Of a stretch of DNA of 64,000 nucleotides, positions 1 to 64,000 are shown one piece after another. The notes under the pieces are model-generated. The model made no database searches and was not told the origin of the DNA. It worked only from the letters and a program-made list of their open reading frames with translations. Position 1 is the first letter of the stretch. The number at the start of each line of letters is the position of its first letter. Origin of the DNA: Frederiksenia canicola (lineage in GTDB: Bacteria > Pseudomonadota > Gammaproteobacteria > Enterobacterales > Pasteurellaceae); the NCBI RefSeq assembly GCF_011455495.1, contig NZ_CP015029.1, forward strand, positions 1,860,740-1,924,739, written 5' to 3'. The translations under genes and the position numbers were made by a program.

Positions 1-1
1 G

Positions 2-1714
2 TCTCGTGTACTTTATCCGGACGATTCAACTTATAACGGTCGTGAGTTGCGTTTACGTCAAGAGTATTTCCTTTGCTCTGCATCAGTACAAGATATTATC
101 CGCCGTCATGAACAAGAATCTGGATCTTGCTTGAATTTAGCGGATAAAGTCGCTATCCACCTAAACGACACTCACCCAACCCTTGCCATTCCTGAGTTAA
201 TGCGTATTTTAATTGACGAAAAAGGTTACAGCTGGGAACAAGCATGGAATACTACCCGCAAAACGTTCTTCTACACTAACCACACTTTGATGAGTGAAGC
301 CTTAGAAACTTGGCCAGTAGAAATGGTGGCTCGAGTATTACCTCGTCACTTACAAATTATTTTTGAAATCAACGATTGGTTCTTACAAGAAGTACGTGAG
401 AAATTCCCAGGTGATGAAGAGTTGATTAAACGAGTGTCATTAATTGATGAACATGGTGATCGCCGCATTCGGATGGCATGGTTGGCTGTTGTGGCATCAG
501 GTAAAGTCAATGGCGTGGCAAAAATTCACTCCGACTTAATGGTGGAGTCTATTTTCGCTGATTTCGCTAAAATCTACCCAGATCGCTTTACTAACGTAAC
601 TAACGGTGTCACTCCACGCCGCTGGATTCAAATCGCCAACCCAGGTTTAGCCGTAATTTTAGACAAATATATCGGTAAAAAATGGCGTACTGAGCTAACT
701 GAACTAAGCAAATTAAACGAATTTGTGGATGATAAAGATCTACAAGCGGCAATTTCTGCGGTGAAAATTGAAAATAAACGCAAATTAGCCGCTTACGTGG
801 AGCAAACCCAAGGCATCAAGCTCGACCCTGAGGCCATTTTTGATGTGCAGATCAAACGTATTCACAAATATAAACGTCAACAGCTCAATGTGCTGCATAT
901 CATTGCACACTACAACCGCATTTTGAAAAATTCTGAAGCCGATTGGCAGCCTAGAGTATTCATTTTTGCAGGTAAAGCGGCAAGTGCGTACTATGCAGCG
1001 AAAAAAGTCATCCGCTTAATCAATGATGTTGCAAAAGTCATCAACAGCGACGAACGCATCCGTGGCTTAATCAAAGTGGTATTTATCCCAAACTACAGTG
1101 TTAGCCTTGCACAGTTGATTATTCCAGCGGCAGATGTCTCTGAACAAATTTCATTAGCGGGTACCGAAGCATCGGGCACTTCCAATATGAAATTTGCTCT
1201 CAATGGTGCATTGACGATTGGGACTCTTGATGGGGCGAATGTAGAAATTTTAGATCGTGTTGGCAACGACAATATCTTTATTTTTGGTAATACCGTAGAG
1301 CAAGTAGAAGCATTACGTCGTAATGGCTACTCGCCATATCACTATTTTGAGAATGATGCGGAATTGAATGAAGCCATTTCACAAATTCTCAGCGGCAAAT
1401 TCTCACCAGAAGATCCATATCGTTACCAAGACTTAATCTTGAACTCTGGCGACTACTATCAAGCCTGTGCGGATTTCCGCAGCTATGTTGATGCTCAAGA
1501 AAAAGTAGCAACTTACTTCCGTGATAAGCAAGCATGGACCCGCTCTGCGATTATTAACATCGCCAATATGGGCTACTTCTCGTCAGACCGCTCCGTTCTC
1601 GACTACGCTCGCGACATTTGGAAAATTGAACCAATGAGCGAGAAACAGTTAGATGAGCAACCAAAAATTGCTGATATGATGAGTGAGTCAAGCCGTTTAT
1701 TGCTGATTAAATAG
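2..1714 (+). CDS. glgP: Glycogen/maltodextrin phosphorylase, 3' part
   Basis: The gene enters from the left edge; the first complete codon is at position 2 and about 570 residues are visible. Family members have about 800-830 residues, so roughly the first 250 are missing. The enzyme is a cytoplasmic, pyridoxal-phosphate-dependent glucosyltransferase that splits alpha-1,4-glucan with phosphate to give glucose-1-phosphate. The segment [14 protein letters not shown] contains the lysine that binds the cofactor, and the phrase [11 protein letters not shown] is typical of the family. The first ATG inside the window (47) is internal, because the frame stays open and homologous upstream of it. GlgP and MalP cannot be separated with certainty from this part; glgP is preferred because Pasteurellaceae usually carry it in the glg cluster. 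Confidence 0.93.
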
Positions 1715-1790
1715 CAAAAGCGGACACACATCCCGAGAAGTGAACAACCCTCAGAGGAGAGGGTAAATAACTCAGTCTATTTTACAAACT

Positions 1791-1818
1791 AAAATGCTCC
1801 CGTTTGGGAGCATTTTTT
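1791..1818. terminator. Bidirectional intrinsic terminator between glgP and slt
   Basis: The perfect stem AATGCTCCC/GGGAGCATT with a GTTT loop is followed by a T-run on the plus strand and preceded by an A-run. It can therefore end both convergent genes. Confidence 0.85.
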
Positions 1819-1820
1819 GT

Positions 1821-3890
1821 TTAATAACGCTGCTGTTCTTCTGGAGAGAAAAGCATAGGCGGTTTTGTACCGTACAACATTTGATAATAGAAGTCATACG
1901 CCAACACATTTTGCACGTAACCACGAGTTTCATAAAACGGAATAGACGCAATAAATTCGTCCATTTCCAATTTATTGTTTGCTCGTGCCAACCAGCGTTC
2001 TACTCGATGTGGCCCCGCATTGTAGGCAGCGGCAATCAAAATACGATTATTCGGGTACTTCTCATTTAGCTCCCCTAAATGGGCCGTGCCTAGCATAATA
2101 TTTCTAAATGGAGAAAGTAAATCTCGCTCTTGTTGATACGGTAAACTCCGATTTTTTGCCGTTGCTTGGGCTGTGGTTGGCAACATCTGCATTAAACCGA
2201 TTGCATTTGCATGAGAACGTGCTTGTGGATTCCACGCACTCTCTTGGCGGGCTATCGCCATTGCAAAACTTGGTTGAACCGCACTGTTAGTTAAATTTGC
2301 TTTAAACCATTCGGCATAGGCATTTGGTAATCTTAATGGCAGATAATCCCATGCTTTCGCTTGAATGGTAGCCTCTACTGCTAAATCAAACCATTCCTGC
2401 GTAATCGCATATTCGGCTAACGCCACTTTCTCATTAAAATCGACACGTTGTAATAATTCAATCCACGCCAACTTTGCCGAACCAAAGCGAGCTAAATTGC
2501 GTAGTTCTGCTACCTTGGCAAGCGATCGGTTTAGCTGATTTTTTTGCAAATCCGACAACGGCTGAGTTTTCGGGAGCGTTGGCAGATAACGCTGTTTCAA
2601 TCTATTCGCTGCAAGCATCGGATAAAAACCTCGCTCGCTCGCCAATGTTTTCAGTATTGTCAAACGTTGCGTTGGATCGGCTTTGGCTTGCCAATATCGC
2701 CACTCTTGTTTATTTTTTGTCTCATCTGAAAGTAACGCTAACCACGGTTTGAGATCTGTTTGTTGCCAAATTGCCAAACGCAGACGACGCTCCGTGAGAT
2801 TATCCGCTTTCAACTGCGTAATCTGCTCGTCTCGCCATAACTGAAAGATAGGATCGGCATTGTCAAACAAACGGTTTAGAAACACGATTTTCCATTCACG
2901 CTGCTCTGCTTCCGACAGTTGCCAACGTTCCGCCCATTGTTGATAACGAGAGAAATCTGGGTTTTCTAATTGCTCAGGTAAGGTTTTCACCATAGCTGGA
3001 AAGGCAGCGAGTAAAATCGCTTTATTATGAGCTGCAAGCGGTTGGTTCTCAGCAAAATGTTGCAAATTTTGCGGGGAAGCCAGCAAGTGTTGAACCGTCT
3101 TTAACCAATTCGCTAAATCTCCCGATGCATTTAACGACAAGATCTCTAAGCCTTTTTGACTTTTCTGTTGAAATAAATGGACTGCTTTTAACTGCACTTT
3201 GTCTGCTGTTTTTAAGCCTTGGTCTCGCCAATAGGCTTCAATGCCGTTACATTCGCTCGACAGCCTATCTGTTTGTAACCAAAACGGCTCAAATTCGGCA
3301 AGCAATGTCTGCAGCGTTGCAAAACTTTTGCTGGAACCGACCGCTTGTTCTGCTTCCGGATTCGGTTGAAGCTGTTCCGCAAGCAATTGAAATTTTGCCG
3401 AAAACAGGCGACATTGATTCGATTGATCTGGCTTATGTTGCTTAGCATATTCCACTAATTCAGAAAATTGTTGCGTATCGTACAAAGCAGGAAAGAGACG
3501 TTGTGGCAATTGGTTACGCTTGGCAATTTCCGGAAATTTTGCGGTGAAATCGTCAATCCACTGCGTTAACACGGCAGGATTTTTCGCCGCTTCAGTCGTC
3601 AATTTGGCTTTCAGTAATGCCCATTGCAATTCATCGAATAATGGATAGGTGGGATCTTGCAATTTTTCGGCTAACTGTAAAAGATGATCTGACACGTTGC
3701 CTTGCTTTTCCGCCGCATTGAGTAGGGATTCAAGCTGTATAAAATTTTCGCGTTGCTGACGAAGCTGCTTTTCGGTTTGTTGTTGCTCCGCTTGCCACTG
3801 CTGTTTTAGTTCTGCTAGCGTTGTTTGGACTTCGGTTCTTGCCCAAGCTGAATTGGCAATACATAAAACTAATAAGGTTTTTTTCCACAT
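1821..3890 (-). CDS. slt: Soluble lytic murein transglycosylase
   Basis: This periplasmic enzyme cleaves the MurNAc-GlcNAc bond of peptidoglycan and leaves 1,6-anhydro-MurNAc ends. The 689-residue product begins with a short signal peptide (MWKKTLLVLCIANSAWA, cleavage likely after residue 17). A long alpha-helical region follows, which in the family forms a doughnut-shaped superhelix. The C-terminal SLT domain has the catalytic glutamate E550 in ARQESAWNP, followed by GLMQMLP and AAYNAGP. These are the classic goose-lysozyme-like motifs, and the length suits the Slt70 family. The ribosome-binding site before the ATG at 3890 is weak, but no better start precedes the signal peptide. Confidence 0.92.
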   Translation of the reverse strand: MWKKTLLVLCIANSAWARTEVQTTLAELKQQWQAEQQQTEKQLRQQRENFIQLESLLNAAEKQGNVSDHLLQLAEKLQDPTYPLFDELQWALLKAKLTTEAAKNPAVLTQWIDDFTAKFPEIAKRNQLPQRLFPALYDTQQFSELVEYAKQHKPDQSNQCRLFSAKFQLLAEQLQPNPEAEQAVGSSKSFATLQTLLAEFEPFWLQTDRLSSECNGIEAYWRDQGLKTADKVQLKAVHLFQQKSQKGLEILSLNASGDLANWLKTVQHLLASPQNLQHFAENQPLAAHNKAILLAAFPAMVKTLPEQLENPDFSRYQQWAERWQLSEAEQREWKIVFLNRLFDNADPIFQLWRDEQITQLKADNLTERRLRLAIWQQTDLKPWLALLSDETKNKQEWRYWQAKADPTQRLTILKTLASERGFYPMLAANRLKQRYLPTLPKTQPLSDLQKNQLNRSLAKVAELRNLARFGSAKLAWIELLQRVDFNEKVALAEYAITQEWFDLAVEATIQAKAWDYLPLRLPNAYAEWFKANLTNSAVQPSFAMAIARQESAWNPQARSHANAIGLMQMLPTTAQATAKNRSLPYQQERDLLSPFRNIMLGTAHLGELNEKYPNNRILIAAAYNAGPHRVERWLARANNKLEMDEFIASIPFYETRGYVQNVLAYDFYYQMLYGTKPPMLFSPEEQQRY

Positions 3891-3943
3891 CGTTGGCTGC
3901 CCTTAAAAACAAATAAAAGATTGCTTGTGGTTAGTAAACAAAA

Positions 3944-3970
3944 ACCGCTTGAAGTTGCCTAACAAGCGGT
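3944..3970 (-). terminator. Inverted uptake-word pair after dcd
   Basis: ACCGCTTG (3944-3951) and CAAGCGGT (3963-3970) form a hairpin in the spacer between dcd and slt. It probably ends udk-dcd transcription. Both arms are core DNA-uptake words. Confidence 0.55.
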
Positions 3971-3994
3971 GAGTTCCGAAGAAAATTTTGCAAA

Positions 3995-4579
3995 TTATTC
4001 GTCTTGGTTAATACGGCTGGAAACCGCACTCTGCTGATTTTTGTATTTTGCGTCTTTACGCACATTATAGGGGCGTTGAGCATCGCCGCTAAGAATTTCA
4101 AAACTCAAGGCGCCGATCGCCATATTGGGGCGTAATGCCAACGGCAATTTGCCTGCATTAAAAAATTCCAACACAATTTTGCCTTCCCAACCGGGATCAA
4201 TGCGATGTGCGGTGACGTGAACCATCAAACCAAGACGAGCCAAAGATGAGCGGCCATCAAGCCAACCCACAATATTCGCTGGCAATTTGACCGATTCCAA
4301 TGTGGTCGCCAACGCTAATTCACCCGGGTGCAAGAAAAAGGCTTCGCCGTCTGCAATCAGAATTTCATCACTCATGACTTGTTCAAGCTGAGCGGCCATT
4401 TCTTCACGTTTACCACTTAAATCAATATAGGGTGTGGAATGCTCACGGAATACACGAAAAGAATTGCCTAGTCGCACATCAATGGTTGCCCCGTTGATTT
4501 TGTCGTTAGCCGGACGAGGCGTTAAGCTGATAATGCCCTCGTCTAAATAACGTTCGATGTCGATGTCACATAAACGCAT
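3995..4579 (-). CDS. dcd: dCTP deaminase
   Basis: The 194-residue protein (E. coli Dcd has 193) deaminates dCTP to dUTP, the main route to dTMP in enteric-type bacteria. Family motifs are visible: the RSSLARLGL segment of the active site, and [14 protein letters not shown], whose second glutamate is the likely catalytic base. The start at 4579 has an AGGAT ribosome-binding site. The gene lies 8 bases after udk on the same strand, so the two pyrimidine-salvage genes very likely form one operon. Confidence 0.95.
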
Positions 4580-4587
4580 AATTTATC

Positions 4588-5232
4588 CTATTTTTGCTTT
4601 AAGAGCTGTTTGATTTGTGCTTTCAAAATATTGATTGCAATACGGTTTTTCCCGCCCTTTGGAATAATCACATCTGCATATTGCTTAGATGGCTCAACGA
4701 ACTGTAAAAACATTGGGCGAACGGTTTTGCGATATTGGCTCACCACTGATTCCATGGTACGTCCACGTTCTTCCATATCCCGTTGTAAACGGCGAATAAA
4801 ACAGATATCGAGCGGTGCATCAACGAAAATAGAGACATCAATTTCATTACGAATAGCTTCATCTGTCAGCAACAAAATGCCTTCTAAAATAATAATACGT
4901 TTAGGAGAGAAAGGCGTAACGGTGGATTTGCGGTTATGTTCGGTATAATCATATTCAGGTAGTTCAACGGATTGCCCTTGTTTTAAGGCTTTGAGATGAG
5001 AAACAAGTAAGTCGTGATCCATTGAGTTGGGGTGGTCATAGTTAGTTTTGACCCGTTCTTCCATCGCAAGGTGCGTTTGATCGTTATAGTAGGAATCTTC
5101 TGAAATAATGCCAATGTCGTCTTGACCGAGTTCTTCTTTGAGTTCTTTATAAATCGTTGAAGCAATTAGACTTTTACCTGATGCAGAAGCACCCGCAATA
5201 GCAATAACAATACAGTTTTTATTTTCAGACAT
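4588..5232 (-). CDS. udk: Uridine/cytidine kinase
   Basis: This cytoplasmic salvage enzyme phosphorylates uridine and cytidine to UMP and CMP. The P-loop GASASGKS lies near residue 14-21, and GEGILLL-like and [13 protein letters not shown] segments follow. I chose the ATG at 5232 (MSENKN..., 214 residues) over the longer open frame that begins at 5277. The sequence TAGGAACTACT stands directly upstream of 5232, and the extra 15 residues are not family-like. The gene is first in a probable udk-dcd operon. E. coli Udk has 213 residues. Confidence 0.95.
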
Positions 5233-5312
5233 AGTAGTTCCTATTAACGTAACAGTGGCGGGGAAAAATTTTCGCAATTATACAATATTTGCAAAAAATT
5301 GCGTAGAAGTGA

Positions 5313-5348
5313 CCGCTTGTAAAATCCATTTTCTGGAAATACAAGCGG
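5313..5348. repeat. Inverted uptake-word pair between nrdD and udk
   Basis: CCGCTTGT (5313-5320) and ACAAGCGG (5341-5348) face each other across a 20-base loop just past the nrdD stop codon. There is no clear T-run on the minus strand, so termination here would be weak. Confidence 0.6.
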
Positions 5349-5353
5349 AAATT

Positions 5354-7135
5354 CTATGCCGCTTGTCGATGATAGTAACGAAGTTGATGCTCTTTCTGGC
5401 GTGATGAACTAAAGGCAGAGACCCGTTTTAAATAACCAATCACCCTTGTGCCATAATCAATGTTTGTCGAAGCACAGCAAGGGCAGCAAGTTAAGGTGCG
5501 TTTATCAATTTGTCCGCAGTCGTTGCAAATGGTAATTTTGACATTCACACAAAAATAATTGCAGCCCGTTTTGGCGGCAATGTCGAGCAATGCACGATAA
5601 CCTTGTTGGTTTAACGCTTCTTCTAAATTGAGATGCAATGCAGAGCCACCATCGAGCCATTCAACCAACTCTCTGCCGTGCAGTAAAAATTTATCCAATG
5701 TATTGATGTGTTCATCTTCAACCACATAAAAATAGGAGTTATAACACTCTCTCGGCACCTGATAGCCTGCTTGACGATCCCACTTGGCATTTTTGACGCC
5801 GAGGTTTTCTGCAGGAACAAACTCGGTGTTAAATTTCACCCCATATTTTTTACTGGCGTGTTGATTTGCGGTGAAAATCGTTTTGAGCTGTTTTTGGACA
5901 AATTCAACATATTCAGCGTGATACCCCACGGCAATCCCTTGCGATTCTGCCGCTTCAACCATTCCGTTAATGCCAATTGTCAAAAATTGCTTGTCTAATG
6001 AAATAAAGCCCGCATCATAAACGGGCAACATACCTGCTGCGAGATACTCTTCCATCAGCTGTCGATAGGCATATTGATATTGATGAATTTTGCCGACTTC
6101 TTTCGCTAAATCCCGCCCATCTTGCACTAACCGATTCATATTCAAGGTGATCACATTTATTGAGCCTGTTGCTACCCCGCCAGCCCCAAGAGAATAGGAA
6201 AAAGTGTGATCATCCACCTGATTGCGTAATCGGCAACAAGAAGCTAAAGAATCGGGATTATCCGATTGATAAATAAAAAAGGCATTCCCTTCCGCTAAAG
6301 ACTTCGCCATTTTATCGGCAAAGTGCGTGTCTTTGCATTTGCCTTGTTCGGTGAGCATAGCGGCAGTCACCACAGGAAAGGTTAAAATCGCTTTGGTTCG
6401 CTCTTGGTTAAACCAATCCATAAAGAAATCTTGCAATCCGGATACACTGTCCCAGTTCGGTTTGCTGAAGTCAGGGAAGACGAAATCACTGAAAATCGCA
6501 TTGAAATAATATTGATCGTAAACCGAAATATTCCAAAAAACACTTTGATATCCGCGTGCAGCAGCGGGTTGGTTAATGCTATAAACTACTTGTTGAAGAT
6601 GATTAGCGATCTCTTTTGAATGGGTTTCCAAATAGTTATCACCATAATCTTTACGGGCGAAATAATCCAAATAAGTGAGAAATTCAACGGTAGCAACCGC
6701 CCCAGCAAATTGTGAGCTAATCGCAAAAACCAAATTGATAAACGATCCACAAAAGGAGCTTAAATGTTGCGGTGCTTTTGACTCACCACCCAATTTTGAT
6801 AAACCGTCAAGTAAAAAAGGGTACAAAGTAACCGAGACGCAATAGGGCTTCAAACTGGTTTCATCATGTACATAAATTTCATGATCTTCAATTTGACGCA
6901 AATATTCATCTGCCAGTGCCTGCCCAAACAGTTCGGCAATTTTGCCGCTTACTTTTGCCCGATTGATCTGCACGAAAAAATCTTTCATCAGTTCATTTTC
7001 CATCGTGGCAATGTTTTTTTGTGTCACATTTGCGTTAGCATCCATTTTGGAACCATCCGCCGCATTTTTCGCAGCAAGATATTCCTCAATAAATACCAAT
7101 TTGGCTTGTAACTGTTCGGGTTGAAGTCTAATCAT
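5354..7135 (-). CDS. nrdD: Anaerobic ribonucleoside-triphosphate reductase, short class III type
   Basis: This glycyl-radical enzyme reduces ribonucleoside triphosphates to deoxy forms under anaerobiosis. At 593 residues it is much shorter than E. coli NrdD (712), and the N-terminal ATP-cone domain appears to be absent. Visible landmarks are SCCRLRN (active-site cysteine region), a C-terminal zinc site made of two CxxC pairs (CNDC and CPCC), and RVIGY, whose glycine should carry the radical. An AAGGAG site precedes the ATG at 7135. The sequence differs strongly from the E. coli type and recalls the shorter subclass known from Neisseria bacilliformis, reported to accept electrons from thioredoxin; that placement is inference. 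nrdG lies 11 bases upstream. Confidence 0.9.
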   Translation of the reverse strand: MIRLQPEQLQAKLVFIEEYLAAKNAADGSKMDANANVTQKNIATMENELMKDFFVQINRAKVSGKIAELFGQALADEYLRQIEDHEIYVHDETSLKPYCVSVTLYPFLLDGLSKLGGESKAPQHLSSFCGSFINLVFAISSQFAGAVATVEFLTYLDYFARKDYGDNYLETHSKEIANHLQQVVYSINQPAAARGYQSVFWNISVYDQYYFNAIFSDFVFPDFSKPNWDSVSGLQDFFMDWFNQERTKAILTFPVVTAAMLTEQGKCKDTHFADKMAKSLAEGNAFFIYQSDNPDSLASCCRLRNQVDDHTFSYSLGAGGVATGSINVITLNMNRLVQDGRDLAKEVGKIHQYQYAYRQLMEEYLAAGMLPVYDAGFISLDKQFLTIGINGMVEAAESQGIAVGYHAEYVEFVQKQLKTIFTANQHASKKYGVKFNTEFVPAENLGVKNAKWDRQAGYQVPRECYNSYFYVVEDEHINTLDKFLLHGRELVEWLDGGSALHLNLEEALNQQGYRALLDIAAKTGCNYFCVNVKITICNDCGQIDKRTLTCCPCCASTNIDYGTRVIGYLKRVSAFSSSRQKEHQLRYYHRQAA

Positions 7136-7146
7136 TTTGCTCTCCT

Positions 7147-7608
7147 TTATTTGATAAATAGATGATTCAATATGTCGCCCGTGCGTAAATCAATAAACCG
7201 CTGATTGGTCGTTAAACTGTTTAAACCGCCCCGCTCTGGAATCCAACGTCCCGTTTTTAAATAAGTTAAAAAAGGCAATAAATTAGGCGGCAATTCTTCT
7301 TTTTCTAACCCAGTATATAAACCGCTTTTGAGCCCCGTTTGCTGAACAGTGGCAAGTAGCTCTACTAGAGCATCTGGCTGCCATTCTCCCCCCATAAATA
7401 GTACGCAAGTAATCAGCCCTTGATAACAAGCCAAACGTTGCTTTAAATATTCAACCGAGAGCGTTTTTCCATTTTGTCCATTCCAACTTTCTCGGCTATG
7501 GCAACCTTTACACCCAAGTGGGCAGCCTGAAATCAAAAAAGCTAACGATACTTCGTTAGGCACCTCTTGAAAAACAACGGATTCTGAAACAAATTTCAAC
7601 TGACACAT
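7147..7608 (-). CDS. nrdG: Anaerobic ribonucleotide reductase activating protein (radical SAM)
   Basis: NrdG uses a [4Fe-4S] cluster and S-adenosylmethionine to put the glycyl radical on NrdD. The radical-SAM signature CPLGCKGC (CxxxCxxC) lies near residues 29-36, and FMGGEW is a GGE-type SAM-binding segment. I prefer the ATG at 7608 (153 residues) over the GTG at 7614; neither has a clear ribosome-binding site. The gene order nrdG-nrdD is the reverse of that in E. coli. The two NrdR boxes and the FNR-like site just upstream indicate control by deoxynucleotide level and oxygen. Confidence 0.88.
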   Translation of the reverse strand: MCQLKFVSESVVFQEVPNEVSLAFLISGCPLGCKGCHSRESWNGQNGKTLSVEYLKQRLACYQGLITCVLFMGGEWQPDALVELLATVQQTGLKSGLYTGLEKEELPPNLLPFLTYLKTGRWIPERGGLNSLTTNQRFIDLRTGDILNHLFIK

Positions 7609-7610
7609 AA

Positions 7611-7658
7611 ACACAACATATTGTGGTTTTTAAATATAATAAACACTATATATTGTGT
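7611..7658 (-). promoter_or_regulatory. Pair of NrdR boxes upstream of nrdG-nrdD
   Basis: ACACAACATATTGTGG (7611-7626) and ACACTATATATTGTGT (7643-7658) both match the NrdR consensus acaCwAtATaTwGtgt. Their centres are 32 bases apart, about three helical turns, as is typical for NrdR sites. Box 1 abuts the nrdG start codon; box 2 lies where a -10 region is expected. Confidence 0.85.
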
Positions 7659-7684
7659 TTTGTAGTTTTTTAATCTAAAAAAAT

Positions 7685-7698
7685 TTGACAAAAATCAA
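7685..7698 (-). promoter_or_regulatory. FNR-like site upstream of nrdG-nrdD
   Basis: TTGACAAAAATCAA differs from the FNR consensus TTGATnnnnATCAA at one position. Its centre (about 7691) is some 41 bases from a start point near 7650. That would be a class II activator position, with NrdR box 2 covering the -10 region. The start point is inferred. Confidence 0.55.
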
Positions 7699-7974
7699 TG
7701 CAAATTCCCACGGTCGATAAGCTCGTTGAGAATCACCACGAAATCAACAAGATATAATTCGTACAAAAATCAACCAAACTATAATTTGCAAAATAGTTAA
7801 AGGAACTGACCGCTTGTCGAAGAAATCCCAAAAAAGATGTTACATTTTTGTGAAAAACTAGATCTACTTCACAGTTTTCCATTTTGATTTCAGGCATAAT
7901 ATCGCCTATTTGAATTATTGCTTTGTAAATAAGCAATCGTTTAGCTCCTTGTGCTTTTATGGCATCTAACTCGC

Positions 7975-7980
7975 TATAAT
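7975..7980 (+). promoter_or_regulatory. Probable -10 box of the sucA promoter
   Basis: A perfect TATAAT lies 45 bases before the sucA ATG. The -35 region 17 bases upstream (TGCTTT) is weak, which suggests an activator. Transcription would begin near 7987, so a GTG codon at 7986 cannot be the start. Confidence 0.45.
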
Positions 7981-8024
7981 TCACAGTGCATTTTATCGGT
8001 AAATACAATAAGGTTAGGTCTTGT

Positions 8025-10829
8025 ATGCAACATAACACTTTTGATGAATTGCTTTCCTCAACGGCACTCGGTGGGGCGAATCAATCTTATGTTGAAGAAA
8101 TTTATGAGCAGTATCTTGATGATCCTGCCAGTGTGGATGAGAGTTGGCAGGCAATCTTTGCTCAATTACCTCAGACAACGGCGGTAGAACAGCCGCATTC
8201 AACGGTGCGGGATTATTTCCGTCGCCTAGCTCGAGAAAACCGTGCTGAAGCGGTCACGGTCATTGACCCTGAAGCCAGTGCGAAATTGGTTAAAGTGATG
8301 CAATTCATCAACGCTTACCGTTTCCGTGGGCATTTAGAAGCCAATCTCGACCCGCTCAACTACTACCGTTGGAAAACCTCTCAAGTGCCTGAATTGAATT
8401 ATCAATATCACGGCTTCACTGAAAAAGATTTAGACGAAACCTTTAATATCAACCGCTTTGTGTATAACAAAGAGATGATCAAACTCGGCGAACTTGCCGA
8501 TGCCTTAAAAGAAACCTACTGCGGCAGCATTGGTCTTGAATTTATGCACATTCAAGATATGGCACAAAAAAACTGGTTACAGGCAAAAATGGAAAGTGTA
8601 CTGAACAAGCCGCTTTTCACTAAAGAAGAAAAAATCAACCTATTACAAGAACTCACCGCTGCTGACGGTTTAGAACGCTATCTTGGTGCGAAATTCCCAG
8701 GGGCAAAACGTTTCTCACTTGAAGGTAGTGATGCCTTTATCCCGATGATGAAAGAGATCATTCGCCACGCAGGGCGTCAAGGAATGTCTGATGTCGTGAT
8801 GGGAATGGCTCACCGTGGACGTTTAAATATGTTAGTAAACGTACTCGGCAAAAAACCAGCCGAATTATTTGATGAGTTTGCAGGCAAACATTCGGGCGAC
8901 CGTACTGGCGATGTAAAATATCATCAAGGTTTCTCGTCTGACTTTGCGGTGGAAGATAAACAAGTTCACTTAGCCCTAGCCTTTAACCCATCTCATTTGG
9001 AAATCGTTAGCCCTGTGGTCATTGGTTCAGTGCGAGCTAGACAAAACCGTATTTACGATAAAGAGCATAACAAAGTACTCGCAATCACCGTTCACGGCGA
9101 CTCTGCTGTGGCAGGACAAGGTGTGGTGCAAGAGACCTTGAATATGTCCAATGCCCGTGGTTACAAAGTCGGCGGTACGATTCGTATTGTGATCAACAAC
9201 CAAATCGGCTTCACCACGTCTAACCCGAACGATACTCGTTCAACTGAATACTGTACCGATATTGCAAAAATGATCCAAGCCCCGATCATTCACGTGAACG
9301 GCGATGATCCTGAAGCGGTCGCTTTTGCTGCACGAATGGCGGTGGAATATCGTTGCTTGTTCAAACGCGATATTTTCATCGACTTAATCTCTTATCGCCG
9401 CCACGGTCATAACGAAGCCGATGAACCGTTAGCAACGCAACCGATGATGTACGGTATTATCAAAAAACACCCAACACCACGCAAAGTCTATGCCGATCGT
9501 TTGATTTCCGAAGGTGTCATTACTAGCGATCAAGAAATTGAGATGATGAATAACTACCGTGATGCGTTGGATAATGGTGATCGTGTGGTACCAGAATGGC
9601 GTGAAATGAATATGGCAGGCGTGGATTGGTTACAATATCTCAACTACGACTGGACTGATCCGTATGAAAGCACATTCCCACAAGAACGTTTCTTAGACAT
9701 TGCCAAACGAGTTTGCGAATACCCAGAAAGCGTTCGTCCACACTCTCGCGTTGAGAAGATCTACGCTGATCGTCGTGAAATGTATAACGGCAATAAGTTG
9801 TTTGATTGGGGGATGGCGGAAACAATGGCGTATGCCACTCTCCTTGATGAAGGCACACACGTTCGCTTATCTGGGGAAGATGCAGGACGTGGCACCTTCT
9901 TCCACCGCCACGCCGTGATTCACAACCAAAATGACGGTACAGGCTATGTACCACTCACCCAATTACACAGCAACCAAGGACGTTTTGAAGTATGGGACTC
10001 CGTGCTTTCTGAAGAAGCCGTACTTGCCTTTGAATACGGCTATGCCACAACCGATCCGAAAACGCTCACCATTTGGGAAGCCCAATTCGGCGACTTCGCT
10101 AACGGGGCACAAATTGTAATCGACCAATTTATCAGCTCAGGTGAACAAAAATGGGGCAGAATGTGCGGTTTAGTCATGCTTCTGCCACACGGCTATGAAG
10201 GACAAGGCCCAGAGCACTCCTCCGCCCGTTTAGAGCGTTACTTACAGCTCTGTGCGGAACAAAATATGCAAGTCTGCATTCCGTCTACGCCAGCACAGGT
10301 TTACCATATGCTCCGCCGCCAAGCGATCCGCAAAATGCGTCGTCCGCTAGTGGCGATTTCGCCAAAATCACTACTCCGTCACCCACTGGCCGTTTCAACC
10401 CTTGATGAGTTAATCAATGGTGAGTTCCAAAACGTCATCGGTGAAATTGACGAACTCGATCCAAAAGGCGTAAAACGAGTGGTGCTTTGTTCTGGTAAAG
10501 TCTATTACGATCTCCTCGAACAACGCCGTGCCAACAGCCAAACCGATGTGGCAATTATCCGTCTCGAACAGCTTTATCCATATCCACACGATGATGTGAA
10601 AAAAGCACTCGAGCCATACGCCCACGTGACCGACTACGTTTGGTGCCAAGAAGAGCCACAGAACCAAGGCGCGTGGTATTGCAGTAAGCACAATTTTGAG
10701 GCGTCAATCCCAGACAATGCGAAACTCAAATATGCAGGTCGCCCAGCATCGGCATCTCCAGCCGTTGGCTATATGTCGCTCCACACCAAACAGCAGAAAC
10801 AGCTGGTGGATGATGCATTAACACTTTAA
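8025..10829 (+). CDS. sucA: 2-oxoglutarate dehydrogenase E1 component
   Basis: This is the thiamine-diphosphate-dependent decarboxylase of the 2-oxoglutarate dehydrogenase complex; it passes succinyl groups to the lipoyl arm of SucB. The product has 934 residues from the ATG at 8025, preceded by AAGGTTAGG; E. coli SucA has 933. Visible family segments include MGMAHRGRLNMLVNV, HGDSAVAGQGVVQET, NNQIGFTT and RRHGHNEADEP. The longer frame from a GTG at 7986 would begin at the transcript start and adds residues foreign to the family. The gene heads a sucA-sucB-sucC-sucD cluster. No gene for the E3 subunit (lpd) is present; the complex presumably shares E3 with pyruvate dehydrogenase. Confidence 0.97.
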   Translation: MQHNTFDELLSSTALGGANQSYVEEIYEQYLDDPASVDESWQAIFAQLPQTTAVEQPHSTVRDYFRRLARENRAEAVTVIDPEASAKLVKVMQFINAYRFRGHLEANLDPLNYYRWKTSQVPELNYQYHGFTEKDLDETFNINRFVYNKEMIKLGELADALKETYCGSIGLEFMHIQDMAQKNWLQAKMESVLNKPLFTKEEKINLLQELTAADGLERYLGAKFPGAKRFSLEGSDAFIPMMKEIIRHAGRQGMSDVVMGMAHRGRLNMLVNVLGKKPAELFDEFAGKHSGDRTGDVKYHQGFSSDFAVEDKQVHLALAFNPSHLEIVSPVVIGSVRARQNRIYDKEHNKVLAITVHGDSAVAGQGVVQETLNMSNARGYKVGGTIRIVINNQIGFTTSNPNDTRSTEYCTDIAKMIQAPIIHVNGDDPEAVAFAARMAVEYRCLFKRDIFIDLISYRRHGHNEADEPLATQPMMYGIIKKHPTPRKVYADRLISEGVITSDQEIEMMNNYRDALDNGDRVVPEWREMNMAGVDWLQYLNYDWTDPYESTFPQERFLDIAKRVCEYPESVRPHSRVEKIYADRREMYNGNKLFDWGMAETMAYATLLDEGTHVRLSGEDAGRGTFFHRHAVIHNQNDGTGYVPLTQLHSNQGRFEVWDSVLSEEAVLAFEYGYATTDPKTLTIWEAQFGDFANGAQIVIDQFISSGEQKWGRMCGLVMLLPHGYEGQGPEHSSARLERYLQLCAEQNMQVCIPSTPAQVYHMLRRQAIRKMRRPLVAISPKSLLRHPLAVSTLDELINGEFQNVIGEIDELDPKGVKRVVLCSGKVYYDLLEQRRANSQTDVAIIRLEQLYPYPHDDVKKALEPYAHVTDYVWCQEEPQNQGAWYCSKHNFEASIPDNAKLKYAGRPASASPAVGYMSLHTKQQKQLVDDALTL

Positions 10830-10837
10830 TGAAATAA

Positions 10838-10994
10838 AATTCTGCCCCGTTTGGGTTTACGCGTTGGCTTTGCCAACGTACCGAAGGAGAACTAAGCAAA
10901 ACCGAAGGGGTACAAGCGGTGAGATTTCGCAAATTTTTTGCAAATCCCCTCCCCCGCCTAGAGCAGTACTTCCCCCCACAGGCGAGGCAGAATT
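10838..10994 (+). repeat. Structured sucA-sucB spacer with inverted ends
   Basis: The 185-base spacer is bounded by AATTCTGCC (10838-10846) and its reverse complement GGCAGAATT (10986-10994). Inside are a perfect hairpin CGTTGGC-TTT-GCCAACG (10862-10878), an uptake word near 10912, and C-rich stretches unusual for this AT-rich sequence. No T-run follows the inner hairpin, so it is not a classic terminator. Origin unknown. Confidence 0.5.
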
Positions 10995-11014
10995 GACAAA
11001 AAAAGGAAAATACT

Positions 11015-12235
11015 ATGACTATCGAAATTCTTGTTCCCGATCTCCCTGAATCTGTTGCCGATGCAACTGTCGCAACTTGGCATAAAAAAGTCGGCGATGC
11101 CGTTAAACGTGATGAGGTGATCGTTGAAATCGAAACTGACAAAGTGGTGCTTGAAGTACCTGCCGCTCAAGACGGTGTAATTACCGAAATTCAGCAAGAC
11201 ACAGGGGCGACTGTTGTCAGCAAACAGGTGCTTGGCGTACTTTCTACTGCTCAAGCAGGTGATTTCAGTCAAGCGACCATTCAGCCTGCAAATGCAGAAA
11301 CCCCAGCGGATCGCTACACAGCTTCTCTTGAGCCAGATAACAGTGCATCAGATGTACTCAGCCCTGCTGTTCGCAGAATGCTTGCAGAGCATAATGTCGA
11401 TGCTTCGGAAGTAAAAGGCACCGGCGTAGGTGGCCGCATTACACGTGAAGATGTGGAAGCCGTTGTGGCGAAACGCAAAGTGGAAAAAGTGGCCGAGAAA
11501 GTAGAAAGCACGGTGAGTACCGTTGCTTATGCGGCTCGTAGCGAAAAACGTGTACCGATGACCCGCTTGCGTAAACGTATTGCTGAACGCTTACTTGAAG
11601 CAAAAAACACCACTGCAATGCTCACCACGTTCAACGAAGTGGATATGCAACCAATTATGCAACTGCGTAAACAGTACGGCGATAAGTTTGAGAAACAACA
11701 CGGCGTGCGTTTAGGTTTTATGTCGTTTTATATCAAAGCCGTGGTCGAAGCGTTGAAACGTTACCCAGAAGTGAACGCCTCAATTGATGGCGACGATGTG
11801 GTTTATCACAACTATTTCGATGTGAGTATCGCCGTTTCCACCCCACGCGGCTTAGTGACCCCAGTGTTGCGTGACTGCGACAAACTATCAATGGCAGAAA
11901 TTGAGAAACAGATCAAAGCCTTAGCGGAAAAAGGTCGTGATGGTAAATTGACCGTGGAAGATTTAACTGGCGGTAACTTCACCATCACCAATGGCGGCGT
12001 GTTCGGTTCATTGATGTCGACGCCAATCATCAATCCACCACAAAGTGCAATTTTAGGTATGCACGCGATTAAAGATCGCCCAGTTGCTGTGGACGGACAA
12101 GTGGTGATTCGACCAATGATGTATTTAGCTCTCAGCTACGACCACCGTTTAATCGATGGTCGTGAGTCTGTCGGCTTCTTGGTTGCCATTAAAGACCTAC
12201 TTGAAGACCCAACTCGTTTATTGTTGGAAATTTAA
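11015..12235 (+). CDS. sucB: Dihydrolipoyllysine succinyltransferase (2-oxoglutarate dehydrogenase E2)
   Basis: SucB forms the core of the 2-oxoglutarate dehydrogenase complex and transfers succinyl from its lipoyl group to CoA. In the 406-residue chain the lipoyl domain covers about residues 2-77, with the lipoylated K43 in [11 protein letters not shown]. The peripheral subunit-binding domain is at about 115-150. The catalytic domain ends with [12 protein letters not shown], where H377 is the active-site histidine. The start has a good AAAGGAAAA site. E. coli SucB has 405 residues. Confidence 0.97.
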
Positions 12236-12240
12236 TCCAT

Positions 12241-12266
12241 AGGGCGAAATCTTTTTCGCCCTCATT
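12241..12266 (+). terminator. Hairpin after sucB
   Basis: AGGGCGAAA-TCTT-TTTCGCCCT is a perfect 9-base stem followed by CATTTT. The weak T-run suggests partial termination, which could set the ratio of sucAB to sucCD transcripts. Confidence 0.6.
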
Positions 12267-12361
12267 TTGGATTTGGGACAAATCATAGTTTGCCCCCATC
12301 AATCACAAGCGGTCAAATTCAAGCAATATTTTGCAAATTTACACACACATAGGAAACTACA

Positions 12362-13528
12362 ATGAACCTACACGAATACCAAGCAAAACAAATTTTTGCA
12401 GAATACAAACTTCCTGTTGGCAAAGGCATTGCCTGTAAATCGGCAGATGAAGCGGCAGAAGCGATCAAACAGCTTGCGGGCGATGTTTGGGTGGCAAAAT
12501 GCCAAGTGCACGCAGGCGGGCGTGGCAAAGCGGGAGGGGTAAAATTAGTTCGCAATGAGCAAGAAGTGCGTGCTTTTGCGGATCAATGGCTAGGCAAGCG
12601 TTTAGTCACTTTCCAAACCGATGCAAATGGTCAGCCTGTGAATACGATTTACATCGAAGAAGGCTGCGGTATTGAAAAAGAACTCTATCTCGGTGCGGTG
12701 CTTGATCGAGCATCACAACGTGTGGTGTTTATGGTATCAACCGAAGGTGGTGTGAATATCGAAGAAGTCGCAGAGAAAACCCCACATTTGCTACACAAAA
12801 TGGCGATCGATCCACTTGTCGGTGGAATGGGCTACCAAGGGCGTGAATTGGCGTTTAAACTAGGTTTAAAAGGCGATCAAATCAAACAGTTCAGCCATAT
12901 CTTTGTGCAAATGGCGAAAATGTTCGTAGAAAAAGATTTAGCTCTGCTCGAAGTGAATCCGCTTGTGATCACCAAAGACGGCAACCTACTTTGCTTAGAT
13001 GCAAAAATGGTGGTAGATAGCAATGCGTTATATCGTCAGCCACAACTCAAAGCAATGCAAGATCCAAGCCAAGAAGATCCACGTGAAGCTTTAGCGGAAA
13101 GTCACCAGCTCAACTATGTAGCGTTAGATGGTAATATCGGCTGTATGGTAAATGGTGCAGGTTTAGCGATGGGAACAATGGACATCGTGAAATTGCACGG
13201 TGGTCAGCCTGCGAACTTCTTAGACGTAGGCGGTGGAGCAACAAAAGAACGTGTTGCTGAAGCATTCAAAATTATCTTATCCGACAGTGCCGTTAAAGCG
13301 GTATTGGTGAATATTTTCGGCGGTATCGTTCGTTGCGACTTAATCGCTGAAGGCATTATCGCCGCCGTAGATGAAGTGGGCGTAAACGTGCCTGTCGTGG
13401 TGCGTTTAGAAGGCAACAATGCACCACTTGGACGTGAAATTTTAGCGGAAAGTGGCTTGAACATTATCGCTGCGAACACTTTGACCGATGCGGCAATCCA
13501 AGCCGTTAACGCAGCAAACGGAAACTAA
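12362..13528 (+). CDS. sucC: Succinyl-CoA synthetase beta subunit
   Basis: With SucD it converts succinyl-CoA, phosphate and ADP (or GDP) to succinate, CoA and the nucleoside triphosphate. The 388-residue protein (same length as E. coli SucC) starts [18 protein letters not shown] and has the ATP-grasp nucleotide-binding region in its N-terminal half ([16 protein letters not shown]). The CoA-ligase C-terminal part includes [11 protein letters not shown] and [14 protein letters not shown] precedes the ATG. sucD follows after 11 bases. Confidence 0.97.
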
Positions 13529-13539
13529 GGGGAATTCAA

Positions 13540-14412
13540 ATGTCAATTTTAATCAACAAAGATACAAAAGTGATTTGCCAAGGTTTCACTGGCGGACAAG
13601 GCACATTCCATTCTGAACAAGCGTTAGCCTATGGCACAAAACTCGTCGGTGGCGTTTCACCAGGTAAAGGGGGCACAACCCATTTAGGTTTACCCGTTTT
13701 CAATACCGTGCGTGATGCCGTTGAAGCAACGGGTGCAACGGCTACTGTTATTTATGTCCCTGCAGCGGGCTGTAAAGATGCGATTTTAGAAGCCATTGAT
13801 GCGGGTATTCAGCTGATAATCTGTATTACCGAAGGCATTCCGACTTTAGATATGCTGCAAGTGAAGCAGAAATTGAACGAAACAGGCGTGAGAATGATCG
13901 GTCCAAACTGCCCAGGTGTGATTACCCCTGAAGAGTGCAAAATCGGTATTATGCCTGGCAATATCCACAAAAAAGGCAAAATCGGCATCGTTTCCCGTTC
14001 AGGCACGTTGACCTACGAAGCCGTAAAACAGACCACCGACGAAGGTTTCGGTCAATCGACTTGTGTGGGTATCGGCGGCGACCCAATTCCAGGTTCAAAC
14101 TTCATCGATATTTTGAAACTGTTCCAAGAAGATCCGCAAACAGAAGCCATTGTGATGATCGGTGAAATCGGCGGTTCGGCAGAAGAAGAAGCGGCAGCGT
14201 TCATCAAACAATATGTGACTAAACCGGTGGTAAGTTACATCGCTGGTGTCACCGCACCGAAAGGCAAACGTATGGGACACGCTGGAGCAATCATCAGCGG
14301 CGGCAAAGGTACTGCCGATGAGAAATTCGCAGCCCTTGAAGCGGCAGGTGTAAAAACCGTTCGCAGCCTTGCGGAAATTGGTTCAGCACTGAAAGCAGTA
14401 TTAAATAAATAA
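13540..14412 (+). CDS. sucD: Succinyl-CoA synthetase alpha subunit
   Basis: The 290-residue subunit binds CoA through its N-terminal Rossmann domain ([17 protein letters not shown]). It carries the transiently phosphorylated histidine H247 in [12 protein letters not shown]. An AAGGGGAAT site precedes the ATG, and the gap to sucC is 11 bases, so the two are co-translated partners. A strong terminator follows. Confidence 0.97.
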
Positions 14413-14435
14413 TCGCACGTCAGTTGCAAAAAATT

Positions 14436-14470
14436 AAGGGAAAGTGACCGCTTGTCACTTTCCCTTTTTT
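14436..14470. terminator. Bidirectional terminator between sucD and lysS
   Basis: AAGGGAAAGTGAC-CGCTT-GTCACTTTCCCTT is a perfect 13-base stem followed by T's. The loop region contains an uptake word. A near copy lies at 40922-40952. Confidence 0.9.
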
Positions 14471-14483
14471 CATTCTGAATTCA

Positions 14484-15986
14484 TTATTTCTGACGCATTG
14501 CTGGGAACAGAATCACATCACGAATAGACGGTGCGTTAGCAAAAATCATTGCCAAACGGTCGATACCTAACCCTTCGCCTGCGGTTGGTGGCAAGCCGTG
14601 TTCCAATGCGACTACAAAGTCGTCATCGTAGAACATTGCTTCATCATCACCCGCTTCTTTCGCTTCAACTTGAGCTTGGAAACGTTCTGCTTGATCTTCC
14701 GCATCGTTTAATTCAGAGAAACCGTTACCGATTTCACGACCGCCGATGAATAATTCAAAACGGTCAGTCACTTCTGGGTTTTCATCATTGCGGCGTGCAA
14801 GGGGTGAAATTTCCGCTGGGTGTGCCATTAAGAACGTTGGCTGAATCAATTGGTGCTCTGCCACTTCTTCAAAAATGGCGTTCACCACAGAGCCTAACCC
14901 CCACGATTTTTGGATCTCAATATGTAAACCTTTCGCAATTTCAACCGCTTTGTCGAAGTTGTCTAAGTCTTCACGTTTGATACCGTTGCCATATTTCACG
15001 ATGGCATCGTGCATAGTGATACGTTCGAACGGTTTGCCAAAATCGAAGGTATATTCACCGTATGGCACATCCGTGGTGCCAAGAATATCTAAGGCTAAGC
15101 GGCGTAACAACTCTTCGGTGTTATCCATTAAATCGTGGTAGTCCGCATAGGCTTGGTAGTATTCGATCATCGTAAATTCAGGGTTGTGACGCACTGAAAC
15201 GCCTTCGTTACGGAAGTTTCGGTTCAATTCAAACACACGTTCAAAACCACCAACCACAAGGCGTTTTAAGTAAAGTTCTGGGGCGATACGTAAGTACATA
15301 TCAACGTCTAATGCGTTGTGATGAGTGATAAACGGTTTTGCCGCTGCACCACCTGGAATCACTTGCAACATTGGGGTTTCAACTTCAATAAAGCCTTTTT
15401 CTAAGAAGAATTGACGAATGCCTGAAACCACTTTTGAGCGGATTACAAAAGTGCGACGAGACTCTTCATTCGCAATCAAATCTAAATAACGCTGACGGTA
15501 GCGAGTTTCTTGGTCGGTCAAGCCTTTGTATTTGTCTGGCAATGGACGCAACGCTTTAGTAAGTAGCTCCAATTCGCTGGCTCGCACAGTTAATTCGCCC
15601 GTTTTGGTTTTGAAAAGCGTGCCTTTCACGCCCACAATATCGCCTAAATCCAACATTCCCACCGTGTTTTCATATTCACCTTCTGGCAAATTATCACGGG
15701 CAACATAAAGTTGAATTTTACCGCTGACATCTTGAATCGTGATGAAAGTCGCTTTCCCCATCGCACGACGCAACATAATACGCCCTGCCACCACCGCAGG
15801 AGTTTCTTTCGCTTTAAGTGCTTCACCCTCCATCTCACCATAGGTTTTATGTAAATCATCGGCTAAATTTTCACGACGGAATGTATTTGGGAACGGATTT
15901 CCTCTCTCACGCAGTTGGTTTAATTTCTCACGACGAGCAAGCATTTCACCGTTGAGATCAAGTTCTTGGTTTTCTTGTTCAGACAT
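14484..15986 (-). CDS. lysS: Lysyl-tRNA synthetase, class II
   Basis: This enzyme charges tRNA-Lys with lysine. The 500-residue protein has the N-terminal OB-fold anticodon-binding domain and the class II catalytic core: motif 2 ([21 protein letters not shown]) and motif 3 ([11 protein letters not shown]), ending [12 protein letters not shown]. The start at 15986 follows AAGGTAATAAG. The gene is alone on the minus strand here; prfB, its partner in E. coli, is not adjacent. Confidence 0.97.
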
Positions 15987-16140
15987 CTTATTACCTTAAA
16001 AATTTTTAAATGAATTCGGCTCATAAAGGGCGAGATTATAAGCGATTTTGAATGTTTTTGGTAGGAATGAAACAACATAAAACCAGTATGATAAAATAAA
16101 TAATCTCTGTATTTCCATTATTGTTAATCAACATAATCAA

Positions 16141-16902
16141 ATGAAAGAATTTTACTCAAAAATTGCGAATTGTCGTATTAGGTACCACGACTTTGCAGGC
16201 AATGGTGTTCCCTGCATTTTTATACATGGTTTAGGTTGTGCAAGTTCTTATGAATACCCTGATGTCATTATTCATCAAAACTTCATTCCAAGAGCAATAC
16301 TTATTGATCGTGTTGGCAGTGGATTTAGTGAACGCCCACTTAGCTTTAGCTATACCACAACGATGCATGCTAAAGTTATTATAGAGCTCATTGAGCATTT
16401 ATCATTAGATGAATTCTGGTTATATGGACATAGTATGGGTGGAAGTATTGCCATTGAAGTCGCCACGATGAAGCCTGATAACCTTTTAGGGCTCATTGTA
16501 TCAGAGCCTAATTTCCATGCAGGCGGTGGGTTCTTCAGCCGAAAAATTATTGAACATGATGAAGAAACGTTTATTTCTACCGTTTATAGCAAAATGCTTG
16601 AAGAAGAAAAAAGTCTTTGGGCTGGCAGCTTATTAAGTAATGCCCCTTGGGCACTATGGAGAAGTGCTAAAAGTCTGGTTGACGGAGTAACACCAAGCTG
16701 GATGTCACAATTTATGAGTGTAGAAGCCCCCAAACTACTCATTTTTGGAGAGCATTCACTCCCCGATGGTGATTTTTCTAATTTATCCGCTCAAGGAGTT
16801 GAAACGATGATTGTCAATAATGCAGGGCATTCGATGTCTTGGGAAAATCCAGCCTCACTCGCAGACTGCATAAGCCGTTTTATAAAAAGTAAAACAAAAT
16901 AG
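16141..16902 (+). CDS. Alpha/beta hydrolase of unknown substrate
   Basis: The 253-residue protein shows an alpha/beta-hydrolase fold. An HGLG oxyanion segment is at residues 29-32, the nucleophile S98 sits in YGHSMGG, and H230 is in NNAGHSMSW. An aspartate near residue 205 (LPDGD) could complete the triad. No signal peptide is seen, so it is probably cytoplasmic. The substrate cannot be inferred. There is no ribosome-binding site before the ATG (upstream AATCAACATAATCAA). The gene stands alone between two minus-strand housekeeping genes and lacks uptake words, so it may be a later arrival. Confidence 0.8.
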   Translation: MKEFYSKIANCRIRYHDFAGNGVPCIFIHGLGCASSYEYPDVIIHQNFIPRAILIDRVGSGFSERPLSFSYTTTMHAKVIIELIEHLSLDEFWLYGHSMGGSIAIEVATMKPDNLLGLIVSEPNFHAGGGFFSRKIIEHDEETFISTVYSKMLEEEKSLWAGSLLSNAPWALWRSAKSLVDGVTPSWMSQFMSVEAPKLLIFGEHSLPDGDFSNLSAQGVETMIVNNAGHSMSWENPASLADCISRFIKSKTK

Positions 16903-16909
16903 CCATAAA

Positions 16910-16937
16910 AAAGCCTCGAAAATTCGAGGCTTTGTTT
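16910..16937. terminator. Bidirectional terminator between the hydrolase gene and gyrB
   Basis: AAAGCCTCG (16910-16918) pairs with CGAGGCTTT (16925-16933). Flanking A- and T-runs suit termination of both convergent genes. Confidence 0.85.
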
Positions 16938-16945
16938 TATTCAGA

Positions 16946-19474
<2,529 letters not shown>

Positions 19475-19504
19475 TCAGTTTCGGCGAATTTTTTGCAAGT
19501 AAAA

Positions 19505-19523
19505 GGGCGTGTGTGACACGCCC
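19505..19523 (-). terminator. Possible terminator after fdhE
   Basis: GGGCGTGT-GTG-ACACGCCC is a perfect 8-base stem. On the minus strand it is followed by a short T-rich stretch (CTTTTACTT). An uptake word lies about 40 bases further on. Confidence 0.5.
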
Positions 19524-19532
19524 AAATAGGCG

Positions 19533-20453
19533 TTACTCGACTTGAAATAAAAACGGATTGATCCCGCTTCTCGCCAAGCCTTTTTGTTCCATTTCAGCAT
19601 CTAAGAACAATGAACCAAGATCGTCTGCAACGGCTTCAACGTGCGGATCTTTTTCTTGATACATTACTTTTAAATAGCTTTCGCAGTCGCCACAGCTTTC
19701 GGCTTTCACTGCAGCCTCGGCACTGTCTAAACTCCAATATTCCAACTTGCCCGTTTGTTCACAGTTGGAACATTTCGCTCGCACCACGTTCCACTCGCTT
19801 TCGCAGAGAGAGCAATGCAAATAGCGTAGCCCTTGACTATCACCAAAATGGACGACGCTCGCCACAGGGGCAGAATCGCACACAGGGCAAGTATGGCGAT
19901 GCTCACCGTATTCTGTTTGGCTGTTGCGTGGCAACTGTTGAGCAAGCTGCACCCAATAAAGCGATAACACCGCCCATAAAAATACCGCCTTATCAGCACC
20001 AACCTCTTCAAAACGCTCGTTTAACAAGGCATCAGCCAGCTGCTCAAGTTCAGAATTGGAAGCTTTCTCGAGCCATTCCAATGTGGCTTGCACCTCACCC
20101 GCAACACGTGGCTTACATTTCTCGACAAAAGCGAATAGAAGCACTCTCCACTCTGGTGAACGTATAAATTGTTTAGCACTCAGTGGTTTTTGGTTTGGGT
20201 TGTTGGTAATACAAACGGTCAGATCCTCGGAAATATTTGCAATTGGCTGACTTTCTAACAGTTCCAACTGAATATCCACCAATTGTGCCGCAAAATCTAA
20301 ATAATCACCAAAGGGATTATTCTCCGCTAATTGGCGTAGCCGCTTAGCACGGCGTTGATAAAGATTTTTGGGGTTAGCAAAAAGGAGCGGTGGATGTTGG
20401 AATGAACTCGCTGCTTGTTTGATTTCGTTATCGGGTAGAATTCGGATACTCAT
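19533..20453 (-). CDS. fdhE: Formate dehydrogenase accessory protein FdhE
   Basis: FdhE is a cytoplasmic chaperone needed for maturation of respiratory formate dehydrogenases. In E. coli it binds the catalytic subunit. The 306-residue protein carries four CxxC rubredoxin-like pairs in its C-terminal half: CPVC, CSLC, CSNC and CGDC. The start at 20453 has no clear ribosome-binding site. In H. influenzae, as I recall it, fdhE directly follows fdxI; here a restriction-modification pair lies between them. A terminator-like hairpin (20505-20528) stands just upstream of fdhE, so it probably needs its own promoter. Confidence 0.92.
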
Positions 20454-20504
20454 AATACTTTGCTATCAAGTTGTTAGATAGCGTATTATTACATAAATGT
20501 GAAC

Positions 20505-20528
20505 AAAAGGGAGCTCTCAATCCCTTTT
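20505..20528. terminator. Terminator after the restriction-modification operon
   Basis: AAAAGGGA (20505-20512) pairs with TCCCTTTT (20521-20528) across GCTCTCAA. T-runs are present in both orientations. It separates the specificity gene from fdhE. Confidence 0.6.
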
Positions 20529-20537
20529 ATTGTGCGA

Positions 20538-20609
20538 CTAACGTAGTTTACTCAACTCACTCACCCTTTCGACAACATCATAAGCTAAATCGGGTTGTTG
20601 TTCGGTTAG
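20538..20609 (-). pseudogene. Out-of-frame coding-like tail after the specificity gene
   Basis: Beside the stop of the specificity gene, another minus-strand frame reads LTEQQPDLAYDVVERV, then seven more residues, then TAG. The amphipathic, charge-rich composition looks protein-coding, and there is no start codon. It may be the former C-terminus of the specificity protein, cut off by a small frameshift, or the remnant of another gene. Inference only. Confidence 0.4.
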
Positions 20610-22270
20610 TATTTGGCATCAAAATAAGCCAACAACCTCATCACTTGGGTAAGTTCCTTTTGCATCATCATTTTTTCAATGAATTCAAAATGGATTTCAC
20701 CTTGTGGAGTAGTCGGAAGCAAGATTTTTTGTTTTTTCAGCCGCTCTGTTCCCATTTTATAACCGTAACCATATTTTTCTTTTTGTTTCAAAATACACGC
20801 AGTTATAAATAAGGATACGTATTTATTTGTATATTTAGGTCTGAGTTTTCTTGTGTCATTCCCATATAAGGCTGCATATGGGTGATAGAATGCATAACCA
20901 ACAGAACCGTTACGATTAACTGAAATACAACCTTTTTCAATTGTGGTATTGATATTTTTAACAAAATAACCAATACCGTTATTATTTGCTGTAGCCGTAA
21001 TATAAGGTGTATTTCCTGCTACACGCTCTCGCTCGTAAATATCCTGCCCCGAATTTATTTCACAAACATCACTAATTTTAAACGGTTTCCAAGTTACACT
21101 ATCTACCGTTCGTTCGTTCGTTCGTTCGTTCGTTCGTTCGTTCGTTCGTTCGTTCGTTCGTTCGTTCGTTCGTTCGTTCGTTCGTTCGTTCGTTCGTTCG
21201 TTCGTTCGTTCGTCAAAAATTGTCGGCTTGCCGTAATAGGACAGCAAGGCTTTTACTTTATCCTGCTCGATTTTTCGCATAAAGGCTTCCATAAATGCCC
21301 AATCGGGATTGCCGTTTTGGTCGATTGGAAGCATTATTTTTTCACGCTTAATTCGCTTGTCATTGATTTCACGGTTAAATGAATACTTGTCTTCCAACCG
21401 TTTGATGATGCTGGATAAAAATAAATAAACGTATTTGTTCTTATTTTTCAATTGCAAACTAGTAACGTGATCACTGGCAACAAATTCATAATGATGAAAG
21501 AATGTTGAACCGACACTACCGCTATTTGCCAAGGTAAGGCAATTTTCAAATTTTCTCACACCGTCTGAATTATCTATAAAATTATCTACACCATTATTCA
21601 CAGCAGTGGATGATACATAAGGGATAGAGCCGTCAATTTGTTTGTTCTTAGTTAAACGCTTTCCTCGTTGCACTTTGTGAAAAATATCGGAAAAATTAAA
21701 TGCTTTCCACGCACGATCTTTCAATTCACCACTGGCAATCATCAATTCAAGGGCTTGATTACTTAGCATATCTGTAATCTCCCTGAGTTTTGACAGCTCT
21801 TTTTGCTTGATAAAGTCTTCCATAAAAGCCCAATCTGGCTGACTGGCAAGATTGTCGCCCATATGTCGAACTATTGGCAACATTATTTTTTGTTCTTTTA
21901 TTCTTTCTGTAAAAGCCTTTCTGCCAAAAGCATATTTATCTTTATTTGATACAATTAAGGTTGTTATAAATTTAGCATTGTATTTTGTAAGTAATGAATT
22001 TCCTAAAATAGTCATCTCATCACTAGCCGTGAAAATTCCTTCCGCATAGAATGCATCGCAAAAAGTTGATACTACAATTTTATTTTGATCTAAAAATAAG
22101 GGATTACTAATCAACTGAGTCATACCATTATTAGAATTACTTGCTGAATAGTAAGGAATTTTTCCTATCTGACGATCTTTTTCAATTAATCTCTTACCCC
22201 TAGAAACAGAAAAAATTTCTCCAATTTTAAACGCCCGCCATTCTCTATCCGTCAATTTCAATTCATGCAT
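20606..22270 (-). CDS. Specificity subunit of a BcgI-like restriction-modification system, three recognition modules, phase-variable
   Basis: The 554-residue protein has three similar modules of about 155 residues, starting at W11, W188 and W394. Each opens with W-(R/K)-A/P-F-(K/N), then has a segment like RGKRL and IPY-(S/I)-(S/T), an NNG, and ends with K-I-(M/L)-LP and a helical tail; modules 1 and 2 also share PDWAFME. Each should be a target-recognition domain plus coiled coil. Known partners of this type (BcgI B, 341 residues) have two. Residues 354-388 are a repeated ERTN tetrapeptide encoded by a 4-base repeat between modules 2 and 3. The start at 22270 has GGAG upstream and overlaps the A-subunit gene by 8 bases. 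The sequence contains no uptake word. Confidence 0.85.
   Translation of the reverse strand: MHELKLTDREWRAFKIGEIFSVSRGKRLIEKDRQIGKIPYYSASNSNNGMTQLISNPLFLDQNKIVVSTFCDAFYAEGIFTASDEMTILGNSLLTKYNAKFITTLIVSNKDKYAFGRKAFTERIKEQKIMLPIVRHMGDNLASQPDWAFMEDFIKQKELSKLREITDMLSNQALELMIASGELKDRAWKAFNFSDIFHKVQRGKRLTKNKQIDGSIPYVSSTAVNNGVDNFIDNSDGVRKFENCLTLANSGSVGSTFFHHYEFVASDHVTSLQLKNKNKYVYLFLSSIIKRLEDKYSFNREINDKRIKREKIMLPIDQNGNPDWAFMEAFMRKIEQDKVKALLSYYGKPTIFDERTNERTNERTNERTNERTNERTNERTNERTNERTVDSVTWKPFKISDVCEINSGQDIYERERVAGNTPYITATANNNGIGYFVKNINTTIEKGCISVNRNGSVGYAFYHPYAALYGNDTRKLRPKYTNKYVSLFITACILKQKEKYGYGYKMGTERLKKQKILLPTTPQGEIHFEFIEKMMMQKELTQVMRLLAYFDAKY
21107..21213. repeat. Tetranucleotide repeat tract inside the specificity gene
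   Basis: The plus strand reads CGTT in perfect tandem for 26 full copies plus three bases (coding strand CGAA). It encodes ERTN repeats. Since 4 is not a multiple of 3, gain or loss of one copy shifts the frame. Just after the tract the coding strand reads CGGTAGATAG, which stops both wrong frames at once. This has the form of a phase-variation tract driven by slipped-strand mispairing. Confidence 0.95.
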
Positions 22271-24182
22271 TATTTTCTCCTTGTTCCAATCCGAACAAAT
22301 AGCCTCGCCCGTGGGTAATCATATTGACTTCAAAGGTAAGATAGTCAGCAATGGTTTTCTCAAAATCCGCTTCGGTGGGGATTTCATCGTTGAAATAGTA
22401 AAAGGAATGCAGCCATTCGTCTTCTGCTTCAATGGTTGTGGTAACGCAAAATTTGGTTTCGGCTTCTATGCGGTCGAACCATACGTCGAGCAAATGGTTT
22501 TTCTTGTCTTTTGCCGATTCGGTTTCCACCAAACCGCGATGTTTTTGTACTTCGAAACCGTCATTTTCAAAATTGATGAATTTGACCGATTTGTCTTTAT
22601 CGTGCGGTACGCCTGCGGTAAATACGGCAATGCATGGGTTTGTGCCAACCCCGTAGAAGGTATTTTTGTTCAGGGTAATCACGCCTTCGAGCGTATGGCA
22701 TTTTAAGATGTTGTTTTTGATTGCCTGTTCTTCTTTGGTTTTACCCGTCATCGACGATTGCGGCACAATCACGATGACTTTGCCGTCTTCGGAAATAGAA
22801 TCCAGCAAATGTTCGGTAAAGGCGATTTCATACAAATTCGGATTGGCTTTCGAACCTTGCGAATAGGGCGGATTCATCATGCCCACGCTAAATCCCTTTT
22901 TCTGCCATTGCGCCGGATTTTGTTTTAAGAAATCCTCCTGCTCCAAATTGCTTTTGCCGTCGCCGCGCAAAATCATATTGGTGGTCGCGATAGTAAACAT
23001 ATAGGGTTGCAGTTCGATGCCGTGTAACTGATGCTTGCGGATATTGCGTTTTTGGTTTTCGCTATCGGCTTGTTTTAGCATATGGTGCATGGCGGCAATC
23101 AAAAATCCTGCCGTGCCGCAACACGGATCGAACACGCTGTCGTCAGGTGACAAATCGACCAAATCACAAAATAATTCCACAATATGTTTGGGTGTTAAAA
23201 CGATACCGAGCGTTTGCCCGTCGCCGCCCGAATAAGACATAAATTCACCGTAGAACCGCCCCAAATAATCCTCTGCGGATTGGGTATATTTGATGTTTTT
23301 GTAAATGTGTTCGTATAAAAATTCAGTGTAATGCTTAATCGGCGTTTTACCCAAATTGTTATTGACTTCATTAATGGCTTTAGTGTCTTTAATTACCAAA
23401 AACTGACTGAGCAACTTATCTTTTTTGACTTGCGGGGAGACTTTAGCTCGATCGAGATTGTCTTTAATTGCCGTATAAATCTTTTCACCGTCCGTTTTAA
23501 CTTCATCACCGGTCAAACTGTCAATGGAGAAATTTTTATACTCCATTTCGCGCAGGGCAAGTAAGATTCCTGATACGATCAGGGGTTTGTCTTTATCTTG
23601 AATACTGCCGTAATTACGCAAATCTTCGTGCAACGCCTTAGCATCACTTAAAATTTCAGCAGTCGTTTTTTCTTCGGGAGTCTCTTCTTTAAGAATATTT
23701 TTAATATAGTATTCATCAATATTCTTTGATGTGAATAAGGTGAATGTTTCCACGTCGTCAAGCTGCTTGTAATTGCCACGCTCATCCACAAAGAGCGGGG
23801 TGATTTTATGGCGTTTTTCGTCACCGGATACGCCAATGGCAATGATTTTCTTGTAGTTTGTATGCTTTGCCAAATGTAGACCGTAATGCAATGCGCCATT
23901 TACGGCAAAATCCTGCACACTGCCGACATCATCACAAATCAGTCCTTTATCGTTTAATTTTAAATGATTTGCGGTATCGGCTTTATCCTCCACCACAATC
24001 AAAAAATCTTTCACTAGACCACAGTATTCAGGGCGACCAACTTTACCTGTTTTAGATTTAGACGCCGTTTTTAAGGCATTGTCAATTTCAACAATATCGC
24101 TGCCTTGTGTGGATAATTTCAACCCTGCGATTTTGAGTAAATCATAGACCCACAGGTCGGTTTGAGTTTCGTTTTTAGCCAT
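22263..24182 (-). CDS. BcgI-like A subunit: fused endonuclease and N6-adenine methyltransferase
   Basis: The 639-residue protein is close to BcgI A (637) in length and layout. The N-terminus carries a PD-(D/E)xK-like nuclease motif: P51-E52 and E65-D66-K67 in FLIVVEDKAD. A helical middle part follows. The N6-adenine methyltransferase has motif I DPCCGTAGF (352-360) and catalytic NPPY (437-440). One polypeptide thus both cuts and methylates, as in type IIB systems, and needs the specificity subunit encoded just downstream. No separate HsdR gene is present, which argues against an ordinary type I system. The ribosome-binding site before 24182 is weak (TGAGAAA). Confidence 0.85.
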   Translation of the reverse strand: MAKNETQTDLWVYDLLKIAGLKLSTQGSDIVEIDNALKTASKSKTGKVGRPEYCGLVKDFLIVVEDKADTANHLKLNDKGLICDDVGSVQDFAVNGALHYGLHLAKHTNYKKIIAIGVSGDEKRHKITPLFVDERGNYKQLDDVETFTLFTSKNIDEYYIKNILKEETPEEKTTAEILSDAKALHEDLRNYGSIQDKDKPLIVSGILLALREMEYKNFSIDSLTGDEVKTDGEKIYTAIKDNLDRAKVSPQVKKDKLLSQFLVIKDTKAINEVNNNLGKTPIKHYTEFLYEHIYKNIKYTQSAEDYLGRFYGEFMSYSGGDGQTLGIVLTPKHIVELFCDLVDLSPDDSVFDPCCGTAGFLIAAMHHMLKQADSENQKRNIRKHQLHGIELQPYMFTIATTNMILRGDGKSNLEQEDFLKQNPAQWQKKGFSVGMMNPPYSQGSKANPNLYEIAFTEHLLDSISEDGKVIVIVPQSSMTGKTKEEQAIKNNILKCHTLEGVITLNKNTFYGVGTNPCIAVFTAGVPHDKDKSVKFINFENDGFEVQKHRGLVETESAKDKKNHLLDVWFDRIEAETKFCVTTTIEAEDEWLHSFYYFNDEIPTEADFEKTIADYLTFEVNMITHGRGYLFGLEQGENNA

Positions 24183-24230
24183 CGTGTGTTTCTCATTAGA
24201 GCTTGAATTTTTAGAATAAAAAAGTTTTGG

Positions 24231-24236
24231 ATTATA
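24231..24236 (-). promoter_or_regulatory. Probable -10 box for the restriction-modification operon
   Basis: TATAAT on the minus strand lies about 50 bases before the A-subunit start. The -35 region (CAGCTT at 17 bases) is poor. The spacer 24183-24416 holds no gene and is AT-rich. Confidence 0.4.
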
Positions 24237-24414
24237 ACCAAAACAGCGACAAAAAGCTGATAAACAAGAATAAAATCCCAGAAGAAGCCGAACATCTCAC
24301 AATGCTTAGTGAAATCATTTTGAGACTCTGATTTTGTATAATTGTTATGTAACATCATAATACTAATATTATGCAAAAAATCGTGAAAATCCGACCGCTT
24401 GCAAGAAAAAGTAG

Positions 24415-24450
24415 AAAACAAAAGGGGCGAAAATTTCGCCCCTTTTGTTT
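24415..24450. terminator. Strong terminator after fdxI
   Basis: A long stem, ACAAAAGGGGCGAAA against TTTCGCCCCTTTTGT, is flanked by A- and T-runs. It ends the fdxGHI operon and isolates it from the restriction-modification genes that follow on the same strand. Confidence 0.9.
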
Positions 24451-24458
24451 ATGTGTCA

Positions 24459-25136
24459 TTACACTTTATTTTGCTTTTCAGCTAGCTCTTTTTCAAGTTC
24501 AGGCAATACTTCTTCACGATACCAGCGAGGGTGGTGTTTTTTCGCCCAACGGACAGTTACCCAACCTTCAACCATACCGCGGATTGAACCTTTCACCCAA
24601 AATGCCATGTAGATGTGCACCATAATCCCAGTAAAGAGCAAAAATGCACAGGCAGAATGGAATAAGATTGCAATACGAATGACTGGAATTGAGAAATTAT
24701 GAGCGAAATATTGACGCCACATAATGATCCCTGTAATCAATAAGGTGAACATGGCTAAAATCAATGTCCAGAACAGCATTTTCTGACCAAGGTTATATTT
24801 GCCATTGTCAGAAACCGCATGTTCATTGCCTTTTAACACCTCATGAATGTTTTTCAACCATACCCAGTCGTTTTTCTCTGGGAAGTTATGACGCCAATAG
24901 ATGCGAACCAAATTCAAGAACGCAACAAACATCACAATACCAGTGAATGGGTGAACTAGCCGAGCTAATTGTGGTGTGCCAAGAACTTGCACTAACCATG
25001 AGAAATCAGGGAAGAAAAATGCCAACCCTGAAAGCCCTGTGATAAAGAAACAAAGCACCAATGTCCAATGGCTTAGACGTGCTGGTAATTTGTGGCGAAC
25101 AATGCGTTGATCGTCGCTGATCTTGATATTACTCAT
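24459..25136 (-). CDS. fdxI: Formate dehydrogenase-N cytochrome b subunit
   Basis: This gamma subunit anchors the periplasmic enzyme in the inner membrane and passes electrons from the iron-sulfur subunit through two b hemes to menaquinone. The 225-residue product has about four membrane segments with histidines placed as in FdnI (for example [12 protein letters not shown] and HSACAFLLF). I chose the ATG at 25136 ([10 protein letters not shown]). It overlaps the fdxH stop by 8 bases, a coupling arrangement, and the upstream extension lies inside fdxH and is not family-like. A strong terminator follows. Confidence 0.93.
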
Positions 25137-26034
25137 TGTTGCCCCCTTTGTGTTCTTCTTCATGATGGTCATCTAGCTCTTCCGTATTCGGACCAAAAGT
25201 AATGTAGTGAGCTGCCGCACTTAATGCCAAGCCTCCCATTGCCACCGCAGCTACTGGTTTGAGCACATCTTTCCAAAGCGTAATGGTTGGATCAATTTTC
25301 GGATCTTTCGGTAAGCCTGAGTAGAGTTCAGGTTTATCTGCGTGGTGCAATACATACATCACGTGTGTACCACCAACACCTTGTGGATCATACAAGCCCG
25401 CATTTTCGTAGCCACGAGATTTGAGATCTTCAATGCGTTTTTCGGCATAGACTTTCATTTCTTCTTTGCTACCAAAGCGAATTGCTCCTGTTGGACAAGT
25501 TTTCACGCACGCAGGTTCTTGCCCTACATTAACACGGTCAGAACAGAGCGTACATTTATAAGCACGATGATCTTCTTCGTTAATGCGTGGAATGTTGAAT
25601 GGACAACCTGCAATACAGTAACCACAACCGATACATTTATCGGATTGGAAATCCACAATACCGTTAGCATACTGAATAATCGCACCTGGAGCAGGACACG
25701 ACTTCAAGCAGCCAGGTTCCGCACAGTGCATACAGCCATCTTTACGGATCAGCCATTCTAAGCGGTCGTTTTCTTCCACTTCGTTGAACTTCATCACCGT
25801 CCACGCTTTTGCGTTAAGATCGATTGGATTATCATACACGCCCACACAAGCTTCAGGCTCTGCACGAATATCATTCCATTCAGAACAGCCCACCTGACAG
25901 GCTTTACAACCGATACAGGTGGTTACATCGATCAATTTCGCCACTTCAACTTGATGATCTCTCGCATGTGGCGGTGGTGTTAGCCCCGACGTTGCAGAGG
26001 CTTTAATGATATTTTGAGATTGAACTACACCCAT
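25129..26034 (-). CDS. fdxH: Formate dehydrogenase-N iron-sulfur subunit
   Basis: The beta subunit carries four [4Fe-4S] clusters that wire FdxG to FdxI. In its 301 residues four cysteine clusters are visible: [35 protein letters not shown] and CTLCSDR...CVKTC. A single C-terminal membrane helix ([19 protein letters not shown]) anchors it with most of the protein outside. Its ATG stands one base after the fdxG stop codon, and its end overlaps fdxI, so fdxGHI are translationally linked. Confidence 0.96.
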
Positions 26035-26035
26035 T

Positions 26036-29000
26036 TTATGCCCCCACTTTTTCGATATTAACTAACATACATTTTGACTCTGGAGTTTGCGTATTCGCAT
26101 CACCAGCACGAACCGTTAAATTATTGGCAAAGAAACCTTTTTTCGCCCCTGTGGTTGCAGCAAAGCCCCAGTGAATTGGGATACCCACAGTATGAATTGG
26201 CTTGCCATCCGACACTAATGCACGAATACGTTTGGTTACTACGGCAACAGCTTTGATGTAGCCACGTTTAGAGCTCACTTTCACCACATCGCCATGCTTA
26301 ATGCCTTTTTCTGCCGCTAATGCTTCGCCGATTTCCACAAATTGTTCTGGTTGAGCAATCACATTTAACAACACATTCTTCGTCCAATAGTGGAAGTGTT
26401 CTGTTAAACGATATGTTGTTGCCACATAAGGGAAATCTGCTGCTGTACCTAAATCTGCTTTATCGCTTGGTAAGATGCGAGCTACAGGGCTTTGTACCAC
26501 ATTTGGATGCAGTGGGTTAGTTCCGATTGGGGTTTCCATTGGTTCATAATGCTCTGGGAATGGACCATCTGCCATACGCTCACGCACGAACAAGCCACTC
26601 ACGCCTTCAGGCTGCATGATAAATGGTAGAGTTGGACTATTTGGAGGTGCAGTACCGAAGTCAGCAACGTCTACATAGTTCCAGTTCCTACCGTTCCATT
26701 TCACTAATTGGCGTTTCGGGTTAAACGGATTACCTGCTAAGTCCGCACTTGCACGGTTATAAAGCACACGACGGTTCAACGGCCATGCAAATGCCCAACC
26801 TAGTGTATTACCCAAGTTTGACGGATCGGAGTTATCACGGTTCGCCATCTGGTTGCCTTTTTCCGTCCATTGACCAGTATAGATCCAGCACGCACCGGAA
26901 GTAGTACCGTCATCACGCATTTGGGCGAAACTTGACAGCAACTGACCTTTTTTCAAGATGATATTGCCATTGGCATCTTTGAGATCTTCCAATGCATAAC
27001 CGTTGTTCTCTTTAGCCACTTCTTCCGCTTTTGGCTCAAGTGGGTTTGCATAATCCCACATCATCGCTTCTAGCGGCTCAAGAGGTGCTTTTCCACCTTC
27101 TGATTTATATAAATGAATCAGTTCAGCACGCAATTCAGATAGAATTTCACCATCCGTTTTTGCTTCACCCGGCGGCTCTGCCCCTTTCCAGTGCCATTGT
27201 AACCAACGACCTGAGTTGGCAATCGAGCCATCTTCTTCAACGAAACAAGTAGTTGGTAAACGGAATACTTCCGTTTGAATCTCTTCGGTTTTGACATCAT
27301 TAAATTCGCCATGATTTTTCCAGAACTCTGATGTATCCGTAATCAATGGGTCAAAAATGACTAAATATTTCAAGTTACTTAAGGCTTTGATGATTTTCTG
27401 TGAGTTTGCATACGAGGCAACTGGGTTCATCCCTTGGCAGAAGAAACCATTCACCTTGCCTTGGTACATATCTTCAATATAAGTGAATTGATCCACTTGT
27501 TTTTTCGGATATTTCGGCAAATAGTGGAAGCCAAATTCATTCTCTTTAGTTGCTTTATCACCATAGAATGATTTGAGCATACTCACCATAAATTTTGGTG
27601 TATTCGCCCAATAGTTGACTTGATCAGCTAACAATTTCTTCGGTGTAATACGACCTAAGAATTTTTCTAAGCTTGTATCTGCCTCCGTAGGCAAACCGAT
27701 ATACGCAGGTAAACGGTTAGGGAATAGACCTAAATCAGTGATGCCTTGTACATTCGAGTGTCCACGTAGTGCATTTACCCCACCGCCAGATACCCCGATG
27801 TTACCCAGAAGAAGCTGAATCATCGCCATGGTACGAATATTTTGAGATCCAACTGTATGTTGAGTCCAGCCTAATGCATACATAAAAGTGGCGGCTTTAT
27901 CCGGAGCCGATGTTTTCGCAATTTCTTCACAGAAAATTTGGAAATCTTTTTGTGGTGTACCCGTAATACGCTCAACCATTTCTGGGGTATAACGCTCAAC
28001 GTGTTCACGTAATAAATTGATGACACAACGTGGATCTTGAAGGGTTAAATCACGTTTAGCATTACCATCTTCGTCAAATTGATACGCCCATGTTGAACGA
28101 TCATATTTACGCATCGTGTCGTCATAACCAGAGAACAAACCTTCATCAAATTTGAAGTCTGGATTTACTAAGAATGAGGCATTGGTATAGTGTTTAACAT
28201 ATTCGTGCTGAATTTTGTCATTTTTCAACAAATAACGGATGACGCCAGACAAGAATGCAATGTCTGTACCTGCACGAAGCGGCATATAGATATCTGCAAC
28301 CGCAGCAGTTCGGTTGAAGCGTGGATCAACTACCATTAGCTTCGCACCGTTTTGCTTTTTGGCTTCAATCGCCCAACGGAACCCAACAGGGTGAGCTTCC
28401 GCAGCATTACCGCCCATTACGATGACGAGATCGGCGTTTTTAATATCAACCCAGTGATTTGTCATCGCACCGCGACCAAATGTTGGAGCAAGACTTGCTA
28501 CCGTTGGTCCGTGTCAGATACTCGCTTGGTTGTCTGTGAAAACGATACCGAGAGAACGCACGAATTTTTGAGTTAAAATTCCGGTTTCGTTACTACATGC
28601 AGAACCCGCTAAAAATCCCGATGTCATCCAACGGTTTACAGGCTCGCCTACTGCGTTTTTCTCTTCAAAGTTCGCATCACGGTCATCTTTCATATGGCGA
28701 GCGATACGAGAAACCGCTTCATGCCAAGAAATACGTTTCCACTCTTTTGAACCTGGTTCACGCACTTCTGGATACATTACACGACGGTCGCTGTTTACAT
28801 AATCCAACGCCCCCGCCCCTTTCGGACATAATGCACCACGGCTGACTGGGTGATCAGGATCCCCTTCAATGTGGATTAACTTACCTTTTGAATTCATTGC
28901 TCCGTCACCTAGGCTGTATAACAACATTCCACAGCCTACGGCACAGTATGTACAGGTATTACGCGTTTCAAGAGTGCGTAATAATTTATAGTCTCTCGGA

Positions 29001-29101
29001 GCCGCTAACGCCGTTGCGGGTGCAAAACCCAACATCGCCGCTGACGTTCCCGCCATACCACCTGCACAGATCTTGAAGAACTTCCTTCTATTGACCTGCA
29101 T
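26036..29101 (-). CDS. fdxG: Formate dehydrogenase-N catalytic subunit, selenoprotein
   Basis: This molybdenum/tungsten-pterin enzyme oxidises formate in the periplasm. The frame is continuous apart from one in-frame TGA at 28514-28516, read as selenocysteine (residue 196, as in E. coli FdnG). The context [16 protein letters not shown] matches the family, and a SECIS-like hairpin follows. The product has 1021 residues counting selenocysteine. The N-terminus has a twin-arginine signal (NRRKFFK, then an AALA-type cleavage site) and a [4Fe-4S] site, CTYCAVGC. I chose the ATG at 29101 because AGGAG lies 5 bases before it; the GTG at 29107 is too close. It is the first gene of fdxGHI. Confidence 0.95.
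28487..28516 (-). promoter_or_regulatory. UGA codon and SECIS-like hairpin in fdxG
   Basis: The minus strand has TGA (28516-28514), a short spacer and then AGCAA-GTC-TTGCT (28499-28487). This is a small stem with a G/U-bearing apical loop, as bacterial SelB-binding elements have. It supports selenocysteine insertion. Confidence 0.75.
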
Positions 29102-29279
29102 AATCACTCCTAAATCACTTTTTGTGATTGTTTAACGAAAATCCAAATTTCACCAAATAACATCTTTAATCCTTGTGATAAGATACTATTCAATAAAATC
29201 CAACCAAAAATTATCAGATACATGATACATTTTTTTAACAAAACAAACTACTTTATAAACAGTATTTTAAGGAAAAATC

Positions 29280-30089
29280 GTGAACTTCTTCACAAAATTT
29301 GATGTAGATCACCTCCGTATTGAGAATGGTTCTCTCTACCTTGAAAAAAAGCAAGATCAGCTTATTCGCGAAGTCCCCGTGGCACTCGTTTATAACGGCA
29401 TTTCTCACACCGTAATGATGTGTACACCAAATAATTTGGAGGATTTCGCTCTGGGCTTTTCTCTTGCAGAAAATATTCTTAGCAATAAATCAGAACTCTT
29501 TGGCTTAGAAATCGTGGAAAGTTGTAACGGCATTGAAGTGCAAATGGAAATCAGTAGTCGTCAATTTATGGCACTGAAAGAAAAACGTCGCTCAATGGCA
29601 GGAAGAACAGGCTGCGGCATTTGTGGGGTAGAACAGCTTGAACAAGTGCAGCAAAGTTGCAAAAATGTTGTCCGATCTGACCGCTTGCAAGAAGTAAACC
29701 CACTGATCTTAAACCACTGCTTAACCCAACTCGAAAATGCTCAACAACTCGCCAAACAAACAGGGGCCAGCCACGCTGCAGCGTTCTTCTCACCCGACGG
29801 CAAATTACTCGCCATTCGAGAAGATGTGGGCAGACATGTTGCACTCGACAAACTTCTCGGCTGGTACGCCAAAGCAGGATCACCTCTCGGCTTTGTGTTT
29901 GTGACCAGCCGAGCCAGTTTTGAGATGGTGCAAAAATGCCTCGCTTGTGGCATTGAAATGCTTTGTGCGATTTCAGCGACCACTGAGCTTGCAGTAACTA
30001 TTGCTCAACAACATCATTTCACCCTACTCGCCTTCACTCGTCATCATAAAACGACCATTTACTCAGGTGAGCATCGTCTACATTGGTAA
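29280..30089 (+). CDS. fdhD: Formate dehydrogenase sulfurtransferase FdhD
   Basis: FdhD moves sulfur from IscS to the molybdenum cofactor of formate dehydrogenase, a step needed for activity. The 269-residue protein has the CGIC motif at residues 112-115, equivalent to the C121/C124 pair of the E. coli protein. It also has REDVGRHVALDKL and TSRASFEMVQK, both family hallmarks. The start codon is GTG at 29280, placed 6 bases after AAGGA. It is divergent from fdxG, as in H. influenzae from memory. The 178-base spacer between them holds TCACTTTTTGTGA (29116-29128), an inverted repeat of unknown use. Confidence 0.93.
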   Translation: MNFFTKFDVDHLRIENGSLYLEKKQDQLIREVPVALVYNGISHTVMMCTPNNLEDFALGFSLAENILSNKSELFGLEIVESCNGIEVQMEISSRQFMALKEKRRSMAGRTGCGICGVEQLEQVQQSCKNVVRSDRLQEVNPLILNHCLTQLENAQQLAKQTGASHAAAFFSPDGKLLAIREDVGRHVALDKLLGWYAKAGSPLGFVFVTSRASFEMVQKCLACGIEMLCAISATTELAVTIAQQHHFTLLAFTRHHKTTIYSGEHRLHW

Positions 30090-30101
30090 AACTGTCCCTT
30101 T

Positions 30102-30130
30102 AAATGACCGCTTGTAAGCGGTCATTTTTT
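30102..30130 (+). terminator. Terminator built from two inverted uptake words (fdhD)
   Basis: AAATGACCGCTT-GT-AAGCGGTCATTT is followed by T's. The two arms are opposite copies of the uptake word. Confidence 0.9.
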
Positions 30131-30171
30131 ATCTCTTGCGACTCAATAACCACAATTTTTTTATTGACTTA

Positions 30172-30200
30172 TTGCAATTTCTTGCCTTTTTGTCTATCTT
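30172..30200 (+). promoter_or_regulatory. Probable promoter of the ZnuD-like gene
   Basis: TTGCAA (30172-30177) and TATCTT (30195-30200) are 17 bases apart, 42 bases before the start codon. No palindrome resembling a Zur box is apparent nearby. Confidence 0.4.
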
Positions 30201-30242
30201 ATCACCCTTTTTATTTTATGGTTATTTATTGGAGACTTACCT

Positions 30243-32849
30243 TTGAAAACGCAAGAAAAATTGCTTCCTGCTATGTTACTGCTTAGTAGCATAGTCGCAA
30301 TGGCTGAAGAGACTGCCGTTCAATTAGATGAAATTTCCGTTACTGCAAACAGTGCCACATTAGCGGGCTCTGCGGTTGGGGCTTATCAAAAAATTAGCGA
30401 TACTGTCGTACAAAAAGAAAAGCTGAAAACCCAATCCGCTACCCTAGGTAATGCACTCGCAGGCGAATTAGGGGTGCATAGTAATCCCTTTGGTGGTGGG
30501 TCAAGTGCACCCATTATTCGGGGACAAGAAGGGGCTAGAATTAAAATTCTACAAAACGGTTTAGATGTGGTTGATATGTCTACCATCTCACCAGATCATG
30601 CGGTTGCTGCAGATACCTTGCTCGCTCAGCAAGTTGAGTTAGTTCGTGGTGCATCTACGCTACGTTATTCCACAAGCTCTCCCGCTGGAGTTCTCAATGT
30701 TGTGGATAATCGTATTCCAACTGCCTTACCTGAAAAAGGCTATGAGGGCGAGCTCAATACGCGTTTTGATACCGCAAGTAAAGAAAAAGTCGCAACATTA
30801 GGTATTACAACAAAACTAAGTGATCATATTGCTCTACGTTTAGAAGGATTAGCACGTAATTCAGATAACTATCGTGTACGGCAATTTAACGTCGGTGAAA
30901 AACTCAATTATGTACCTGATACTTATAATAAATCCCAAGTTGGAACCGTTGGACTATCGTGGATTGAAGATAAAGGCTACTTGGGGGTATCGTATAGTTA
31001 TCGAAAAGATAAGTATGGCTTACCTGGACATAACCATAAATTTGACGATTGTAAAGGGCATCTGATTGACATACGGGAACATTCTCCTATTGCTCGCAGT
31101 TACTTAATTCCTTATCCTCACTTAGCGGAAGATTCCGATGTCATCTCTTTTCCACATTTTGATGGATGTACTTCAGATCACGGTAATGATCCCTCGCATA
31201 GCCATGACCACCCATACGGTCAAGATCATGTCCATAGCCCAGGCGAACTTGGACCTTGGGTTAAATTGAAATCACGTCGATTTGATTTACGCGGAGAAAT
31301 CAAAACCGCATTTGCTGGTATTGAAAAAATTCGAGCGAGTTTTTCGTATGCTGACTATCACCATGATGAAATAGATGCGGGTAAAGCTGGTATTTCTCGT
31401 TTCGATACCGATTATTGGAAAGAACGACAAAACCAAAGAGCATTGCAAAATGCAGGTAAGGCTGCCGGTATCTTTGATAATCAAACCTATAATGGAAAAC
31501 TAGAATTTGTCCATAAACCACTAGGTAATCTCACCGGTGTGTGGGGAGTACAATATAGTGATTCTAAAACGAGTGTCGAATCGACCACAAATAAAGCGAT
31601 TAATCTCCGTTATCCGCTCGTTCCTAATACCAATAAAGTCGCAAGCGTATTTGCTATTGAAAACTATGTGCTCGGCGATTTTATTTTCGAAGTGGGAGCT
31701 CGATTAGATAAACAACGAATTCCAATTAAATATGATCAACGTTGGCTAAATACCTATGTAAAAAAAGACGATGCAAAGCCTGATCTATCGACTTACAAAC
31801 AGCAAGCGTTCTCCTATCTAGGTTCTGCAGAATGGCTTTTTCACGATAATTATCGTTTAGCCTTCACCGCCTCACATAATGAACGCTTACCTACACCAAT
31901 GGAGCTTTATTACCAAGGTAAACACCTAGCAACAAATTCATTTGAGTATGGGAATAAAAACCTACGCAAAGAGCAATCTAATAACGCTGAAGTCGCTTTT
32001 GCCTATAATAGCGAACATTGGGATTATCGTCTCAGTGCTTACCACAACCGTTTTAAAAACTATATTTATAACGAAGATCTGTTCCGAGATGGTAATTTAT
32101 TTATGCGACGTTATACGCAATCAGAAGCTCAATTTAACGGCTTAGAAGGTGAAGTTAGCTTTAAGCCTACAGACGAATATAAAGTAACCATTTTTGGTGA
32201 TTATGTTCGAGGCAAACTATATAACTTAAAACCAAAGTATCGTCGTACATTATATGAATATGCTGTGCAATACGAAGATGGTTTTCTCACCTATAAAGCC
32301 ACCCCTAAAGGTGAAGAGGTTATCGGCATTACGCAGCGAGACGCACCTCGTGTGCCTCCAACACGGTTAGGTTTCCGTTTTAATGGCCAGTTTACCTCTC
32401 ATTTTTCTGGCTTCATTGAATATACTTATGCCTTTGCACAAAATAAAACAGCTCAGTCCGTTGCTGTTCGTGAGCCTAAACCCCTCAAACATGATGATTT
32501 TGAAGAGGATGAACTTCTCGAAGGAATTGACTTAAATAAATACAACCCACTAAATATTGAGATTGTTGATGAGGATGAATTTAAGGATGTGGTAAAAGAT
32601 ATTCGTTTACAAGAAAAAAATGCGGAATTACCGATTACTCGCCAATATATTCGCGAGGACAAAACAGCCGCTTATCACCTACTCAATTTAGGTATCAATT
32701 ACCAACGCCAATGGCGGAACTTGGAATATAATATCAACTTAAGTGCCAATAATATTTTGAATCAAAAAATTTATACGCACACCTCGTTCTTACCTTATGT
32801 ACCACAAATGGGACGGAATTTTGTCCTTGGGCTTGGTGTAAAATTCTAA
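30243..32849 (+). CDS. znuD: ZnuD-like TonB-dependent outer-membrane receptor (zinc)
   Basis: The 868-residue protein has a signal peptide (about residues 1-21), a plug domain with GSSAPIIRGQEGARI and LVRGASTLRYSTSSPAGVLN, and a long beta-barrel ending in a phenylalanine (GVKF). About residues 257-337 form a His-rich loop with repeated HxH, SHSHDH and two cysteines; it begins YGLPGHNHKFDDC, much as in neisserial ZnuD, which imports zinc. An acidic loop (FEEDELLEG..., about 745-785) is a second unusual insertion. Translation starts with TTG at 30243, 8 bases after GGAG. Zinc as substrate is inferred from the loop; haem has also been proposed for ZnuD relatives. Confidence 0.85.
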   Translation: MKTQEKLLPAMLLLSSIVAMAEETAVQLDEISVTANSATLAGSAVGAYQKISDTVVQKEKLKTQSATLGNALAGELGVHSNPFGGGSSAPIIRGQEGARIKILQNGLDVVDMSTISPDHAVAADTLLAQQVELVRGASTLRYSTSSPAGVLNVVDNRIPTALPEKGYEGELNTRFDTASKEKVATLGITTKLSDHIALRLEGLARNSDNYRVRQFNVGEKLNYVPDTYNKSQVGTVGLSWIEDKGYLGVSYSYRKDKYGLPGHNHKFDDCKGHLIDIREHSPIARSYLIPYPHLAEDSDVISFPHFDGCTSDHGNDPSHSHDHPYGQDHVHSPGELGPWVKLKSRRFDLRGEIKTAFAGIEKIRASFSYADYHHDEIDAGKAGISRFDTDYWKERQNQRALQNAGKAAGIFDNQTYNGKLEFVHKPLGNLTGVWGVQYSDSKTSVESTTNKAINLRYPLVPNTNKVASVFAIENYVLGDFIFEVGARLDKQRIPIKYDQRWLNTYVKKDDAKPDLSTYKQQAFSYLGSAEWLFHDNYRLAFTASHNERLPTPMELYYQGKHLATNSFEYGNKNLRKEQSNNAEVAFAYNSEHWDYRLSAYHNRFKNYIYNEDLFRDGNLFMRRYTQSEAQFNGLEGEVSFKPTDEYKVTIFGDYVRGKLYNLKPKYRRTLYEYAVQYEDGFLTYKATPKGEEVIGITQRDAPRVPPTRLGFRFNGQFTSHFSGFIEYTYAFAQNKTAQSVAVREPKPLKHDDFEEDELLEGIDLNKYNPLNIEIVDEDEFKDVVKDIRLQEKNAELPITRQYIREDKTAAYHLLNLGINYQRQWRNLEYNINLSANNILNQKIYTHTSFLPYVPQMGRNFVLGLGVKF

Positions 32850-32852
32850 GAC

Positions 32853-32888
32853 AAACTGACCGCTTGCCAGCCAACAAGCGGTCAGTTT
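32853..32888. terminator. Inverted uptake-word terminator after the ZnuD-like gene
   Basis: AAACTGACCGCTTG (32853-32866) pairs with CAAGCGGTCAGTTT (32875-32888) across an 8-base loop. T-rich sequence follows. It serves the convergent pseudouridine synthase gene as well. Confidence 0.85.
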
Positions 32889-32899
32889 CTCCCATTTTT

Positions 32900-33523
32900 T
32901 TACCTTTTCACATCCCAATCTTGCCCCGTTGGCTCAACTGAAACGGATATTGGCTCACCATCATAGATAAAATCGAGTTGATAGGCATGCAAATACAATC
33001 GATCCGCCGCTTCTCCACGATAAAGCTGATCCCCTAAAATTGGACTGCCGAGACTTTTCATTGCTACTCTTAATTGATGTGTCTTACCTGTTTTCGGTTG
33101 TAGAATAAACTGGCGTAACTTCGGCGCAATAGCATAAGATATAAACTGAGTAATCGCAGGGTGATGACGCGTTTGACACAATTTCCATGCCCCATTACGG
33201 CTTTTCACCATATCCCCGATAATACTTCCCTGCTTCTTCTTTGGTTTTTGGGTTGAGATTGCCCAGTAAGTTTTTTGAATTTGATGTGCTTCAAAAAGAC
33301 GATAAAAGGTCGCTGCAGCTGTTTTATTTAAGGCTAGAATCAACAAACCCGAGGTAAGTTTATCTAAGCGATGCACTAACCATACTTGGTCAACGCCAAG
33401 TTGCTTTGCAAGTTTTTCGGTTAAACCAACCGCTTGTTCATCTCGATGCACACTCACACCAGCAGGTTTATTGATAATGACAAAATCCGTATGACGGTAA
33501 ATAATCGGAAATTGATGATCCAT
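32900..33523 (-). CDS. RluA-family pseudouridine synthase (TIGR01621-like)
   Basis: The 207-residue protein has the RluA-type catalytic motif HRLDKLTSGLL, whose aspartate attacks uracil, and an N-terminal IINKPAGVSVHRDE segment. No S4 domain is present. It resembles a short RluA-like family of Vibrio and Pasteurellaceae known as TIGR01621, whose RNA target is unknown to me. It is a second RluA-type enzyme, distinct from TruC at 46 kb. Confidence 0.85.
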   Translation of the reverse strand: MDHQFPIIYRHTDFVIINKPAGVSVHRDEQAVGLTEKLAKQLGVDQVWLVHRLDKLTSGLLILALNKTAAATFYRLFEAHQIQKTYWAISTQKPKKKQGSIIGDMVKSRNGAWKLCQTRHHPAITQFISYAIAPKLRQFILQPKTGKTHQLRVAMKSLGSPILGDQLYRGEAADRLYLHAYQLDFIYDGEPISVSVEPTGQDWDVKR

Positions 33524-33571
33524 TTGTTATACTCTCACTATATTGTCGTTCACATCATATAGGAAAGCAAA

Positions 33572-34195
33572 ATGGCATTACAGCTTTATTTAATTCGACA
33601 TGGTCGCACAGAATGGAATGAAAAAGGTTTACTACAAGGCTGGGGAGATTCACCACTCACTGAACAAGGTATTTCTGCGGCTAAACGTACCGGCGAGGCT
33701 TTATACAACGTCGCGTTTTCCGCTTGTTATTCAAGCGAATTAAAACGTGCTCAGGATACCGCAAATTACATTATCCATGGTCGAGAGATTCCCCATTTTC
33801 ATCATCAAGGGCTAAATGAGTTGAATTTTGGTCTTTGGGAAGGTAAAGCGATTGCCGAACTCCAAAGTCATCCTGAATATCAGCTACTTGCAAACCGGCC
33901 TAGAGATTATCAAGCCATTGAAAGCCAAGGAGAAACTGTCGAACAATTGTATCATCGGGTCCATCATGCCTTTTGGGAAATTGCCAACCGCCACCAACAA
34001 GACGGACAAGTTTTAATCGTTGCTCACGGTTTAACCCTCACTTTACTTACCGCTATTCTCAATGGCGTGGAATGGTATGATTTCCGCAATCCTGAAAAAC
34101 ACCGTTTTGTGTCCAACACCTCAATCAACATTGTGGAAGTGGAACATGGCAAAGCGAAGTTGCTAGAATTGAATAATCGGGCCCATTTAGACTGA
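33572..34195 (+). CDS. Histidine phosphatase family protein
   Basis: The 207-residue cytoplasmic protein has the phosphoglycerate-mutase-like RHG motif (LIRHGRTEWNEKGLLQGWGD, residues 7-26) and a second catalytic histidine in VAHGLTLT. Conserved SSELKRAQDTA follows the usual pattern. Members include GpmB-type and alpha-ribazole phosphatases; the substrate cannot be told here, and there are no cobalamin genes nearby. AGGAAAGC precedes the ATG. It is divergent from the pseudouridine synthase gene. Confidence 0.85.
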   Translation: MALQLYLIRHGRTEWNEKGLLQGWGDSPLTEQGISAAKRTGEALYNVAFSACYSSELKRAQDTANYIIHGREIPHFHHQGLNELNFGLWEGKAIAELQSHPEYQLLANRPRDYQAIESQGETVEQLYHRVHHAFWEIANRHQQDGQVLIVAHGLTLTLLTAILNGVEWYDFRNPEKHRFVSNTSINIVEVEHGKAKLLELNNRAHLD

Positions 34196-34231
34196 TTTGC
34201 AAAACGCTGCGAGAAACTGACCGCTTGTCTC

Positions 34232-34510
34232 CTACCGAGAATATAGCCAAAAAACGAATAATGGTAAGAACATCAACCAAATCAAGGTAGCCACAATCAC
34301 TGCAGTGTGAAATTTCCAATTCTTCGTTTTGTGGCGAGTCCATTTCATTGCACCATAAGTCCCCAAAAAACCGCCCACTAAGCAGATAAAGAGCAAGTTC
34401 GATTCAGGAATTCGCCACGTTTTTTGGATTGCTCGCTGTTTATCTGCATACATCAAATAAGCACTGACAATATTGATAATCAAAAAATAGCTGGCGATAA
34501 CGTCTGCCAT
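34232..34510 (-). CDS. DUF1294 small membrane protein
   Basis: The 92-residue protein has an N-terminal membrane segment (ASYFLIINIVSAYLMYADK), the DUF1294 pattern W-R-I-P-E near the middle, LFICLVGGFLGTYGAM, the R-H-K-T-K-N-W-K-F motif and a C-terminal hydrophobic helix. The family's role is unknown. An AGGAAT site precedes the ATG. It is 66 bases downstream of glyA on the same strand, but a terminator lies between them. Confidence 0.8.
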   Translation of the reverse strand: MADVIASYFLIINIVSAYLMYADKQRAIQKTWRIPESNLLFICLVGGFLGTYGAMKWTRHKTKNWKFHTAVIVATLIWLMFLPLFVFWLYSR

Positions 34511-34527
34511 GATGTATTCCTATAAAA

Positions 34528-34553
34528 GAAAGTCCCCTTTTTTCAAAGGGGAC
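34528..34553 (-). terminator. Terminator after glyA
   Basis: GTCCCCTTT (34532-34540) pairs with AAAGGGGAC (34545-34553). A T-rich stretch follows on the minus strand. Confidence 0.75.
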
Positions 34554-34576
34554 CATTAGAGTTTAACATGATTTAA

Positions 34577-35839
34577 TTATGGATAAACCGGTAAGCGTTT
34601 GCAGATGTCTAGCACTTTCGCTTTAGTTGCTGCAATCACTTCTGCTTCGTTCTCTTTACCTACGCTGTCTAATACATCACACATCCAGCCTGCGAGTTCT
34701 GCGACTTCTGCTTCTTTAAAGCCACGACGCGTCACAGAAGGCGTACCGACACGAATACCTGAGGTGATGAACGGTTTTTGTGGATCGTTTGGCACCGCGT
34801 TTTTGTTTACCGTGATGTTCGCTTTGCCAAGGGCAGCGTCTGCTGCTTTACCGGTTAAGCCGTGGCTGACTAAATCGACTAAGAACAAGTGGTTTTCTGT
34901 GCCATTTGACACCACGTTATAGCCACGTTGTTTAAACACGTCAACCATTGCTTTGGCATTTTTGATCACTTGTTTTTGGTATTCTTTGTACTCTGGCTCA
35001 AGGGCTTCTTTGAAGCAGACTGCTTTCGCTGCGATCACATGCACTAATGGACCACCTTGATTAGCAGGGAACACCGAGCTTTGTAGTTTTTTGTAGAGTT
35101 CTTCATCTTTCGCACTAGAAAGAATTAAACCACCACGTGGACCGCCTAAGGTTTTGTGAGTCGTTGTGGTCACAACGTGAGCGTGTGGCAGTGGGCTTGG
35201 GTAAACACCTGCCGCGATTAATCCCGCAACGTGTGCCATATCCACAAATAAATAAGCCCCTACTTCGTCGGCGATTTCACGCATTTTCGCCCAATCGACT
35301 ACTTGAGAATACGCAGAAAAGCCCCCTACGATCATTTTTGGTTTGCACTCTAATGCTTTTTGGCGGATATCTTCATAATCTAACACGCCTTCATCCGTAA
35401 TGCCGTACTGTACGGCATTGTAAATTTTGCCTGAAAAGCTCACGCTTGCACCATGGGTTAAGTGTCCACCATGAGCGAGACTCATCCCCAAAATGGTGTC
35501 GTGTGGTTGTAATAATGCACCATAAACAGCGGCATTGGCTTGTGAGCCTGAGTGTGGTTGCACGTTTACATAATCTGCACCGAATAATTCTTTGGCACGA
35601 TCAATCGCTAATTGCTCAACGATATCAGCATATTCACAACCACCGTAGTAACGTTTACCAGGGTAGCCTTCCGCATATTTGTTGGTAAATTGTGAACCTT
35701 GGGCCTCCATCACACGAGGGCTTGCATAGTTTTCTGAAGCAATTAATTCAATATGCTCTTCTTGGCGTCGATTTTCGTCTTGGATCGCTTGCCATAATAC
35801 GGGATCGTAATCTGCGATATTCATATCACGTCTTAACAT
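34577..35839 (-). CDS. glyA: Serine hydroxymethyltransferase
   Basis: This pyridoxal-phosphate enzyme converts serine and tetrahydrofolate to glycine and methylene-tetrahydrofolate, the main one-carbon source. It has 420 residues; E. coli GlyA has 417. The cofactor lysine lies in [16 protein letters not shown], and [22 protein letters not shown] and AHGGHLTHG are family signatures. The ATG at 35839 is 8 bases after AGGAG. A PurR-like box 24 bases upstream fits the purine regulon control known for this gene. Confidence 0.97.
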
Positions 35840-35862
35840 TGGGGTACTCCTATTAAATCGTT

Positions 35863-35878
35863 AAGTAATCGTTTGCGT
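35863..35878 (-). promoter_or_regulatory. PurR-like operator upstream of glyA
   Basis: AAGTAATCGTTTGCGT fits the PurR consensus ANGCAANCGNTTNCNT except for one base in the left half. glyA is a PurR target in E. coli. Confidence 0.5.
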
Positions 35879-35953
35879 AAGTGAAAAACCGTGTCATTCT
35901 ACGCATTTTTGTGGAAGCACGATAGCATTTTTTAACAAAAATTTAAAGTGAAC

Positions 35954-36014
35954 AGCAAGCGGTCAGTTCCACCTAAAATTTTGCAAATTTTGGATCGGAA
36001 CTGACCGCTTGTCG
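35954..36014 (-). terminator. Inverted uptake-word pair after the 149-residue membrane protein gene
   Basis: Arms AGCAAGCGGTCAGTTCC (35954-35970) and GGAACTGACCGCTTG (35997-36011) match over 15 bases with a 26-base AT-rich loop. It sits just past the stop at 36026. Confidence 0.6.
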
Positions 36015-36025
36015 CTGGTTCTCGC

Positions 36026-36475
36026 TTAGAAAAGACGGCTAACAAGTAAACCGATGATAAATCCGACAACCAAGGTAAACACTACGCTCAACATAAAAGC
36101 ACGTTTTGCACTTTTCACAAAAAAGGCCGGCTTTGCAACAGCAGGATAAAGGGCGGCGAAAAAGGCTCCCATCGCCCAAAAGAGATAGATGATTAATAGC
36201 CAGCCACCAGTATCATCGATCAACCACAGGGTTATCATTAAACCGAAGGAGGCGAGTACGCCACCAATCACGGCAGCACTTCGCACAAAGAGATAAGGCA
36301 GCCAAGACAAGACAAACGGAATCAATACGCCAAGTGAATTTTCAAAGGTATACCGCAGACGCTCTTCGATCGCCATCTCGGGTGGCCATACTAAATAATT
36401 CGAGGCAATCACAATCACTGTTGTAATCAGTGTCATGCTAACTGCAACTATTGTGGCCCATTGTTTTTCTGTCAT
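36026..36475 (-). CDS. Predicted inner-membrane protein of unknown function
   Basis: I do not recognise this 149-residue protein. It has about four hydrophobic helices (near residues 8-28, 48-85, 90-112 and 128-148) and a charged loop after the third (KPAFFVKSAKR). GGAG precedes the ATG. It follows argF/arcB by 32 bases on the same strand, so the two may be cotranscribed. An inverted uptake-word hairpin closes the unit. Confidence 0.75.
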   Translation of the reverse strand: MTEKQWATIVAVSMTLITTVIVIASNYLVWPPEMAIEERLRYTFENSLGVLIPFVLSWLPYLFVRSAAVIGGVLASFGLMITLWLIDDTGGWLLIIYLFWAMGAFFAALYPAVAKPAFFVKSAKRAFMLSVVFTLVVGFIIGLLVSRLF

Positions 36476-36507
36476 AATGTTCTCCGTTTCAGCAAACTTA
36501 TGAAAAA

Positions 36508-37518
36508 CTATTCACCTAAGGTCGCGACCATCACCGCTTTGATCGTATGCATACGATTTTCCGCTTCGTCAAACACGATGGAAGCGTCGCTTTCAAACAC
36601 CTCATCGGTGACTTCTAATCCGTTCATTCCATATTTGGCGGCGATGTCTTTGCCAACAGTGGTTTGATCGTCGTGGAACGCTGGCAAACAGTGTAAAAAC
36701 TTCACGTTTGGATTGCCCGTCAGCTTCATCAATTCGGCATTGACTTGATACGGTTTCATCAAATTGATACGAGCTTCCCACGCACTTTCTGGCTCGCCCA
36801 TTGAGACCCACACGTCCGTATAGACGAAATCAACGTCTTTCACGCCTTCGGCAACGTTTTCGGTGCAAGTGATTTTCGCCCCGCTCTTCGCAGCGGTTTC
36901 AGCAACTTCCTCTAACAATGTTTGCTCTGGGAAGAATGGTTTTGGGGCCACCAAACGCAGATCGAGGCCCATTAACGCTGCCCCTTCCACGAAAGAATTG
37001 CCCATGTTATTGCGAGCATCACCCAAATATGCGAGTTTGATTTGGTTCAGAGGCTTGTCGCTATGTTCGATCATCGTTAAGAAATCCGCCAAAATTTGCG
37101 TTGGGTGAAATTCATCCGTTAAACCGTTCCACACTGGCACGCCTGAATAATCCGCCAAAATTTCAACTAACTCTTGACCAAAGCCACGATATTGAATGCC
37201 GTCATACATTCGCCCAAGCACACGAGCGGTGTCTTTCATACTTTCTTTATGCCCAATTTGCGAACCGCTTGGCCCGATATAGCTGACATTCGCTCCTTGG
37301 TCAAATGCCGCCACTTCAAAAGCACAACGGGTGCGAGTTGAACTCTTTTCAAAAATTAAGGCAATATTTTTGCCTTTCATCGTCTGTTTTTCCGTTTTTG
37401 CTTTTTTATCCGCTTTTAATTTCGCTGATAAATCAAGTAGATACTGAATTTCCTCGGGACTGAAATCCATTAAACGTAAAAAATGGCGATCTTTAAGATT
37501 GAGGGTGTTTGCTGACAT
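36508..37518 (-). CDS. argF: Ornithine carbamoyltransferase
   Basis: The enzyme joins ornithine and carbamoyl phosphate to citrulline, or runs backwards in arginine breakdown. The 336-residue protein has the carbamoyl-phosphate motif [20 protein letters not shown] and [10 protein letters not shown], whose cysteine binds ornithine. GGAG precedes the ATG. The catabolic form (ArcB, 334-336 residues) and the biosynthetic form (ArgF) are nearly alike in sequence. No arcA, arcC or other arg gene is adjacent, so the direction of use cannot be decided. Confidence 0.93.
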
Positions 37519-37624
37519 AGCGGCTCCAATGAATAACGTTATGATTGAAATGCAAAAAGGATTCTACTCAAAAACCGCCTTTTATGGTATCTTTCCGCTG
37601 TTTTTATCCTAAAAAGATCGACTT

Positions 37625-37682
37625 ACAAGCGGTCAGATTCTCTGAACATTTTGCAAAAAAACATCAAAATCTGACCGCTTGT
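37625..37682. repeat. Inverted uptake-word pair in the rhlB leader
   Basis: ACAAGCGGTCAGATT (37625-37639) and AATCTGACCGCTTGT (37668-37682) are perfect inverse copies. The second arm ends two bases before the rhlB ribosome-binding site. Confidence 0.85.
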
Positions 37683-37696
37683 TAAAGGAGCTAACG

Positions 37697-38935
37697 ATGT
37701 CGAAACATCTTACTGAACAACGTTTTATTGATTTCCCCCTGTGCGACCAAGTATTAGCGGCACTAGATAGCAAAGGGTTTGAATTTTGCACTCCCATTCA
37801 AGCCAAAACACTGCCTTTCACCCTAGCAGGACAAGACATTGCAGGACAAGCCCAAACGGGAACAGGCAAAACTCTCGCATTTTTGGTGGCGATGTTCCAC
37901 CATCTTTATAAAAACCCGATTCCAACGAAATCTCATCAGCCTCGAGCCTTAATTCTTGCCCCCACTCGTGAACTGGCGGTGCAAATCGCGTCTGATGCCT
38001 CCATTTTCTTAGATCATACCGAATTTAAACTCGCCCTTGCCTACGGCGGCGATGGCTATGACAAGCAGCTGCAAGCGATTGAAAAAGGTGTCGATGTGTT
38101 AGTCGGTACGACAGGACGAGTGATTGATTATGTCAAACAAGGGGTGATCAATTTAGACCACATTCAGGTGATCGTCCTTGATGAAGCAGATCGGATGTTC
38201 GATCTTGGCTTTATCAAAGATATTCGTTATCTGATGCGGAAATCACCGAAACCCGAAGCACGGCTGACGATGCTCTTCTCTGCGACTCTTTCTCATCGTG
38301 TACGAGAGTTGGCGTTTGAAGATATGCACAATGCGGAATATGTGGAAATTGAGCCACTACAACGCACTGGACACCGCATTAAAGAAGAACTTTTTTATCC
38401 GTCTAACGAAGACAAAATGGCATTGTTGCTGACGTTAATGGAAGAAGAATGGCCAGACCGTTGCATTGTGTTTGCCAATACCAAGCACAAATGCGAAGAA
38501 ATTTGGAGTTATTTGAGTGCCGATGGGCATCGTGTCGGCTTGCTGACGGGCGATATTCCACAGAAAAAACGCTTGGCGTTGCTCGACAGCTTCACCCAAG
38601 GCGATTTGGATATTTTAGTCGCCACCGATGTTGCTGCTCGTGGTTTGCATATTGCCGATGTGACTCATGTGTTTAACTACGATTTACCTGATGATCGTGA
38701 AGACTATGTCCACCGCATTGGACGCACAGGCCGTGCGGGCGAAAGCGGCTCCTCCATCAGTTTTGCTTGCGAACGTTATGCTATGAATTTACCTGCCATT
38801 GAAGAATATATCGGGCATCAAATTCCAGTCAGCCAATATGACAGTGAGGCGTTATTGCCATTACCCAAACCGGCTCGCAGTCATAACAGCAATAAATTGC
38901 GTTCGCCATACAATTCTCGTAAGCGTAGTCGTTAA
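37697..38935 (+). CDS. rhlB: ATP-dependent RNA helicase RhlB
   Basis: RhlB unwinds RNA for RNase E in the degradosome. The 412-residue DEAD-box protein matches E. coli RhlB (421) closely: [10 protein letters not shown] start, AQTGTGKT (motif I), [16 protein letters not shown] (motif II), SAT (motif III) and [10 protein letters not shown] (motif VI). The stretch [16 protein letters not shown] is characteristic of RhlB rather than SrmB. The C-terminal tail is basic (RKRSR). I chose the ATG at 37697 because AAAGGAG lies 6 bases upstream; the earlier start at 37679 would lie inside the uptake word. Confidence 0.95.
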
Positions 38936-38945
38936 ATAGCAAGAC

Positions 38946-38983
38946 AAGCGGTAAGATTCCCCTTGTCATTTACCGCTTCTTTT
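38946..38983 (+). terminator. Terminator after rhlB
   Basis: AAGCGGTAA (38946-38954) pairs with TTACCGCTT (38970-38978), followed by CTTTTT. The first arm is part of an uptake word. Confidence 0.75.
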
Positions 38984-39006
38984 TCGTCTCACTCTATAAG
39001 GAAATA

Positions 39007-39372
39007 ATGAAATTTATTACCACAGCAATCGTTGTCGCAAGTATGCTCACGGTACTTTCAGGTTGTCGTTCAAATAATCTCTACGCCATATCAAACCAAG
39101 CTGAAAACATACCACATCCAACGCTAAGACCAACGGCACAAGCAAAGACTAAACGTCTTAATACGATCCAATGTCACGATCTTGATGATTGGTATTTAGA
39201 CGGTTATCGGGTAGGCAAATCTTTCGCCCACGAAAAACATCAAATGCTACAACAGCGAATGCATTTTTGTCAGTTTTCAAAGCTGCCACAACAGTTTGCC
39301 ATGAATTGGGAGCGAGGTTTTCATGTCGGTCATCATCAAAACAAAAATATTCGCAAGAATCGCAAAATTTAA
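39007..39372 (+). CDS. Putative lipoprotein, DUF2799-like
   Basis: The 121-residue product begins with a lipoprotein signal ending in the lipobox LSGC (Cys20). The mature part has a D-W-Y-L-D-G-Y-R-V-G segment and, near the end, W-E-R-G-F-H-V-G-H. Such W...GY..G repeats resemble DUF2799 proteins, but the match is weak. AAGGAAATA precedes the ATG. It may be cotranscribed with yjgR, 34 bases downstream. The function is unknown. Confidence 0.75.
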   Translation: MKFITTAIVVASMLTVLSGCRSNNLYAISNQAENIPHPTLRPTAQAKTKRLNTIQCHDLDDWYLDGYRVGKSFAHEKHQMLQQRMHFCQFSKLPQQFAMNWERGFHVGHHQNKNIRKNRKI

Positions 39373-39406
39373 ACCTAATCTGACCGCTTGCGGTAAGGAG
39401 AAATAG

Positions 39407-40894
39407 ATGCAATATACTATCGCACAATCAAAAGAAGGCATTCCACTTTCACTCGTTTCCCGAATGGCAAACCGTCACGGCTTGATTGCTGGAGCAACGG
39501 GTACAGGGAAAACAGTCACATTACGTAAACTTGCCGAAGCATTTAGCCAAGATGGCGTGCCTGTGTTTTTGGTCGATGTCAAAGGCGATCTCTCTGGCTT
39601 GGTCCAAGCGGGGAGTTTTCAAGGCAAAATTGCTGAACGTATCGAGCAGTTCCAACTCGGCGGCGAAAGCTATTTAGCAGGTTTTCCCGTCTCATTTTGG
39701 GACGTATTCGGTGAAACAGGCATTCCATTACGCACAACCATTTCTGAAATGGGGCCGATGCTACTCGCCCGTTTGCTCAATTTGAACGATACCCAAGAAG
39801 GCTTACTCAATTTAGTTTTCCGTGTTGCTGATGATAAAGGTTTATTGCTCATCGACTTAAAAGATTTACGGGCAATGCTGAAATTTGTGGCGGAAAATGC
39901 GAAACAATTTCAAATAGAATATGGCAATGTCTCCGCTGCCAGTGTTGGGGCAATTCAACGTGCATTGCTGGCACTCGAAAACGAAGGTGCAACGCATTTA
40001 TTTGGAGAGCCTGCTTTAGATTTACACGACTGGATGCAAACTCGAGACGGACGTGGCGTGATCAATGTCTTAAATTCCGAAAGACTAATTAACTCACCAC
40101 GAATGTATGGGGCATTTTTACTTTGGTTTATGGCAGAATTATTTGAGCAATTGCCAGAAGTGGGCGATCCTGATAAACCAAAATTTGTGCTGTTCTTCGA
40201 TGAAGCTCACTTGATGTTTGATGGTGCCCCCAAAGTGTTGGTGGATAAAATCGAACAAGTCGTGCGTTTGATCCGTTCTAAAGGTGTGGGGGTTTATTTT
40301 GTCACACAAAATCCGCTTGATCTCCCTGAAAGCGTACTTGGTCAGTTAGGCAATCGGGTGCAACACGCACTGCGTGCCTTTACACCAAAAGATCAAAAAG
40401 CGGTGAAAGCGGCGGCGGAAACGTTCCGAGCAAATCCTAAAGTCAATGTGGTGGAAGCGATCACTCAACTTGGCGTGGGTGAAGCATTAGTGTCGGTGCT
40501 GGACGAAAAAGGAATGCCAACGCCAGTAGAAATCGCTTATATCTACCCGCCAAAAAGCCAGCTCAAACCGATTTCGGCACAGGAACGTTTAGATTTTGTA
40601 AAACAAGATGATCTCTATTTGCATTACAGCCAGTTTGTGGATAATGAGTCGGCATTTGAAACGTTAAATGCGCAAACTCAAGCGGTACAACAAGCCGAAC
40701 AAAATGCAAAAGCGGAAGAAGATAGTTTCCTAGGTGGTATGCTTGGCAGTATTTTTGGCACTAAAAAGAAAAGCCAGCAATCCGTTGCTGAACAGTTGGT
40801 GGGTAGCGTAGCACAATCCGTTGGTAGAAACTTGCGTAACCAGGTCACCAAGCAAATTATGCGTGGGATTTTAGGGGCGATTAGCCGAAAATAA
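39407..40894 (+). CDS. yjgR: HerA/FtsK-like ATPase, YjgR family (DUF853)
   Basis: The 495-residue protein (E. coli YjgR about 500) has a Walker A motif GATGTGKT near residues 28-35 and a Walker B FVLFFDEAHLMFD. The segment VLGQLGNRVQHALRAFTPKDQKA is typical of this HerA-like family. The C-terminal part (GGMLGSIFGTKKK, then a glycine-rich amphipathic stretch) may contact membranes or nucleic acid. Its cellular role is not established. A good GGAG site precedes the ATG. Confidence 0.88.
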   Translation: MQYTIAQSKEGIPLSLVSRMANRHGLIAGATGTGKTVTLRKLAEAFSQDGVPVFLVDVKGDLSGLVQAGSFQGKIAERIEQFQLGGESYLAGFPVSFWDVFGETGIPLRTTISEMGPMLLARLLNLNDTQEGLLNLVFRVADDKGLLLIDLKDLRAMLKFVAENAKQFQIEYGNVSAASVGAIQRALLALENEGATHLFGEPALDLHDWMQTRDGRGVINVLNSERLINSPRMYGAFLLWFMAELFEQLPEVGDPDKPKFVLFFDEAHLMFDGAPKVLVDKIEQVVRLIRSKGVGVYFVTQNPLDLPESVLGQLGNRVQHALRAFTPKDQKAVKAAAETFRANPKVNVVEAITQLGVGEALVSVLDEKGMPTPVEIAYIYPPKSQLKPISAQERLDFVKQDDLYLHYSQFVDNESAFETLNAQTQAVQQAEQNAKAEEDSFLGGMLGSIFGTKKKSQQSVAEQLVGSVAQSVGRNLRNQVTKQIMRGILGAISRK

Positions 40895-40921
40895 ATCGCT
40901 TACCGCAATTCACAAAAAATT

Positions 40922-40955
40922 AAGGGAAAGTGACCGCTTGTCACCTTCCCTTTAT
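40922..40955. terminator. Bidirectional terminator between yjgR and serS
   Basis: AAGGGAAAGTGAC-CGCTT-GTCACCTTCCCTT has one mismatch in a 13-base stem. It is a near copy of the sucD-lysS terminator at 14436. Confidence 0.85.
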
Positions 40956-40978
40956 CTTTCTCATTCAGAGAGTATCCA

Positions 40979-42319
<1,341 letters not shown>

Positions 42320-42339
42320 TTATAACATCAGACCGCTTG

Positions 42340-42816
42340 TTAGCGATTTGTATGTTTCATTATGCGTTGTTTTGCGACTTGCCATTCGCGATCTTTGATG
42401 TCTTCACGTTTATCGTGCAGTTTTTTCCCTTTCGCTAAACCGATTTTGACTTTAGCCCATGCATTTTTCCAGTAGAGGGATAACGCTACTACCGTAAAGC
42501 CATCTCGGTTTACTTTACCAAATAAGGAATCCAACTCTCGCTTATTTAACAATAACTTACGCGTACGAGTTGGGTCGGTCACAATATGGGTGGATGCCAC
42601 ATTCAGCGGGGTAATCATCGCCCCAAACAGATAGGCTTCTCCGTTGCGGAAAATCACATAGCTATCGCCAATGTTCGCTTTGCCCGCACGCAAGGCTTTT
42701 ACTTCCCAGCCTTGCAGCTCAAGCCCAGCCTCAATTTCATCTTCAATAAAATAGTCGTGGCGAGCCCGTTTATTTAACGCAATCGTATTGCTCGCTACTT
42801 TCGGTTTTTTGCTCAT
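42340..42816 (-). CDS. smpB: SsrA-binding protein SmpB
   Basis: SmpB binds tmRNA and delivers it to stalled ribosomes for trans-translation. The 158-residue protein has the OB-fold core ([27 protein letters not shown]) and the basic C-terminal tail ([17 protein letters not shown]) that fills the empty mRNA channel. Length matches the family (about 160). No tmRNA gene is visible nearby. Confidence 0.96.
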
Positions 42817-42938
42817 AATGTGAATTTGTTACTCAAAAATGGTCGAATTGTACCTGAAATCACGGAAAGTTTGAACGGACAAGCGGTCAGATCCACAGGA
42901 TATTTTGCAAAAAACTGTCTAAAAAGCACCGCTTTCGA

Positions 42939-44345
42939 CTAATCTAACATATCCGCCAACAAAAACTGCAGAACTGCATCCATTCGTAAATGTGGGATCG
43001 GTTGATCGAAATCGATCCGTTTCGGTTCAAACTGGTCGAAATCAAAGCGGTTGTATTGCCAATAATTCGCATCAGGTAAACGGCTTGGCACACTGCCAGG
43101 ATAAAGAGTTACTCGTTTTTTATCGCTAGAGCGTATGCCTTGAATTGCCTTGAAAGATTGGCCATTTTGAGTCGCAATAACAGAATCAGTTGCTCGTACC
43201 GAGGCGATCGCTTTGTAATCCGTTTGAATCCCGTCAAATTCTGCATGCCGTCCACCTTCTTGCACGAGTTGTTTCATCAGACTCTCTAAATTCGGCACCT
43301 GATCGCTCGTGATATGATCGGCTTTTGTAGCAACAAAAAGTAATTTGTCGATATTCGATGAAAACAAGCGGCGAAATAGCGATCGGTTGCCATAGTGAAA
43401 GTGTTTAAAAAGTTGTTGCAAGCCAATTTTCATTTCAATAAAAGCTTGTTGGCTGTGATTAAGTGGTGTGAGACAGTCCGCCAAAATCACTTGGCGATCG
43501 AACTGCGAAAAATAATCTTCATAGAATGGCTTAACGATTTTTTGTTGGTAGTGCTGATAGCGTTTTTTCAAGGTGTGAAAAATACTGTGACTTGGGCCTT
43601 TTTCAAGCTGTTCCCAGTCACTTTCCGCTAAATCAAGTAGCGGGAAAAATTGATATACGGGTGCCCCTCGATCGTGGTTTGGTAACACAAATCGCCCCGG
43701 TTGGATATATTGCATTCCTTCAGTTTTGCATTCGAGCAAGTAAGCGGTGTAATCTTCGCTGAGTTTGGCAAGCTGGTTTTCGTCCGCTTTGGCAGTGAGA
43801 TCGAGCTGCTTTACCTGCGTTTGCCAATGTTCCGCCAATTCTGCCCGCTTGCCTTTGTGTACGACTTGCTGTGCTTGCGACCATGCTTTAAACGACTGAG
43901 AAAGTAGCGGCAAATCTAATAACCATTCCCCCGGATAATCAAAAATATCAAGGTAAAGTGTTGCGGTTTCTTTTAAATGACGTAACAGGCTATTACGGCG
44001 TTGATAGCGGATGGCCAAGCGAATTTCGCTGATCCCCGTTGTCGATGGCGACCAAACGGGTGGCTCTGCTTCAAAACCTTGGCGGTTTTTGTCGTATTCA
44101 AAGCGGGGAATGGTCAAATCATGCTGCTCCACTCTTTTCACTGATAAAATTTGCCCATTACGAGCAGGTAAAAAAAGCGATAAATGCGAGTTATCTTGTT
44201 GATTAATATGTAGAAGCTGATCCACAAAGCTGGTAATAAACGCGGTTTTCCCGCTACGGCTCAGCCCTGTTACCGCAAGGCGAAGATGGTTATCTAATCC
44301 ACGTTGTACAAATTTATGTAATTGGTTTTGGATTTGTGTGAACAT
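42939..44345 (-). CDS. ycjX: YcjX-family P-loop NTPase (DUF463)
   Basis: The 468-residue protein has a P-loop GLSRSGKTAF near residues 27-36, YLDIFDYPGEWLLDLPLL and LLFVATKADH, which look like GTPase G3 and G4 motifs. This matches YcjX, a conserved proteobacterial GTPase-like protein associated with stress response in E. coli. The usual partner gene ycjF does not follow. The ATG at 44345 has no strong ribosome-binding site. Confidence 0.88.
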   Translation of the reverse strand: MFTQIQNQLHKFVQRGLDNHLRLAVTGLSRSGKTAFITSFVDQLLHINQQDNSHLSLFLPARNGQILSVKRVEQHDLTIPRFEYDKNRQGFEAEPPVWSPSTTGISEIRLAIRYQRRNSLLRHLKETATLYLDIFDYPGEWLLDLPLLSQSFKAWSQAQQVVHKGKRAELAEHWQTQVKQLDLTAKADENQLAKLSEDYTAYLLECKTEGMQYIQPGRFVLPNHDRGAPVYQFFPLLDLAESDWEQLEKGPSHSIFHTLKKRYQHYQQKIVKPFYEDYFSQFDRQVILADCLTPLNHSQQAFIEMKIGLQQLFKHFHYGNRSLFRRLFSSNIDKLLFVATKADHITSDQVPNLESLMKQLVQEGGRHAEFDGIQTDYKAIASVRATDSVIATQNGQSFKAIQGIRSSDKKRVTLYPGSVPSRLPDANYWQYNRFDFDQFEPKRIDFDQPIPHLRMDAVLQFLLADMLD

Positions 44346-44352
44346 AGTGAGT

Positions 44353-44381
44353 TTGACCTAATAAACAATTCTTTCTAAAAT
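44353..44381 (+). promoter_or_regulatory. Probable promoter of the CYTH gene
   Basis: TTGACC (44353-44358) and TAAAAT (44376-44381) are 17 bases apart. Transcription should begin near 44388, only a few bases before the hairpin at 44391. Confidence 0.5.
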
Positions 44382-44390
44382 ATAACACAT

Positions 44391-44416
44391 AGCCTATCTA
44401 CTCGATAGGCTTTTTT
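44391..44416 (+). terminator. Terminator-like hairpin in the leader of the CYTH gene
   Basis: AGCCTATC-TACTC-GATAGGCT is followed by six T's on the plus strand. It stands between divergent genes, where no transcript needs ending, so it may be an attenuator or a transcript-protecting 5' hairpin. Confidence 0.6.
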
Positions 44417-44446
44417 ATTAGGCTTGAATAGTGAGAAAAATAGATA

Positions 44447-45289
44447 ATGGAAAACGAAATTGAATTAAAAATAATGTTATTACCTGAAAATATTACATTA
44501 TTAACAGACTACTTTAATCAACAAACGATTTTACATTCTGAGATAACTCATTTAGGTAACACTTATTATGATTCAAATGATCTCTATTTTGCTAAAAACA
44601 AAATGGGATTACGAGTAAGAACAAAAAATAATAAATACGAAATCACGTTGAAAATGAAAGGCGATATCGTTGGTGGGCTGCATATTCGCCCTGAATATAA
44701 TTTAGCATTAGACACTCATCAACTGGATTTCAAGCGGCTAGTTTCTCATTATAATTTGCAATTAGAAGATAATTCTATTTTAGACAAGCAACTATTACCA
44801 ACCTTTAGTACGGATTTTACTCGCACACAATGGCTGATTCGTTTTCAACAATCGGAAATTGAAATTGCATTGGATCAAGGTTTAATTAAAAATTTACAAG
44901 GCGAAGAAGCTATTTGCGAAGTGGAATTTGAATTAAAGCAGGGAAACTTAGCGGATTTATTTGATCTGTTATTGGCAATGCCAAAAGCAGACGGAATGTG
45001 GTTAAGTAGTTTAAGTAAGGCACAGCGTGGATACTTGGTTGGTAACACAGAAAAAATGGCAAAAGAAATGACTAAACTGACCGCTTGTCAGCCTGAATTA
45101 ACCGATATTGAAAAATATCAGCTTACCCAACAAGTGGCTGATTTTATCAGACTAACACAAGATAGCTCGCTGATTGATTATTACCAATACCTAACTCAAA
45201 CAAAATTAGCACATATTGATTATTTAACAAGTCAACATTATCTTCAGCAAAATATGTTACTTATTAAAAAGTATTATGCGAAATCCTAA
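44447..45289 (+). CDS. CYTH-domain protein, YgiF-like triphosphatase without CHAD domain
   Basis: The 280-residue protein starts MENEIELKIML, the ExExK signature of CYTH phosphatases, which bind triphosphate with metal ions. Further basic and acidic strands (LRVRTKNNKYEITLKMKG; EICEVEFELKQG-like) agree. E. coli YgiF, an inorganic triphosphatase, is about 430 residues and has a C-terminal CHAD domain; here only about 80 helical residues follow the CYTH part. The activity is inferred. Confidence 0.8.
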   Translation: MENEIELKIMLLPENITLLTDYFNQQTILHSEITHLGNTYYDSNDLYFAKNKMGLRVRTKNNKYEITLKMKGDIVGGLHIRPEYNLALDTHQLDFKRLVSHYNLQLEDNSILDKQLLPTFSTDFTRTQWLIRFQQSEIEIALDQGLIKNLQGEEAICEVEFELKQGNLADLFDLLLAMPKADGMWLSSLSKAQRGYLVGNTEKMAKEMTKLTACQPELTDIEKYQLTQQVADFIRLTQDSSLIDYYQYLTQTKLAHIDYLTSQHYLQQNMLLIKKYYAKS

Positions 45290-45297
45290 TAAAATAT

Positions 45298-45322
45298 AAA
45301 GGCGTTTTAACGCCTTTATGTT
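45298..45322. terminator. Bidirectional terminator after the CYTH gene
   Basis: AAAGGCGTT-TT-AACGCCTTT, with T-rich flanks, lies between convergent genes. Confidence 0.8.
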
Positions 45323-45816
45323 TATTTAATCACCTCAAATGTCTGTGCGGGGAAATTAATACCGTTAACTTTTATCGAAAGAGTATATTTACCAACTGGA
45401 TCTTTTTGATCAAATTTCCAACATCTTTGAATAAATTGATCATTCTGGCTCGGTAAATCAATTGAAATCGTATGGTTTTTTCCATTTTTTGAGACCTTTC
45501 TTGAACCATTTGGATCAGAAAAATTTGCTTTTTTAGGGGAAGAAAATACTTCAGTTATTTGATTACTGGGTGAAAATGGCATATTGAATACGATCCAACA
45601 TAAATTATGCCCGCTATTTTTTATTGAATATTTTTTATCTTGAATTTCATTCAATGTGCCATCGCTAATGTCAACTACTGCCAATTTTAATATAGGTGGA
45701 TAATCTTTAGGTAAATTGGCCATTTGTTGTTCGGCAACAATCGGAATAATCACGACTTCTTGTGCAAATGAGAAAGCTGAGATCACACTTAAAAATAACG
45801 CGATGATTTTCTTCAT
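45322..45816 (-). CDS. Secreted protein of unknown function
   Basis: I do not recognise this 164-residue protein. It has a clear signal peptide ([18 protein letters not shown], cleavage before QE) and so should be periplasmic. The mature part looks beta-rich and has two cysteines, each followed by tryptophan (NLCWIVF and QRCWKF), which could form a disulfide. It ends with a strand-like [19 protein letters not shown], suggestive of an immunoglobulin-like fold. Its ATG overlaps the yoaH stop codon (ATGA), so it is probably translated with yoaH. Confidence 0.7.
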
Positions 45817-45974
45817 TCCATTTTCTCCGTTTTCATTTGATGCTGTTCTCGCAAAGCTTGGGCGACAATGGCAATTGCTTCGCCACTGCTCACGCCCTGC
45901 TGCATAAGCTGTTGAATTTGCTCCACGGCTTGCTGTTGTTGCTCGTGGCTTAAAGAAAGTAAGCTATTATCCAT
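45813..45974 (-). CDS. yoaH: UPF0181 (YoaH-family) small protein
   Basis: This 53-residue frame reads [20 protein letters not shown], then a segment with [19 protein letters not shown]. This matches E. coli YoaH (SLTHEQQQKAVERIQELM...GMSSGQAIALVA). The function is unknown; it is a small acidic cytoplasmic protein. It follows truC after 17 bases, and its TGA stop overlaps the ATG of the next gene by 4 bases. No strong ribosome-binding site is visible (GGAAACGCAAA). Confidence 0.88.
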
Positions 45975-45991
45975 TTTGCGTTTCCATTAGT

Positions 45992-46720
45992 CTAATCAAA
46001 TTGCGGAAAATTCCAGCCAAATTGCGAAAAAAGTTGCTGCCACTGGGTATCCAGCGGAGCATTTATGCTGATTTTTTGCAACGTTTTTGGATGGGTAAAT
46101 TGTAGTTGGTTTGAGTGTAAAAACAACCGCTCGCAACCAGTATTTGCCGTCAAAGCCCGATTTTGATGCAAATCACCATAATGAGTATCGCCAATAATAG
46201 GGTGAAATAGGTGTTTGAGGTGGCGGCGAAGTTGGTGCTTACGCCCTGTTTTGGGAAAGAGCTGCACCAACGAATAGCGGGCGGTGGCGAATTTACCCGC
46301 AGGATAAGGCATTTCAACCGTTGCTAATGATCGATAATCTGTAACGGCTTGCTGTGCTTCCTTTTCTTGCGAAAACTTATCAGCGATTTTATCTAACTGC
46401 ACTTTCAGCGGATAGTCGATCCGATCTTCGCCCAGCAGGTAGCCTCGCACCACCGCCAAATAGCTTTTTTCGATCTGATGCTGTTCAAATTGTTGGCTCA
46501 TCATGCGAGCCATTTCGCTATTCAAGGCAAACAGCAACACACCAGAAGTCGGGCGGTCCAAGCGATGAATCGGGAAAACGCGCTGCCCGAGCTGATCTCG
46601 TAAGGTTTGCATCGCAAACAAGGTTTCGTGTTTGTCGAGCCAACTCCGATGCACCAACATTCCCGCAGGTTTATTGATCGCCACCAGTTCATTATCTTGA
46701 TACAAAATATCCAATATCAT
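45992..46720 (-). CDS. truC: tRNA pseudouridine(65) synthase TruC
   Basis: TruC makes pseudouridine 65 in certain tRNAs. The 242-residue protein has the RluA-family catalytic motif HRLDRPTSGVLLFAL and the strong TruC-specific segments VHRSWLDKHE, QQFEQHQIEKSYLAVVRG and TGRKHQLRRHLKHLFHPIIGD. I chose the ATG at 46720; an in-frame TTG lies two codons earlier. yqcC lies just upstream, as in E. coli. Confidence 0.94.
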   Translation of the reverse strand: MILDILYQDNELVAINKPAGMLVHRSWLDKHETLFAMQTLRDQLGQRVFPIHRLDRPTSGVLLFALNSEMARMMSQQFEQHQIEKSYLAVVRGYLLGEDRIDYPLKVQLDKIADKFSQEKEAQQAVTDYRSLATVEMPYPAGKFATARYSLVQLFPKTGRKHQLRRHLKHLFHPIIGDTHYGDLHQNRALTANTGCERLFLHSNQLQFTHPKTLQKISINAPLDTQWQQLFSQFGWNFPQFD

Positions 46721-46751
46721 TTGCAAAATTTTCCCCGAAACTGACCGCTTG

Positions 46752-47066
46752 TTAGTCCGCTTTCAGCAGTCTTTCGAGCTTCAAGAGCGGTAAATGCAGC
46801 GCTTCTAAGTGCGTTTCGTTTTGTACTGCTTCTTCCAAATAGGGGGTAATCGCAAAATTGCGGGGGATCTCTGCATTGGCATCAAGCAGTGCATTCATTC
46901 GCGGAATAAAAATCCATTGTAGCCATTGGGTTGGCGACAAGGTGCTAACGCAAAATGGCTCATCGCTCGCCAAGGCCTCTTCTGAGGGTGGCGTTTCTTC
47001 CCAAAGTGAATGCAATCGCATGGCAATTTGTAGATCGTTTAAGTGTTGACGAATTTCAGTTTTCAT
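46752..47066 (-). CDS. yqcC: YqcC family protein
   Basis: The 104-residue helical protein matches the YqcC family (E. coli about 109 residues): an N-terminal helix, LWEETPPSEEALASDEPF, and WLQWIFIPRMNALLD. Its function is unknown, but it is conserved next to truC. The ATG at 47066 follows GGAGAGAAA; the longer open frame from 47180 adds nothing family-like. It is first in a probable yqcC-truC-yoaH-(secreted protein) operon. Confidence 0.9.
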   Translation of the reverse strand: MKTEIRQHLNDLQIAMRLHSLWEETPPSEEALASDEPFCVSTLSPTQWLQWIFIPRMNALLDANAEIPRNFAITPYLEEAVQNETHLEALHLPLLKLERLLKAD

Positions 47067-47249
47067 TTTCTCTCCAAATGATAAATCTGTGCAAAATCGT
47101 AAAAATAATTGACGTAATATGGGGTGAGATTTTGCAAAATCAAGGCATTTGAGATTTGCAAAATGGTTTGAAAATCTCACCGCTTGTCGTTGTGGTGGAC
47201 GAAATCACTACGTTATGCGATTTAATTATAAAAAAATCGACAGAGTGAA

Positions 47250-47279
47250 TTGACATATAGCAATCTAGACGTCTAAAAT
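47250..47279 (+). promoter_or_regulatory. metN promoter with MetJ operator
   Basis: TTGACA (47250-47255) and TAAAAT (47274-47279) are 18 bases apart. The spacer holds AGACGTCT (47267-47274), a perfect met box, preceded by two weaker 8-base units (47251-47266, 5 of 8 matches each). MetJ-methionine repression of the transporter is expected. Confidence 0.85.
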
Positions 47280-47316
47280 GCCAAACATTATTTTTTATGA
47301 AGGTGTGGATAAAACG

Positions 47317-48351
47317 ATGATTGAGCTGAAACAGATCAGCAAACAGTTTGAGGTCAAAGGGCAGAAAATTACAGCACTCGACAATGTGAACCTTGAGGTG
47401 CCAAAAGGCACGATTTATGGGGTGATCGGCTCATCCGGTGCAGGTAAAAGTACCCTGATCCGCTGTGTGAATTTGCTTGAACGCCCAACAATGGGTCAAG
47501 TGATTGTCGATGGACAAGACTTAACCGCAATGTCAGAAAAAGAGCTGATTTTAGCTCGCCGCAACATTGCGATGATTTTCCAACATTTTAATTTGCTTTC
47601 TTCCCGTACGGTATTTGACAACGTGGCATTACCGTTGGAGTTAAGCCATACCGATAAACAGACGATTGAGAAAAAAGTCAGTGAGTTGCTGGAATTAGTA
47701 GGCTTAGCAGATAAACGTGATGTGTATCCTAGCAATTTATCAGGCGGTCAGAAACAGCGTGTTGCGATTGCTCGTGCTTTAGCAAGCGATCCGCATGTTT
47801 TATTATGCGATGAAGCAACCAGTGCTCTCGATCCAGCAACAACACAGTCGATCCTGCAATTACTCAAAGAGATCAACCAGCGTTTAGGGCTAACGATCTT
47901 ATTGATCACGCACGAAATGGACGTGGTAAAACGCATTTGTGATCGTGTAGCGGTGATTGACCAAGGTCGCTTAGTTGAAAGCGGCTCGGTCAGTGAAATT
48001 TTCTCCAATCCCAAAACGGAACTCGCACAACGCTTTATTCAATCGACTTTCCATTTTGAATTGCCCGCAGAATATACCGAGCAGCTTTCGCCAACCCCAA
48101 CGCCAAACGGCAAACCCATTATTAAATTTGAGTTTACGGGGCGTTCTGTGGATGCACCGCTTCTCTCACACGCCTCGAAAAAGTTCGGCATTGATTTCAG
48201 TATTTTAATGTCGCAAATCGATTATGCAGGCGGAGTAAAATTTGGTTTTGTGATCGCCGAAGTGGAAGGCGAAGCAGACAAAATCAATGAAGCGAAATTC
48301 TATTTAATTGATAATAATGTGAAAGTTGAGGTGCTTGGCTATGTGGACTGA
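47317..48351 (+). CDS. metN: Methionine ABC transporter ATP-binding protein
   Basis: The 344-residue ATPase (E. coli MetN 343) has Walker [10 protein letters not shown], signature LSGGQKQRV and Walker [13 protein letters not shown]. The C-terminal NIL domain (about residues 265-344) in this family binds methionine and inhibits transport. I chose the ATG at 47317; the ATG-like start at 47278 lies inside the -10 box and cannot be used. Regulation by MetJ is indicated by the operator. The stop overlaps metI by 11 bases. Confidence 0.96.
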
Positions 48352-49018
48352 TTTTTTAAACGAACTTACCCCGAAAATGTGGGAATTGGTTGCAATGTCC
48401 ACGTTAGAAACACTTTATATGGGCTTTGTAGCCACGTTATTAGCCGTGGTGATCGGTCTCCCGATCGGCTTTGTGGCATTTCTAACTGGCAAGGGGGAAA
48501 TCCTTGAGCACAAAGCTTTACACCAAGTGCTTGATGTTATTATCAACATCGGGCGTTCTGTGCCATTTATCATTTTACTTGTGGTCTTGCTGCCATTTAC
48601 TCGTTTAATCGTAGGCACAACGCTCGGAACAACAGCGGCAATTGTGCCATTGAGTGTTTCCGCTATTCCATTCTTCGCCCGTTTAACTGCTAACGCATTG
48701 CTTGAAATCCCAAGCGGCTTAACTGAAGCGGCAAAATCAATGGGCGCAAATAACTGGCAGGTGGTCACGAAATTCTATCTACCTGAATCGCTACCGATTT
48801 TAATCAACGGCATTACGCTCACCTTAGTGGCGTTGATCGGCTACTCCGCAATGGCAGGTGCTGTTGGTGGCGGTGGCTTGGGTAACTTAGCGATCAGCTA
48901 CGGTGAACATCGTAATATGGTCTATGTAAAATGGATCGCCACCATTATTATCGTGGCAATCGTGATGGTCAGCCAAAAAATTGGCGATAACTTGGCGAAG
49001 AAATACGATCATCGTTAA
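48341..49018 (+). CDS. metI: Methionine ABC transporter permease
   Basis: The 225-residue inner-membrane protein has about five membrane helices and the EAA loop ([22 protein letters not shown]), which docks on MetN. The ATG at 48341 lies within the end of metN (11-base overlap), so the two are translationally coupled. E. coli MetI has 217 residues. Confidence 0.96.
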
Positions 49019-49112
49019 ATCCGCAACCTCCCTTTTTCAAAAGGGGGGAATACAAGCGGTCAGTTTGAATAAAAATTTTGCAAATCAACACAACATCAAA
49101 CAGGAGTTTCCT

Positions 49113-49904
49113 ATGTTAAACAAATTCTTAAAAACCGCATTAGTTTCCGCTTTAGCCTTCAGCGGCACAGCATTCGCCAAAGACAAAATCACCGTTGGCG
49201 TGATGTCTGGTCCTGAACACGTTGTGGCGGAAGTTGCTGCGAAAATCGCAAAAGAAAAATACGATTTAGATGTCGAATTTGTGCTTTTCAACGACTATGC
49301 GTTACCAAACACGGCAACCAGCAAAGGCGATTTAGATGCCAACGCCTTCCAACACAAGCCGTATTTAGACAAAGACTCTGCTACCAAAAAGTTAGATAAC
49401 TTAGTGATTGTTGGTAATACTTTCGTTTATCCCCTTGCAGGCTACTCAAAAAAAATTAAATCAATCGATGCATTAAAAAATGGTGCCGTTGTTGCGGTGC
49501 CAAATGATCCAAGTAACTTAGCTCGTGCTTTAATTTTGCTTGAAAAACAAGGCTTAATTAAACTCAAAGATAGCACCAACTTATTCTCAACGTCTCTCGA
49601 TATCGTTGAAAATCCGAAAAACTTGAAAATTCAAGAAGTGGATACTTCGGTGGCAGCGAAAGCGTTAGATGACGTGGATTTAGCCGTCGTGAATAATACC
49701 TATGCAGGGCAAGTGGGACTAAACACCACGGATCACAGTGTATTTGTTGAAAGCAAAGATTCACCATATGTGAACATTATCGTTGCTCGCACCAACAATA
49801 AAGATAGTGATGCCGTGAAAAACTTCGTAAAAGCCTACCAAACAGAAGAAGTGTTCCAAGAAGCCCAAAAACACTTCAAAGATGGCGTGGTAAAAGGGTG
49901 GTAG
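49113..49904 (+). CDS. metQ: Methionine-binding protein, MetQ paralogue 1 (no lipobox)
   Basis: The 264-residue protein belongs to the MetQ/NlpA family (ITVGVMSGPEHVVAEVAAKI; DANAFQHKPYLD; NDPSNLARALILLEKQGLIKL). It binds methionine for MetNI. Unlike the next two copies its signal peptide (MLNKFLKTALVSALAFSGTAFA) has no cysteine and ends in an AFA cleavage site, so it should be a soluble periplasmic protein. CAGGAG precedes the ATG. It corresponds in position to plpA of Mannheimia haemolytica. Confidence 0.9.
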   Translation: MLNKFLKTALVSALAFSGTAFAKDKITVGVMSGPEHVVAEVAAKIAKEKYDLDVEFVLFNDYALPNTATSKGDLDANAFQHKPYLDKDSATKKLDNLVIVGNTFVYPLAGYSKKIKSIDALKNGAVVAVPNDPSNLARALILLEKQGLIKLKDSTNLFSTSLDIVENPKNLKIQEVDTSVAAKALDDVDLAVVNNTYAGQVGLNTTDHSVFVESKDSPYVNIIVARTNNKDSDAVKNFVKAYQTEEVFQEAQKHFKDGVVKGW

Positions 49905-49917
49905 AAATCAATTTGTG

Positions 49918-49993
49918 GGTGGGTTTGCCCCACCATTTGCAAAATTCTTTGAGAATCTAACCGCTTGTTATTTTTGGTGGGGCAAGCCCCCCC
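49918..49993 (+). repeat. Long inverted repeat between MetQ paralogues 1 and 2
   Basis: GGGTTTGCCCCACCA (from 49921) and TGGTGGGGCAAGCCC (from 49974) pair over 14 of 15 bases and flank an uptake word. Each arm can also fold on itself. There is no T-run. Confidence 0.6.
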
Positions 49994-50064
49994 TACTTAG
50001 CTTATAAAATCAATCTCACGGGCTGACACATAGGTCTGCCCCTATATCTGATAAGGAAAACACA

Positions 50065-50877
50065 ATGAACTTCAAAAAACTACTCGGAACGCTTTTAGTT
50101 TCAACCCTTGTGCTCACTGGCTGTAAAGAAGAGAAAAAAGCCGAAGTAGCCCCTGCACAACCATTAAAAATCGGTGTAATGACAGGCCCTGAAGCCCAAA
50201 TGACCGAAGTTGCGGTGAAAATCGCTAAAGAAAAATATGGGTTGGACGTGCAATTAGTACAATTCACCGAATACACCCAACCGAATGCTGCATTACACGC
50301 CAAAGATTTAGACGCAAATGCGTTCCAAACTGTGCCATATTTAGAGCAAGAGAGCAAAGATCGTGGCTATAAAATGGCGATCATCGGCAATACATTCATT
50401 TGGCCAATTGCGGGGTATTCTAAAAAAATCAAAACGTTAGATGAATTAAAAGACGGTGCGATTGTGTCAATTCCAAATAACCCAAGTAACACAGGCCGAG
50501 CCTTGTTATTATTGCAAGCAAACGGCGTGATCAAACTGAAAGATCCAACAAACTTATTTTCGACTGAAAACGACATTGTAGATAACCCGAAAAATATCCA
50601 AATCAAACAAATTGATACGGCATTATTAACCCGCTCGTTAGACGATGTCGATCTTTCAATCATCAACAACACTTACGCTGGCCAAGCAGGTTTAAGCCCT
50701 GAAAAAGATGGCGTGATTGTGGAATCAAAAGAATCACCGTATGTGAACTTAGTGGTAAGCCGTGAAGACAATAAAGACGACCCTCGATTACAAACTTTCG
50801 TTAAAGCATTCCAAACAGATGAAGTGTATCAAGAAGCGTTGAAATTATTTAACAATGGCGTGGTGAAAGGTTGGTAG
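50065..50877 (+). CDS. metQ: Methionine-binding lipoprotein, MetQ paralogue 2
   Basis: The 270-residue lipoprotein (signal ends LVLTGC, Cys20) is the second MetQ/NlpA-family member in tandem. It has the same framework as its neighbours (IGVMTGPEAQMTEVAVKIAK; DANAFQTVPYLEQ; NNPSNTGRALLLLQANG). It differs in the ligand-region residues, for example QTVPYLEQESKDRG where copies 1 and 3 have QHKPYLD. AAGGAAAACAC precedes the ATG. It matches plpB of M. haemolytica by position. Confidence 0.93.
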   Translation: MNFKKLLGTLLVSTLVLTGCKEEKKAEVAPAQPLKIGVMTGPEAQMTEVAVKIAKEKYGLDVQLVQFTEYTQPNAALHAKDLDANAFQTVPYLEQESKDRGYKMAIIGNTFIWPIAGYSKKIKTLDELKDGAIVSIPNNPSNTGRALLLLQANGVIKLKDPTNLFSTENDIVDNPKNIQIKQIDTALLTRSLDDVDLSIINNTYAGQAGLSPEKDGVIVESKESPYVNLVVSREDNKDDPRLQTFVKAFQTDEVYQEALKLFNNGVVKGW

Positions 50878-50946
50878 ATCCCGATTTGTAGGTAGGACCT
50901 CCCCATTTGCAAATTTCTCCTAAAATCTAACCGCTTGTTATCTTTT

Positions 50947-50970
50947 GGGTGGGTCAAAAGACCCACCCTA
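50947..50970 (+). repeat. Hairpin between MetQ paralogues 2 and 3
   Basis: GGGTGGGTC-AAAA-GACCCACCC is a perfect 9-base stem without a T-run, about 20 bases before copy 3. It may protect the 3' end of the upstream message. Confidence 0.7.
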
Positions 50971-50988
50971 ATTATGAGGAACCTTAAA

Positions 50989-51777
50989 ATGAACTTTAAA
51001 AAATTACTTGGATTAGCGGCACTTTCTAGCTTGGTATTGACCGCTTGTAACGATAAAGCCGAAAAACTCAAAGTGGGCGTAATTTCAGGCCCTGAACACG
51101 AAGTGATGGAAGTTGCAGCGAAAGTCGCGAAAGAAAAATACAATCGTGATATCGAGTTAGTGATTTTCACCGACTACGCTACGCCAAACGAAGCCTTAAA
51201 CAAAGGCGATTTAGACGTAAATGCATTCCAACACAAGCCGTATTTAGATAAACAGATCGCCGATAAAGGCTATAAACTCACACCCGTTGGCAATACCTTT
51301 GTTTACCCCATCGCTGCGTATTCGAAAAAAATCAAATCGATCACTGAATTAAAAGACGGCGATAAGATTGCCGTGCCAAATGATCCAACTAACTTAGGTC
51401 GCTCATTGATTTTATTGGAAAAACAAGGGCTTATCAAATTAAAAGACAGCAACAACTTGCTTTCAACCCGTGTAGATATTGTTGAAAATCCAAAAAATTT
51501 GGACATTCAAGAAATTGAGGCTCCGCTATTACCACGTACGCTGGACGATGTGGCATTTTCTATCATCAACACCACTTACGCAGGTCAAATCGGTTTAAGC
51601 CCAAATAAAGATGGCATGTTTGTAGAAGGCAAAGAGTCGCCTTATGTAAACTTAATTGTTGCTCGTGTGGATAACAAAGACAAAGAAATCGTAAAAGATT
51701 TCGTTAAAGCCTACCAATCAGACGAAGTGTTCAACAAAGCCAACGAAGTCTTTAAAGGCGGTATGGTGAAAGGTTGG
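50989..51777 (+). CDS. metQ: Methionine-binding lipoprotein, MetQ paralogue 3
   Basis: The third tandem MetQ-family gene encodes a lipoprotein with lipobox LTAC (Cys20) from the ATG at 50989, after AGGA. An ATG in frame 15 bases earlier is less likely. Its core (VGVISGPEHEVMEVAAKVAK; DVNAFQHKPYLDKQ; NDPTNLGRSLILLEKQG) is closest to copy 1. It matches plpC by position. The spacers before copies 2 and 3 share ATTTGCAAA and AATCTAACCGCTTGTTAT, so the spacers were duplicated with the genes. The stop codon ends at 51780. Confidence 0.93.
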
Positions 51778-51867
51778 TAATTAACAAGTAACCCATTGAT
51801 TTTAAATAACTTGAAGGATAAAGAAATATCATCAGGCTTTACTTTTCAAAAAGAATCTAAAAATTTT

Positions 51868-51895
51868 TTGATTTTTAATGAACTTTTTATATAAG
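51868..51895 (+). promoter_or_regulatory. Promoter-like pair before the candidate small RNA
   Basis: TTGATT (51868-51873) and TATAAG (51890-51895) have a 16-base gap. The start would be near 51902. Confidence 0.35.
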
Positions 51896-51901
51896 AGAAA
51901 G

Positions 51902-52008
51902 TCTGATTATTCGCTAAATGCTTGAATTCAGATAGCAAGTTTTTTTCATTTCCTTAGGTAAGACCTCCTCCCGATATCATATCCCTTTTGGTATCGGGTT
52001 TTTTTTAT
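51902..52008 (+). ncRNA. Candidate small regulatory RNA
   Basis: A transcript of about 105 bases would end in a typical intrinsic terminator with an eight-T run. Just before it stands the C-rich AGACCTCCTCCCG, able to pair with Shine-Dalgarno sequences. The stretch is non-coding. It may instead be only the 3' end of the met operon. Confidence 0.3.
51970..52008 (+). terminator. Intrinsic terminator downstream of metQ paralogue 3
   Basis: CCCGATA (51970-51976) pairs with TATCGGG (51992-51998), followed by eight T's. Confidence 0.8.
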
Positions 52009-52307
52009 GCTTTTTGTTCTATTTCGCTTAAAAATCAAACTGTTAGTTAGCACAATCCTTATTATCTCACCATGTTGTATTACTATTTCATTACACACTT
52101 GATAGCGTTTAACTGCCATTTAATTCACGCCCAAAGCATCTCTTGATACATAAAAAATGCTTTTCCATACACATCCAGTGGACAAAATTCTTGAATAGAT
52201 ACAATAGAAAAAGATAAGATAGATCAAGTAAAAGGATTGAAGTTCTTGTCATTATTAGGTCTTATAGGAAATTTTTGAGAGATTATGATAAGGTAAGAAA
52301 GGATAGT

Positions 52308-52393
52308 TGGTGCCAGTGGTCGGACTCGAACCGACACGGTTATTCACCGGCGGATTTTGAATCCGCTACGTCTACCAATTTCGTCACACTGGC
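52308..52393 (-). tRNA. tRNA-Leu (anticodon CAA)
   Basis: The minus strand folds as a class II tRNA of 86 bases. The acceptor stem is GCCAGTG/CACTGGC, the anticodon stem-loop is GCGGA-TTCAAAA-TCCGC, the long variable arm is CGGT-GAATA-ACCG and the T arm is GTCGG-TTCGAGT-CCGAC. The CCA end is encoded. Anticodon CAA reads UUG leucine codons. Confidence 0.96.
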
Positions 52394-52419
52394 TTTTAGA
52401 AAGTAACAAAACGTGCAAG

Positions 52420-52448
52420 ATTATAGAAATCTTCTTTTATTTATGCAA
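52420..52448 (-). promoter_or_regulatory. Promoter of tRNA-Leu
   Basis: On the minus strand TTGCAT (52448-52443) and a perfect TATAAT (52425-52420) are 17 bases apart, about 27 bases before the tRNA. Confidence 0.7.
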
Positions 52449-52492
52449 GCGGAAAATCGGGAAAAAGTTCCGCTTGCATTTATTTTCGGCAA

Positions 52493-53365
52493 TTAGCTCA
52501 AATAAATGCCAACCAAAACCGCAATGAACACTCCCATTCCCACATAATGATTGTTAAGAAAAGCATTGAAACAGGCTTCTCGCTCACGTTGCTTGGTCAG
52601 TTTGCATTGATAAATAAATAACACTGCAGTGATGGCTAACGCAATAAAATAAAGCACTCCAAACTGCTGCACATAGCCAAATAGGCTCAAGAAAACTAAT
52701 GCGAGAAATTGCAGCAAGGCAATGATTTTATTGTCATATTGAGCGAATAAAATCGCAGTGGATTTCACGCCAATGCGTAAATCATCATCACGATCAACCA
52801 TCGCATATTGCGTGTCGTAGGCAACAGTCCAAAGCAAATTTGCAATGAATAAAAGCCAGCACGAAAGTGGCAAACTTTCGCTTACTGCCCCGAATGCCAT
52901 CGGGATTGACCAACCAAACGCCACACCGAGTACCAGCTGCGGCAAATGGGTGTAGCGTTTCATAAAAGGGTATGCCATCGCCAATCCAACCGCAATAAAC
53001 GACAACCCGATAGTGTAGCGGTTCAGCATCAGTACTAGTAAAAAAGCGATGGCAATCAACACGCCAAATAGCACTTTCGCCTCCATTTCAGTCGCCCTGC
53101 CCGTTGCAAGCGGTCGATTTTGAGTGCGTTTTACTTTGCCGTCAAAATGGCGGTCGGCATAATCGTTAATCACGCACCCTGCCGCTCGCATCACGACCAC
53201 GCCAGCAATGAAAATCGCTAAAATCGGCAATGGTGGTATGCCGTTTGCAGCAGTAAACAACGCCCAGAGGGTTGGCCACAACAACAGCAACGTGCCGATG
53301 GGTTTATCCAACCGCATCAGCTGCATATAGGCAAGCCATTTGTCTTGGGTAAAATGAGATTTCAT
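52493..53365 (-). CDS. ubiA: 4-hydroxybenzoate octaprenyltransferase
   Basis: This integral membrane prenyltransferase attaches the polyprenyl tail to 4-hydroxybenzoate in ubiquinone synthesis. The 290-residue protein has many membrane helices and the two aspartate-rich, magnesium-diphosphate-binding motifs: [20 protein letters not shown] and [13 protein letters not shown]. It overlaps glpR by 4 bases (ATGA). A menaquinone homologue (MenA) is excluded by the close match of these motifs to UbiA. Confidence 0.95.
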
Positions 53366-54129
53366 TCGTCTTCGTTGCAGATATAAATCGCCACATCGCT
53401 ATGGCTGAGATAAAGCTGTAATTCTGATGGCAATGGTTTATCGGTGAATAAGTAATTGATTTCTTTGAGTTCACCGAGTCGCACGATCGCATTACGAGTG
53501 AATTTGGAATGATCGGTCACAAGCACGATATTGCGGGCATTTCGCATTAACGCCCGTTTCACTTGTACTTCGTGATAATCGTAATCCATCATCGAGCCAT
53601 CACGTTCCACCGCACTAATGCCCAAAATACAGTAATCCAGGCGGAACTGGTTGATAAAATTGACGGTTGCTTCGCCGATAATACCCCCGTCTGCCCGTAA
53701 TTCACCGCCTGCGATGGTGACGTGGCAATCTTCTTTTTGCAGCAAAATATGTGCTGCATTGAGATTGTTCGTCACCACCCGTAAATCTTTGTGGGAAAGC
53801 AGCGAATACGCTACGGCCTCAGGTGTCGTACCAATATCAATAAACAGCGATGCTCCATTCGGAATCATCTTCGCGACCGCCCTGCCGATACGGCTTTTTT
53901 GTTCGGAAAAGAAAAATTTGCGATCGGAATAGTCGCTATTTTCTGTTGTCGATGGCGATGCTGCCCCACCATGATGACGGCGGATCAAATTATTCTCCGC
54001 CAATTCATTCAAATCTCGGCGAATTGTTTGTGAACTGACGTCCAGCTCTGCCACCAGCTGCTCCGTGCTGACATAGCCAAGCTGATTGACCAATTCAATA
54101 ATTCTGTTATGTCGAAAGGTTTGTTTCAT
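53362..54129 (-). CDS. glpR: DeoR-family transcriptional regulator, GlpR-like
   Basis: The 255-residue regulator has a DeoR winged helix ([24 protein letters not shown]) and a sugar-phosphate sensor domain ([41 protein letters not shown]). Strong similarity to GlpR suggests repression of glycerol-3-phosphate genes, but no glp gene is nearby, so the target is inferred. The ATG at 54129 ([10 protein letters not shown]) is preferred to a start at 54174, which would lie in the purB terminator hairpin. ubiA overlaps the 3' end. Confidence 0.87.
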
Positions 54130-54156
54130 AGTTTCTCGTTTTGCAAAACTTTTCCG

Positions 54157-54186
54157 AAAAGTGACCGCTTGCAAGCGGTCACTTTT
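54157..54186 (-). terminator. Perfect 30-base uptake-word palindrome after purB
   Basis: AAAAGTGACCGCTTG is followed at once by its exact reverse complement. It ends purB transcription and stands 27 bases before glpR. Confidence 0.8.
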
Positions 54187-54306
54187 GAGTAAAATTTTGC
54201 AATCATTTAGTTTGTCATATTTTATGGAGACCTAACCGCTTATGATGTTCGTCCATCTTATCGTAGGGGCGGTTCTTAACCCGCCCGTATGAATAGCAAA
54301 AATCGC

Positions 54307-55689
<1,383 letters not shown>

Positions 55690-56319
55690 TTATAACGAGG
55701 AATATAAAGATTGTGTTGCATTCAGAATTTTGCGACGAGAGAAGAAAAACTGCCAACGGCTCCCACCCACTTGTTGCCATAAAATGCCCGCCCGAATACC
55801 GGCGAGCAAGGTAGCACGAATACGGTTTTGAATATCCGTGCGAGAAAGCACATCACGATCGCCAATCACTTGAATACGCGAACCCAGCGGGCTGATGATG
55901 TCACTATAAATCGCTGCCATATTGGCAATCATCTGTTCATGTAAAATATCGCCTTCATAAAGCGACAGTTGGCGTTCAAGCTGTTGTAAACGTTGTGCCA
56001 ATTGGCTTTTAGCTTGCGGATTTTTATCCAGTTTTTGGCTTAGGGCTAACACACCGATCCAATATCGACCGATTTCCGCATCCAATGGTCCTTGCTGTGA
56101 ACTCAGCTGTGCTTGAACCGTTTCTAACCCCAGTTTGAGATTGGTAAGTTGATGGCCAAAAACCGCTAAAGTAGATTCTGGCTGCATCACCAATAAACTC
56201 TGTAAGCTATGGCGAAGGCTGTCACGATCTGCCACACCACCATGTGCAAATTTCTGCACTAAATTCGCTGCTTGGCACACGCCTGCCAACGCAATGGAAA
56301 TATCCTGATAATTCGCCAT
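55690..56319 (-). CDS. hflD: High-frequency-lysogenisation protein HflD homologue
   Basis: The 209-residue helical protein matches the HflD/YcfC family: MANYQDISIALAGVCQAANLV, LGLETVQAQLS and an internal EGDILHEQMIANMAAIYSDIISPLG. In E. coli HflD binds phage lambda CII and is peripheral to the membrane; its normal job is unclear. The E. coli neighbour mnmA is not present upstream. GAGAG precedes the ATG. It is cotranscribed with purB. Confidence 0.92.
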   Translation of the reverse strand: MANYQDISIALAGVCQAANLVQKFAHGGVADRDSLRHSLQSLLVMQPESTLAVFGHQLTNLKLGLETVQAQLSSQQGPLDAEIGRYWIGVLALSQKLDKNPQAKSQLAQRLQQLERQLSLYEGDILHEQMIANMAAIYSDIISPLGSRIQVIGDRDVLSRTDIQNRIRATLLAGIRAGILWQQVGGSRWQFFFSRRKILNATQSLYSSL

Positions 56320-56470
56320 TTTCTCTCAAATTCATTCAAAAAATTGGGGATGAATATACCATTTTTTGGGGGATTGTTGAAATACAAGCGGTCAGATTTC
56401 ACAGATTTTTTGCAAATTTGTGAATAACACACTCACTCTCAACAACCTTAGGGATTTTTCTCATCCATCC

Positions 56471-56499
56471 CTTGCATTTCACAATTCCGCCCCCATAAT
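56471..56499 (+). promoter_or_regulatory. Sigma-32-type heat-shock promoter of lon
   Basis: CTTGCA (56471-56476) and CCCCATAAT (56491-56499) are 14 bases apart, close to the sigma-32 consensus CTTGAA / CCCCATnT. Lon is a heat-shock gene in E. coli. Confidence 0.75.
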
Positions 56500-56547
56500 G
56501 GGCGAATTACATTTTTCGAACAGTTTTAGCAAATAGAGAGCAAGAAA

Positions 56548-58947
56548 ATGGCAAGAAAGAAAAAACCGATTGAATTACCATTATTACCGCTACGTGATGT
56601 GGTAGTGTTTCCATTTATGGCGATGCCGTTGTTTGTTGGGCGAGACAAATCAATCCAAGCCCTTAGAGCGGCAATGGAAACCAACAAACAACTGTTTCTA
56701 GTTACCCAAAAAGATCCAAATAACGAAGATCCCACCACAGAAGATATTTATGATGTCGGCGTAATGGCGAACATCATTCAAATGTTGAACCTGCCTGATG
56801 GCACGGTAAAAGTACTGGTTGAAGGGCAAGTTCGCGGCAAAATTGAACACATTCGCGACGATGAAAACGGCTTCTGGGCGGGTGTTACGCCGTTAATTTC
56901 TGAATATGAAGAAAACGATGAACTAAAAGCCATTGCCAAAACCACTCTCAGCGAATTTGAAAATTACCTAAAAAGCAATAAAAAAATCCCTGCGGAAATT
57001 TTGCCAAAATTGCAAAAAATCACGCTAGAAGATCGCTTGGCAGACACCATGGCTGCGAATTTAGTTGCCCCCGTGAAACAAAAGCAAGCATTGCTTGAAG
57101 AAGTGAATTTGGTAGCCCGTTTTGAAGCCTTGTTAGTGGCAATGGCGACCGAAATGGATACGCTCGAAATGGAAAGTCGTATTCGCAATCGCGTTAAGCA
57201 GCAGATGGAAAAAAATCAGCGGGATTACTATCTGAATGAGCAGATCAAGGCGATCCGCAAAGAGCTCGGTGGTGAAGAAGAACAAGAGCAGTCGGAACTC
57301 GACAAACTCAAAGCGAAGATTGAAGAGGCAAAATTGCCAACGGAAGTGAAAGAGAAAGTCGATAATGAGTTCAACAAACTCAAAGCAATGCCACAAAGTT
57401 CGTCTGAAGCAACCGTGGTGCGTGGCTATATCGACTGGATTTTGCAAATGCCGTGGCACAAGCGGTCAGTTGTGAAGAAAGATTTGCAAAAAGCCCAAGC
57501 CGTGTTGGATAAAGATCACTACGGCTTAGAGCGAGTTAAAGAACGCATTTTAGAATACCTTGCGGTGCAAAGCCGTTTGAACAAACTCAAAGGCCCAATT
57601 CTCTGTTTGGTCGGTCCACCAGGGGTGGGAAAAACGTCTCTTGGTCAGTCGATCGCCAACGCCACAGGACGTAAATATGTACGAATGGCGTTAGGTGGCG
57701 TGCGTGATGAAGCGGAAATTCGCGGTCATCGCCGCACTTACATCGGTTCAATGCCAGGTCAGTTAATGATGAAAATGGCAAAAGTGGGCGTGCGTAACCC
57801 GCTGTTCTTGCTTGATGAAATCGACAAAATGGCACAGGATATGCGTGGCGATCCTGCCTCTGCGTTGTTGGAAGTACTTGATCCTGAACAGAATAAAGCG
57901 TTTAACGACCACTACTTAGAAGTGGATTACGATTTGTCCGATGTGATGTTCGTGGCAACGTCTAACTCAATGCATATTCCACCTGCGTTGCTCGATCGTA
58001 TGGAAGTCATCCGCCTTTCTGGCTATACCGAAGACGAGAAAATGCACATTGCTAAAGAGCATTTAATCGCCAAACAAAAAGAGAATAATGGCATCAAAGA
58101 CAATGAATTAACCATCGAAGATAGTGCCATTTTAGGCATTATCCGCTACTACACTCGTGAAGCAGGCGTGCGGAATTTAGAGCGTGAAATCGCTAAAATC
58201 TGTCGTAAAGCGGTCAAAGCGTTGGTAATGGATAAAAAATTGAAATCCGTTACCGTCAGCCAAGACAATCTGAAAGATTACTTAGGCGTACAACGTTTCG
58301 ACTATGGCAAAATGGACAGCAAAAACCGCATTGGTGAAGTCACTGGCTTGGCGTGGACGGAAGTTGGCGGGGACTTGCTTACCATTGAAACCGCATCGGT
58401 GGTGGGTAAAGGCAAATTCTCCTACACTGGCTCGCTCGGCGATGTGATGAAAGAGTCAATCCAAGCGGCAATGATGGTTGTGCGAGCTAGAGCAGAAAAA
58501 CTGGGCATCGCCAGCGATTTCCACGAAAAACGCGATATTCATGTTCACGTGCCCGAAGGGGCAACACCAAAAGATGGTCCAAGTGCGGGGATCGCAATGT
58601 GTACTGCTCTCGTTTCAAGCCTAACTGGCAACCCTGTGCGGGCCGATGTGGCGATGACGGGCGAAATCACCTTACGTGGTAAAGTATTGCCAATTGGCGG
58701 TTTGAAAGAGAAATTGTTAGCTGCACATCGTGGTGGGATTAAAACCGTGATTATTCCGAAAGAGAACGAAAAAGATCTCGAAGAAATCCCAGACAATGCG
58801 AAAGCCGCTCTAGCAATTCACCCTGTCGAAACCATTGATGAAGTGTTAGCAATTGCGTTGGAAAACCACCCAGAAGGCGTTGAAGTTATTCCAACGGCAG
58901 CGAAAGGTATTAAGGTGAAAAAACCGAAAGCCTCTTCCCTTCAATAA
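56548..58947 (+). CDS. lon: ATP-dependent protease Lon
   Basis: Lon degrades misfolded and regulatory proteins in the cytoplasm. The 799-residue chain has the N-terminal substrate domain (to about 300) and the AAA+ module with Walker [12 protein letters not shown] and Walker [13 protein letters not shown]. The protease domain has S679 in [11 protein letters not shown] and the partner lysine in [17 protein letters not shown]679 has the same number as in E. coli Lon. A uptake word lies inside the gene (about 57460). The heat-shock promoter stands 49 bases upstream. Confidence 0.98.
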
Positions 58948-59014
58948 TACAATCCAATAAGACCGTTTGGCTGAGCAATACAAGCGGTCACTTCCAACAG
59001 ATTTTTTGCAAAAA

Positions 59015-59046
59015 AAATAGCGATTGGCATTTACCAATCGCTATTT
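59015..59046. terminator. Bidirectional terminator between lon and fetA
   Basis: AAATAGCGATTGG-CATTTA-CCAATCGCTATTT is a perfect 13-base stem with A- and T-rich flanks. A second small inverted repeat (GTTCTAA/TTAGAAC, 59057-59082) overlaps the fetA stop codon. Confidence 0.85.
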
Positions 59047-59075
59047 GCATTTTATCGTTCTAATCTAACCGCTTG

Positions 59076-61127
59076 TTAGAACGTGTAGTTCACATTCACT
59101 CGGAAATCACGACCTACGCCTGGTAAGGTTGTACCACGTTGGCTGTGTGGATAATAGAATTTATTAAATGCATTGTTCAACGCAAAGTTCACATTTAAGT
59201 TTTCCTGTTTAAGCGGTTTCCAGTTGAGGTGGAAATCGTGAACAATATAGCTATCACGACTTACTGCTGAACCACCAACAACCACAGCAATATTATTAAC
59301 ATCCTGCACATAACGCCCTTTCCAGCCTAATTCTAAGCTTGGGTTATCAAAGCGATAGGCTAATCCTGCTGTCCAAGTACGACCTGCTTGTACTGCAAAC
59401 TCAGGGTTTACACTCTTGTCAGCCGTATTTAAATAGAATCTTGGTTTGCTATATGCAACACCTAAACGAGCGGTTAAGCCTTCATAGTTATAAGAAGTAT
59501 TTAACTCATAACCATGATTCTTTGAATAGCCGTTATTGACAGCAATACCACTTCCCCGAATTGGTTTACCTTGTGCATTATGCTTCAGTTGTGGGCTAAC
59601 AATTAAATCATCAACTTTCTGCCAGAAGTAACCAGCATCAAATGAGAATCCACCATTTTTATAGCTAAAGCCAATTTCCGTATTACGTGCCTGCTCTGCT
59701 TTAATCGTTGGGGAGATAGATACTTTTCGATCTTCAAGTCCTACCATTAAAGCATCATGTAAACGAGGGCTACGTGACGCATAGTTATGGTTTGCACTAA
59801 AGCTAAGTTCTGGCGTTGCTTGATAAATTAAACCAACACTTGGATTTAATTTTGATCCCGATGCCTGTACACCATCACTTGCTTTGTAATTAAAGTGATC
59901 ATAACGTAGACCTGTAGTTAAGGTGAAATCACTGATACCACTAATAGCTTCTACATAAACTCCAGTATCAGTTTTTTCAGGATTATGTTTAAAGAATGTT
60001 CCAGTAATAGCTCCAGGCTTCACTTCTTGGTTACGATAATTCAAACCATATTTGACTAATACATTCTCACCAATGTAAGAATCAAGATTAACGTTAGCCC
60101 CTTTTGTTTCAATTACTGTCGTTGTTGGGCCATCTACATTGCCACAATAACCACAATCTTTATCATTAGCTGAATAACGCTTATTCTTCATCAAATACGC
60201 ATTCGCTGTTAGTTCACTGACAAAACCTAAATTTTTACCCGTATATTCAAGGTTCGTATTGCTTAAAGTTGTTTCACGATAAGTAGGTGCTTGAGATCCT
60301 TTTCCTTGTAATTTAAGGCTATCTCTTGGTGCATTAGCATCTGAAAATGCAATAAACTCCTCTCGCACTACCCTTACACCACGATGCTGATCTTGTAAGT
60401 GACTTAATACAATACGGTGATCACCGAAAGTTGCCCCTAATTTTGCCATATAGTTACGCTTATCTAATGCGCTATAAGGTACTTTGCTATCACCATTTAA
60501 ACCATTTTGATAGCGTTTACCCGCTTTGTAATTGTCTTCATCATTACGATTGAAAGAAAGTAACGCATCAAAATTGCCTGCTTTACCGAATACGCTTGCA
60601 CCGTAAGAATGACCATCATTACTTGCATAGCCACCGTTTACCTTGAAACCAAAATCACGATCACTGCCTTTCAATAAATCTAAGGCATCCACAGTTTTCG
60701 CTACAATCGCACCATTAGTAGCACCAATGCCCGCACTGGCAGAACCAGCACCTTTTTGGACAGAAACGCTTTTCAGCAATGATGGATCGATGATGAAACG
60801 ACCTTGGTGATATAAAATTTGGCTATCCGAAGAAGCACCATCCACTTTAATATCTACCGAGTTTTGGCCCATCCCACGAATGGTTAGGAACTGAGATGTA
60901 CCATTACCACCACCAAACTCAATCGATGGTTCTGCTTGGAATAGACCACGCAAATCCGTTTCAGTACTGCGGTTGCGTTGCTCTAGGGTAATCACATCTG
61001 TCGCATATTTAGTACCTGAATGGGCGGTAACTTCCACCACATCTAAGGTTGCAGATTGATTCGCATAAAGACTAGAAGAGGCTGCGACTAAAATTGCGGC
61101 AGTCAGCTTATTTTTATTGAAGTGCAT
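59076..61127 (-). CDS. fetA: FetA/FrpB-like TonB-dependent iron-siderophore receptor
   Basis: The 683-residue outer-membrane receptor closely follows neisserial FetA/FrpB: FGGGNGTSQFLTIRGMGQNS, SDSQILYHQGRFI, SVQKGAGSASAGIGATNGAI, FGDHRIVLSHLQDQHRG and the C-terminal FNKFYYPHSQR, LPGVGRDFRVNVNYTF. Neisserial FetA takes up ferric enterobactin-like catecholates; the ligand here is inferred. The signal peptide (MHFNKNKLTAAILVAASSSLYA) begins at the ATG at 61127, after GGAG. A longer frame from 61256 has no such site. A CGYC pair in an extracellular-loop region may form a disulfide. A Fur-like box lies about 70 bases upstream. Confidence 0.9.
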   Translation of the reverse strand: MHFNKNKLTAAILVAASSSLYANQSATLDVVEVTAHSGTKYATDVITLEQRNRSTETDLRGLFQAEPSIEFGGGNGTSQFLTIRGMGQNSVDIKVDGASSDSQILYHQGRFIIDPSLLKSVSVQKGAGSASAGIGATNGAIVAKTVDALDLLKGSDRDFGFKVNGGYASNDGHSYGASVFGKAGNFDALLSFNRNDEDNYKAGKRYQNGLNGDSKVPYSALDKRNYMAKLGATFGDHRIVLSHLQDQHRGVRVVREEFIAFSDANAPRDSLKLQGKGSQAPTYRETTLSNTNLEYTGKNLGFVSELTANAYLMKNKRYSANDKDCGYCGNVDGPTTTVIETKGANVNLDSYIGENVLVKYGLNYRNQEVKPGAITGTFFKHNPEKTDTGVYVEAISGISDFTLTTGLRYDHFNYKASDGVQASGSKLNPSVGLIYQATPELSFSANHNYASRSPRLHDALMVGLEDRKVSISPTIKAEQARNTEIGFSYKNGGFSFDAGYFWQKVDDLIVSPQLKHNAQGKPIRGSGIAVNNGYSKNHGYELNTSYNYEGLTARLGVAYSKPRFYLNTADKSVNPEFAVQAGRTWTAGLAYRFDNPSLELGWKGRYVQDVNNIAVVVGGSAVSRDSYIVHDFHLNWKPLKQENLNVNFALNNAFNKFYYPHSQRGTTLPGVGRDFRVNVNYTF

Positions 61128-61196
61128 AATTGCTCCATTTGGGGTTATATTTACGCTATGAAAAAAAACGCCATGAAGTATATATAAGCAATAAAT

Positions 61197-61215
61197 AAGA
61201 ATCAATATCATTTTC
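61197..61215 (-). promoter_or_regulatory. Fur-like box upstream of fetA
   Basis: On the minus strand GAAAATGATATTGATTCTT matches 14 of 19 bases of the Fur consensus. The position and the receptor function fit iron repression. Confidence 0.65.
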
Positions 61216-61324
61216 TTTTGATTTGCAAAAAATTCTGCAAATCTACCCGCTTGCAATTCAAAAAGTCCCAGTTTTACGCTATTCTATGTAGCAATTTTTT
61301 CTGACAAATTTAAGGTTAAAAATA

Positions 61325-63907
61325 ATGCAACAACACTATAATCCGAGTGCGATTGAGCCTAAAGTTCAGCAATACTGGGCTGAAAATAAGGTGTTCAAAG
61401 CAATTAAAGACACAACCAAAGAGAAATATTACTGTTTATCTATGTTCCCCTATCCATCAGGCCGCCTGCATATGGGCCACGTGCGTAACTACACCATCGG
61501 CGATGTTGTGTCTCGTTATCAACGAATGCTTGGTAAAAATGTGTTGCAACCGTTTGGTTGGGATGCCTTCGGCTTGCCCGCGGAAGGGGCGGCGATCAAA
61601 AACAAAACCGCACCCGCAAAATGGACATACGAAAACATCGAATATATGAAGAAACAGTTGCAATTGCTCGGTTTCGGTTTTGACTGGGATCGTGAAATAG
61701 CCACTTGCAAACCTGATTACTACAAATGGGAACAATGGTTCTTCACCGAGTTATATAAAAAAGGCTTGGTTTATCGAAAAACCTCAACGGTGAACTGGTG
61801 TCCAAACGATGAAACGGTATTGGCAAACGAACAAGTCCATGAAGGCTGCTGCTGGCGTTGTGATACTCCTGTGGAGCAACGTGAAATTCCGCAATGGTTC
61901 ATCAAAATCACCGATTACGCAGAGCAGCTTTTAGGCGATTTGGACACTCTACCAAACTGGCCGGATCAAGTAAAAACCATGCAACGTAACTGGATAGGCC
62001 GTTCTGAAGGGGTTGAGATTACCTTTGATATCAATGAATTAAATGAGCAAGTGACGGTTTATACCACTCGTCCAGACACCTTTTATGGCGTAAGTTATAT
62101 TGCTGTGGCTGCCGCTCACCCACTTGCGAGTTTAGCGGCTCAAGGCAATCCTGAATTGGCTCAATTCATTCAAGAAGCGAAAAATACCAAAGTAGCAGAA
62201 GCAGAACTTGCCACAATGGAGAAAAAAGGTATGCCTACGGGCTTATATGCCGTTCACCCATTAACCAACGAGTTATTGCCCGTTTGGGTAGCGAACTTTG
62301 TGTTGATGCACTACGGCACAGGGGCGGTAATGGCGGTGCCAGCTCACGATGAACGAGACCACGAATTCGCGTTAAAATACGATTTGCCAATTAAGCAAGT
62401 AATCCGACCGCTTGATCACAGTGAGTGGGATTTCAAAAAAGCGGCATTGACCGAACACGGCATTGCGGTTAATTCAGCTGAGTTCGATGGCTTAGATTTT
62501 GATGGTGCTTTTAACGGTATTGCGGATAAACTCAACCAAATGGGTGTCGGTAAACGCCAAGTGAATTATCGCTTGCGTGATTGGGGCGTCTCTCGCCAAC
62601 GCTACTGGGGGGCCCCAATTCCAATGCTCACCCTTGAAAATGGCGATGTTGTGCCTGCACCAATGCAAGATTTACCCATTATTCTGCCAGAAGATGTGGT
62701 GATGAACGGCGTACAAAGCCCAATCAAAGCGGATCCAAACTGGGCAAAAACAACCTTTAACGGCGAACCCGCATATAAAGAAACCGATACTTTCGACACT
62801 TTTATGGAATCTTCTTGGTACTACGCTCGCTACACCAGCCCGCAATACCACGAGGGAATGCTTGACAGTGAAGAAGCAAATTATTGGTTACCAGTCGATC
62901 AATATATCGGCGGGATCGAACACGCTACGATGCACTTGCTCTACTTCCGCTTCTTCCATAAATTATTGCGTGATGCCGGTTTGGTGAACAGCGATGAACC
63001 AACCGATAAATTGCTTTGTCAAGGCATGGTACTTGCCGATGCGTTTTATTATACAAGCCCAACCAACGAGCGTATTTGGGTCAGCCCAACGGAAGTGACC
63101 TTAGAACGTGATGAAAAAGGTCGTATCATCAAAGCCTTTGATAAAGAAGGACGTGAACTTGTTCACACCGGAATGACCAAAATGTCGAAATCGAAAAACA
63201 ACGGTATCGACCCACAAGAAATGGTGGAAAAATACGGTGCGGATACCGTTCGCTTGTTTATGATGTTCGCATCCCCTGCGGAAATGACGCTAGAATGGCA
63301 AGAGTCAGGCGTAGAAGGGGCGAAACGCTTCTTAGGCCGTTTGTGGAATTTGGTGTTTGAATACCAAAAAGATCCAGCAAAAGCCGCGGTCGATCCAACT
63401 GCGTTATCGGCAGCTCAAAAAGCCCTTCGCCGTGATATGCATAAAACCATTGCAAAAGTGAGCGATGACATCGGTCGCCGTCAAACCTTCAACACCGCTA
63501 TCGCTGCGATTATGGAGTTGATGAACAAACTGACCAAAGCCCCACTTGCGGACGGTCAAGACAAAGCTGTAATGGCTGAAGCCCTAAGTGCGGTGGTACG
63601 AATGCTCTACCCAATCACTCCGCACATCTGTTTCGAGTTATGGCAAGCGCTCGGCAACGACAGCAGCATCGACTTCGCCCCTTGGGTACAAGCAGACGAA
63701 GCGGCAATGGTCGAAGATGAAAAATTAGTCGTGGTACAAGTAAACGGCAAAGTACGTGGCAAAGTCACCGTGCCAGCGGATGCAAGCGAAGACGATGTGA
63801 AAACCGCAGCCCTTGCCGATGAAAACGTGACCCGCCATTTAGACGGCTTGAACATCATCAAAACCATCTATATTCCATTTAAAATGTTGAGTTTTGTGGC
63901 GAAGTAA
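61325..63907 (+). CDS. leuS: Leucyl-tRNA synthetase
   Basis: The class I synthetase charges tRNA-Leu. The complete 860-residue protein (E. coli LeuS also 860) has the HIGH-type motif HMGHVRNYT, the zinc/CP1 editing region ([17 protein letters not shown] and [15 protein letters not shown]) and the KMSKS motif. A C-terminal tRNA-binding domain ends [10 protein letters not shown]...[16 protein letters not shown]. The start at 61325 follows AAGGTTAAAAATA. The gene diverges from fetA. Confidence 0.98.
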
Positions 63908-63915
63908 TGACTCAG

Positions 63916-63939
63916 CTCTCTCCCGGTTACGGGAGAGAG
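63916..63939 (+). repeat. GC-rich hairpin after leuS
   Basis: CTCTCTCCCG-GTTA-CGGGAGAGAG is a perfect 10-base stem without a following T-run. Related CCTCCCG and GAGAGGG words follow up to 63975. It resembles the other GC-rich intergenic hairpins of this window. Confidence 0.65.
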
Positions 63940-64000
63940 GCCGCAGGAATACCTCCCGTATTTTTGCAGAGAGGGCAACAAGCGGTAAGATTTGAACAAA

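Follow-up and report, generated by a model that had tools for sequence, protein, structure and literature searches.

A BcgI-like restriction-modification operon of Frederiksenia canicola with a candidate slippage switch between two- and three-module forms of its specificity subunit

Analysis of a 64,000-nucleotide stretch of Frederiksenia canicola DNA (contig NZ_CP015029.1, positions 1,860,740 to 1,924,739; hereafter the window) pointed to a BcgI-like (Type IIB) restriction-modification operon with a putatively phase-variable specificity gene. Both genes lie on the minus strand. The A gene (22263–24182) encodes a 639-aa protein recognised with PADLOC and Pfam as a BcgI A-like fusion of a PD-(D/E)xK-type nuclease and an N6-adenine methyltransferase. 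It aligned to positions 1–631 of the 637-position PADLOC model REase_MTase_IIG (PDLC03602; E=1.7e-169) and matched Pfam N6_Mtase at E=2e-38. The residues P51-E52 and E65-D66-K67 (P-E-x12-E-D-K) and the motif N437-P-P-Y440 were retained, of which E52, E65, K67 and NPPY were invariant across an 89-row alignment of A subunits. The B (specificity) gene (20606–22270), which shares 8 bp with the end of A, encodes 554 aa in the present frame and contained three Pfam Methylase_S stretches (E=2.8e-57), with a match to PADLOC Specificity_II (PDLC03591) at E=6.9e-85. A search of solved structures with the B sequence gave no match. The fused A subunit and the separate, adjacent subunit with Methylase_S modules are those of a BcgI-like system; the departure from it lies in the number of target recognition domain (TRD) modules in B, which is three in the present frame and two, as in BcgI, in the other frames.

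Module calls with an HMM, combined for the first two modules with AF2 models, divided B into module 1 (21737–22270, minus strand; TRD1 and the conserved helix CR1, helix residues 147–179), module 2 (21227–21736, minus strand; TRD2 and CR2, helix residues 324–346) and module 3 (20609–21112, minus strand; TRD3 and CR3, helix residues 528–553), the last being the candidate switched module. Between modules 2 and 3, TRF found a single perfect CGTT array at 21107–21213 (107 bp, 26.75 copies, 100% match, score 214) and no second long array in the 64-kb window. On the coding (minus) strand, within the 554-aa open reading frame, the array reads (ACGA)26.75 and encodes (NERT)n at residues ~353–388; it is therefore a long, in-frame simple repeat with a unit that is not a multiple of three, as expected of a phase-variable locus. 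The coding bases directly 3' of the tract, GTAGATAG, contain one TAG for each wrong frame, both within 8 bases (21103–21105 and 21099–21101, minus strand), while the correct frame continues into module 3. About 352 residues lie upstream of the tract, and the predicted short form of B would end at about residue 388–390. These results bear out what an earlier note on this DNA had read from the letters, namely some 26.75 copies of a 4-base repeat in frame between modules 2 and 3, a TAG in each of the two wrong frames right after it, and a frameshifted protein that ends at about residue 390 with modules 1 and 2 complete and a size near that of BcgI B.

Predicted structures were consistent with this division. 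The two-module form was modelled by AF2 with a mean pLDDT of 87.6 and a pTM of 0.65; its best match in the PDB was the HsdS structure 1ydx (E=3e-17, TM 0.56/0.54), and it also matched the S subunit of the Type IIB enzyme BsaXI (8w0p, E=1e-7). On these models, modules 1 and 2 by themselves make up a complete S architecture. For the three-module form, AF2 predicted every TRD with confidence, but residues 342–388 (the tract region) had a pLDDT below 50, and the packing between modules was unreliable (pTM 0.45). Module 3 is thus predicted to hang on a flexible, disordered tether.

The single modules had relatives in several taxa. Module 2 was 67.7% identical to module 2 of Avibacterium and module 3 was 54.7% identical to that of the related genome G108. 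One B gene of Moraxella matched window modules 2 and 3 with its two modules, at 69% and 74%, respectively, which indicates that this pair occurs as a unit, and window module 3 was 64% identical to the module that comes first in a B gene of Bacteroides. Judged by these likenesses, module 3 is probably a working TRD type and modules 2 and 3 form a plausible pair.

The A/B pair interrupts a formate dehydrogenase cluster (19533–25172); it lies between fdoI and fdhE, in the same orientation, and fills a gap of about 4 kb. The same site is empty elsewhere, at 155 bp in the congener G047 and at 102–106 bp in genomes G026, G105, G108 and G110, from which we conclude that the operon entered at this site. 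In G026, G102 and G108 the related operons sit at other genomic places, and the operon looks horizontally acquired. Searches of plasmids and phages returned more distant relatives only, none of them near the window's system.

For comparison, the best 80 of 203 matches for one A family were taken, chosen by A-subunit similarity alone; about 90 loci were covered overall, and their modules were called with an HMM built on the same loci. In G108, whose A subunit was 90–94% identical to that of the window, (ACGA)13 occupies the module 2–3 junction and (GCCA)33 lies near the end of module 1 (locus L036, 3632–3763, minus strand). At the equivalent site the window carries a degenerate GCCA run, GCCAGTCAGCCAG (21835–21847, minus strand), which may be read as a stage in the birth or decay of a tract. 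Avibacterium paragallinarum NCTC11296 (G026; 81%) has a G10 tract at the module 2–3 junction and was assembled in the two-module state, with a B of 377 aa. Additionally, G13 was found between two modules in G102, G11 in Neisseria dentiae, and (AGCCG)4 and (AGCCG)16 in Moraxella. Among the best 80 of 203 matches, Streptococcus, Peptoniphilaceae, Gemella and an Acholeplasmataceae MAG carried (AT)n at the module 2–3 junction. Many Bacteroidales had poly-G at the module 1–2 junction together with poly-G or poly-C at the module 2–3 junction, and Flavobacterium-type genes had two modules without a tract.

Each of the 35 B genes with three modules had a simple repeat at the module 2–3 junction; about 33 of these genes are distinct, as two near-identical pairs were counted twice. 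The repeat units, ACGA, AGCCG, AT, poly-G and poly-C, are mutually unrelated, and some tracts were short, such as (AT)5, G7 and C7. On the A tree the set of repeat labels required at least 23 changes, and the window's clade of seven (SH-aLRT 87, below the starred level) held ACGA, AGCCG and poly-G; units have therefore been replaced at an unchanged position. Five consecutive ACGA units occurred at one site only in the window's genome and in three of 140 genomes of the family, the three sites being the window's B gene, the homologous gene of G108 and a different place in A. paragallinarum. The last is a further tract of about 22 units (G026, C2:254996–255083; locus L143) near the end of a UvrB-looking gene, and no open reading frame of at least 80 aa spanned it in the 3-kb locus.

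Placement of the tracts by chance was ruled out by the repeat counts: the 5,691 nt of junction sequence contained 53 repeats, compared with 7 in the 86,652 nt within modules and 1 in the 152,019 nt of A genes. The density at junctions was about 115-fold that inside modules (binomial p=2e-56, with related loci treated as independent). The median distance from the tract to a wrong-frame stop was 9 nt at the module 2–3 junction and 21 nt in module interiors, and both wrong frames were stopped within 30 nt in 82% and 39% of cases, respectively. A decaying third module was likewise ruled out, since in none of the 35 genes did a stop interrupt the third module before its natural end. Of these modules 22 were out of frame and 13 in frame; the in-frame share (37%) is close to the one third (33%) that random slippage predicts. 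The idea that third modules are one special phylogenetic class was unsupported: they mostly neighboured other post-tract modules, and module types also shift from one position or phylum to another.

Differences in tract length were found in homologous genes, the window's species being represented by one genome. Two IMG/VR contigs (L134 and L140) differed over 2 kb by two substitutions and by (AT)16.5 vs. (AT)12.5, i.e., 4 AT units. The loci of Bacteroides mediterraneensis (L080) and Mediterranea massiliensis (L081) differed over 2 kb by only one G in the module 2–3 tract, a change that takes module 3 out of frame; homopolymer sequencing error could explain this one-base case but not the eight-base AT difference. 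The near-identity of the latter operons in two Bacteroidaceae genera also indicates recent transfer of the whole system. The claim of the earlier note that the tract is phase-variable was strongly supported by this comparison, through unrelated junction repeats, length differences, intact out-of-frame modules and the two-module state of A. paragallinarum. Given the repeats in 35 of 35 junctions, their density there, the intact third modules and the near-identical pairs with tracts of different length, we regard the tract as very probably a contingency locus under selection, and slippage would be expected in F. canicola itself.

The best explanation of the locus, to which we give a probability of roughly 0.7, is a slippage switch between two- and three-module B that changes the sites methylated and cut. 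Slippage in the ACGA tract would shift the frame downstream of module 2. One third of tract lengths (107 bp ± multiples of 12) would yield the 554-aa, three-module B, and the other two thirds a B of ~390 aa with complete modules 1 and 2 and the ordinary size and layout of a BcgI-type B. In the two-module B, TRD1 would pair with TRD2, and this form would bind two A subunits and act at a bipartite site. In the three-module B, TRD3 on its (NERT)n tether could pair with TRD2 or TRD1 and so add or substitute a second bipartite site, and in-frame slips (3 units) would change the length of the tether only. Module position, predicted folds and characterised relatives suggest that the two-module form is active and that, as the earlier note proposed, the switch alters specificity rather than merely turning the system on and off. 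Position carries most of this argument, since an ON/OFF switch needs no particular place and the tracts sit where complete modules remain. The recurrence of junction repeats across phyla suggests that such a switch is a selected way to change the site that is marked and cut. A caution is that a fused nuclease-methyltransferase with a shifting specificity is at risk of cleaving the unmethylated chromosome of its own cell; methylation by BcgI-type enzymes has been reported to prefer hemimethylated sites (PMC6789123, PMC4027205).

A sub-case of this switch is that the three-module form keeps the TRD1 + TRD2 pair and simultaneously adds TRD2 + TRD3 or TRD1 + TRD3, so that two specificities coexist. 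We regard this only as a tentative reading, at somewhat worse than even odds. It has a precedent in JHP1422, a natural three-TRD HsdS that methylates two sites at once, although this is an analogue from Type I only; it is also consistent with the resemblance of modules 2 and 3 to the module pair of one B gene of Moraxella and with the predicted flexibility of the tether. Extended over several phyla, the reading becomes one of BcgI-like systems in which junction repeats let each gene give one, two or three modules at random, with simultaneous action of the three-module form at two bipartite sites; we consider this just short of an even bet. If it is true, three states of the protein are expected from those Bacteroidales genes that carry a tract at each junction, and the enzyme must somehow survive new unmethylated sites in its own chromosome.

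Alternatively, only one form might be active, either because three modules are needed or because module 3 poisons the enzyme, and slippage would then turn the system on and off with no change of specificity. This is the usual result of tracts in phase-variable methyltransferase genes and it avoids self-cutting by a new specificity. We nevertheless consider it unlikely, because the tract lies at the junction in every three-module gene and almost never within modules, whereas an OFF switch need not spare complete modules; modules 1 and 2 alone are predicted to be a complete S architecture; third modules stay intact across phyla, even out of frame; and the related HpyUM032XIII has two active forms with different sites. 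It is far less probable that the tract mainly tunes the tether between modules 2 and 3 (4 aa per 3 units), with frameshifts as by-products. Spacer length does depend on the number of central repeats in EcoR124I and also, through LEAT repeats, in NgoAV, but units of 1, 2, 4 and 5 bp all break the frame where tuning should favour units of 3, 6 or 12 bp, disorder is predicted for the linker, and 22 of 35 relatives are out of frame. A decaying or chance feature, such as a gene fusion or an assembly oddity with an incidental repeat, is barely credible against junction repeats in 35 of 35 genes, intact modules and catalytic residues kept in 89 A subunits, even though the A gene of G108 is frameshifted and an A/B operon that moves between genomes may decay.

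The slippage switch between two- and three-module B belongs to a known class. Its nearest known system is HpyUM032XIII, a BcgI-like Type IIG/IIB enzyme of Helicobacter pylori UM032 that recognises CYAN7TRG in its short form and CYAN7TTC in its fused form (Lee et al. 2015, PMC4450513). Both systems combine a fused restriction-modification subunit (A) with a separate S subunit (B) and a slippage tract between S modules. In HpyUM032XIII, however, a poly-G tract (12) lies between half-S genes and takes one module to two, whereas the window has a tetranucleotide tract that would take two to three, and its short form, unlike that of HpyUM032XIII, already has a heterodimeric TRD pair. JHP1422, the S subunit of the Type I system Hpy99XV, shares with the window three TRDs in one S polypeptide and has two recognition sites (Krebes et al. 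2014, PMC3936762). It differs in being a Type I HsdS with identical TRD2 and TRD3, described as the product of a duplication; a junction tract is not described for it, and its alleles differ by recombination (PMC3936762). Slippage in the poly-G tract of NgoAV HsdS of Neisseria gonorrhoeae truncates S after a complete module, and specificity is changed, not abolished (PMC6789123), but this is again a Type I system, and the change is between one and two modules. BcgI and BsaXI are Type IIB (RM)2S enzymes with a B of the form TRD-CR-TRD-CR (PMC4027205, PMC9159934, PMC11997821); TRD1-CR1 of BsaXI alone cleaves ACN5GT, and truncation after a module is thus tolerated (PMC9159934). These enzymes share the subunit plan of the window but have two modules only, and phase variation is not described in those papers. 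Finally, a frameshift tract between the recognition parts of the H. pylori Type IIG enzyme JHP1272/HP1353-1354 alters its specificity (PMC3936762); this is, unlike the window's system, a single-chain MmeI-like enzyme with a C-tract and an extra C-terminal TRD.

Neither a slippage switch from two to three modules nor a cross-phylum junction rule was found in the full-text literature searched (subscription papers, preprints and REBASE notes apart); within that literature, the tetranucleotide two-to-three-module form and the breadth of the pattern appear to be new. If the interpretation is correct, slippage-driven switching of specificity in BcgI-like systems would be a repeatedly evolved design and not a Helicobacter curiosity, and the design would span Pasteurellaceae, Neisseria, Moraxella, Streptococcus, anaerobic Firmicutes and Bacteroidales. 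A single gene would then alter methylation pattern and phage restriction in a random and heritable way, which poses the question of how a single-polypeptide nuclease-methyltransferase changes its target without killing the cell. As three-module S subunits are, in this sample, common and always accompanied by a repeat at the module 2–3 junction, the role of the third TRD could be tested with many natural pairs.

Several minor observations concern the relatives. The A subunit of G108 is frameshifted near residue 372 (locus L007, around 1417–1564), and this copy is probably inactive or misassembled; the frameshift indicates that the system can be lost. More distant Pasteurellaceae BcgI-like A genes carry 8-bp or 5-bp repeats, either upstream of A or close to its 5' end (L041 2708–2779, L043 8096–8327, L053 1–56, L039 6722–6741 and L040 2567–2586), probably classic ON/OFF tracts. 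The possibility that module 3 is translated separately, with a start of its own, was rejected for the window, as there is no start codon 3' of the tract. In the Streptococcus loci L088 (ATGATTAA), L095 (ATGCTTGA) and L101 (ATGCTTAA), an ATG in the frame of module 3 lies just after (AT)n and either overlaps or directly adjoins the stop of one truncated frame, and termination-reinitiation could there yield a free-standing module 3 protein; ATGs just 3' of the tract are present in L099 and L100 as well. L088 (5600–6616) and other Streptococcus loci additionally contain a gene of ~338 aa between A and B, which may be RhuM-like.
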